Below are positions 1-40,789 of a DNA stretch of 40,789 bases, piece after piece. Numbering within the stretch: position 1 is the first letter of the stretch; the number at the start of each line of letters is the position of its first letter. The stretch covers positions 1 through 40,789 of the forward strand of contig JAKVBA010000040.1 in NCBI GenBank assembly GCA_022447525.1, read 5' to 3'. Made by a program: the position numbers and the translations under genes. This stretch comes from Gammaproteobacteria bacterium. GTDB lineage: Bacteria; Pseudomonadota; Gammaproteobacteria; Arenicellales; Arenicellaceae. The notes beneath the pieces were generated by a model that worked only from the letters and a program-made list of their open reading frames with translations, did not search any database and was not told the DNA's origin.

Positions 1-410
1 CGGCCCCATAAATCAAAGCGAATATTCACATAAGGCACCCATTGGCCTTGAAATTTTTTTAGCACAACAGGGTTTTGTGCACTGATTATCACTGCCTCGC
101 TGGTATTCGTTGTCACCACCCAGTTGCCTTCTACCAACTCTGCCTGCTGAATGATATAAGGAACATCAGCCACACTAATCGATAACTTTTCTGCGGGCGT
201 TACCAAGTAATGCTGCTCGTCCTCGCACCACAATATTGAAGAAAACAGACTGACTAATTGAGGCCGCCTGATTCTGTCGCCTTCATGAAACCAATTACCA
301 TTGGCGTCAATTGCAATATCTATCGCACCCTCAGTCTCCGGTTTCCATTTGTCTACAGGGGCTGCTTTTTGTGATTCGATCTGACTGACTATCTGTTCTA
401 ATCTGTCCAT
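1..410 (-). CDS. DUF1285 family protein (3' end cut by window edge)
   Basis: Reading leftward from the ATG at 408-410, an open frame runs off the left edge, so only about the first 136 codons are present. The product begins MDRLEQIVSQIESQK and contains the run WFHEGDRIRRPQLVSLFSSIL followed by YLVTPAEKLSISVADVPYI. This matches the conserved pattern of DUF1285 proteins, a small family of about 170-200 residues common in proteobacteria with no established biochemical role. No signal peptide or membrane segment is visible. The gene is divergent from the HIT-family gene with a 62-base gap. The family call is good; function is unknown. Confidence 0.8.
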   Translation of the reverse strand, partial: MDRLEQIVSQIESQKAAPVDKWKPETEGAIDIAIDANGNWFHEGDRIRRPQLVSLFSSILWCEDEQHYLVTPAEKLSISVADVPYIIQQAELVEGNWVVTTNTSEAVIISAQNPVVLKKFQGQWVPYVNIRFDLWG

Positions 411-472
411 TTTGTTATACGGTTTATAATTGAACTATTGACAACTTTAGCTACGAGATTAAAGCAAAAATT

Positions 473-901
473 ATGTTCATTCTCCACCCAACACTCGAGG
501 CCGATACGCTCACGATAGGGCGTTTGACGCTGTGCCGTATTTTATTAATGAACAACTCTCAACTGCCTTGGATAATCCTAGTTCCAGAGCGACCTGGGGT
601 ACGTGAATCTTACGAGCTTTCAACTAAAGACCAATTGATCCTGTTAGGCGAGTCTAATTCAATCGGAAAGCATCTTATGAATGAATTTAATGGCGATAAA
701 TTAAACGTTGCCTCCCTAGGAAATCTGGTTCCACAACTGCATGTGCACCATATCGTTCGGTTTAATCATGATCCTGTTTGGCCCAATCCTGTTTGGGGAA
801 ATTTAACGGCCAAACCGTTCACTAAAGCTGCTTCCCTGCGAATGATTAAACGATTACAAAAACGATTTTCCACCGATTATAGTGACTTCTCTCCAGCATA
901 A
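473..901 (+). CDS. HIT (histidine triad) family protein
   Basis: This 142-residue protein is of normal length for short bacterial HIT proteins. The signature is at residues 88-95, QLHVHHIV, with His90, His92 and His93. In the family the central histidine attacks the alpha-phosphate of nucleotide substrates such as Ap4A or nucleoside phosphoramidates. The N-terminal stretch, with LCRILLMNNSQLPWIILVP at about residues 20-38, is typical of the family's beta-strand core. No signal peptide is present, so it should be cytoplasmic. The substrate cannot be told from sequence. The third histidine of the canonical triad is not in its usual spacing, as in many proteins of this subgroup. Confidence 0.88.
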   Translation: MFILHPTLEADTLTIGRLTLCRILLMNNSQLPWIILVPERPGVRESYELSTKDQLILLGESNSIGKHLMNEFNGDKLNVASLGNLVPQLHVHHIVRFNHDPVWPNPVWGNLTAKPFTKAASLRMIKRLQKRFSTDYSDFSPA

Positions 902-946
902 ACTTAATATAATCGACCATAAAACCAGAAAATGATTTCAGAAGCT

Positions 947-971
947 GCAGGATTTCAAGGAATAATCCTGC
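947..971. repeat. Hairpin between the HIT gene and putA
   Basis: GCAGGATT (947-954) pairs perfectly with AATCCTGC (964-971) around a 9-base loop. No run of T follows on either strand, so it is not a convincing intrinsic terminator. It could end the HIT transcript inefficiently or sit in the putA leader. Confidence 0.5.
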
Positions 972-1009
972 GGTAAATTATCGATAATACGAATATTCCT
1001 TAGTTTACA

Positions 1010-1038
1010 AGCAACCCCAATGTCATGAGCAACCCCAA
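1010..1038 (+). repeat. Short direct repeat spanning the putA start codon
   Basis: The 11-mer AGCAACCCCAA occurs at 1010-1020 and again at 1028-1038, 18 bases apart. The putA ATG (1025) lies between the copies. The first copy occupies the place where a Shine-Dalgarno sequence would be expected, and none is visible there. Confidence 0.7.
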
Positions 1039-4000
1039 CCTGGATTCACTACGACAAACCATTCGTGAAAACAAATTTGTGGATGAGCACACAATTGTGG
1101 AGCAACTATTACAGTCGCATCCCCTGGACGAGGAAAGCCGTGGCCTTGTTGAAAGCTATGCTTTGACTTTAGTTGAAAATTGTCGCGCAGACACCGATGG
1201 ACAGTCTTTATTAGATACCTTTTTACAAGAGTATGGTTTATCGAATCAAGAGGGCGTGGCGTTGATGTGTTTAGCTGAATCACTCTTACGTGTTCCAGAC
1301 GCAATAACAGCGGATAGACTCATCGCTGAAAAAATAGAGAACGGGAATTGGTTATCGCACACGGGCGAATCAGATTCATGGCTAGTTAATGCCTCTACTT
1401 GGGGTTTAGTGTTGACTGGTAAGCTGGTTAATCTAGATGTACACATACAAAATGATGCAGAGTCGTGGCTCAAAACCCTAAGCACAAAGTTGACTGCGCC
1501 TGTTATTAGAGCCGCTGTGCTACAGGCTATGAAATTAATGGGCGGACAATATGTTTTAGGTCGGACCATCAACGAAGGCATAAAACGTGGCACCAAACAG
1601 GCATCAACAACTGAAGCTCGCTTTTCTTTTGATATGCTAGGAGAAGCAGCTAGGACACCCGAGGACGCACAACGTTATTTTCAGTCTTACAGTGATGCAT
1701 TTGACGCCGTTGGCGATCTGAATGAGTCAAACTCGGTTATTCAAGCACATGGTGTCTCGGTCAAGCTTTCGGCCCTGCATCCGCAATACCATTTTGCACA
1801 CCAAGATGTGGTCATGCGTGAGTTGCTCCCCATGATCACATCGCTAGCCATTAAGGCCAAAAAATATAATATTGGATTGAGCATTGACGCCGAAGAAGCA
1901 GCCCGTTTGGATATTTCACTAGACGTATTTCAAGCTCTTTGTGAAAACCCAGAACTCGATCATTGGCGCGGGCTCGGATTTGTAATGCAGGCATACCAAA
2001 AACGCGCACCTTACCTCGCTAACTGGTTAGTGAAACTAGCACAAGACACCGATCGAACCATCATGGTGCGACTGGTTAAAGGAGCCTATTGGGATGCTGA
2101 AATCAAATTAGCCCAAGAACAAGGGTTTACCGATTATCCTGTCTATACTCGTAAGCAACATACCGACGTATGTTATTTGCATTGTGCCGAGATACTTCTA
2201 AATGCCAAGGGTCATATCTTTCCTCAGTTCGCCACCCACAATGCGCACACCGCTGTGGCTGTACGGACGCTCGCGTCGCAGTTAGGGAACGAAGATTTTG
2301 AGTTTCAGCGCCTTCACGGTATGGGTGAGCTACTTTATAAACATCTCGCAACCACGGGAAACAGTAATATTGACAAGCCTGCTCCCTTGCGAGTCTACGC
2401 ACCGATCGGGCAACATCGAGATCTACTCCCGTATTTGGTTCGCCGCTTACTTGAAAACGGCGCTAATAGCTCGTTCGTAAATCAGTTTTTGGATCCTGAT
2501 GTTAGTGCGGCTTCGCTCACCAAAGATTGCTTTGAGGAAACGCGCATTAATGCTCCATATCGACATAGCCAAATTCCCTTGCCGAGCGACTTATTCATCG
2601 GCGAGTCTGGAAAGAGGATTAACGCGTCTGGATTTGATTTAGATGCTTCTTTAACAGTCAAAGAAATCGAGAATGCGATTGCCAAGACCACCAAGTCTAC
2701 CTGGAAAGGACACTCTATTATCAACGGCAAAAAGCCAAAGACCTCAACACTAAAACATCTTTCTTCCAACCCGAGTAATCTATCGCAACCTATCGGAGAG
2801 TTCGTTTGCTTGGATGAAAAGGACATTCGCGATGCACTCGAGAGCGCACATCAAGCTACTGCAAGCTGGTCGAAAGTTGGGAGTGAGCATCGCGTAAAGG
2901 TTCTACTAGAAATGGCTAGAAAGATCGAGGAAAACGCCCTCGAACTCATCGGACTAATAAGCGCAGAAGCAGGCAGAACGATTCCCGATTGCGTTGCCGA
3001 AATTCGTGAAGCAGTAGATTTTTGTCGGTATTACGCCGAACAAAGTCAAAATCATATCGCGCATAGTCCACAAGGTGTGTTTTTATGCATTAGTCCGTGG
3101 AACTTTCCACTGGCTATTTTTGTTGGCCAGATAGCAGCTGCTTTGGTTACTGGTAATACCGTATTGGCTAAAGCCGCTGACCCAACGCCATTAATCGCAA
3201 CGCGTACTACCGAGCTATTCCACTCGGCCGGAGTACCAACCGATGTCTTACATTTACTGATAGGCGATGGCCCCCTGATAGGAGACACGCTCTTAACCGA
3301 CAGCAGACTCTCAGGAGTAGCCTTCACTGGTTCGACCACGGTCGCTCGCGTCATTGCTCAAAAGCTTGCTGAGAGAGAAGGACCTAGCCTACCTTTTATC
3401 GCTGAAACAGGTGGGCAAAACTGCATGGTCGTCGACTCAACCGCTTTACCCGAGCAGATAGTCGATGACGTTATATCGTCCGCTTTTCATAGTGCCGGGC
3501 AACGCTGTTCAGCCTTGAGGGTTCTTTATTTGCAAGACTGCATCGCAGATCAAGTCTTACATATGCTAAAAGGCGCAATGTCTGTTTTACACGTAGGCGA
3601 TCCCGCAAAAATTTCCTCCGAGATAGGCCCAATTATTAACGAAACAGCAAAAGCCAAGCTAGATGAACACCTACTAAAGCTGTTACCAGATTGTCGGCAG
3701 CATTTTTCTGCGCCACTAGCTGATGATTGCGTCGATGGCATTTATTTGGCACCCACGGTAGTGGAAATTAATTCACTATCGCAACTCTCTGGCGAGGTTT
3801 TTGGACCGATACTGCACGTTGTTCGATATCACATGAAGGACTTATCAAAGGTCATCAATGAAGTTAATGAGACTGGTTATGGTCTGACGTTTGGGGTCCA
3901 CAGCCGCATTGATGCCTTCGCTACATATTTGTTCGAAAACACAATTGCCGGGAATACTTATATTAATCGAAATACAATTGGCGCGATGGTCGGCGTTAAT

Positions 4001-4642
4001 CCGTTTGGCGGCAGCGGCCTATCAGGCACGGGGCCCAAAGCCGGAGGACCAAACTACCTACATCGATTTGTTCAGCCCACTAAAAGCGGCAATAAACAGA
4101 GAACAGGCACCGCTATAAAGATATTGCAAAATAGCTCGATAGAGGTAATGCCTGGGCCGACCGGGGAACTCAATGAACTAAGTCTATCTCCGTTGGGCGA
4201 TATTCTTGTGGCTCTGGATGAACAAACCCCGTTACAAGAGTTATCCCATATTTGTAATATTGCTCTAGCCACCGGCAATTCACTGACACTAACCATACGA
4301 AATATGGCTAACAAGGCTCAGCAGGAGGCCTTGCTGCAGAATATTGATCAGCGATTTCACTATAAAATAAGAGTCAACGAAGAAAACGTGATTGCCCGAG
4401 TATCAAATAAACAACATCAAGGTATTTTGATCCACTCCAGTCACCCAGATTTAGAGCAATTTAGAACGAGGGTTGCGTTGCGGGATGGAGGGATTATCCC
4501 GATGATCGAATTCGATGAAACCTGCCTGCTAGAAGAGAACCTAGGTTGGCTAACGAGTTATCTTACTCACGAGCGAACCAAGACAGAAAACTTAGTCGCC
4601 AAGGGCGGAAACACCCAATTATTTAATCTAGGTTCAACGTAG
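1025..4642 (+). CDS. putA: Bifunctional proline dehydrogenase / L-glutamate-gamma-semialdehyde dehydrogenase PutA
   Basis: This enzyme oxidises proline to glutamate in two steps: an FAD-dependent proline dehydrogenase, then an NAD-dependent P5C dehydrogenase with internal channelling. The proline dehydrogenase part covers about residues 130-490, with SVKLSALHPQ, MVRLVKGAYWD near 347 and YLVRRLLENGANSSF near 471. The aldehyde dehydrogenase part covers about 530-1040, with SPWNFPLAIF, general base Glu794 in AETGGQN and nucleophile Cys828 in SAGQRCSALR. A further C-terminal domain of about 150 residues follows. At 1205 residues it fits the longer PutA type with a C-terminal domain. It lacks the N-terminal ribbon-helix-helix DNA-binding domain of the E. 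coli protein, so it should not act as its own repressor. The start is fixed by an in-frame TAG at 1001, but no ribosome binding site is visible. Confidence 0.97.
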   Translation: MSNPNLDSLRQTIRENKFVDEHTIVEQLLQSHPLDEESRGLVESYALTLVENCRADTDGQSLLDTFLQEYGLSNQEGVALMCLAESLLRVPDAITADRLIAEKIENGNWLSHTGESDSWLVNASTWGLVLTGKLVNLDVHIQNDAESWLKTLSTKLTAPVIRAAVLQAMKLMGGQYVLGRTINEGIKRGTKQASTTEARFSFDMLGEAARTPEDAQRYFQSYSDAFDAVGDLNESNSVIQAHGVSVKLSALHPQYHFAHQDVVMRELLPMITSLAIKAKKYNIGLSIDAEEAARLDISLDVFQALCENPELDHWRGLGFVMQAYQKRAPYLANWLVKLAQDTDRTIMVRLVKGAYWDAEIKLAQEQGFTDYPVYTRKQHTDVCYLHCAEILLNAKGHIFPQFATHNAHTAVAVRTLASQLGNEDFEFQRLHGMGELLYKHLATTGNSNIDKPAPLRVYAPIGQHRDLLPYLVRRLLENGANSSFVNQFLDPDVSAASLTKDCFEETRINAPYRHSQIPLPSDLFIGESGKRINASGFDLDASLTVKEIENAIAKTTKSTWKGHSIINGKKPKTSTLKHLSSNPSNLSQPIGEFVCLDEKDIRDALESAHQATASWSKVGSEHRVKVLLEMARKIEENALELIGLISAEAGRTIPDCVAEIREAVDFCRYYAEQSQNHIAHSPQGVFLCISPWNFPLAIFVGQIAAALVTGNTVLAKAADPTPLIATRTTELFHSAGVPTDVLHLLIGDGPLIGDTLLTDSRLSGVAFTGSTTVARVIAQKLAEREGPSLPFIAETGGQNCMVVDSTALPEQIVDDVISSAFHSAGQRCSALRVLYLQDCIADQVLHMLKGAMSVLHVGDPAKISSEIGPIINETAKAKLDEHLLKLLPDCRQHFSAPLADDCVDGIYLAPTVVEINSLSQLSGEVFGPILHVVRYHMKDLSKVINEVNETGYGLTFGVHSRIDAFATYLFENTIAGNTYINRNTIGAMVGVNPFGGSGLSGTGPKAGGPNYLHRFVQPTKSGNKQRTGTAIKILQNSSIEVMPGPTGELNELSLSPLGDILVALDEQTPLQELSHICNIALATGNSLTLTIRNMANKAQQEALLQNIDQRFHYKIRVNEENVIARVSNKQHQGILIHSSHPDLEQFRTRVALRDGGIIPMIEFDETCLLEENLGWLTSYLTHERTKTENLVAKGGNTQLFNLGST

Positions 4643-4671
4643 GCAAACGCACTCTTCCAACTCAGACATTA

Positions 4672-4938
4672 CTAATGCTTGAGCTGCGCTAACTCACTGC
4701 GAAAAAGGCGTGTGTGCCAGAGAGTTTTCATCTTTAACAACACATTGAGTTGCTGAGGGTAATATTCAATCTCGTCGTGCTGGGTGAGATCGTGAATCCG
4801 GTCAATTATCTTGGGTAGGGTATTTTCGCACTGCGTTAGGCTGTGATGAGTGATCAGCGTAAAGAGCTCGGCCATTAGCTCATCGAATGGAGCCTCTGAG
4901 GCAAGTTTTTGTTGGTTTGAATGATTTGAAGATTGCAT
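4672..4938 (-). CDS. Small protein of unknown function, Fur-linked
   Basis: This is an 88-residue protein I cannot assign to a family. It is mostly helical in appearance, with the core ELMAELFTLITHHSLTQCENTLPKIIDRIHDL and a C-terminal YYPQQLNVLLKMKTLWHTRLFRSELAQL. There is no signal peptide or membrane segment. It starts 3 bases after the stop of the gene at 4942-5196, so the two are almost certainly co-transcribed. A Fur-like palindrome stands in front of that pair and bfd lies just upstream, so a role in iron limitation is an inference from position only. It converges with putA. Confidence 0.65.
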   Translation of the reverse strand: MQSSNHSNQQKLASEAPFDELMAELFTLITHHSLTQCENTLPKIIDRIHDLTQHDEIEYYPQQLNVLLKMKTLWHTRLFRSELAQLKH

Positions 4939-4941
4939 TTA

Positions 4942-5196
4942 TTAGTTTGGATAGTTGAAATTTCGCTGTACTATTTTTCTCGAAAAGTCGGCAATGATAG
5001 ATGGCGATTGATTATCACACTCATCTTTTAAGGCCAACAAACTCAGTCTTCGCACGAAATGTTGGCACTCTCTTTGGGACTCAAAACATAGCCGTGAGGC
5101 CTTTAACCGACGACTTAAAATCATTACCTTGACCACCTCGGCACACTCTGGGAGTACCCAACATTCGTTTTCTGTTTTGATGGTAATCGTCGCCAT
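4942..5196 (-). CDS. Small protein of unknown function behind a Fur-like site
   Basis: This 84-residue protein begins MATITIKTENECWVLPECAEVVKVMILSRRL. It has four cysteines, none in a recognisable metal-binding spacing, and no signal peptide. I do not recognise a family. It is the first gene of a two-gene unit with the 88-residue gene downstream, 3 bases apart. The palindrome at 5228-5250 lies about 32 bases upstream of the ATG. Iron-regulated expression is inferred from that site and from the neighbouring bfd gene. Confidence 0.62.
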   Translation of the reverse strand: MATITIKTENECWVLPECAEVVKVMILSRRLKASRLCFESQRECQHFVRRLSLLALKDECDNQSPSIIADFSRKIVQRNFNYPN

Positions 5197-5227
5197 TCGA
5201 TACTTTTTGTCTGAGTCGATTTAGATG

Positions 5228-5250
5228 TTAATAGGAATCATTCGCATTAA
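5228..5250. promoter_or_regulatory. Fur-like palindrome upstream of the two small genes
   Basis: The 23-base sequence TTAATAGGAATCATTCGCATTAA pairs with itself at 9 of 11 positions. Its core, GGAATCATTC, resembles the AATnATT centre of the 7-1-7 Fur site (9 of 14 positions by eye). It sits 32-54 bases upstream of the start at 5196, where a promoter is expected. The motif is seen; Fur binding is inferred. Confidence 0.5.
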
Positions 5251-5311
5251 ATGGGCAAAACTTTGATTGTGCAACGGTTTTAATACTAAGTGAAGTTTAT
5301 TCTTCGTGGCT

Positions 5312-5542
5312 CTAAGCCAGGCCTGATGTGGCTAGATTTACGTCGATATTCGAGCTAAAAGTCTTGGTGCTGACTTCCTTATTTAGTCTCTTTTTCAGAA
5401 TCTGTTTGACCTCACACGTGCAGGCACCGCACACAGTGGACACCTCCAAGCGCTCTTGCATTTCCTCAAAACTGTGTACGCCATTATCAACCGCAGCGCG
5501 GATTTCATGGTCGGAAACTGATTTACAAAGACAAACAAACAT
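5312..5542 (-). CDS. bfd: Bacterioferritin-associated ferredoxin (Bfd-type [2Fe-2S] protein)
   Basis: This 76-residue protein has the Bfd arrangement of four cluster-binding cysteines: CLC near residues 4-6 (MFVCLCKSVSDHEIRAAV) and CGACTC near 38-43. In Pseudomonas aeruginosa, Bfd donates electrons to bacterioferritin to release stored iron, and it is induced by iron starvation. The tail after about residue 55 (KEVSTKTFSSNIDVNLATSGLA) is less conserved and slightly longer than usual. A strong Fur-like inverted repeat lies 56-84 bases upstream of the start. No bacterioferritin gene is present in the window. Confidence 0.92.
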   Translation of the reverse strand: MFVCLCKSVSDHEIRAAVDNGVHSFEEMQERLEVSTVCGACTCEVKQILKKRLNKEVSTKTFSSNIDVNLATSGLA

Positions 5543-5597
5543 AATAACAAAGGAGATTTAGCCAATCTGGGACCGATGCTAACAAGTATTTATTGCT

Positions 5598-5626
5598 TTG
5601 TAAATGAGAATCACACTCATTTACAA
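5598..5626. promoter_or_regulatory. Fur-like inverted repeat upstream of bfd
   Basis: TTGTAAATGAG (5598-5608) and CTCATTTACAA (5616-5626) are perfect 11-base inverted arms around AATCACA. The centre, TGAGAATCACACTCA, matches the 7-1-7 Fur pattern at about 10 of 14 positions. No T-run follows on the minus strand, so it is unlikely to be a terminator for the upstream lrp gene. Confidence 0.6.
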
Positions 5627-5637
5627 TATTTTTCTTA

Positions 5638-6129
5638 TTAAAAACCGTCTATCGGCACCTCAGGCTCTACCTTTACTTGCTCGATAACCATATATGTGTG
5701 AGTTTGAGATACCCCCGGGAATTTAACTACCTGCTCCAACACAGAACGATAACTCTCTACGTCATCAAACCTTACTTTGATCAGATAATCGTAACCGCCA
5801 GCAACCATGTGGCATTCAGCCACGAAAGGACTGGTCATGATCTCAGCTTTGAAATCCGAAAAAACGTCCTCTGTGGTACGTTCAAGAGACACTTGTACGA
5901 AGGCAACTTTACCAAACCCAAGTTTAGATGCGCTTAACTTTGCTAAATACCCCTCAATGTAACCGTCGGCCTCCAAACGCTTTACACGCTCCAAGCACGG
6001 ACTTGGGCTTAAATGGACTTTCTCCGCAAGAGCGACATTAGAAATACGGCCATCAGCTTGTAACGCGGCCAATATAGCTCGATCTATACGGTCTAATTTT
6101 CGGTGTTTTCTATTCATTTCTTTAGTCAT
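5638..6129 (-). CDS. Lrp/AsnC family transcriptional regulator, probable regulator of proline use
   Basis: The 163-residue protein has the family's two-part build. The N-terminal winged helix-turn-helix is at about residues 13-60 (LDRIDRAILAALQADGRISNVALAEKVHLSPSPCLERVKRLEADGYI). The C-terminal RAM/ACT-like effector and oligomerisation domain is at about 70-155, with GGYDYLIKV. Length is normal. It lies 12 bases downstream of putP in the same direction and therefore forms an operon with it. Lrp-type PutR activators control putA in several proteobacteria. Since this PutA has no DNA-binding domain, this protein is the obvious candidate for proline-responsive control. That role is inferred from context. 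Confidence 0.9.
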   Translation of the reverse strand: MTKEMNRKHRKLDRIDRAILAALQADGRISNVALAEKVHLSPSPCLERVKRLEADGYIEGYLAKLSASKLGFGKVAFVQVSLERTTEDVFSDFKAEIMTSPFVAECHMVAGGYDYLIKVRFDDVESYRSVLEQVVKFPGVSQTHTYMVIEQVKVEPEVPIDGF

Positions 6130-6141
6130 GGAAATTCATAT

Positions 6142-7632
6142 CTAAGGTTCAGCGCGCAATTTCTCTTCCATTATTCGAAATTCATTATCTAATTCATTCG
6201 GTCTAGCGCTCACTAAACTAACAATCACAATAGCCATCGTGGCCAGTATAAATGCGGGAACTATTTCGTAGATAAATGAACTCAGCGAGTTTCCATCAAT
6301 GGTTATCGGAGCATATACCCAAAACAGAACAACTGAAGTGCCTACTAGAATGCCAGCCAAGGCACCGCTACGAGTCATCCTTCGCCAAAAAAGACTCAAC
6401 AGTATCACCGGGCCAAAAGAAGCCCCAAATCCTGCCCAAGCATTGCTGACCAATGAAAGTATCGAACTGGTACGGTCTTGGGCTAACCCGATGGCTAACA
6501 ATGCAACAAAAACAACCGCGACACGCCCGTAGTACACTAGTTTTTCAGCCGATATGTCCTTTAAAAATAGAGTTTGAGCAATATCCTCTACCAACGATGT
6601 TGAAGTCACAAGCAACTGTGACGAAATCGTACTCATAATTGCAGCAAGGATAGCCGCCAGCAGAAAACCTGCGACGAAGGGATGAAACAAGGTGGTTGAA
6701 AGAAAAATGAATATCGTCTCAGGATCCGCAAGATTGGCTGAAGTCTTGGCAACGTAGGCCGCACCCACAAGACCCACTGCGCAAGCACCAATCAAAGTAA
6801 TAACCATCCAAGACATTCCTATTCGACGCGCAAGTTTGATATCGCCAACTGAACGAATGGCCATGAATCTGACAATTATATGGGGCTGCCCGAAGTAACC
6901 TAGTCCCCAACTTGCCGCCGAGATTACTCCGAGCACGCCAACTCCCTGCAGAGAAAGTAGTGCTGGATCTACCGAATTCAATATAGTGCTGGATTCAGAC
7001 CAACCACCAATTTCAGATAGCGCTACGACAGGAACGACAATGAGCGCCAAAAACATAATACACCCCTGAACGAAGTCGGTAATACTGACAGCCAAAAAGC
7101 CACCAAATGCGCTATAAGCTACGACCACACCAGCGGTTATCATTACACCGATTTGATAGTTTAACCCGAAGGAAGTCTCAAATAGTTTACCGCCGGCGAC
7201 CACACCAGAGGTCGTGTAAATTGCAAAGAAGATCACAATAACCACAGCACAAACGATGCGCATAACATGACTGTGATCATGAAATCTTCGTTCTATGTAC
7301 TGAGGTATGGTAACAGCGTCATTGACAACTTCGGTATAGACCCTAAGTCGCGGCGCAACTAAAAGGTAGTTAAAATATGCGCCAATAACTAAACCAATAG
7401 CGATCCAGCCACTCGTCAAACCACTGACAAACAATGCTCCGGGCAAACCCATTAGCATCCAGCCGCTCATATCAGAAGCACCGGCAGACAGAGCGGTAAC
7501 GGAAGGGCTCAAGCTTCGTCCGCCCAACACGAACCCGTTAGCATTGTTTTTCGTCTTTAAATAACTGTAATAGCCGATTCCTAACATAGCCAAAAAATAC
7601 AGTCCGATCGATAAGATTGCGCCTGTTTGCAT
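6142..7632 (-). CDS. putP: Sodium/proline symporter PutP
   Basis: This is a 496-residue inner-membrane protein of the solute:sodium symporter family, the same length class as E. coli PutP (502). Characteristic stretches include LSAGASDMSGWMLMGLPG near residues 48-65 and GYFGQPHIIVRFMA near 243-256, with about 13 hydrophobic segments throughout. It imports proline with Na+ to feed PutA. It is the first gene of the putP-lrp operon and converges with the bfd and small-gene block toward putA. The start at 7632 gives the usual cytoplasm-to-membrane N-terminus (MQTGAILSIGLYFLAML). Confidence 0.96.
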   Translation of the reverse strand: MQTGAILSIGLYFLAMLGIGYYSYLKTKNNANGFVLGGRSLSPSVTALSAGASDMSGWMLMGLPGALFVSGLTSGWIAIGLVIGAYFNYLLVAPRLRVYTEVVNDAVTIPQYIERRFHDHSHVMRIVCAVVIVIFFAIYTTSGVVAGGKLFETSFGLNYQIGVMITAGVVVAYSAFGGFLAVSITDFVQGCIMFLALIVVPVVALSEIGGWSESSTILNSVDPALLSLQGVGVLGVISAASWGLGYFGQPHIIVRFMAIRSVGDIKLARRIGMSWMVITLIGACAVGLVGAAYVAKTSANLADPETIFIFLSTTLFHPFVAGFLLAAILAAIMSTISSQLLVTSTSLVEDIAQTLFLKDISAEKLVYYGRVAVVFVALLAIGLAQDRTSSILSLVSNAWAGFGASFGPVILLSLFWRRMTRSGALAGILVGTSVVLFWVYAPITIDGNSLSSFIYEIVPAFILATMAIVIVSLVSARPNELDNEFRIMEEKLRAEP

Positions 7633-8606
7633 ATTTTTATATACCGTTTTTTATTTGTTTTTATCGGTGATTAACGCCAGAGAATCTTCACAAGGTATCC
7701 CAACGATGATTCAAAATAGTTGTCAGTTCTCCACAACATAGAACCAAGTCGATAAATTGCGCTGACAATATCTGACGGGAATCCAATTATTTGAGAATAT
7801 CAAGGAAGCATCAATAGCTTACAATAAAACCAGGCATATTAACTCAGAATAGCAACCTATCTATTTAGCAGCAGTCTGAAACAAACCGGATACTACAAAA
7901 TCAGCTTACTAAACTTGGCCCTTGCGCCATATTAAAGCGACCCATGGTAGCTTAACTCGCAAGTTTGCCAGCCGAAAAGCGAATTGTTTTATTGAGCGAG
8001 AACCCTCACCAAGGCTACACTTTTATTACCCAGCTGAGAATGATCCCGCCATAGAATCATTTGATGAATAAACTCTGATTTGTAAATCTGGCAAACGTCA
8101 ATAGAGAGCTGATGCTCGGCGAGCGCTAGAAAAGCGCACCGCATTTTTTCAAAGTTGCAAATCGAAACCAGTATAGTAGAACTCAAATACCGCTTAGACC
8201 TGATTGGTATCTGGAGTATCTGTAAATCAAAAATTACGTTAGCTATCAGAAAATCAGGCAAAGAAAACCTAGAAGTTCAATATTTGTACTGATCAGTAAA
8301 TGCGGAGCGCATAACTTGAAACTATCAAAAAGATGGGGCATCGAGGGCGCAGTGATTCAGAAATGAACAATGAGAGATTAGACCCAATAAGATGCGCCTT
8401 CACTAGCAACACACGTGATGGGGTTGAGGTACTCCCGCAGCCGCTTGCAGTATGCCTCTATTAACGACGTGAGGACTGGAGGGGTGCGCACAGATCGTCG
8501 TTCACACACCCACTAACTTTATTGTGCAAGAGTTAATTCAGCGTCCAGCTCTCCTAATGTAGGTATCTAATCACTCTAATTGAAAAAGCGAAATCGTATG
8601 TTAAAC
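7633..8606. other. Gene-free region between putP and the aminotransferase operon
   Basis: This 974-base stretch holds no gene I can support. The only longer frame (7989-8261, minus, 90 codons) has no recognisable family, no ribosome binding site and ordinary intergenic base use. Bases 8400-8510 are richer in G and C than the surroundings, and one minus frame there stays open for about 38 codons (SLIEAYCKRLREYLNPITC), which may be a relic. It should also hold the putP promoter at its left end. There is no tRNA-like fold, repeat array or transposase remnant that I can identify. Confidence 0.5.
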
Positions 8607-9944
8607 CTATTCGATAAAGTGATACCGCATAACTTCGTCAATGGACTCAGTTAGAATATCCACTAACTCATCAATCTGCTCTTTATCGATAATCAGTGGC
8701 GGACATATGGCTAGCGAGTTATCCGATAGCGCTCGCAGAATCAGACCATTTTGCTCGCAGGCGCTTTGACATAATTGCGCAAAGCGATGGTTATCAAAAA
8801 ACGTTTTTGTATCTCGATTGGCCACAAATTGAATTGCCGCAATCAAACCCATACCTCTAATCTCACCAACGCAAGCAAATGCACCCACTTTCTCGTCAAG
8901 CTTCTGATGTAAATATGCCCCTAGCGTTGCCGCATGTTGATACAAATTATCCCGTTCATAGATTTCTAGTGTTTTTAATGCCAATGCACAGCCAACCGGA
9001 TGTCCAGAATAAGTATATCCGTGTCCAAACAAGCCAAGCTCACGACTCGCCGCTTCAATTTGTGAATATATTTCACCTGAGATCACGCTGGCACTAATTG
9101 GAAAGTAGGCGGAGGACAACCCTTTTGCCAAACTCATGCAGTCCGGCTTAATCTGAAATGTTGTCGCCCCGAAGTCGGCCCCCGTGCGTCCAAATGCACA
9201 AATGACTTCGTCATCCAGAAACAATATATCGTGCTTATTAAGCAATTGCTGAACAGCCTGAAAATAACCCGCTGGTGGCACAATGACACCACCGGCACCA
9301 TTTATCGGCTCAGCTACAAACGCAGCTATAGTGTCTGGACCCTCCGCCTGTAGCATTTCCTCCAGCTGCGTAACCAGCCTTTGACAGAATTGCGCTTGTG
9401 TCTCACCCGGTAAAGAATTTCTATAAAAGTGTGGTGCTTCAGCTCGCAAGATCTTCAAATCATCGAATGGCAGATCGAAATGGGTATGATTGATAGCTAA
9501 GCCGGTTAAGGTCGAAGAGGCCATCGTTACCCCGTGGTATGCGCGATCACGTGCTATTATTTTCCGCTTCGTTGCGCGCCCCTGAGATTGATTAAAGTAA
9601 CGGATGCACTTGAGGAGTGTATCATTCGCATCGCTACCGGAATTCCCGAAGAAAACTTTTGCATCAGGAATATCAACCATATCAGCAAGCTTGCCAGCTA
9701 AATCAATCGCTGGCTGGTGCGTTTTTCCTCCAAACAAATGCCCAAACGATAAGTCTCTATATTGTTTAGTGGCTATTTCGATTAATTCTTCATTGCCATA
9801 GCCTAAGGAAACACACCACAAACCGGCCATACCTTCCAGATACCGCTTACCGCGATCATCATACACATAGACACCACGCCCTGTTACCAGCTTCAGCTGC
9901 TCTTGCGATTGCAAATTTGTGGTTGGATACAGAACATGTGTCAT
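8607..9944 (-). CDS. Class III aminotransferase, putrescine/omega-amino acid:pyruvate type
   Basis: A 445-residue PLP enzyme of the omega-aminotransferase class. Landmarks are GMAGLWCVSLGYGNEEL, FFGNSGSDANDT, FLDDEVICAFGRTG and the Schiff-base lysine in LAKGLSSAYFP, residue 274 in this numbering. The DEVICAFGRTG form and N-terminal HVLYPTTNLQ resemble SpuC-like putrescine/GABA:pyruvate aminotransferases. The exact amine donor cannot be fixed by eye. A longer frame begins at 9992, but I chose the ATG at 9944 because GGGAG precedes it at good distance and it begins one base after the gabT stop. That arrangement implies translational coupling in a gabD-gabT-aminotransferase operon. Confidence 0.9.
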   Translation of the reverse strand: MTHVLYPTTNLQSQEQLKLVTGRGVYVYDDRGKRYLEGMAGLWCVSLGYGNEELIEIATKQYRDLSFGHLFGGKTHQPAIDLAGKLADMVDIPDAKVFFGNSGSDANDTLLKCIRYFNQSQGRATKRKIIARDRAYHGVTMASSTLTGLAINHTHFDLPFDDLKILRAEAPHFYRNSLPGETQAQFCQRLVTQLEEMLQAEGPDTIAAFVAEPINGAGGVIVPPAGYFQAVQQLLNKHDILFLDDEVICAFGRTGADFGATTFQIKPDCMSLAKGLSSAYFPISASVISGEIYSQIEAASRELGLFGHGYTYSGHPVGCALALKTLEIYERDNLYQHAATLGAYLHQKLDEKVGAFACVGEIRGMGLIAAIQFVANRDTKTFFDNHRFAQLCQSACEQNGLILRALSDNSLAICPPLIIDKEQIDELVDILTESIDEVMRYHFIE

Positions 9945-9945
9945 G

Positions 9946-11292
9946 TCACTCTCCCGATGATTCTGACAATGCCGTTTTAAGGCACCCTGCAAAAATATCT
10001 AGACCTTCACGCAGCAATGACTCACTCATTGTCAATGCAGGAAGGAACCGGAAGACGTTACCGCGTATTCCGCAAGACAAAAGAATCAAGCCTCGCTGAT
10101 ACGCTAGTTCAACAACCCTCGATACTAGCTGCGGTGACGGTTGTTCTGGATCTCCATTTCTGATAATTTCGACCGCGGCCATAGCGCCTCGATCAGCTCG
10201 TACGTGCCCAATAGTGTCAGGAAATTGCTTTTTCAATTCAGTTAATCGGTCTTTGAATATTCTTCCGATATTTATTGCAGCGTCTAACAGACCCTCTTCT
10301 TGAATAATATCTATGACTGCCAAGGCTGCAGCGCAGCCCACTGGAGAACCGGCATAGGTACCACCCAGTCCCCCCGGATCAGGGGCATTCATAATATCGG
10401 CCTTTCCGACCACTGCCGCTAACGGATAACCACCAGCCATACCTTTGGCAACCGTCGTTAGGTCTGCTTCCACACCTGAATATTCCATAGCAAAGAATTT
10501 TCCAGTTCGGGCAAAGCCAGATTGTATTTCATCAGCAATTAACACAATCCCATATTGGTCACAGATTTTTCGTAAAGCCTCCAAAAATGGTTTAGGAGCT
10601 GGATAGAAACCACCTTCACCCTGCACTGGCTCGATAATGATCGCAGCGACGTCCTCTGCAGCGACGTCACACTTTAGCACCATATCCAATGCTTTCAGCG
10701 AGTCAGCGACAGTAACACCATGAAACTCAACCGGAAACGGAGCACGGTAGATGTCTGCTGGAAACGGACCAAAACGAGTTTTATAAGGCGCGTTTTTACC
10801 CGTTAAACCGAGTGTAAGATTGGTTCGCCCATGATAACCGCCATTAAATGAAATGACCGCTCGACGCCCAGTATGAGAGCGGGCAATCTTGATGGCGTTT
10901 TCGACGGCTTCTGCTCCCGTCGTCACGAACATAGTTTTTTTGTCACTGTCGCCAGGCACAAGCTCATTTAGTGCTTCGGCCAACAGTACAGCTCCGTCGT
11001 AGGGCGTCACCATAATGCAGGTATGGCTAAAACGCTCAATCTGCTGCTTCACAGCCGCCACAACTTTTGGATGGCTGTGTCCCGTATTACACACAGCGAT
11101 CCCGGTGCCAAAATCAATATAGCGCTTACCTTCAACATCCCAGACTTCTGCATTGCTGGCATGACTGACGTAGACCGGAGCAATATTGCCCTCACCTCTT
11201 GCAATCGCTGCTGATTTTCTCGCTTGCCATGCCTGGTTGTTCATCGTTATCTCTGCTATCGGCTTAACAGCCACCTGCTCTGTGCTACTCAT
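9946..11292 (-). CDS. gabT: 4-aminobutyrate aminotransferase GabT
   Basis: This 448-residue class III PLP enzyme transfers the amino group of GABA to 2-oxoglutarate, giving succinate semialdehyde. It closely follows the E. coli GabT pattern: [43 protein letters not shown]-like [43 protein letters not shown] and the lysine in [12 protein letters not shown] (Lys283). The start overlaps the gabD stop by four bases (ATGA), with GGAGGAA at normal spacing. The product passes to GabD, encoded directly upstream. Confidence 0.95.
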
Positions 11293-12752
11293 TGATCAAT
11301 TCCTCCCATACAGATTGCTTTAATTTCTGTGTAGTCATCCAGACCATATTTAGACCCCTCTCGTCCCTGGCCAGACTCTTTCATTCCACCAAACGGAGAC
11401 ATTTCATTTGAAATCACGCCGGTATTTACGCCCACCATGCCGAACTCCAATGCCTCTGAAACACGCCACACACAACCCACATCTCGACTGTAGAAGTAGG
11501 CAGCTAGACCAGCGGATGTGTCATTTGCCAAGCGAATTGCTTCAGCTTCTGTGTCAAAAGTTGTCATTGGAATAACCGGCCCAAAGATCTCTTCCTGGAA
11601 TACTCTCATACTGGGCTCCACATCAAGCAGAATGGTTGGCAACATAAAATTACCATCCACTTCACAGCTGCTGTCCGGCACAATGCTGCTCGCACCAGCT
11701 GCAACGGCATCCTGTACTTTAGCCTTGACCGAGGCCACGGCATTGCGGTGAATCAATGGCCCCATAGTTGCTTCAGGATCAGAAGCGGAACCGAGTTTAA
11801 TGCTTTTCACTGCCGCAGTTAGCTTAGATAAAAATAGTTCTGCAACCCTACTATGAACCAAAACGCGGTTTGCACAGACGCAGGTCTGACCGGCGTTACG
11901 GAACTTGCTAGCCATTAAACCATCAATGGCAGCGTCGAGATCAGCATCTGCAAATACAATGAAAGGTGCATTACCACCGAGCTCCAAGGAGACACGCTTC
12001 ATGGTAGCGGAACAATCTGCCATTAGCTTTTTACCGACGGCTGTCGAACCGGTAAATGTCAGTTTTTTCACGATGTCGTTGGATGTCAACTCATCACCAA
12101 TTTCCACCGTCTCTCCAGACACTATATTAAGCACTCCGCCTGGGATACCAGCTCGTTGGGCCAGCTCGGCCATAGCCAATGCTGATAGGGGTGTCTCCTC
12201 AGCTGGTTTGCATACCACAGTACATCCTACGGCAAGCGCAGGTGCGATTTTTCTCGCCAGCATGGCATTGGGGAAATTCCACGGTGTGATACAAGCCACT
12301 ACGCCAATAGGTTGCTTGACACACAAAACTCGCTTGTCGCTGGACGGGTAGGGAATAGTATCGCCATAAACACGTTTGGCCTCTTCCGCAAACCATGTGA
12401 TGTAACTAGCACCATAAAGAATTTCACCTTCTGCCTCAGTCAGCGGTTTGCCCTGCTCCGCCGATAGAATAGTGGCTAGATCGCTTTTATGAGTAAGCAG
12501 CAGGTCTGCCCAACAACGCAACAGCTCTGCGCGCTCCTTCGCCGTGCGACTTTGCCATGCAATAAGTGCGGTCTGAGCCGCATCGATAGCTCGCTTAGTA
12601 TCGCGCGCATCGCAACGAGCAACCTGAGCGATTTCAACCTCATCAGCCGGGTTTAGTACCGCATAAGTCTTTCCTGAGTTTGCAGACTCCCATTGTCCGT
12701 TTATATAAGCCCCAAGTTTAAGCAGGTCGGGATCGGATAGTGTCAATTTCAT
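11289..12752 (-). CDS. gabD: NAD(P)-dependent succinate-semialdehyde dehydrogenase GabD
   Basis: A 487-residue aldehyde dehydrogenase converting succinate semialdehyde to succinate. Key elements are [11 protein letters not shown] near 154-164, CKPAEETPL with Lys182, [12 protein letters not shown], the general base Glu257 in LELGGNAP, and the nucleophile Cys291 in [11 protein letters not shown], with the family's paired Cys293. I used the ATG at 12752 ([21 protein letters not shown]) rather than the upstream TTG at 12770. It has GAGAAA about eight bases before it, and the N-terminus then fits the family (E. coli GabD is 482 residues). It is the first gene of the operon and is divergent from the LysR gene. 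Confidence 0.95.
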
Positions 12753-12808
12753 TCTTAATTTCTCTAGCAAATCGCATTAATGGGGCAATTATAGGCTTGA
12801 AAAATATT

Positions 12809-12826
12809 TATTAGAATCGAATAATA
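12809..12826. promoter_or_regulatory. Candidate LysR-type operator between gabD and its divergent regulator
   Basis: TATTA (12809-12813) and TAATA (12822-12826) form an AT-rich dyad, and the segment also fits ATT-N10-AAT, close to the T-N11-A shape of LysR-type sites. It lies 57-74 bases upstream of gabD and 46-63 bases upstream of the lysR start, the usual place for a shared site. Motif seen; binding inferred. Confidence 0.35.
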
Positions 12827-12871
12827 TTGACTAAATCTGTTAGTTTTACTCACAATAAAAGAGGTTCCCGA

Positions 12872-13765
12872 ATGGACAGACGTACACTACCTTTGTCCGC
12901 CCTAAGAGCGTTTGAAAGCGCAGCGAATCATTTACATTTAGGGTTGGCAGGCAAAGAGATGGGAGTAACACACGGTGCAATCAGCCACCATATTCGCGCT
13001 TTGGAAGAGCAGCTGGGCGTCAAACTTTTTATTCGCGCGCACAATAAATTGGCCCTGACTTCCTCTGGTCGCACCTTGCACGACGCGGTAAAACGGGGTT
13101 TTGACCAGATTGTAGAGGGCACTCACCACCTCAACCCAGATGCTTTGACTGGTAGCCTGGTTATCGGCTGCACTCAAACTATTGCGATCAGTTGGGCTAC
13201 CCGACATATCTGTGAATTCCAAAAAAAGTACCCCAGCATTCAAATCCATGTAAAAGAGATTCAACCCAGGCAGGCCCAGCTTTCCAGTGACCTTGATATT
13301 GCCATTTGCTATGGTAAGCCTGAAGCCAGTTGGGAAGAAGTAACTCGGCTCGCCAGCCCCTTGTTATATCCAGTCTGCAGTCCAGCACTGATACAAAAAA
13401 GCGATGGCAGCGTTAAACCGAAAGAAATTTTGCGCTACACACTATTGCATGATGACCAGGTATCCTGGAGAAACTGGTTTGCAGCTCGCGGCATTACCAG
13501 TCCAGACCTATCAAAAAGTATTTATTTTCCCAATACCAGTCAGGCGTTGACCGCAGCTCGATTAGGATATGGTGTGGCCCTCTGCAATACATTTGAAACG
13601 CTGGAACTAATTAACAACGGACATATTATTCGTGTAAACAAACACGCGATCGCTGAAGAAGAAGAAAACGAATACTACTTGTTTTGCCGACAGAAAAAAC
13701 AGCCTTCACTAAAACTGGCTTTATTTAAGCAATGGATTATTGACGCCTGTGCACAAAACAACTAA
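12872..13765 (+). CDS. LysR family regulator (GcvA-like), probable regulator of the gab operon
   Basis: The 297-residue protein begins MDRRTLPLSALRAFESAANHLHLGLAGKEMGVTHGAISHHIRALEEQLGVKLF, a typical LysR helix-turn-helix. The LPLSALRAFE opening is typical of the GcvA/AmpR branch. The rest is the periplasmic-binding-protein-like effector domain, about residues 90-290. The open frame extends to 12827, but AGAGG seven bases before the ATG at 12872 and the conserved N-terminus favour the shorter form. Divergent placement from gabD suggests control of the gab operon by an omega-amino acid or related ligand; this is inference. Confidence 0.9.
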   Translation: MDRRTLPLSALRAFESAANHLHLGLAGKEMGVTHGAISHHIRALEEQLGVKLFIRAHNKLALTSSGRTLHDAVKRGFDQIVEGTHHLNPDALTGSLVIGCTQTIAISWATRHICEFQKKYPSIQIHVKEIQPRQAQLSSDLDIAICYGKPEASWEEVTRLASPLLYPVCSPALIQKSDGSVKPKEILRYTLLHDDQVSWRNWFAARGITSPDLSKSIYFPNTSQALTAARLGYGVALCNTFETLELINNGHIIRVNKHAIAEEEENEYYLFCRQKKQPSLKLALFKQWIIDACAQNN

Positions 13766-13780
13766 TGCTTCAAGCAAGAA

Positions 13781-14404
13781 TCATCTACCCACACTGAGGG
13801 TCTTCACCAGCAGCGCAACATCCTTTCTAACGTTCTCATAGAGCTCATCAACAGACATCTCTTGCAGATAGATAAACACCAGGAAATGATTTCGCTCAAG
13901 GCGTGTCATCATGTAGGCAAAGTGCTCAACGTCTACTTCATTCAACGTACCCATCGACACGTACTGACCAAGTACGACAGCCAGCGCCTTGGCCAGATCG
14001 TCTGTTATGCTTGCCAGATACCGCTTCGCCACATCTGGATCTGGTGTGGTCGCCACATACGCAACCACATGCCCCCATAACTCTCTGGACATGTATTTGA
14101 GGGTATTAGCCATATTGGAGCAGACAATTTCAGCCAACAAGAGCTCTGGCGGCTCATTTTTCGCTCGCTCCTCAAACTCAAGGACTTGCTCACGGGTGTG
14201 CAACTCTCCCTTCGCAACCAGCGCCAGCAGTAACTCACTTTTATTACCATAATAATTGTACACTGTGGCGGGCGAAACGACTGCATGCTGGGCAATATCT
14301 TCGATAGTGGTCACAATGAAACCATCTTTTTCAAACAGCTCACTCGCCGCTGTTTCAATCATTTGTCTGCGCAATAGCTTTTGCTTTTGTCTCAAGCTTG
14401 TCAT
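13781..14404 (-). CDS. TetR family regulator, likely repressor of the receptor/hydrolase locus
   Basis: A 207-residue TetR-type protein. Residues 12-60 form the DNA-binding domain (MIETAASELFEKDGFIVTTIEDIAQHAVVSPATVYNYYGNKSELLLALV), followed by a divergent all-helical ligand domain. It is the last of five leftward genes (receptor, sulfotransferase, MFS, C-N hydrolase, tetR). The palindrome TATAGTCAACAATA lies 26 bases before its ATG. The same palindrome in perfect form covers the -35 boxes of the divergent receptor and hydrolase promoters. This strongly suggests it represses itself and both units until a pathway ligand binds. The ligand is unknown. Confidence 0.93.
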   Translation of the reverse strand: MTSLRQKQKLLRRQMIETAASELFEKDGFIVTTIEDIAQHAVVSPATVYNYYGNKSELLLALVAKGELHTREQVLEFEERAKNEPPELLLAEIVCSNMANTLKYMSRELWGHVVAYVATTPDPDVAKRYLASITDDLAKALAVVLGQYVSMGTLNEVDVEHFAYMMTRLERNHFLVFIYLQEMSVDELYENVRKDVALLVKTLSVGR

Positions 14405-14429
14405 AACCGTATGGGTGTGCCCTGAATTT

Positions 14430-14443
14430 TATAGTCAACAATA
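14430..14443. promoter_or_regulatory. TetR operator copy upstream of tetR
   Basis: TATAGTCAACAATA differs by one base from the perfect palindrome TATAGTCAACTATA found at 20893-20906. On the minus strand it contains TTGACT, but no good -10 follows at normal spacing, so the promoter here is less clear than at the other two copies. Confidence 0.65.
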
Positions 14444-14562
14444 ATATTACAGGCATGCCAATGGTAAATCAAAACCACATTAATACGGCATGACTGCCGT
14501 GTCGATTGCTGGCCTGTTTCGCTGCATATTGGCAGAGCCCCGCACCAGGCTCCACTCGTTGC

Positions 14563-15411
14563 TTAGCCGAGTTTAGGCAATTCCAATGCGCCTAGTGTTC
14601 CTAAAAAGGTATCTTGCAAATCCTGTTGTTGGTGGTCATAGCGATGACCGGCATCACGAAAGCTCTTCAATGGCTGCCCTAAGCCCATCACACCACGCTC
14701 ACGGGTACGACGAACTCGAGATATATCCACCTCAGTTATCATGACTTCTTCGTTTTCACCCGCAGCATGCAAAATATCGCCCTCAGGACCAACAAATAAC
14801 GAACGCCCGACTGCCTGTTCACCTGCACCATTCACGTCAATCACATAGCACTGGTTCTGCACGGCTGTAGCACGATTCATCGCCAGCTCAAGGTCCCTGT
14901 CATGTGTATTGGTCAAGGTCGGGTGCAGGATAACCTCCGCGCCCTGGCAAGCCATTGCCCGACTGGTCTCCGGAAACCACATGTCATAGCATATAGACAA
15001 TCCAAACGTACCCACATCCGGGACCTCGAAGGTGCAAACGCGATCACCCGCTTCTACATTCTTTTCATAGGGATAAAACGGATACATTTTTCGATACCTT
15101 GTTACCACATCACCAACCGGGTTAATAACGCTAGCGGTGTTATAAACTTTGTCTTCAACCCGCTCATAGAGCGATCCAGATACCAGCCAGATTCCCAACT
15201 CACGCGCCACATCACAAAGTGCACGCTCTTCATCCGATGGCATTGCTTTTGCTTTGCCTAGCGCACAGCCATCGACCGCAAGCTCGCTCAAGACCACCAT
15301 TTGAACCCACGGATAACGTAATAATGTTTGTCTGATTTTCGTCAATACCAGTGTTAGATTGTCACTCGCTTGTAACTCTAACTGTAAACCGGCAATTGCA
15401 AAATGTGTCAT
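14563..15411 (-). CDS. Carbon-nitrogen hydrolase (nitrilase superfamily amidase)
   Basis: A 282-residue cytoplasmic hydrolase with the superfamily's full triad: Glu43 in LSELAVDG, Lys108 in YRKMYPF and nucleophile Cys141 in LSICYDMWFPE. Members cleave amides, N-carbamoyl groups or nitriles; CYDMWFPE is usual for amidase branches rather than true nitrilases. The protein has normal length and no signal peptide. It begins 12 bases after the MFS gene stop, within the TetR-linked operon. The likely job is to hydrolyse an amide bond in the compound imported by the receptor and MFS transporter. The substrate is unknown, and the nearby GABA genes are only a hint. Confidence 0.92.
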   Translation of the reverse strand: MTHFAIAGLQLELQASDNLTLVLTKIRQTLLRYPWVQMVVLSELAVDGCALGKAKAMPSDEERALCDVARELGIWLVSGSLYERVEDKVYNTASVINPVGDVVTRYRKMYPFYPYEKNVEAGDRVCTFEVPDVGTFGLSICYDMWFPETSRAMACQGAEVILHPTLTNTHDRDLELAMNRATAVQNQCYVIDVNGAGEQAVGRSLFVGPEGDILHAAGENEEVMITEVDISRVRRTRERGVMGLGQPLKSFRDAGHRYDHQQQDLQDTFLGTLGALELPKLG

Positions 15412-15423
15412 GGTTCCCCCTTC

Positions 15424-16626
15424 TTATGTTGACTCAACTGTCTTCTTGGAATCTAGTAAACGCGCCGGAAAGAATGCGACAAACATGCACAACACTAGTC
15501 CGCCGGACGCAAGGTTAATAATCAGGTCAAAGTTACCGTCTCCGACTACGCTGGCTGCAATCATTGGGCCCGAAGCCAGCCCCATCTTCGACACAAATCC
15601 AGCCAGCGCGGCTGACCGGCCTAGCTGATCGAAGGCAGCACATAAACCTAGTAAATATGGAATAAGAAAAGCCCATGCCACACCTGTAACGGCATTGGCC
15701 AGAAAAAACACCCAAGGACTATCAGACCAATGAAATGCAAACGTGCCGGATATGGACAGGAGTAATCCTATGACTAGCGGAATTGCACGCCCAAATCGCA
15801 CGCCCAACATATACACCAGTACGGCTCCGGTGATAGCGATCCAATTTGCAGTGCTCACTAAGAAACTCATTTGCTTCAGATCTAGCCCAGCACTTTTACC
15901 CAATTCAAAAATATAATCAGCCGTGCCCATATTAGCGGCCTGAAAAGCAAATATCGCACTGAGTGCGCAACAAAATGGTAGAGCACTAGTCCAACTTATT
16001 GGTTTGACAGCAAATGAGGTAGACGCCACCGGTGATTTATAATTGGCAATAAATGGCACCAACACCAATGTAATCAGACTGAAGGCGATTAAAGTACTGA
16101 ATACTGCTCCATAACCGTACATTGCCACTAGCCTTGGTAAACACAGAATGCCAATACTGCCAAATGAATACTGCACCACCAACAAAACACCAAAGACGCG
16201 GTCAGGCGATTTTGTTTGGGCAATCACCGAAAAACCAGTACCGACCAGAAAACCACCAAATGTGCCATGCAAAAACCGCACCGACATCAGTACTTGAGGA
16301 TCGGATATATGCATCGATGTTAGATCGATGAGAATCAGGCTAATAAGCACAACGTAAGCCACTTTACGCCAAGCCAAGCGACCCGTCGAAAAAACTGCCA
16401 GTAAAGCCCCAAGAGCAGCTCCATACTTATTGGCTGCAGTTATTTTGCCGGCAGCCTCAAGACTCAAGCCCAGACCATCTACAAAAGCAGACAAAAATGC
16501 CCCACCCAGATTGACGTAGAACAACCCGGCGGTAGAAAGAAACGCCAGCAATAAGGCAGCCAGCAGGCCATCTTCAGGTGCTTTTGTGAATTTAAGCCTG
16601 AGTTGCGGTGTATTGAGATTAGTCAT
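15424..16626 (-). CDS. MFS transporter
   Basis: A 400-residue inner-membrane protein with about 12 hydrophobic segments, the standard major facilitator length and layout. The cytoplasmic N-terminus (MTNLNTPQLRLKFTKAPEDG) leads into the first segment LLAALLLAFLSTAGLFYVNLGG. The second half has FVSKMGLASGPMIAASVVGDG near the end. I cannot assign a subfamily or substrate. Placement between the sulfotransferase-like gene and the amidase suggests inner-membrane uptake of the compound admitted by the TonB receptor; export is not excluded. Confidence 0.9.
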   Translation of the reverse strand: MTNLNTPQLRLKFTKAPEDGLLAALLLAFLSTAGLFYVNLGGAFLSAFVDGLGLSLEAAGKITAANKYGAALGALLAVFSTGRLAWRKVAYVVLISLILIDLTSMHISDPQVLMSVRFLHGTFGGFLVGTGFSVIAQTKSPDRVFGVLLVVQYSFGSIGILCLPRLVAMYGYGAVFSTLIAFSLITLVLVPFIANYKSPVASTSFAVKPISWTSALPFCCALSAIFAFQAANMGTADYIFELGKSAGLDLKQMSFLVSTANWIAITGAVLVYMLGVRFGRAIPLVIGLLLSISGTFAFHWSDSPWVFFLANAVTGVAWAFLIPYLLGLCAAFDQLGRSAALAGFVSKMGLASGPMIAASVVGDGNFDLIINLASGGLVLCMFVAFFPARLLDSKKTVEST

Positions 16627-16717
16627 AGTATCCCCCTGCTGCTAGAACAATTAACCTCTGTAGCAGCACGTAACTCACCACGCGAAGTTATCCTTGCCTG
16701 AACATCAAGTGTCGCAT

Positions 16718-18283
16718 TCATAGCGTAACTCCGGCACGGACAAAGGCCTGTTTTAATGGTTCAAGCTCTGCTTCAAAGTGTTGCCATTTATTGATACTAC
16801 TTTGATAAATAGGTTGACGCACCTGCGCCACACTGGCGGTTGAAGACGGGCTTTGATTTGTATGGAAATTTAGGCAGGCGTCGTCCCAATCAAGATCGCA
16901 ATAGGCAAGTAATTGCCGAGATACGACTTCCTGTTCACGCACCAGACTCTCATAGTCCACGTCAAACACACGCCCTGGAAGCTGAGTACGCCAATGCGAC
17001 ATCAGCTTTAGATATTCTACGTAATACTGGCCCAGATCCTCCAACGAGTAAGAGTACGGATACCCCATCTGAAACAGTGTTTTATACATGGCATAACAGC
17101 TATCCATCGGATTGCGTCGCAAATGAATAATTTTTGCCTGTGGCAATGCTTTGGCAATCAGTCCAATATAAAGATAATTGCTAGGAGTCTTATCAATAAA
17201 ATATGCCTGGCCGTTACCGCGATGCCGCACAGCGTTCAGATAAGCAGCACCCAATTTATCAAAGTCGAGCGTTACCGATTGCTCTATAAGTTGAGACTTG
17301 CGCTCAACACGACCAAACTGCTGCATAAATGCGACAACAAAGTCGTTGATTTCACCCAGACTCTCAACCTGTGAGTGTGAGCTGATAATCCGATCAACCA
17401 GTGTCGTTCCACTGCGCGGTTGCCCAAGAATAAAAATCGGGCATGGCTGCTCAGCCACTGATGTTTGCTGCTGGGTGACACCAGCAAAGAAATCGCCCTG
17501 CATTGCGGCACGAATTTCCTGCATGGTTTCAATATCCTCTGTAACCTGATAGCTTAAACCGTTACGACGCAGATCAGCCGCCTGCTTGAGGTAGCGAAAA
17601 GCGGCTGAATAATCGGACAAATCTTCTAACTCTTTAGCCAGAGCAAACCCTAATTGCACGGCGGCTTCAGGTTGGACTGTATGACGATCAAGCTGTCCTT
17701 TAAGTTGCGCTATATGATTACGTTCCGCGGTCTGAGTACGCAAATTTGAACGATTGTAGTACGCTGAATAATCATCGGGTCGAGCCAAGATCACCTGGTC
17801 AAGCAAGATCTCAGCCCGGTCCAGTGCACCAAGTGCCGATTCGGCCATAGCGAGATTATATAGAATCTCAACTGGCTTCTCCTTACTCAGCGATAGGGCG
17901 CGTTCATAACAACGTTTAGCACACGCATGTCGTTCCAAACGAACATAAAAGATTGCAATCTGCTGTAACTTCGCTGCATCATTCTGCGCACCATTCTCCA
18001 GATCGGTCAACCAACCCGCTAGCGAGCCATACTGACCATTTAAAAAGCTGGCCTCTACTCGAAATAAGCCGGCAAAAAAAGAGTTCGGAGCAACCGCAAC
18101 AGCCTGTTGAGCCATGGCCAACATTCCAGGCAGATCACCTTTAATCTGACAAACTTGACCAGCGAGAATCCAGAGGTATTCCTGCTCTGGATTAGCTGCT
18201 TTAAGTTCATTAAGCCGCGCTTCAGCAGCATCTATTTCGCCAGTGCGCAGAAGGCTTTCGATATAGCTGTACTCTGATTTCAT
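16718..18283 (-). CDS. TPR-repeat sulfotransferase family protein
   Basis: This 521-residue protein combines N-terminal tetratricopeptide repeats (about residues 1-240) with a C-terminal sulfotransferase-type domain. The PAPS 5'-phosphosulfate loop is FILGQPRSGTTLVDRI, with Arg290 in PRSGTT. The second cofactor region is IIHLRRNPMDSCYAMYKTLF, and the C-terminal SSINKWQHFE is typical of the family. No signal peptide or membrane anchor is visible, so it should be cytoplasmic. Such genes are often found next to TonB-dependent receptors in marine proteobacteria, with unknown target. It could sulfate a small molecule, or use the TPR region to dock a peptide or protein. It lies directly downstream of the receptor in the same operon. 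Confidence 0.9.
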   Translation of the reverse strand: MKSEYSYIESLLRTGEIDAAEARLNELKAANPEQEYLWILAGQVCQIKGDLPGMLAMAQQAVAVAPNSFFAGLFRVEASFLNGQYGSLAGWLTDLENGAQNDAAKLQQIAIFYVRLERHACAKRCYERALSLSKEKPVEILYNLAMAESALGALDRAEILLDQVILARPDDYSAYYNRSNLRTQTAERNHIAQLKGQLDRHTVQPEAAVQLGFALAKELEDLSDYSAAFRYLKQAADLRRNGLSYQVTEDIETMQEIRAAMQGDFFAGVTQQQTSVAEQPCPIFILGQPRSGTTLVDRIISSHSQVESLGEINDFVVAFMQQFGRVERKSQLIEQSVTLDFDKLGAAYLNAVRHRGNGQAYFIDKTPSNYLYIGLIAKALPQAKIIHLRRNPMDSCYAMYKTLFQMGYPYSYSLEDLGQYYVEYLKLMSHWRTQLPGRVFDVDYESLVREQEVVSRQLLAYCDLDWDDACLNFHTNQSPSSTASVAQVRQPIYQSSINKWQHFEAELEPLKQAFVRAGVTL

Positions 18284-18419
18284 TTATTTTCTATTGTTGT
18301 TCAATAGCGAGATAGAGATAGAAAATTACGAATAGCTGGCCGACAGGGCAGTACTAAATTGTACCGCCCACTATGGTCAGTCAAAAATCGAATAACCAAT
18401 TCCAAGGCCGAACAATAAA

Positions 18420-20840
18420 TCAGAAGTCAACTTTCATTGAAACTCCGATTGTTCTTGGCAACGTGATAACACGCTTTGCGCCACTGCCAAAGTAGTTCTG
18501 ATTTGGATCAGTTCCCATATACCCCTCGCTATACTCTGCTGAAACTGCCTCCTCATTAAACATGTTTTTTACAAACAATGAAAATGTGTAGCGGTCGCGT
18601 GAAATTGAGAAACTTGAATTCCACAACGAAAAGCTAGGGTGGGTTGCCCCCAGAGCCTGGCTATCATTATTAATGTAATTCATGGTATTGCTTTGGGCAT
18701 ATCCATCTAATCGAGCGACGAACTCATAGCCATTAGATATTTCCATGGTGTAGTCAACAGCCACGTTCACCATATGCTTGGGAATACCAGGCAAACGATT
18801 TCCCTGCGAGGCTATCAAGCCACCGCTCGGAGCGAAAAAGTCAGATGTTAACTTCGCATCAACATAGGCATATCCAAACTGATAGTTGATTGCATCACCC
18901 AGTTGACCATCAACGGAAATCTCAACCCCTTTGGTTTCAGCAGAATCCCCATTTGCGACAGTAAAAAAGCCCCAATTAGTGGTTGCTGTATTGATTTGCG
19001 GATCAGTCCAATCAACGTAATAGGCACTGGCTGTATAACGCAGAGTGTCTGTTGACCCTTTAATGCCAACCTGATAGTTCATTACACTGTCGGATCCATA
19101 GGACACCCAGGCTGGGTCTTCGGCAAAATTGCCTGTTGTTGGAACAGACGCAGCACCCCCACGCCGATAACCTTCCGAGATAGTTAGGTAAACCATGTTG
19201 TCGTCACTGAGGTAATACGACAGGTTTCCTTTAAACAAGACGTCATCTTCATCAATTTCTGCCACACTGCGAGTTGGCGCAAAGGAGGACAAACCGTCAT
19301 AAAAAGGCAACTGTACTTCGGCATCCGACTTGACGTTATTATCAAACCAGCGAACACCGCCAGTCAGATTAAGTCGCTCATTGATATTGATGCCCAGCTC
19401 ACCAAAAATTGCTTTTTCTTTGATGTTGGTATTATCGTTGAAGATAAAGTCATTATCGTTTTCATCATACCCGATGCCTTCCGTCAAAAATGGTAGCGCT
19501 TGTTCTGCCCAGTTTCGATACCCAGCCAAAGTACTGGTTTGACCAATGTATTTGTCCTGATCCTGATAATACGCCCCCACAATCCAATTCAGCTTACTAT
19601 CGTCGTTTGATACGAGACGAACTTCTTGGATAAACGCCTCGTCCTCAAAATCACGATATGCACGAGCAAGTGGCCGCGGCGAATTGTAGTACAGATCCGC
19701 CAGCCAGTTGCGCTGCGCATAAAAGCCTGTATTTTCACTGATCCCGTAGCCATTGACATCGTAGCTCGATGTGGACGACGTCAGAGTTGCAAACCCGAGA
19801 TCCACGTTCACCTCAGCCGACAGCATCTGAATATCCGCCGCACTGGGCTCCAATTGCACTGAACCGGATGAATACTCTCCGTACGTTCCGCCAAAACCAG
19901 TTTGAAAGCCTTCTGACGTAGCCCGTCGCCCGCCTGCTTTGTCACTCTGGTCAATGAATGTCAGCGTGACATCAGTATTGTCCGATATTTCTGCCAACGC
20001 ACTAAGGCGAATCATATCCACCTCTGCGGCATCGGCATCCTCTACCAACTGATACACAGCGTCATTACTGTTAATGTCTCCTGGCACAGCCGGGGCATCA
20101 TTTGCGTCCAGCATATAAACATTCTCATAATCAATAATCCCAGCATAATCCAAATGACTGACTGCCGCTCTAAGTGCTACTCTGTCGCCCAGAGGTAGAT
20201 TAACAACCAGATCACCTGACCAGTTAGTCCCCCCTGAACCATCGGTGCCACTCGCATCCGCAGCCACAAAACCTTCAAATTCCCCCAATACAGGTTTCTT
20301 TGTAATGTATCGTACCGCGCCACCCAGGGCACCGGACCCGTACAAGGTGCCCTGAGGACCACGAAGAACCTCAACTCGCTCCAAATCACGCAGTAAAATG
20401 TTCGCAAACAACGGCGTATCGTTAATATAGGTAGCCGCCGTTGCTGCCGAGGATGCAGCTAAGTCTCCACGTGCCGCACCGTCAACATTCAGCCCTCTCA
20501 CCCGAATATCGTTTTTGGTTGACGCATTGCGAACTCCACGGTCAGCTGCAATAACCCCTGGGGTTGAACGTAATAATTCGGCGCTGTCTTGTATTTTTTG
20601 CGCCTCAATCTGCCCACCACCAATGGCAGAAATATTGTACGGCACATCCTGGAGAGATGTTTCCCGGCGTGTTGCCGTAACAATCAGCTCTTCTAGTTGA
20701 GTCTTTCCGGGACTGTCAACAGCAGATGCCGCCGATGTATCTGTATCGCTTTGTGCTATTACCCCACCACTCAACATGCCTGTGCAAGACATAATCGCCA
20801 AGGCGATTTTTGTCTTTCTATTCTTTTTGTTAATAAACAT
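18420..20840 (-). CDS. TonB-dependent outer-membrane receptor (first)
   Basis: An 806-residue receptor. The signal peptide runs to about residue 29 (KIALAIMSCTGMLSGGVIA). A TonB box lies at about residues 50-58 (LEELIVTATRRE), then a plug domain with LERVEVLRGPQGTLYGSGALGGAVRYITKKP near residues 160-185. A beta-barrel follows, ending in aromatic Phe (VSMKVDF). The YGSGALGGAV loop and ATRRETSLQDVPYNISA opening are typical of receptors for carbohydrates and other organic compounds rather than of classical siderophore receptors. The substrate is not deducible. Its promoter carries the TetR palindrome over the -35 box, and it leads the five-gene leftward unit. Confidence 0.95.
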   Translation of the reverse strand: MFINKKNRKTKIALAIMSCTGMLSGGVIAQSDTDTSAASAVDSPGKTQLEELIVTATRRETSLQDVPYNISAIGGGQIEAQKIQDSAELLRSTPGVIAADRGVRNASTKNDIRVRGLNVDGAARGDLAASSAATAATYINDTPLFANILLRDLERVEVLRGPQGTLYGSGALGGAVRYITKKPVLGEFEGFVAADASGTDGSGGTNWSGDLVVNLPLGDRVALRAAVSHLDYAGIIDYENVYMLDANDAPAVPGDINSNDAVYQLVEDADAAEVDMIRLSALAEISDNTDVTLTFIDQSDKAGGRRATSEGFQTGFGGTYGEYSSGSVQLEPSAADIQMLSAEVNVDLGFATLTSSTSSYDVNGYGISENTGFYAQRNWLADLYYNSPRPLARAYRDFEDEAFIQEVRLVSNDDSKLNWIVGAYYQDQDKYIGQTSTLAGYRNWAEQALPFLTEGIGYDENDNDFIFNDNTNIKEKAIFGELGININERLNLTGGVRWFDNNVKSDAEVQLPFYDGLSSFAPTRSVAEIDEDDVLFKGNLSYYLSDDNMVYLTISEGYRRGGAASVPTTGNFAEDPAWVSYGSDSVMNYQVGIKGSTDTLRYTASAYYVDWTDPQINTATTNWGFFTVANGDSAETKGVEISVDGQLGDAINYQFGYAYVDAKLTSDFFAPSGGLIASQGNRLPGIPKHMVNVAVDYTMEISNGYEFVARLDGYAQSNTMNYINNDSQALGATHPSFSLWNSSFSISRDRYTFSLFVKNMFNEEAVSAEYSEGYMGTDPNQNYFGSGAKRVITLPRTIGVSMKVDF

Positions 20841-20872
20841 TATTTATGCTCCCAAGTATGTATGAGACTAAA

Positions 20873-20901
20873 AATATATTTAAATTTATTTTTATAGTCA
20901 A
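20873..20901 (-). promoter_or_regulatory. Promoter of the receptor operon
   Basis: Reading leftward, TTGACT (20901-20896) and TATATT (20878-20873) are separated by exactly 17 bases, a good sigma-70 match, predicting a start near 20866. The -35 lies inside the TetR palindrome. Confidence 0.72.
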
Positions 20902-20906
20902 CTATA
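20893..20906. promoter_or_regulatory. TetR operator over the receptor -35 box
   Basis: Perfect palindrome TATAGTCAACTATA (seven pairs, the central two being C and A on one strand). It is the exact reverse complement of the site at 20972-20985, with centres 79 bases apart. Binding here would block the receptor promoter. Confidence 0.72.
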
Positions 20907-20971
20907 TTTTTAGTATTGATTAGAAAACCAGCTGGAGCGAGCAAGGAATGATGTGTAGACAATAGTATTAT

Positions 20972-20985
20972 TATAGTTGACTATA
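20972..20985. promoter_or_regulatory. TetR operator over the serine hydrolase -35 box
   Basis: Palindrome TATAGTTGACTATA, reverse complement of the site at 20893-20906 and oriented toward the rightward gene. It covers the -35 TTGACT of the rightward promoter. Confidence 0.72.
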
Positions 20986-21005
20986 TATATCTAGTTTAAT
21001 ATATT
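20977..21005 (+). promoter_or_regulatory. Promoter of the secreted serine hydrolase gene
   Basis: TTGACT (20977-20982) and TATATT (21000-21005) are 17 bases apart, identical in sequence and spacing to the divergent receptor promoter. A start near 21012 would give a leader of about 220 bases before the ATG at 21234. Confidence 0.7.
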
Positions 21006-21089
21006 TAATTTGCTGAAAAGTTCACTCGCAAAACGCTGCATACCATTTCAGCATAGGCTTGTGCTTCGAATTATGTCGTCTCGAAAACA

Positions 21090-21133
21090 GGAACTACGGC
21101 CTGAAATTCACCATCTTGCCCGGACGTAGTTCC
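21090..21133 (+). repeat. Inverted repeat in the serine hydrolase leader
   Basis: GGAACTACG (21090-21098) and CGTAGTTCC (21125-21133) pair perfectly, and CC/GG pairing continues inward after one mismatch. The arms enclose about 26 bases. It lies within the predicted 5' untranslated region and could form a stable leader structure or be a further protein site. Confidence 0.5.
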
Positions 21134-21233
21134 GACTAAATAGCCTAGTAGCAGTCCCTCATTGAGCTGTCGACGGAGCAACCACCTCCCAAGACATCAA
21201 TGTCTCAAGACAAACTAAAATAAGAGGAATGAT

Positions 21234-23774
21234 ATGAAACAATCGATATTTATCGCCATTAGCCTGCTGGCCGGAATGCTAGCTAATGCAAGCGCCGCTA
21301 CAATCTTTACAGATACCTTTCAAGACGGCGACATACAGGGCTGGACTGCCTCCAGTAACGGAAACGGTAGTGCCGTGATCAACTATTACAGAGGTAACTA
21401 TTCATTACGAGTCAACTATTCCAAATCTGCCAGCGTACAAATCTCTACGGCTGGCTATACTGGTGTCACGGTCTCGCTAGACCTAGCTGCGTATTCACTG
21501 GAAGGCAGCGATTCATGTCGTGTCGAGTCATCATCGAATAATGGCGCTTCTTGGACCACCTTGTTAACCGCATCCAACGGTCAGGATAATTCTCAGTTTC
21601 TAGATTATTCAGGGCAACCAGTTGGTGCGGATAACAACAGTGGACTTCAGATTCGAGTCCGCGCACTTACCAACTCCCGCAGAGACTACTGCTATCTGGA
21701 TAATCTATTAGTCCAAGGCTCACAAGGCAGTGGCTCACCACAAATTAGTGTATCGGGCAACGGAGATATCGGTACCGTAGAGATCGGATCAAGCATGAGT
21801 ACTCCCTTTACTATAAGCAATACTGGTACAGCCTCACTGGCGATTGGTTCGCTTTCGGGTCTAAATGCGCCGTTCAGCTTCAGCGATGACGACTGCTCTA
21901 ATCAATCACTGAGCCCCGGTGGCAATTGTTCAGTCAGCGTCTCCTTTACACCTGATGCTCAAAGCACCTACACCGACATCCTATTGATTAACTCAAATGA
22001 TCCTGCACAACCAATCTTCTCACAAGCGGTTAGTGGCGCAGGAAGCGCACCGTCTGGATGCAGTTACGACTGCCTGACTGGCAACGGAAACACCAATCGC
22101 GATACGGTCACATACAATAATCTGACTGGTGCACTGGGTAATGGTTCATTAGTCAATTTTAATGGATTTGCGTTGCCAGCAGGCGCTTCCAACCCCAGTA
22201 ATACTTTTGAGGGTAGTCTGGTATTCAACGGAGTACAACGCGGCTGGCAAGAAGTAAACGACCCGTTTTTATACGCGAGTTTGAACGGTGTCAAACAATT
22301 GCCGGATTTTAATTATCAATTTGTCCAACACGGAACTCATCTGATACCAGTGCAACGAGGTATCATTCAAAATGCGACGACCTTAGGTGAGTGGGACCTA
22401 ATACTCGAACCAGGTCGAGTCTGGGACGAAAATAGCGATAACGGGTACAGCCGTGTCGCCTTGCCATTTGCATTACTAGAGTACAACCAGAACTGTACCC
22501 ACAACGGTGTACTGAGTTTTCTTTTTAATGACACTGGAGCAATCTCTAATGTCCAATATCAAATCGCATCTGAAACCTGCGAGTACTTTCAATTCAATAT
22601 GTATGGTCGTCTAGCAGCGAGTTACAACCCAGGTACGATCAGCGCTAGTGTTGCGATTAAATCCGCCTACGAAAATGAAGTGGCGAACCGCATTACAACC
22701 AAAGCAATATCTGCCTTGGCGACCGATTACCCAGGCGCCAACATCAATACGACTCTCATTGGTTCTGATCAGAGTTCCAACGATCAAACTGCCTATGGTG
22801 TCTATTACAACAATGTGCACTACGTAAGCAATTGCAATACGCGTCAGGGAGAATACCCTTTCTGTGATGTTATGTCGCTTCCATCCTATTCAACGGCTAA
22901 ATCGGTTGTTGGTGGTCTCAGCTTGATGCGACTAGAGCAAAGATATTCCGGAAACCAAAAGGACGCTCTGATCAATGACTACGTTAGCGCTTGTTCAGAT
23001 ACCAGTCTTTGGTCCGAAGTAACCATTGAGGACGCCCTCGACATGGCAACCGGCAATTATGACAACGTGGGTTATGAAGTGGACGAAGCAAACTATGCGG
23101 TGACTTGGCTATATGCCAACACGCACGCAGAAAAAATAAATATTTCCTGCAATGGCTATCCTCGCAAAACTACACCGGGCACCACCTGGGTCTATCATAC
23201 GTCAGACACGTATCTCGTCGGTCAGGCTGTTGACTCATATACCAAGAATCAGGAAGGCGACAGCTTTGATTTTTTCTCGGACATGCTGGTTACTGACGTG
23301 TATCAACCGTTAAATTTGAGCCCATCAATGCGTACCACAATTCGCACCCGCGATTCGGTCAACGCCGCAGTAGCTGGTCTTGGTCTCTTTTATCATCGTG
23401 ATGATGTGGTCAAACTAGCCAAATTCCTTAATAACGACAACGGCATGATCAATGGCACGCAGATATTGGATGCATCGATGCTCGATGCCAGTATGCAGAA
23501 AAATGCTGCTGATCGTGGGCTACCAATCCAGCCATCAGTGAGTCCAATCACGGGACTGTACAATAACAGTTTCTGGGCCTACGATCTGAATAACTCCACA
23601 GTGGTACCGAATTGCACCTCAGAAACATGGATACCGTATATGTCTGGCTATGGTGGTATTGGTATCGTCATGCTACCCAACGGTATGAGCTATTACTTCT
23701 TCAGTGACGGCTTAGAATATGAGTTTACTCAAACATTGAAGGAGTTGGATAAAATCAGCGCAATCTGTAACTAG
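21234..23774 (+). CDS. Secreted multidomain serine hydrolase, beta-lactamase (class C/PBP4-like) fold
   Basis: An 846-residue exported protein. A signal peptide (MKQSIFIAISLLAGMLANASA) leads to a beta-sandwich, carbohydrate-binding-like region at about residues 23-162. A choice-of-anchor D / HYDIN-like immunoglobulin domain follows at about 170-270 (FTISNTGTASLAIGSLSG). The hydrolase region covers about 280-846. The nucleophile motif is S-x-x-K, Ser553 to Lys556 in SYSTAKSVVGGLSLM, and Tyr654 in VYHTSDTYLVG is a candidate for the Y-x-N position. SGYGGIGIVMLPNG near the C-terminus may take the place of KTG. Relatives include esterases, D-aminopeptidases and 6-aminohexanoate-dimer hydrolases. 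A good AAGAGG lies six bases before the ATG. It is divergent from the receptor operon and shares its operator type. Likely an extracellular or periplasmic enzyme preparing substrate for uptake. Confidence 0.85.
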   Translation: MKQSIFIAISLLAGMLANASAATIFTDTFQDGDIQGWTASSNGNGSAVINYYRGNYSLRVNYSKSASVQISTAGYTGVTVSLDLAAYSLEGSDSCRVESSSNNGASWTTLLTASNGQDNSQFLDYSGQPVGADNNSGLQIRVRALTNSRRDYCYLDNLLVQGSQGSGSPQISVSGNGDIGTVEIGSSMSTPFTISNTGTASLAIGSLSGLNAPFSFSDDDCSNQSLSPGGNCSVSVSFTPDAQSTYTDILLINSNDPAQPIFSQAVSGAGSAPSGCSYDCLTGNGNTNRDTVTYNNLTGALGNGSLVNFNGFALPAGASNPSNTFEGSLVFNGVQRGWQEVNDPFLYASLNGVKQLPDFNYQFVQHGTHLIPVQRGIIQNATTLGEWDLILEPGRVWDENSDNGYSRVALPFALLEYNQNCTHNGVLSFLFNDTGAISNVQYQIASETCEYFQFNMYGRLAASYNPGTISASVAIKSAYENEVANRITTKAISALATDYPGANINTTLIGSDQSSNDQTAYGVYYNNVHYVSNCNTRQGEYPFCDVMSLPSYSTAKSVVGGLSLMRLEQRYSGNQKDALINDYVSACSDTSLWSEVTIEDALDMATGNYDNVGYEVDEANYAVTWLYANTHAEKINISCNGYPRKTTPGTTWVYHTSDTYLVGQAVDSYTKNQEGDSFDFFSDMLVTDVYQPLNLSPSMRTTIRTRDSVNAAVAGLGLFYHRDDVVKLAKFLNNDNGMINGTQILDASMLDASMQKNAADRGLPIQPSVSPITGLYNNSFWAYDLNNSTVVPNCTSETWIPYMSGYGGIGIVMLPNGMSYYFFSDGLEYEFTQTLKELDKISAICN

Positions 23775-23785
23775 CGCGCAGTAAA

Positions 23786-23824
23786 AGCCACGACACACGA
23801 CAAGCTAAAGAGTGTGTCGTGGCT
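23786..23824. terminator. Hairpin between convergent serine hydrolase and recQ genes
   Basis: AGCCACGACACAC (23786-23798) pairs perfectly with GTGTGTCGTGGCT (23812-23824) around 13 bases. There is no T-run on the plus side; on the minus side the stem is followed by TTTAC. It sits 12 bases after the serine hydrolase stop, so a transcript-ending or 3'-protecting role is likely. Confidence 0.6.
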
Positions 23825-23942
23825 CACTTCAGTGTCTATATTTCGCCCTAGCAAGGTGAGGCAGCAGCCGGAAATTCGTTGTTAACCTCTCGCTATCTTA
23901 TCAGCAAAATTTTCATAACTATTATTGTTTACATCCTTTTTT

Positions 23943-23956
23943 GTTCTTGCAAGAAC
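23943..23956. repeat. Perfect 14-base palindrome
   Basis: GTTCTTGCAAGAAC reads the same on both strands. It is isolated in a gene-free stretch and nearly 2.3 kb from the recQ start. It could be a protein site, but no promoter is evident beside it. Confidence 0.4.
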
Positions 23957-24425
23957 ACCCTACTTTACCGTGTTTGCTTGCCATAACATCCTTGGTTGAT
24001 CAGCAGAACAACTTGCTTGTAGACAAACCAATCTTCGAAAATCGGTTTATTTTCAGAGATAAAGATCGCAGAAACACCAACTAGCTTAAGCTGATTTAGC
24101 TAGACATATCTTCAATCAGATAGAACCAGTTTCCAGGACAAAATATTGAGGTAATGCGCACGGCCACAAGTTTTTAATTTATTCGATCGCAATCAATAAA
24201 TTTTTGCTAAATCGCTTTTGCTTAGAATGATAGGTCTTAGTTTTCACGTTCTATCGGGCAAGGTATGAACATAGCAGCCCAAGATAATTGGCGAGGCTCT
24301 ACAAGCATGAATTTCAAACTGATTTTTTTGTCTATGACTTAGTTGTCATTAACTTCCCAACGACGGCCATTACCAAGTTAAAAATAACGAGCAAGGCCCA
24401 AATTTTCTAGCTGTTATAACTCGCT

Positions 24426-26228
24426 CTAATTTATCTTAGAAACTGACGATAACACCTCTAAGAACTCATCTCCGTACTTTTCCAGCTTCACTTCACCAAT
24501 GCCATTTATGGTCAACATTTCGGCATTATCTTGTGGTCGGTACTGCATCATTTCCATCAAGGTGGCGTCGTGAAATATGTGAAATGGGGGTACGCCTTGG
24601 TCGTCTGCTAAACGTTTGCGGCAAGCTTTTAGCGCCTCCCATAGATCTTGATCCTCGTCAGATACATTAACTGATCTTTTTTTGACACGCTCAGGTTTGA
24701 CGGTCTCTATACCTTGGCGTAGAAATATCTTGGTCTTCCCTGTTAACAGGCTTCGCGCTTTTTCTGTTAGTTGTAGTGCGCCGTATTGAGCCTCATTCAC
24801 CAGCAAATAATTCTGCACTAGTAGCTGTCGAATAATAGAGCGCCACTGCTTGTCGCTGTGATCTGCACCTATGCCGTAAGTGCTCAATTTATGATGGCCG
24901 AACTGCTTGATGCGCTGGTTATCTTTGCCCCGTAACACATCAATCACATGCCCGGAGCCAAAACGCTGCCCGGTCCGATAAACATTAGACAATAGCTTCT
25001 GCGAGGCCTCCGTAGCATCCCAAGTTTTTGGCGGGCTTAAACAAACATCACAATTACCACAAGCCTCATCTTGTTGTTCGCCAAAATACCTTAGTAGCGC
25101 GCGTCGACGACAAGTGTTGCTCTCACACCATCCCAACAAGCTGTCTATTTTTACTCGCTCTATTCTTTTTTGGTTGTCATTAGCATTTGAGTCCTGCACC
25201 ATCTTAGCAATTCTAACGACATCTTGTAGGCCGTAAATCATCCAAGCTTCACTAGGCTGCCCATCACGACCCGCTCGACCAGTCTCTTGATAATAAGCTT
25301 CCATACTTTTCGGCAAATCGAGGTGGGCAACAAAACGCACATCGGGTTTGTCGATACCCATACCAAAGGCAATAGTCGCAACCATAACCACACCATCTTC
25401 GTAGAGGAATCGACGTTGATTTTCGGCACGCTCTTCGTTATTCATACCTGCGTGATAGGGAAGAGCTCTTACCCCTCTGGAGCTTAACCACGCCGCTATT
25501 CCGTCAACTCGGTTCCGTGTCATACAGTAAATAATGCCAGCATTACCTCGATGACTCTGTAAAAACTTAATCAATTGGGTCTTGGTATCGCCTTTTTCCT
25601 GGACTGTATACCGAATATTCGGGCGATCAAAGCTGCTAACAAAAACAGTCGGATTGTTTAGCGCCAAACGTTCGACTATCTCTAATCTCGTGCGCTCATC
25701 AGCGGTTGCTGTCAAGGCTAATCGGGGTACTCCCGGAAACGCCTGCCTAAGTACATGCAAACCAAGGTAATCCACCCGGAAATCGTGACCCCATTGAGAG
25801 ACACAATGCGCTTCATCAATCGCTATTATCGAGATTTGTGCATCCATCAAACGATTCAACGTGCTTTCCATAAGTAAGCGTTCTGGAGCTATATACAGCA
25901 TATCAAGCGAACCATCATGAACCGAGCGCATGACTTGATTTTGCTCCTCTCTCGATTGGCTCGAATTTAAGTACGCGGCATTAATGCCCAATTGCTGAAG
26001 TGCGTTGACCTGGTCTTGCATTAGCGCAATCAGCGGCGATACTACAATCGCCATTCCGTCTCGAACTAGCCCAGGGATCTGATAACACAACGACTTCCCA
26101 CCGCCAGTGGGCATCAAGACTAAGGCATCTTTACCGTCTAATACAGTTTGAATAACGTCTTTCTGAGCTCCTCGGAAAGCTAAGTATCCGAATGTATGCT
26201 TCAATATGTGTTCAGCTCGGTTTATCAT
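24426..26228 (-). CDS. recQ: ATP-dependent DNA helicase RecQ
   Basis: A 600-residue 3'-5' helicase, close to the E. coli length (609). It acts in recombination and replication-fork repair. Visible parts are Walker A MPTGGGKSLCYQIPG with Lys45, the DEAH box at 138-141 in IIAIDEAHCVSQWGHDFR, and helicase C motifs with VATIAFGMGIDKPDVRFV and QETGRAGRDG. The RecQ zinc site has cysteines in CRRRALLRYFGEQQDEACGNCDVC. A winged-helix region and a C-terminal HRDC domain (about residues 520-600, MLTINGIGEVKLEKYG) follow. All catalytic motifs look intact. Confidence 0.97.
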   Translation of the reverse strand: MINRAEHILKHTFGYLAFRGAQKDVIQTVLDGKDALVLMPTGGGKSLCYQIPGLVRDGMAIVVSPLIALMQDQVNALQQLGINAAYLNSSQSREEQNQVMRSVHDGSLDMLYIAPERLLMESTLNRLMDAQISIIAIDEAHCVSQWGHDFRVDYLGLHVLRQAFPGVPRLALTATADERTRLEIVERLALNNPTVFVSSFDRPNIRYTVQEKGDTKTQLIKFLQSHRGNAGIIYCMTRNRVDGIAAWLSSRGVRALPYHAGMNNEERAENQRRFLYEDGVVMVATIAFGMGIDKPDVRFVAHLDLPKSMEAYYQETGRAGRDGQPSEAWMIYGLQDVVRIAKMVQDSNANDNQKRIERVKIDSLLGWCESNTCRRRALLRYFGEQQDEACGNCDVCLSPPKTWDATEASQKLLSNVYRTGQRFGSGHVIDVLRGKDNQRIKQFGHHKLSTYGIGADHSDKQWRSIIRQLLVQNYLLVNEAQYGALQLTEKARSLLTGKTKIFLRQGIETVKPERVKKRSVNVSDEDQDLWEALKACRKRLADDQGVPPFHIFHDATLMEMMQYRPQDNAEMLTINGIGEVKLEKYGDEFLEVLSSVSKIN

Positions 26229-26392
26229 TGATTAGGCTAAATATGCAGAGCAGTGAAAAGGTACCGCCGGTCTTCTAGGTCGACCAAATAGTAAAGCAGA
26301 AAAGGCTTAAAGACGCTTTGAGATAACCGAGCAAGCGCAAGTATGCCGACTGTATCTGTTTCATTCAAGAAAACCCGAAAAACAAAATTATC

Positions 26393-26881
26393 ATGAGCCG
26401 TTGGCGTCCACCCAGTCCAAGATCAACTCCAATTATTACGCCCGAGGGTTATGCTGCACTTGAACGTGAGATCAAAGCGCTATGGGCAAAAAGAAGAATC
26501 GTAAATGACGCGCTAGCAGCGGCAGCGGCCGAAGGAGATAGGTCTGAAAATGCTGAGTATATTTATCGTAAAAAAGAACAAGCTGGTATAGATCGGCGCA
26601 TTCGATACCTACAAAAGCGTATGCCTGATCTAAAATTAGTCAACCAGGTGGGTGACACAAGTAAAGTTTATTTTAGTGCTTATGTAGAGCTGGAAAGAGA
26701 TGACGGAGTGATAGTTAAATATCGAATTGTCGGCGCCGATGAAACCAATACTCAGGCAGGCGATATCAGTGTTGATTCACCACTAGCAAAGGCATTGATG
26801 AAGAAAGAAATTGATGACGAAGTTTTTATAAAAATGGATGAAAAAACAGTGTCTTACGTGATTTTAGATATTCATTACTAG
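26393..26881 (+). CDS. greB: Transcription elongation factor GreB
   Basis: A 162-residue protein that rescues backtracked RNA polymerase by stimulating transcript cleavage. The N-terminal coiled coil (about residues 15-80) includes AAAAEGDRSENAEYIYRKKEQ, in which the acidic tip residues act at the polymerase active site. The C-terminal FKBP-like domain has DDGVIVKYRIVGADETN and DSPLAKALMKKEIDDEV. The Arg/Pro-rich start (MSRWRPPSPRSTPIITPEGY) is GreB- rather than GreA-like. No strong Shine-Dalgarno is visible before 26393. Confidence 0.95.
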   Translation: MSRWRPPSPRSTPIITPEGYAALEREIKALWAKRRIVNDALAAAAAEGDRSENAEYIYRKKEQAGIDRRIRYLQKRMPDLKLVNQVGDTSKVYFSAYVELERDDGVIVKYRIVGADETNTQAGDISVDSPLAKALMKKEIDDEVFIKMDEKTVSYVILDIHY

Positions 26882-26921
26882 AATCAAATCGACATACTTG
26901 AAATATAAAAATGTAATATAG

Positions 26922-26949
26922 GTGACAATTATTAAATTTTCGTTACAAT
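26922..26949 (+). promoter_or_regulatory. Candidate promoter for the small RNA
   Basis: GTGACA (26922-26927) and TACAAT (26944-26949), 16 bases apart, each match sigma-70 boxes at five of six positions and predict a start near 26956. A second possibility is the extended -10 TGATATAAA at 26982-26990, which lacks a good -35 and would start near 26997. Confidence 0.55.
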
Positions 26950-26955
26950 GGGCAA

Positions 26956-27123
26956 TCGAGCATTTTTTTGAACGAAAAATTTGATATAAATACCCACGTC
27001 GGCCCAGTGCGAGACACACTACCGACATGTTGTTTTTCATTTGAAAACCAAACTAAATAGGCCCCACCCCTACAATATTTAGTTTGATTAAGCGCTTTAG
27101 TCTTTGACTAAAGCGCTTTTTTT
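26956..27123 (+). ncRNA. Candidate trans-acting small RNA with C-rich loop
   Basis: There are three stacked structural signals on the plus strand. Stem 1 is GTCGG/CCGAC (26998-27002 with 27022-27026), with an inner AGTG/CACT helix. Stem 2 is a perfect 11-bp helix, 27049-27059 with 27076-27086, exposing a 16-base loop that contains CCCCACCCC. Stem 3 is the 13-bp terminator. No open frame fits, and the next plus-strand gene begins 1.6 kb further on, behind a minus-strand gene, so this is not a leader. A C-rich loop presented on a helix is typical of RNAs that pair with ribosome binding sites. The 5' end is uncertain (about 26956 or 26997). I do not recognise a named family. Confidence 0.6.
27090..27123 (+). 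terminator. Intrinsic terminator of the small RNA candidate
   Basis: AAGCGCTTTAGTC pairs perfectly with GACTAAAGCGCTT (27090-27102 with 27106-27118) around TTT, followed by an unbroken T-run to 27123. It could also catch greB transcripts, whose gene ends 209 bases upstream. Confidence 0.9.
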
Positions 27124-27311
27124 GAAATTTCAGATTAGATTCGTATAGTTTAGTTCTTTTTCTGCGGTTCTACCTTCCGTTGTTCTCACCTCTTCACCGC
27201 CTGGTAATTTTAATGCCTTGCAAAAGTTTGGCTGAGGGCCACAAGAGTAAGCCTTAAATCATCGTAACAGATCAACTACGCTTCAACCTACTCTCCTTGG
27301 CTAGTTGGTAA

Positions 27312-28493
27312 CTAAACTGCCTCGATCACCATGGCGATACCTTGACCACCACCAATACACAATGTGGCCAAACCATACTTTCCGCCAACTCGATGTAGTT
27401 CGTAGATCAGCTTGGTCAAAATAATAGCGCCACTACCTCCAATCGGATGACCCAAAGCGATAGCTCCGCCATTTGGGTTAGTTTTATCATTTGGCAAACC
27501 TAACTCTTTAGCAACAGACAACGCCTGAGCAGCAAACGCCTCGTTAGACTCAATCACGTCCATATCTTCTATGGTCAAATTTGCTCGCTCTAACGCTATT
27601 TTAGATGCACCTACGGGACCGATTCCCATAATTTCATTTGGCACTCCACATCGCCCATAAGAAACAATTCTCGCCATTGGTTCCAGACTTTGCTTCTCAA
27701 CCTCGGCAGCCGTTGCCAGTACGAGCATGCTCGCTCCGTCATTAATTCCAGACGCGTTACCAGCCGTTACCGTACCGTCTTTTTTAAACACGGCCTTCAA
27801 CCCATTCAGGGCCTCAGTTGTAGTACCTGCACGTGGGTGCTCATCGGTATCAAACACCGTTACACTCTTTCTAGTTTTGATTTCATAAGGCAAGATTTGA
27901 TCTTTGAAAAAGCCTTGTTCGATAGCATTTGTCGCTCTAGCTTGGCTTTGAGCAGCAAACTCGTCTTGCTGTTCTCGAGTGATGCCGTATTTCTCAGAAA
28001 GATTTTCCGCAGTGATGCCCATATGCCCTACACCAAATGGATCAGTCAAGCCACCGGTAAGCTCGTCTTGTATCTTGCCATCACCCATTGGTTGGCCCCA
28101 GCGATTTGTCGTAAGCAAATGAGCAGCTGAGCTCATACTTTCCGTACCTCCTGCAACAGCAACACCGACTTCACCGAGCTGCAACTGCTGAGTGGCGAAG
28201 GTCACAGCCTCGAGGCCAGATCCACAAAGACGATTTAAAGTTAGAGACTGGGTGTGCGTGGGCAAACCACCTTGCTTCGCTACTCGGCGCGCCATATAAG
28301 CGTCTTTGATGTCTGTACGTAGCACATGGCCAACCACATTTGAACCAACTGAATTGGGATCGACTCCTGATCTCTTGACCGCTTCGGCGGTTACAGCAGC
28401 CCCTAAATCCGCCGGGGAAACACCTTTAAGTGCACCACCAAAACTACCAATAGCCGTTCTCACAGCGCTCACAATGAATACTTCGTTTGTCAT
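27312..28493 (-). CDS. Acetyl-CoA C-acetyltransferase (thiolase)
   Basis: A 393-residue thiolase of the biosynthetic/acetoacetyl-CoA type (PhaA/AtoB group). The acylated cysteine is Cys90 in LNRLCGSGLEAV. The C-terminal GHPIGGSGA histidine and CIGGGQG cysteine are both present, as is the ESNEAFAAQ loop (more often VNEAFA). It condenses two acetyl-CoA or cleaves acetoacetyl-CoA. No phaB, phaC, beta-oxidation partner or CoA transferase gene is next to it, so the pathway role is undecided. It is a single gene, convergent toward the small RNA and divergent from the aspartic protease gene. Confidence 0.94.
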   Translation of the reverse strand: MTNEVFIVSAVRTAIGSFGGALKGVSPADLGAAVTAEAVKRSGVDPNSVGSNVVGHVLRTDIKDAYMARRVAKQGGLPTHTQSLTLNRLCGSGLEAVTFATQQLQLGEVGVAVAGGTESMSSAAHLLTTNRWGQPMGDGKIQDELTGGLTDPFGVGHMGITAENLSEKYGITREQQDEFAAQSQARATNAIEQGFFKDQILPYEIKTRKSVTVFDTDEHPRAGTTTEALNGLKAVFKKDGTVTAGNASGINDGASMLVLATAAEVEKQSLEPMARIVSYGRCGVPNEIMGIGPVGASKIALERANLTIEDMDVIESNEAFAAQALSVAKELGLPNDKTNPNGGAIALGHPIGGSGAIILTKLIYELHRVGGKYGLATLCIGGGQGIAMVIEAV

Positions 28494-28710
28494 AATTAAT
28501 TCTCAAATATTTTCTGGAAATAGGGATATGAATAGAGTCTACTGTCAATTTTATGATTTGGCTCTAAACAATCAAAATCGCATAGTTTTTACGCGTCAAT
28601 GTTAACAATGCAGGACCTGACTAACCAGCAAGATACTAACAAGATACAACGATGATCATTATTTGTTTCGCTAATCTTTCGTCAACTCCTTATTTTTTGA
28701 GGCCCTAAAC

Positions 28711-29955
28711 GTGAAGTTATCATTCTCAGTATGGATGATCATGTGTTTTTTCGCTGCGCTTGCTGGCTATGCTATCTACACCATTTCTTCAAGTTTTAAA
28801 GAAGCTGAAACAGTTGATGTGGCAACTAAGACCATAACAAGAAACCAAGAGAATAAATCCCATCCAAATAAAACCGAGCTACCCGAAACTAACGAGTCTG
28901 TTCAACCCTCGTTACTTTTTCAAGTTAAACAACATTTAGAGACTGGCAATTATATTAAATTACAAGAGCTGGTCTTAAACCACTATTCTGTACTGAATAC
29001 CAAAGAACTTCGGCAGATCTACCGCTCACTGCATCTCAAGGCTAGTTCACTGAGGCGTTTGGAAAAATCCAGAGAATCGATTGCGCTTTTAAAGACCATT
29101 GCTGCAATTTTTGATGACAAGGAGTCATGGAAGTTGATCGGCTTAGAGACGGCCTTGCAAAAAGATTGGCCTACTAGCTATGAGGCACTGTTAAAGGCAA
29201 GTCGACTCGAAAACGACAGCCTACAACTCACCGAACTTTTGAAGAACTTATCTCATGCGGCAAACCTATATACCTCATCTTTGCTTGAGCGCAAGGATTT
29301 TGAATCGGCACTTAACGTGGCTGAATCACTCTACTTTAGCCATCCGACCTTCCCACAGTTTCAATATAACTATGCGCAAGCTTTAGTAGCAGTTGGAAGG
29401 CTAAGTGAGGCAAAAAATATTTTGCTTTCATTGAAGAATGAGCCAAATTTCAAAATTCAGAGTGAGGAGTTACTCTCGAATATAGAAGCGATAGCGACAA
29501 AAACACAGCTTGACTCTAAAACTAACCAATCAGCGGCACTTTCGACCGGAGAAGCCGCTGAAAGTTCTGTCGAAATACCTTTAAATCGCTTCGGAACTAG
29601 CTTTCTTGCTAAGACAAAAATTAACAAGCGATCAGTGTCACTATTACTGGATACCGGCGCTTCTATCACCGCCTTGGGTAGTCAAACTATTCAAACCTTG
29701 GGGCTAACACCACTTGGCCAAACAATTACTCTCGATACTGCTAACGGTAGAACGCAATCTAAGCTATACCGGGCAAACTCAATTGAGCTTAACGGGGTCA
29801 TAATACAAAACGTAGTTATCGCAAGCATTGAAATGCCCTACAATCCCAATTTCGTGGGGCTTTTGGGTACGGATATATTGAACGGCCAAACTGACTCGTA
29901 CTCGTTTGTGTTGGATACCAGTAAACCGGCACTTATCTTTAAGTCAGTACCCTAG
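28711..29955 (+). CDS. Membrane-anchored retropepsin-like aspartic protease with TPR-like region
   Basis: A 414-residue protein starting at GTG, with GAGG eight bases before it. Residues 7-27 form a single membrane segment (FSVWMIMCFFAALAGYAIYTI), so most of the protein is likely periplasmic. About residues 70-260 look like helical TPR repeats. The C-terminal domain (about 288-414) is a clan AA aspartic protease: active-site Asp314 in LLLDTGASIT, and VGLLGTDIL near 390, typical of bacterial retropepsin-like proteins. These act as dimers because each chain has one catalytic Asp. Function is unknown. It converges with the anti-sigma-like gene, 31 bases apart. Confidence 0.87.
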   Translation: MKLSFSVWMIMCFFAALAGYAIYTISSSFKEAETVDVATKTITRNQENKSHPNKTELPETNESVQPSLLFQVKQHLETGNYIKLQELVLNHYSVLNTKELRQIYRSLHLKASSLRRLEKSRESIALLKTIAAIFDDKESWKLIGLETALQKDWPTSYEALLKASRLENDSLQLTELLKNLSHAANLYTSSLLERKDFESALNVAESLYFSHPTFPQFQYNYAQALVAVGRLSEAKNILLSLKNEPNFKIQSEELLSNIEAIATKTQLDSKTNQSAALSTGEAAESSVEIPLNRFGTSFLAKTKINKRSVSLLLDTGASITALGSQTIQTLGLTPLGQTITLDTANGRTQSKLYRANSIELNGVIIQNVVIASIEMPYNPNFVGLLGTDILNGQTDSYSFVLDTSKPALIFKSVP

Positions 29956-29986
29956 CCCGTATTTACTGGGGCATTGAATCGCACTC

Positions 29987-30430
29987 TCAGATACCAACCT
30001 CGAACAAAATCTCATCTTCCACAAACCACAACTCCTGCAAGGTAGACTCTAAGTCTTGCTCAGAATCGACAATTTCTGGCGAGGTGAAAGTGATGACCTC
30101 GTCAGCAATGCCCTCGTCTGTTGGTATCGGTGAGCCCACAATCATCACTGCCGCGACCAATATTGCGGCAGTGACAAAGGGATAAAAAGAGATTGGTGAT
30201 CTTGCAAGAAACCCAGTTTTAACTGCTACCCACCAGCTTGAGTTGTGTTCACTATCACTTTCGAAAACTTGCGGGGTCGAAGATGCCGTCTTTAATATTC
30301 GAGCCTCTAGAGCAGTGAAGTCTAATGTCTTGTTATCTTTTAGCTGCTGCTTCAAAAGATCTTGAGAAAGCTCTTCAACTACGTTTTGATAACTCTCGCT
30401 TTTGTCGATATTAGTTTTCTTGGAACTCAT
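29987..30430 (-). CDS. Putative anti-sigma factor (single-pass membrane protein)
   Basis: A 147-residue protein I do not recognise by sequence. Residues 1-75 are hydrophilic and helical (ELSQDLLKQQLKDNKTLDFTALEARILK). Residues 83-100 form one membrane segment (YPFVTAAILVAAVMIVGS). The remaining 47 residues are acidic and probably periplasmic (PEIVDSEQDLESTLQELWFVEDEILFEV). Its start overlaps the sigma-factor stop by four bases, so the two are translationally coupled. Position and topology are those of an anti-sigma factor holding the ECF sigma at the membrane, but no zinc-binding anti-sigma motif is present. The assignment is inference. Confidence 0.7.
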   Translation of the reverse strand: MSSKKTNIDKSESYQNVVEELSQDLLKQQLKDNKTLDFTALEARILKTASSTPQVFESDSEHNSSWWVAVKTGFLARSPISFYPFVTAAILVAAVMIVGSPIPTDEGIADEVITFTSPEIVDSEQDLESTLQELWFVEDEILFEVGI

Positions 30431-31041
30431 AAATTTCTCCCAGAGTTATTCGCCACAGCCTGCTTTAGACTCTTCTTTGCCCGCATCAGCAGCGACTCTA
30501 CCGCTTTCACGCTAACGCCTAAAATCGACGCGACTTGTGTTTGTGGCAAGCCAACGAACACAGCCAGATTTATCGCGTCTCTTTGGGTTCCTGGTAACCG
30601 TTTGATCGCCTGCTGTAAAGCTTCGTTCTTGAGTTCTGACTCTTGCTGATTAGAAATGTCTTCACTAACGTCGCTTTTTGTGACATTTGAGCTATGGCCG
30701 TGTTCAAGCTGTGATCGTCGAGATCGAACTCTCGACGAGTCATAACAGGCATTGAGAGTGACTCTGTAAAGCCAGGTACTCAATGATGCTTTGTTTGGGT
30801 CCCAGGTCTTGGGCTTTTGCCAGAGTTTGATTAACACTGATTGCGCGACATCCTCGGCGTCAGCTTGCGAATAAAGAGTCCTATACGCTAGCGCTGTGAT
30901 TGATCGGAGATGTCGCTTAACTATCTCTGCGAACGCGTCTTCGTTTCCACTAATCACGAGGTCAACCAGCTCAATATCTGAGAGGACATCGTAACCCTTG
31001 GAGCCTCGAGCCCGACTAAACATTCCGATGTTTAACACCAT
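30427..31041 (-). CDS. ECF-type RNA polymerase sigma factor
   Basis: A 204-residue sigma-70 family protein of ECF size. Region 2 lies at about residues 33-100 (EDAFAEIVKRHLRSITALAYRTLYSQADAEDVAQSVLIKLWQKP, then STWLYRVTLNACYD). Region 4 is at about 140-192 (AIKRLPGTQRDAINLAVFVGLPQTQVASILGVSVKAVESLLMRAKKSLKQ). Regions 1.1 and 3 are absent. It lies three bases after the EF-hand gene and overlaps the anti-sigma-like gene by four bases. No Shine-Dalgarno precedes 31041, so coupling to the upstream gene or use of the Met at 31023 is possible. Confidence 0.93.
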   Translation of the reverse strand: MVLNIGMFSRARGSKGYDVLSDIELVDLVISGNEDAFAEIVKRHLRSITALAYRTLYSQADAEDVAQSVLIKLWQKPKTWDPNKASLSTWLYRVTLNACYDSSRVRSRRSQLEHGHSSNVTKSDVSEDISNQQESELKNEALQQAIKRLPGTQRDAINLAVFVGLPQTQVASILGVSVKAVESLLMRAKKSLKQAVANNSGRNL

Positions 31042-31044
31042 AGA

Positions 31045-31446
31045 CTAATTTGAGTCTTTGTTGTGCCTTTCTCGCATCTCTTTCATACGCGTCTTTTGCT
31101 CTTCGCGCATCTTTTGCATAGCTTCTCGAGCCTCCTCTTGAGTAACAAAACCACTACCATCGAGGTCAAGCTTATTAAATCTCTCTCGAGCATGAGCAAG
31201 GTACTCGTCCATATCAACTTTTCCATCTTGGTTTACATCGACCTTTTTAAGCATCCTCCCAGCATGACGAGCACGGCGCATCTCATTGATTTCTCGTCTA
31301 TGCTCTAGCTTCATTTCTCTGAGAGCTTGACGATCTGCCTGGACGCTTGAATCCGGATCTTTTTCATCGGCAAAAGATCCGGCGGCTATTATCAAAGTTG
31401 CAACACTCAAAGTGATGGTTAAACTGGCTTTAGATAGTCTGTTCAT
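31045..31446 (-). CDS. Exported EF-hand calcium-binding protein
   Basis: A 133-residue protein with a signal peptide (MNRLSKASLTITLSVATLIIAAGSFA) and two well-formed EF-hand loops. Loop 1 is Asp70-Glu81, with Asp70, Asn72, Asp74, Asp78 and Glu81 at the chelating positions. Loop 2 is Asp94-Glu105, with Asp94, Asp96, Ser98, Thr102 and Glu105. Flanking helices are very rich in Arg, Glu and Met (REMKLEHRREINEMRRARHAGRM and MQKMREEQKTRMKEMRERH). It should be periplasmic. It is the first gene of the sigma operon, with GAGGAA before its ATG. A role as calcium sensor or output for the sigma system is inferred from the operon. Confidence 0.88.
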   Translation of the reverse strand: MNRLSKASLTITLSVATLIIAAGSFADEKDPDSSVQADRQALREMKLEHRREINEMRRARHAGRMLKKVDVNQDGKVDMDEYLAHARERFNKLDLDGSGFVTQEEAREAMQKMREEQKTRMKEMRERHNKDSN

Positions 31447-31635
31447 ATCGATTCCTCAATCTATTTATTACTGAATTTAGTATTGATACGAATTTAGTCT
31501 GGTTTTCCTTCGAATTATTTATAGTCAAATTCGCAGTCTCTAATAAACAAAAGGCTTTTGCTATAGTCTTAAAAAGATTTTTCAGGTAAAAACCTTCGCT
31601 ACTTAACAAAAACTCACACACTCAGGATTTAAATT

Positions 31636-32301
31636 ATGAGTAAGTTAATAATCGATACTGACAATATTTCAGACGCAGACGCCGATGAAATATTAAGACT
31701 GGCGAACATAATATATTTCCAAAGCAAGGCATATGAGAGGACTAACTGGATGGGAGTGCCCGCAGCCAAATGCCCCATGGATATGTGGATATATCAGGAG
31801 CTAATGTTTGCTCTCAAAACCGATCTACTAATTGAAACTGGCACACTAAGTGGTGGATCTGCTTTATTTTTTGCTCAGATGTTTGAGCTAATGGGCAAAG
31901 GTCAGGTGGTGAGCGTTGACATAAATCTACCACCAACATTGCCTCAGCACCCCAGAATTTCTTATCTGCAGGGTTCTTCTATCGATGCCAAAGTATTAGA
32001 CCAAGTGGGTTCCCATGCAGAACAAGCAAGGTCAGTAACGGTGATTCTCGACTCTGATCATGCTGCCGATTACAAACTAAAAGAACTAGAGGCATATTCC
32101 GAGTTTGTAAGCCGCGGCAACTATATTATCGCCGAAGATAGCTGCTTTGATTACTTCCCCGCCTGGCCAGAATACGGACCAGGTCCCGCAACCGCAGTGA
32201 AGGCGTTCATGGAAAATAGAAAGAATTTTAAGATCGATCGTTTCCCTGAACTACATCTTATTACTTTTGCGCCCCAAGCTTTTCTCAAGCGACTGTCGTG
32301 A
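31636..32301 (+). CDS. CmcI / cephalosporin hydroxylase family protein (SAM methyltransferase fold)
   Basis: A 221-residue protein resembling the CmcI family, whose members have a class I methyltransferase fold and include sugar O-methyltransferases. Family features are LIETGTLSGGSALFFAQMF (residues 65-83, the cofactor loop), VVSVDINLP with Asp96, and the metal-site-like VILDSDHAADY with Asp139, Asp141 and His142. AEDSCFDYFP at about 167-176 also fits. AGGA lies nine bases before the ATG. It ends four bases before the convergent hydroxylase gene. Target unknown; the annotation hydroxylase is historical and methyl transfer is more likely. Confidence 0.82.
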   Translation: MSKLIIDTDNISDADADEILRLANIIYFQSKAYERTNWMGVPAAKCPMDMWIYQELMFALKTDLLIETGTLSGGSALFFAQMFELMGKGQVVSVDINLPPTLPQHPRISYLQGSSIDAKVLDQVGSHAEQARSVTVILDSDHAADYKLKELEAYSEFVSRGNYIIAEDSCFDYFPAWPEYGPGPATAVKAFMENRKNFKIDRFPELHLITFAPQAFLKRLS

Positions 32302-32305
32302 GTGA

Positions 32306-33097
32306 TCACACAAAATTATCTACCATTTCTGCTGTCCAAGGTACTGGGGGATAGACCTTGCTGGGAATTGATTTTGAGTTCATAAAGCCAGCTATCTGGG
32401 CAGCAGATGCCCCTTGAGATCGCATAGTAGCTATACCGGTACGGATAACCTCATCGCCAGGGTAAGACGGCACTGCCCTATTAGTTTGAGAGATTCTTAG
32501 GTTGTAATCGGCAATCTCCTCTCCAGGTCGGCAAATTGCTTGGTCTATCTGAGTCGCCATTTTTTCCGAAAATGGCACATCAAAGATCAGATGCACTCGC
32601 TCTTCGTTACCGTTAACAACACCATGATCGGCTTGATTGTCAAAAGTCCAAGCCGAGCCCAATGACAGATGTTGCGCCTTATCATTCACAATTAGGTTCG
32701 CACCCGGGTTGGTAATGATGGGTATATGAACGCGATACATATCAAACCATCGTTCGATAGAGTCCTGGTGTTTTAAGGTAACTCCGTTAGGTTTCAATTT
32801 GAAAATAAAAGCGTACTCAGCTTTTCCAAATGGGCCGTCTTCGCCAATGAGTTCTTCTATATAGGGAAGCGATTTCAAAATCGGCTTATCAAAAACCTGT
32901 TGACTGAAAAAATCAAACTCGTTGCCTTGATCACCCCCCCTCAATAAAAGCATACCGATCGAACAATGAATACTTCCCCAGTAAGAGGACTCCCATTCTT
33001 GTGAACTAATGGACTCAAATTCTTGCTTTAGTAATTGAGTGTCAATATCACAAGAAAATTGCAAAAATGACCGTTTTTTATATTTGTCGGGCAGCAT
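32306..33097 (-). CDS. Aspartyl/asparaginyl beta-hydroxylase family oxygenase
   Basis: A 263-residue Fe(II)/2-oxoglutarate oxygenase. Its double-stranded beta-helix core includes LKHQDSIERWFDMYRVHIPI, with the iron ligands His110 and Asp112 and an Arg at 122. The distal part is SLGSAWTFDNQADHGVVNGNEERVHLIFDV, with His158 and the 2OG-binding Arg167. These enzymes hydroxylate aspartate or asparagine side chains in proteins or peptides, or free substrates such as those in lipopeptide synthesis. The C-terminal 90 residues do not match anything I know. No signal peptide is present. It is divergent from the second receptor across a 700-base gap. Confidence 0.85.
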   Translation of the reverse strand: MLPDKYKKRSFLQFSCDIDTQLLKQEFESISSQEWESSYWGSIHCSIGMLLLRGGDQGNEFDFFSQQVFDKPILKSLPYIEELIGEDGPFGKAEYAFIFKLKPNGVTLKHQDSIERWFDMYRVHIPIITNPGANLIVNDKAQHLSLGSAWTFDNQADHGVVNGNEERVHLIFDVPFSEKMATQIDQAICRPGEEIADYNLRISQTNRAVPSYPGDEVIRTGIATMRSQGASAAQIAGFMNSKSIPSKVYPPVPWTAEMVDNFV

Positions 33098-33617
33098 GAA
33101 TAAGCGCTATGATTTAGGTTCGGACAAAGGAATGTAAGGACCTTACCGATAATCGACAAGGCAAAATCACAAATATTTTGAACATTCCTGCTACTGCATT
33201 AGATATTTCAGCATAAAAATAAATTTTTAAAAAAAAAATTATTTTTATTTTTTCAGGCATGGCTTCAGGAAATATTTGCAGCAACATCTGAACTTGATTC
33301 ATGCGATGACCAATAAGGTTGAATAAACAACTAATTTTTACAAACATTCAGAATATTATTTTACTGGTATTAAAGTTACGAAATATAATTCTAAAAAATC
33401 CTTCTTGCGCTACAAATGCTCACTGCTCACTAAATTAGGGCAGATAAAAACACGTGGAAATTTAGCTATTTATCTCACTATTTCCACGCTTAGTTTACGA
33501 ATTTATTACGCTTAATAATTTGTAATCAGCCGAATCATGCTGTCTAATAGTTCTGAAAAGTTGATTTGGGTATCCGACTGTTTCGTTAACCAACAGCACT
33601 TAGATGGTCATAGTCAA

Positions 33618-33659
33618 CTTGCTTTGAGTAGTAAACAAAGTCTTTTCAAGGATTTTTTT
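33618..33659 (+). terminator. Terminator-like element in the second receptor's leader
   Basis: CTTTG (33622-33626) pairs with CAAAG (33636-33640), and the outer CTTG with CAAG (33647-33650), followed by GA and seven T residues (33653-33659). The stem is imperfect, so it may be a weak terminator or attenuator about 150 bases before the start codon. Confidence 0.35.
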
Positions 33660-33671
33660 AGCTCAAAACGG

Positions 33672-33699
33672 GGAGTTCTCTCACACGAAAGAGGGCTCC
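33672..33699 (+). promoter_or_regulatory. Leader stem-loop A of the second receptor gene
   Basis: GGAGTTCTCT (33672-33681) pairs with AGAGGGCTCC (33690-33699) as a 10-bp helix with two adjacent G-U pairs and an 8-base loop, CACACGAA. G-U pairs help only in RNA, which argues for an RNA structure. No known riboswitch motif is recognised. Confidence 0.45.
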
Positions 33700-33724
33700 A
33701 ATATCAATAGTCGATATAAACGTT

Positions 33725-33751
33725 AGCGGGGAGGCGTATAGTCCTTCCGCT
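33725..33751 (+). promoter_or_regulatory. Leader stem-loop B of the second receptor gene
   Basis: AGCGG (33725-33729) pairs with CCGCT (33747-33751) and, after one bulged G, GAGG (33731-33734) with CCTT (33743-33746). The loop is CGTATAGT. Four T residues (33751-33754) end and follow the stem. It could act as a weak terminator or an alternative fold to stem-loop A. Confidence 0.45.
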
Positions 33752-33811
33752 TTTGTGCGTTTATTCACAATTGTAAATGTTCTAACTCAAACTAAAATGA
33801 GAAGGTTACAC

Positions 33812-36406
33812 ATGAAAAGAAAACCCATTTATAACGCTATAAAAGCGGCAACTGCGATGGTAGCTCTTACAGCTATTTCATCAACGTATGCGCAAGAAGT
33901 AGAGAATGGTGAATTAGAAGAAGTAGTAGTTACCGGAAGTAATATTCCTCGCCCTGTTTCAGACGCACCACAACCAATCACAGTAATTGATTCTCTAGAC
34001 ATTCAATTGTCAGGTTTCACAAACACTGCAGACGTTCTTCGTAACTCTGCATACAACAGCTTCGGTAGCTTCCGTGAGCGTTCAGGTTCAAGCTTTGGCC
34101 AAATCGCTACAGCTGACTTGCGTGGTCTAGGTTCTCAATACACCGCTGTTCTAATCAACGGCCGTCGTGTTCCTGGTTCACCATTCACTGGTGCATCAAT
34201 CGTTGACTTGAACACTATTCCAATTTCATCTGTTGAGCGCGTTGAAATCTTGAAAGACGGCGCTTCTGCTGTTTACGGTGCGGACGCCATTGGTGGTGTA
34301 ATCAGTATCGTTTTAAAAGATGACTACGAAGGCTTTGAAGTAGGCGGTGGTTTCCAATCTCCTAGCCTAGAAGGTGGTGACTCTGAGAACTTTAATGTTC
34401 TATGGGGCAAAACTGGTAGCCGCGGCAACATCATTGCAGGTGCTGAATACTTTAATCGTGATGCTATCTTTGATCGCGATCGTCCGTACTCAGCGGCTCA
34501 AGTAAATGGCCCAACTTTTGGCGATGTTGTAGGTATTTCTGTTGGTGGTAACACTGGTTTTGAAACTGACTTTAGCGCTGCATTCCCACTAGGTTCTTGC
34601 GACGAAAGCATCTATGCCGGTATTTTCAGCTCACCTTTTGGTGTACCTGGAACAGGCTGCGGTTTCGCATACGCAAACCGGTCATTGCAAACTGGTAATC
34701 TAGAGCGTAAGAGTGTATTCGTAAACGGTAACTATGAAATCAGTGATAGCATGACTGCTTACGCTGACGTACGTTTTAACAACAACGAAACTTCTGGTCG
34801 TTACGCTCCTGCGGTAGGTTTCTTCCCATTCCCTTCAAGCAGTCCTTTCAACACCTTAGGTCGTGATATTTCTGCTTTCCACCGTTTCGTAGGTCACGGT
34901 GATCGTGATGACTCAGTTGAACTAGACGAGTTGACAATCATTGGCGGACTCAAAGGTGAGTTCAAAAACGGCATCGGTTATGACTTCTGGGGTCAATGGT
35001 ATGAGTACGACGCGCTAGAGCGTGGTAATACATACATTCAAACTTCAGTGCTAGTAGAGGAAGTTGTAGCTGGTCGTTATGACGTATTCAATCCACTATC
35101 ACAAGACCCTACTCACCTAGAAGCAATCGCTCGCTCTGGCGTTGAGTTAACTCGTGATATTAACACCAGCTACCGTGCTTTGGGTGCCACATTCAATGGT
35201 ACGTTTGGCGAGATGGCCGGCGGAGAAATCGGCTGGGCAGCAGGTGCTGAATGGGCTGATGAAGACTATCAAGATATCTATGATGAGTTCCGTGAGGCAC
35301 TAGACGTTTTAGGTTCTGCGGGTAACTCTGCAGAAGGTGAGCGTGATCGTACCGCGGTGTTCGCTGAGGTGCGTCTACCAGTTCTAGATAATTTGGAAGT
35401 GAACATTGCTGGTCGTTACGACGATTACGACATTTTCGGTAGTGAGTTCTCTCCACAGATTAACGCTAAATTCACTCTAAACGAAAACTTGTCTTTCCGT
35501 GCTTCTTTGGGCGAAGGCTTCAAAGCTCCTGATTTGACAAACCTTTTCGTATCTCAATCAGAGTCTTTCAACGATATTCGTGACCAGTTCCGCTTTGAAG
35601 CTCAAGGCAATACAGGTACAGCTCCAGCATTCCAAGTTCAAAACTTCTCTCAAGGCAACCCTCTTTTGAAGGCTGAGTCTAGTGAAAGTTTTAACATTGG
35701 TGTTATTGCTGATATCGGTGGCTTCTCTGCGAGCTTGGATTACTACAAAGTGGAAATCGAAGATCAAATCACTCGTTTGAGCCTAGGTGAAGTAAACGCG
35801 TTGGAAGCACAAGGTGCGTTACCAGCGGGTGTTGTTGTTAACCGTGCGCCAACAGTCGACGGCGTACCAGGTACGATCCTTAACATTGTTCGTCCATTCG
35901 TTAACGCAGCATTAGTTCAGACTGATGGTATCGACTTGAACGCTAACTTAGCTTTTGAGTCTGGCATCGGTAACTGGGACCTAGACATGCAGTGGGTTCA
36001 CATTCTTAACTATGAGCTTCAAAACTCACCAGACGACACTTTGACCGACATCATTGGTGGTTCATCTACTGGTGGTGCAGGCTACCCTGAGAATCGTGTT
36101 AACACTCGTATCCGACTAAACAGAGGCGATCTAACTTTCAGCTTGAACTCTCAGTTCATTGATAGTTTTGAGAACCCAACTGAAGACGGTGACTATGAGT
36201 CATGGTTCAGCCACGATTTGACTGTTAACTGGGCAAACGCGTTCAATATCGACGGTCTAGAGTTCACTGCTGGTGTACAAAACATCACAGAAGAAACTCC
36301 TTCAATCGACTCGAATGGAACATACGATGATTCAATCGTATTAACTACATATGACCCACGCGGCCGTATTCCATTCATTAACTTCAGATACTCTCCTGGT
36401 CAATAG
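33812..36406 (+). CDS. TonB-dependent outer-membrane receptor (second), probably highly expressed
   Basis: An 864-residue receptor. The signal peptide is MKRKPIYNAIKAATAMVALTAISSTYA, and the TonB box is in ELEEVVVTGSNIPRP soon after. The plug has ADLRGLGSQYTAVLINGRRVPGS and SVERVEILKDGASAVYGADAIGGVISIVLKDD, the DGASAVYGADAIGGV type common in receptors for peptides and polymers in marine bacteria. The barrel ends NFRYSPGQ rather than in the usual terminal Phe. The frame opens at 33755, but AAGG six bases before the ATG at 33812 and the signal peptide support the later start. Codon use (CGT, GGT, TCT, AAC, GTT) is strongly biased compared with its neighbours, suggesting high expression. A strong terminator follows. 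Confidence 0.93.
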   Translation: MKRKPIYNAIKAATAMVALTAISSTYAQEVENGELEEVVVTGSNIPRPVSDAPQPITVIDSLDIQLSGFTNTADVLRNSAYNSFGSFRERSGSSFGQIATADLRGLGSQYTAVLINGRRVPGSPFTGASIVDLNTIPISSVERVEILKDGASAVYGADAIGGVISIVLKDDYEGFEVGGGFQSPSLEGGDSENFNVLWGKTGSRGNIIAGAEYFNRDAIFDRDRPYSAAQVNGPTFGDVVGISVGGNTGFETDFSAAFPLGSCDESIYAGIFSSPFGVPGTGCGFAYANRSLQTGNLERKSVFVNGNYEISDSMTAYADVRFNNNETSGRYAPAVGFFPFPSSSPFNTLGRDISAFHRFVGHGDRDDSVELDELTIIGGLKGEFKNGIGYDFWGQWYEYDALERGNTYIQTSVLVEEVVAGRYDVFNPLSQDPTHLEAIARSGVELTRDINTSYRALGATFNGTFGEMAGGEIGWAAGAEWADEDYQDIYDEFREALDVLGSAGNSAEGERDRTAVFAEVRLPVLDNLEVNIAGRYDDYDIFGSEFSPQINAKFTLNENLSFRASLGEGFKAPDLTNLFVSQSESFNDIRDQFRFEAQGNTGTAPAFQVQNFSQGNPLLKAESSESFNIGVIADIGGFSASLDYYKVEIEDQITRLSLGEVNALEAQGALPAGVVVNRAPTVDGVPGTILNIVRPFVNAALVQTDGIDLNANLAFESGIGNWDLDMQWVHILNYELQNSPDDTLTDIIGGSSTGGAGYPENRVNTRIRLNRGDLTFSLNSQFIDSFENPTEDGDYESWFSHDLTVNWANAFNIDGLEFTAGVQNITEETPSIDSNGTYDDSIVLTTYDPRGRIPFINFRYSPGQ

Positions 36407-36429
36407 GAAAGACTGTAGTTAAAAATAAG

Positions 36430-36463
36430 AATCTGGGTGGTGCGAGCCACCCAGATTTTTTTT
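36430..36463 (+). terminator. Intrinsic terminator after the second receptor gene
   Basis: AATCTGGGTGG (36430-36440) pairs perfectly with CCACCCAGATT (36447-36457) around TGCGAG, followed by T residues to 36463. It lies only 11 bases before the ATG of the next gene, so that gene must depend on read-through or another promoter. Confidence 0.92.
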
Positions 36464-36474
36464 GACCTAAAATT

Positions 36475-37128
36475 ATGAACCGTCAGACACCAACCTTTGG
36501 TATTTTCGCTACACCTATTTTTAGAGCAACTACTGGATCGAGCGAGTTAGCCAACACGCTCACTGCTTTTTTGTTGTCAAAAGAGAATTCCTCCACACGA
36601 AACCCAGATAGTCCTCAACAAATCCATAAAAACCTTTTTGAAAGTAGGTTTGATCTCTTTCATTGGCATGACCCGGAAATTGAATCACTAAAGCAGGTGG
36701 TATACGGCGGACTTATGCAATATGTGAAGGATATCAATGGGTGCGATGACCAAGCGCTCGCCAACTTGTCTTTCAACCACGAGAGCTGGTTTCACATCAC
36801 TCGAAAGGGCGGCTATTTCCAACCGCATACACATCCACTCGCTTCTGTTAGCCTAATTTATTGTGTTGATCCTGGCGACGAAGAGATGCAAGATGAAAAT
36901 GAAGCTGGTTATCTAGTGCTATCGGACCCAAGACACAATGCATCGATGTATCTTGACCCTGCAAATCGCAATATGACCAGAGACTACACATTTAATACGG
37001 TAAGGTTTCGTTTAAAAAAAGACGAACTACTTATCTTTCCTTCATATCTGCAACACCATGTAGAACCATACATGGGCGAAACACCGCGAATAACAATCGC
37101 TGCAAACTTTTCTTTTTCTCTCAAATGA
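36475..37128 (+). CDS. Putative 2OG-Fe(II) oxygenase
   Basis: A 217-residue protein of the uncharacterised 2OG-Fe(II) oxygenase group with an FGIFATPIF-type N-terminus. Likely iron ligands are in GGYFQPHTHPLASVSLIYCVD (His118, His120), with a distal His194 or His195 in YLQHHVEPYMGETPRITIAANF, where Arg205 would bind 2-oxoglutarate. Members often sit beside TonB receptors or tryptophan-halogenase genes in marine bacteria. Start context is poor: a T-rich terminator tail and no Shine-Dalgarno. The stop overlaps the methyltransferase start by four bases (ATGA), so the two are coupled. Confidence 0.83.
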   Translation: MNRQTPTFGIFATPIFRATTGSSELANTLTAFLLSKENSSTRNPDSPQQIHKNLFESRFDLFHWHDPEIESLKQVVYGGLMQYVKDINGCDDQALANLSFNHESWFHITRKGGYFQPHTHPLASVSLIYCVDPGDEEMQDENEAGYLVLSDPRHNASMYLDPANRNMTRDYTFNTVRFRLKKDELLIFPSYLQHHVEPYMGETPRITIAANFSFSLK

Positions 37129-38105
37129 ACAAACAAGACAAACTTAATTCCCTGGCGTGGAACAATTATTGGGACACTGGGTTTAATTCCACATTCACTG
37201 GCCACGAAGACACCGGCTTCTTTAAAGAACTAGAGCAAGCCTGGATTGCTGAGTTTGAATCCCTAGAGGACGGGTCTACAATCGTTGATCTTGGGGCTGG
37301 AAATGGGGCTCTCACTGCCACTATCTTAGCGACCAACGAAACTCATAACAAAGGGTTCGATGTAATCGCCGTTGACTACGCTGCTGTAAAGAACTCGAGT
37401 GAACTGTTTTCTAAGAAAAGGGCTGATCTAACAGTTAAAGACAACACCTCAATAGAAGAAACAGGACTTGAGGGCGACAGCGTTGATCTTTGCGTTAGCC
37501 AGTTTGGATTTGAGTATGCTGATCACGAGAAAGCCTCATCTGAGGCATATAGGATTTTAAAAGAAGGCGGGAGACTCATCGCGATCGTGCATCACAAACA
37601 ATCCGAAATCACTCAAAGCTGCGCATCAGCCCACATGCAAATAGGCCTTTGCCATAGAACCGAGCTCACCAAAATAACCGAGAAACTACTCCGTCGCCTT
37701 CGCAAATTATCAAAATCGAATAGGAATCCACAGCAAGACGAAACCGCAGAGCAGTTGAGAGAAGAGCTCAACAAACGCGCAGATCGACTGCTGCAATATG
37801 GTGAAGACCTCCCTGATCAAAATCACATAAATTACTTTCTGACCGAGCTTACTTCGTTGTTTGGGCCAAAAGCAAAGTCTCTAAGCTTCGAGCAAAAAAT
37901 GCGTGTCATTGAAATGGTTGAGCACAATGCCAAGGGCTTCCAATTAAGAATGGAGGCGATGATCAAAGCAAGTCTCGATATGGAAGCCATTGATAACCTG
38001 ACCGCAATCATGGAACGGCAAGGTTTTGAAGTTATTCCAGCTGAACTGGTACAGCATGAGTTCAAAACCTACGCATGGCGATTAGAGGCCAAGAAAATCC
38101 AGTAG
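37125..38105 (+). CDS. Class I SAM-dependent methyltransferase
   Basis: A 326-residue methyltransferase. The cofactor motif I is IVDLGAGNGALT (residues 53-64, with Asp55). Asp84 in VIAVDYA is the likely ribose-binding acid. SVDLCVSQFGFEYADHEKASSEAYRILKEGGRLIAIVHH matches motifs IV-VI of the Methyltransf_11/25 type. The C-terminal 150 residues are helical and charged, with no match I recognise. It overlaps the oxygenase gene by four bases, implying that the pair modifies the same molecule in sequence. Substrate unknown. Confidence 0.88.
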   Translation: MNKQDKLNSLAWNNYWDTGFNSTFTGHEDTGFFKELEQAWIAEFESLEDGSTIVDLGAGNGALTATILATNETHNKGFDVIAVDYAAVKNSSELFSKKRADLTVKDNTSIEETGLEGDSVDLCVSQFGFEYADHEKASSEAYRILKEGGRLIAIVHHKQSEITQSCASAHMQIGLCHRTELTKITEKLLRRLRKLSKSNRNPQQDETAEQLREELNKRADRLLQYGEDLPDQNHINYFLTELTSLFGPKAKSLSFEQKMRVIEMVEHNAKGFQLRMEAMIKASLDMEAIDNLTAIMERQGFEVIPAELVQHEFKTYAWRLEAKKIQ

Positions 38106-38382
38106 TTGAAACTATTTGCTGCCGAACGCTCTTTGGCGCTCGAAGAGCACTTAGAATAGTCACTTGACTGCAAAGTCTCAGAAGAATATTCGGTATCACT
38201 GGAGATCAGCAAAACAATATGGGGCAGAATAACCACATATTTATGGTATTTTGATGAGGCTTTAGGAGAGGCTTGTCGTAAAGAATCGAATATAACCTCT
38301 TCTCGCCAACACTAGCACTGTTGTGGTCAAATCAGATCAATGTGCTATCTGCATACATTTATAAAAACAAATAGGTACACCT

Positions 38383-39900
38383 ATGAACCAATCCGTGACG
38401 AGCCAAATGGACACTTCATTTTTTGGCCACCCCAAAGGCCTACAAACTTTATTCTTGACCGAAATGTGGGAGCGCATGAGCTATTACGGTATGCGCGGTC
38501 TACTAGTTATATTTATGACGGCTGCTATTACCGACGGTGGCATGGCGATGACCACGGCGACGGCAACAGCCATTTATGGCATATACACGGCATCTGTGTA
38601 TTTCATGGGTTTACCTGGTGGATGGTTGGCCGATCGATTAATCGGTGGTCAAAAAGCCATCTGGTATGGCGGCATTATCATTATGCTCGGGCATATTGTT
38701 CTAGCGATACCGAATGAGAGTACATTTTTTATTGGTTTGATCCTGGTTGTCTTGGGCACAGGTTTACTGAAACCAAATATTGGCGCCGTAGTAGGTCAAC
38801 TCTACAGCGCCGACGATGAACGCCGCGACTCCGGTTATGCAATCTACTACATGGGAATCAATATAGGCTCTTTGATCGGTTATACCGTTTGTGGTTATTT
38901 GGGCGAGGAAGTAGGTTGGCACTATGGTTTTGGTGCAGCCGCTGTAGGTATGGCTTTTGGACTGGTTCATTTTCAAATGACCAAAGGGAATCTAAACGGG
39001 GTTGCTTCACAACCAACTCAAGCATTGACTTCGCAGGGCGCAAACTATACCAAGTTGGGTATTACTGCTTTTCTTATTGCTCTGGCTGGCATAGCCGCTG
39101 CCACAATCAGTGGGTCAATGACACTTAATGCCGAAGAACTAAGAGACTTCGCTCAAAAAGCATTCATGGCGATTTTTTTCCTAAGCTTTGCCTATGTTTT
39201 CTTTAAGGGCAATCTCTCCAAAGCTGAAAAAAAAGGTATGGCCGCTCTGTTTCTAGTCTGCGTGGCTTCTACCTGCTTCTGGCTAGGATTTGAACAAGCC
39301 GGATCCTCGTTGAGCTTGTTCACAAGAGACTTTACTGATCGCACAATGTTTGGCTTTGAAATCCCGATTGTTTGGTTTCAGAACGCAAATCCATTTTTCA
39401 TTATTTTATTAACGCCATTTTTTGCAGCATTTTGGATTCGTCTTGGTCAACGTTGGGTGACTCCTGCATACGGCATCAAATGTGCTATCGGCCTCATCAT
39501 CATGGGAAGCGGTTTTATTTTGATGGTCATCGCTGCAAAAGTGGCAGCAAGTGGTACGAGTGCCGCTGCCTATTTTCTTATTCTGACCTACTTTCTACAT
39601 ACAGTTGGAGAGTTGTGGCTAAGCCCAATCGCTTTGAGTGCGGTCAGTAAACTTGCGCCGCAGCGCTATATAGGTCAAATGATGGGTGTTTTCGTTCTTA
39701 CTTATTCGATGGGTAACATTATCGCTAGCCAATTAGCCGCGGGCTATGACCCCAATAACGTTGCTGACCTACCAAACTTATACCAACAAATAGCCACCAT
39801 CAGTATTGGAGCAGGCGCAGTTGCATTGTTGATCGGCATGTTTAGCAAAGGTTGGGAAAAAGAAATCGTTGACGAAAAAGCCGCCAACGCGTCTTCGTAA
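38383..39900 (+). CDS. Proton-dependent oligopeptide (POT/PTR2) transporter
   Basis: A 505-residue inner-membrane symporter for di- and tripeptides. The family signature is FFGHPKGLQTLFLTEMWERMSYYGMRGLLVIFM (residues 13-45), carrying the E-x-x-E-R motif's LTEMWERMSYYG form. GGWLADRLIGGQKAIWYGG and the later FLHTVGELWLSPIALSAVSKLAP also fit POT transporters. About 13-14 membrane segments are present. It lies just before an M2 metallopeptidase gene in the same direction, pointing to peptide uptake and digestion as a unit. Confidence 0.95.
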   Translation: MNQSVTSQMDTSFFGHPKGLQTLFLTEMWERMSYYGMRGLLVIFMTAAITDGGMAMTTATATAIYGIYTASVYFMGLPGGWLADRLIGGQKAIWYGGIIIMLGHIVLAIPNESTFFIGLILVVLGTGLLKPNIGAVVGQLYSADDERRDSGYAIYYMGINIGSLIGYTVCGYLGEEVGWHYGFGAAAVGMAFGLVHFQMTKGNLNGVASQPTQALTSQGANYTKLGITAFLIALAGIAAATISGSMTLNAEELRDFAQKAFMAIFFLSFAYVFFKGNLSKAEKKGMAALFLVCVASTCFWLGFEQAGSSLSLFTRDFTDRTMFGFEIPIVWFQNANPFFIILLTPFFAAFWIRLGQRWVTPAYGIKCAIGLIIMGSGFILMVIAAKVAASGTSAAAYFLILTYFLHTVGELWLSPIALSAVSKLAPQRYIGQMMGVFVLTYSMGNIIASQLAAGYDPNNVADLPNLYQQIATISIGAGAVALLIGMFSKGWEKEIVDEKAANASS

Positions 39901-39914
39901 GATTGAGAGGTCGG

Positions 39915-40789
39915 ATGATGTTAAAACGTATTTCAACCGCAGCAATTATATGCGCATTAGTATCTGCTCCAGTTCTTGCCGAACAACGAGAAACAGCCAA
40001 AGAATTCGTTGATCGTATTCAAAAAGAATCAATCGAGCTTAGCAAAGAAGTTGGAGCGGCCTATTGGGTCAGATCAACTTACATCAATCAAGATACCGCT
40101 ATCTTGGCAGCCAAAGCAGGTGAGAAGTCGCTTGCTTTTGAGGCATCGGTAGTAGAGCAAGCTAAAAAATATAAGGACGCAAAGACAGACCCTGTCACAG
40201 CACGTGCTATTGAATTGATGTTGCGTGGTTCGGCGGCTCCTGCGCCAACTGACCCTAAACTACAGAGCGAATTAGCTCAAGTATTAACCGATATGGAAGG
40301 CCAATACGGAGCTGGCAAATACTGTAATGAAGCCGGGGAATGCAGAGAGCTACAAGAGCTTGAAGCCGTCTTGGCCAAGTCTAGAGACTATGATGAATTG
40401 GTAGATGTATGGCAAGGTTGGCGTACTGTTTCCCCCGCTTACAGAGACACCTATCAGCGATTTGTTGAGTTAGCGAATCAGGGCGCGAAAGACTCTGGTT
40501 TTATCGATTTGGCGGATGCCTGGAAGTCAAATTACGATATGAGCTCGGCAGAGTTTACTGATGTCGCCAGCGAGCTTTGGCAACAGGTTAAGCCATTTTA
40601 CAGTGAACTACAATGTCACGTTCGAGCGAAATTAAGCGAGCAATATGGCGAGGATAAAGTTCCTTTAGATCAACCGATTCCAGCTCATCTATTGGGTAAT
40701 ATGTGGTCTCAAACTTGGGACAACCTCTATCCAATGATGGAACCACACCCAGGTGTAGCATCATTAGATGTGACTTCTGCATTGAGGGA
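39915..40789 (+). CDS. M2 family metallopeptidase (angiotensin-converting-enzyme-like), 3' end cut by window edge
   Basis: The first 291 codons of a longer gene are present. It starts MMLKRISTAAIICALVSAPVLAEQRET, a signal peptide, so the enzyme is periplasmic or outer-membrane associated. The mature part has AYWVRSTYINQDTAIL, LVDVWQGWRTVSPAYRDTYQRFVELAN and PIPAHLLGNMWSQTWDNLYPMM, the hallmark approach to the active site of M2 dipeptidyl carboxypeptidases. The zinc motif HEMGH lies beyond the edge. GAGAGG stands four bases before the first ATG and seven before the second (39918), so the latter may be the true start. The gap to the POT transporter gene is 14 bases, so they form an operon. Confidence 0.93.
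   Translation, partial: MMLKRISTAAIICALVSAPVLAEQRETAKEFVDRIQKESIELSKEVGAAYWVRSTYINQDTAILAAKAGEKSLAFEASVVEQAKKYKDAKTDPVTARAIELMLRGSAAPAPTDPKLQSELAQVLTDMEGQYGAGKYCNEAGECRELQELEAVLAKSRDYDELVDVWQGWRTVSPAYRDTYQRFVELANQGAKDSGFIDLADAWKSNYDMSSAEFTDVASELWQQVKPFYSELQCHVRAKLSEQYGEDKVPLDQPIPAHLLGNMWSQTWDNLYPMMEPHPGVASLDVTSALR

Follow-up and report, generated by a model that had tools for sequence, protein, structure and literature searches.

Small RNAs (sRNAs) with C-rich or pyrimidine-rich loops have been described in several bacteria, and three of them offer the closest comparison for the locus reported here; the features given for each are those set out in the cited passages. RepG of Helicobacter pylori, an sRNA encoded between genes, uses a pyrimidine-rich loop to pair with a G-rich leader, the two elements involved being the terminator loop and a homopolymeric G-repeat (PMC8295292). 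IsrR of Staphylococcus aureus comprises three stem-loops and a terminator, and its C-rich single strands contact mRNAs, including their Shine-Dalgarno sequences (PMC9410917). LhrC of Listeria monocytogenes carries C-rich UCCC loop motifs, and its transcription requires a two-component response regulator that acts via promoter sequence upstream of about -53 (PMC4132741). ArcA operators take the form of direct repeats 11 bp apart, and OmpR and PhoB are named as relatives of ArcA (PMC3798270).

We analysed a stretch of 40,789 nucleotides, here called the window in its entirety, in which positions 26996-27123 of the plus strand appear to be a gene for a small RNA in the marine genus Arenicella. 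Its sequence points to an sRNA family that is new but of a known kind and, among the genomes examined, confined to one genus, and by its anatomy the RNA may work like the base-pairing sRNAs with C-rich loops, RepG, IsrR and LhrC. As far as the cited passages describe these RNAs, the likeness to RepG lies in a C-rich or pyrimidine-rich loop within an intergenic sRNA; the terminator loop of the Arenicella RNA, however, is TTT rather than C/U-rich, and it is a separate internal hairpin that displays the C-rich loop with its core CCCACCCCUAC. Whereas IsrR is controlled by Fur, has three C-rich regions and contacts Shine-Dalgarno sequences, the Arenicella RNA has one C-rich loop and a different promoter logic, and long complements of its loop are not enriched before ATG codons. 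LhrC is present in five copies in Listeria, as against the single copy found here. Operators of the ArcA/OmpR/PhoB type consist of at least two direct repeats at 11 bp centre-to-centre, and the form RTTAM-N6-RTTAM upstream of the Arenicella RNA is likewise so spaced. We found no earlier description of an Arenicella sRNA in the full-text literature, a body that mostly excludes subscription journals, and no relevant paper by title among the matches listed for a small RNA downstream of greB.

Anatomy and promoter of the predicted small RNA

The predicted RNA is about 126-128 nt long and runs from the putative start to the end of a T-run (26996-27123, on the plus strand, like the RNA and promoter elements described below), a length at the low end of the 125-170 nt anticipated in a preliminary description of this DNA. 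The stem-loops reported there, among them an 11-bp stem with a 16-nt loop and a 13-bp terminator with a T-run, are all in place. At the 5' end, a hairpin (26998-27026) is formed by GTCGG (26998-27002) and CCGAC (27022-27026) around a short inner stem; its loop contains GAACGA in most relatives and CGAGACA in the window's own copy. Next comes the near-invariant UGUUGUUUUUCAUUUGAAA (27028-27046), which may form a weak A-U hairpin (about 27034-27047) or present a single-stranded seed. It is followed by a perfect 11-bp stem (27049-27086), referred to here as the C-loop stem, in which CAAACTAAATA (27049-27059) pairs with TATTTAGTTTG (27076-27086). The 16-nt C-rich loop that it encloses (27060-27075) contains CCCCACCCC at 27062-27070, and the invariant loop core (27063-27073) is the proposed seed. 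An intrinsic terminator (27090-27123), made of a perfect 13-bp stem (27090-27118) and T's to 27123, closes the RNA. The predicted fold of positions 26956-27130 has an energy of -45.3 kcal/mol, compared with -24.4 +/- 3.5 for shuffled sequences (z = -5.95), and none of 200 shuffles equalled it.

No plus-strand frame of at least 40 codons overlaps the small RNA, in agreement with the preliminary view that no protein frame accounts for it; a minus-strand frame of 58 codons (26864-27040) overlaps its 5' part. No Rfam 15 family reached its gathering score anywhere in the window, and sub-threshold matches within 26880-27200 scored 12-24 bits, the best of those near the small RNA at 23.8 bits. A sub-threshold scan (E up to 1) of two small-RNA loci, together with four loci of a second RNA described below, gave as its sole match the family ncS54 on the copy in genome G005, at 21.9 bits against a cut-off of 43.

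An extended -10 element, TGA-TATAAA (TGATATAAA; 26982-26990), places the expected transcription start at about 26996-26998. Inspection by eye identified a TGN followed by a hexamer beginning with TA, ending 27-40 bp before the conserved core, in 15 of 16 relatives, and a script scored it in 14, with G001 and G009 failing. No conserved -35 hexamer was seen among the 16, and the extended -10 site did not appear in the list of a general promoter scan. Further upstream lies a direct repeat with an 11-bp period, RTTAM-N6-RTTAM (ATTAA-ATTTTC-GTTAC; 26931-26947), a candidate OmpR/PhoB-family site. Taking the best position in a 60-base range, all ten defined positions match in all 16 loci, the window's own included; its distance to the TG of the -10 element is 51-52 bp in 13 loci and 60-62 bp in three, for which the script had chosen a more distal repeat. 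By sequence, then, these 11-bp direct repeats hold a nearly fixed place upstream of the -10 element, as in promoters regulated by the OmpR/PhoB family, and we infer that they could be the binding site of an activator of that family.

The preliminary description had instead proposed GTGACA-N16-TACAAT as the promoter. Both hexamers exist, GTGACA (26922-26927) just before the direct repeat and TACAAT (26944-26949) overlapping it, but the region holds about as many promoter-like matches as chance would give (3, with 2.6 expected) and relatives do not share TACAAT, and we rejected the pair as the main promoter. With promoter-like elements, a terminator and no Rfam match, the locus nonetheless stands as the undescribed small-RNA candidate that had been suggested.

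Distribution and conservation

Searching by blastn, we detected the small RNA in 16 of 100 genomes (the window's own, G000, and relatives), all 16 of which belong to the window's genus. A covariance model, R1, returned the same 16 among 109 genomes of the order, each with a single full copy at 103-153 bits, although these matches are partly by construction because the model was built from those genomes. The model found no copy in the 91 order genomes outside the genus, under strict filters that can miss weak homologues. In a class-wide sample of 369 genomes, with strict filters and few candidates scored per genome, it matched four genus members and six others at 18-27 bits; the six lack the C-rich loop and were rejected as homologues. 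A search of viral contigs with one exact pattern gave 0 matches. We left out of the alignment two duplicates of the window's own locus (L001 and L002) and a 26-base partial match in G009 that is without the loop (L019; E 9e-4), and we disregarded a short antisense self-match of the terminator stem in G000.

The conserved core spans about 64 nt (alignment columns 34-97) and consists of UGUUGUUUUUCAUUUGAAA and the stem holding CCCACCCCUAC. Mean pairwise identity among the 16 sequences reaches 92% within the core; for the 5' hairpin it is 47% and for the terminator 67%. For greB the mean is 67% overall and 40% at third codon positions, and the best window of 64 bases reaches 81%. The loop core is identical in all 16 sequences and UGUUGUUUUUCAUUUGAAA in 14, G008 having one substitution and G012 one inserted T. 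Every cell of the C-loop stem is paired across the alignment; 8 of its 11 pairs are invariant, and every change in the three variable pairs is from A-U to G-U, so both the sequence and the structure of the core's stem and loop are under constraint.

The flanking hairpins change in sequence and keep their pairing. According to each sequence's own minimum-energy fold, the 5' hairpin is predicted in all 16 sequences, and stem positions 1-8 counted from its loop show four or five pair types each; in the terminator helix, 6 of 10 pairs carry changes on both sides among relatives. Compared with shuffles, the stretch of the 5' hairpin alone gives z values from -1.1 to -4.6, clear in some relatives and weak in others. 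The covariation score of the whole structure is 0.223 against 0.112 in shuffles, with 0 of 500 as high and structures slid along the alignment reaching at most 0.098, a comparison in which kinship alone can exceed shuffles without any structure. The compensatory changes that had been expected in the first two stems are thus present in the 5' hairpin and missing from the C-loop stem.

Search for pairing targets

The preliminary description had envisaged silencing through ribosome binding sites resembling GGGGTGGGG, an idea to which the frequencies of long complements lend no weight. The complement of the 12-base loop (region B), GTAGGGGTGGGG, with at most one mismatch, occurs 63 times in 17 genomes, compared with 97 for a reversed-pattern control; 16 of the 63 are the small-RNA gene itself, and 15 loci were inspected among these matches, of which 47 are non-self. 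Likewise, GGGGTGGG followed by ATG within 14 nt was not enriched in eight genomes (62 against 73 for the control), and this arrangement is absent from G015 (99% complete) although that genome has the small RNA. Within the window, the loop complement with at most three mismatches occurs 16 times against 15.25 expected.

A conserved segment of 18 bases, region A, gave a similar picture. Its complement, TTCAAATGAAAAACAACA, with at most three mismatches, was found at 125 places in 16 genomes (16 self and 109 non-self) compared with 98 for the reversed control, and is not clearly enriched. We read 40 of these 109, picked by eye because the match contains an ATG, and found no recurring gene with the complement at its start; the only genes that recurred (frames of at least 40 codons) made up two groups, and in both the ATG is internal to a longer open frame. 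These tests covered long complements of the loop and of region A. One of the six weak class-level matches, locus L080 (1526-1549) of G156, a genome from another family of the class, reproduces 17 bases of region A exactly, TTGTTTTTCATTTGAAA, inside a perfect hairpin upstream of a frame beginning MARPKKAAVKKK; we took this match to be due to chance.

The loop is conserved beyond what a short seed would need and the sequence of the stem is kept too, a pattern that would also fit a protein site. On such a reading the RNA would act as a decoy or scaffold, bound through its conserved stem and C-rich loop: the stem is as conserved in sequence as the loop, the entire 64-nt core is near-invariant and no conserved long target emerged from our searches. 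Against it stand the lack of any Rfam family at gathering score and the absence of GGA loop motifs, the signal recognized by CsrA, from the window's own 5' loop. We regard protein binding as unlikely, and base pairing with other RNAs is the reading that we prefer.

A second conserved RNA and its candidacy as a partner

One loop complement, GTAGGGGTTGGG, recurs in 9 of 17 genomes. Three of these sites (in G006, G008 and G010) lie elsewhere, and the other six fall within a second conserved structured RNA of the same genus, RNA-2, to which this recurrence led us. RNA-2 (L201 from position 2260 on G000:C13; L190-L203 and L206 in relatives) lies 3' of a gene that, from its sequence alone, we take to encode a LuxR/NarL-type response regulator. 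Its layout comprises a palindrome, AGACTTTAGTCT, a motif, GGTTAGGTAGG, a long hairpin with an inner G-rich hairpin, and a terminator; by eye, palindromes such as AGACTTTAGTCT stand upstream of the RNA, before a possible -10 element. Of the 18 genus genomes, 17 have the regulator gene, and the 5' motif of RNA-2, exact or with few changes, follows it in 15 of the 17 loci, the remaining two (G006 and G010) ending in or near the regulator gene. Searching G006, G010 and G016 with an RNA-2 pattern produced only matches with two mismatches, and no Rfam family reached its gathering score in the four RNA-2 loci scanned.

RNA-2 could in principle be the main partner of the small RNA, with the C-rich loop pairing to the G-rich hairpin and one RNA sponging the other. 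In its best-matching forms (G011 and G017) the inner hairpin carries GUAGGGGUUGGGUA. When the predicted duplex was compared with 300 shuffles in each of 13 genomes, no shuffle equalled it in G013 or G017, 3-4 did so in G011 and G014, and 10-20 in G001, G012 and G009. In the window's own genome, however, 233 of 300 shuffles paired as well, complementarity no better than chance; shuffles were as good in 97 cases for G007, 89 for G015, 69 for G003, 58 for G008 and 48 for G002, and the G005 duplex is weak. Across 14 genomes, cognate duplexes came to -19.3 kcal/mol and non-cognate ones to -18.7, an advantage of 0.5 (permutation p = 0.015, from a post hoc test uncorrected for kinship), yet the cognate duplex of G014 (-23.0) falls short of its mean with other small RNAs (-24.7), and those of G000, G007, G008 and G009 are also marginally weaker.

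The loop flanks tell a similarly divided story. By eye they partly covary, an A before CCC accompanying GGG-U and a U before CCC accompanying GGG-A in G001 and G014, but G009 breaks the pattern. RNA-2 has lost its second GGG both in G004, which is without the small RNA, and in G000, where the loop flank is changed; in G005 and G015, on the other hand, the G-rich form of RNA-2 has also been lost without any change in the small-RNA loop. The G-rich stretch is, moreover, explicable by the predicted hairpin of RNA-2 in which it lies. It seems improbable to us that RNA-2 is the main partner, and we keep the pairing as a lead only, with RNA-2 as a weak partner candidate. Doubtful too is a two-RNA circuit in Arenicella, which the sequences would permit: a C-loop RNA driven by one two-component regulator would recognize, by loop-hairpin pairing, a G-hairpin RNA located next to another regulator, of LuxR type, and the two undescribed RNAs would thereby link two sensory systems at the RNA level.

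Gene neighbourhood

Of the 18 genus genomes, 16 (G000-G003, G005-G015 and G017) carry the small RNA 3' of greB, and recQ and greB precede it at all 16 loci. The thiolase gene beyond it was matched at 10 of the 16 and unmatched in L004, L006, L008, L011, L016 and L018; for L006 and L016 the available stretch was only a few hundred bases. In the window greB occupies 26393-26881. A second GreA/GreB-like match, at 32-36% identity, occurs in 12 of 13 genus genomes searched.

In all 16 loci greB is on the same strand as the small RNA and its alignment ends about 117-177 bp from the core, an arrangement that would suit a functionless 3' untranslated region of greB with its terminator. A terminator has no need of a core that is 92% identical, however, and promoter-like elements are conserved within the interval between greB and the core. 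Genomes that retain greB without the small RNA speak against this reading as well: G004 (98% complete) has recQ, greB and the thiolase gene, with about 85 bp between the latter two, and G019, from another genus of the same family, has greB at 65% identity and no small-RNA core in the downstream sequence examined. Altogether, a mere greB untranslated region is very improbable. In G016 (81% complete) there is no close greB (best 35%). The preliminary expectation that the loop would be conserved wherever greB is kept agrees with an unchanged C-rich core in 16 of the 17 genus genomes with this greB, G004 being the exception. As a separate observation on G004, a repeat, GAGCCTTTAGCGAGTTTTAATCT / GAGCCTTTAGCGAGTTTTACTCT, flanks a run of N upstream of greB (L048, about 2090-2250).

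A tiny peptide such as MLFFI from 27027 is scarcely credible and was rejected, for although most relatives have an ATG and a five-codon frame there, neither is conserved (3 of 16 have C or T in place of the A, and an extra base shifts the frame in one relative) and no Shine-Dalgarno-like sequence is visible by eye.

Discussion

We put at roughly 60% the probability that this locus is an independently transcribed gene of Arenicella for a trans-acting, base-pairing small RNA activated by a regulator. Judged by sequence, it shows features expected of Hfq-type trans-acting sRNAs, namely an extended -10-like element, a terminator, no conserved frame and an hfq gene in the genome (Hfq in the window's own genome: PF17209, 102.8 bits, G000:C161). 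In the mechanism that we propose, a response regulator of the OmpR/PhoB family would activate the small RNA under some stress, and Hfq would hold its U-rich 3' terminus. Short seeds in the C-rich loop, perhaps together with UGUUGUUUUUCAUUUGAAA, would first engage G-rich stretches in several mRNAs, and pairing would lower the translation or stability of those mRNAs. The cytosine-rich loop of the RNA is probably used to grab other RNAs.

The finding adds an uncatalogued, well-bounded small-RNA family from a marine genus, together with its promoter elements, its structure and its distribution. Its 11-base loop is unchanged across species whose greB differs at 60% of third codon positions on average, which suggests either many targets or one indispensable partner. 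The small RNA is thus a clean test case for recognition by C-rich loops in a marine gammaproteobacterium.
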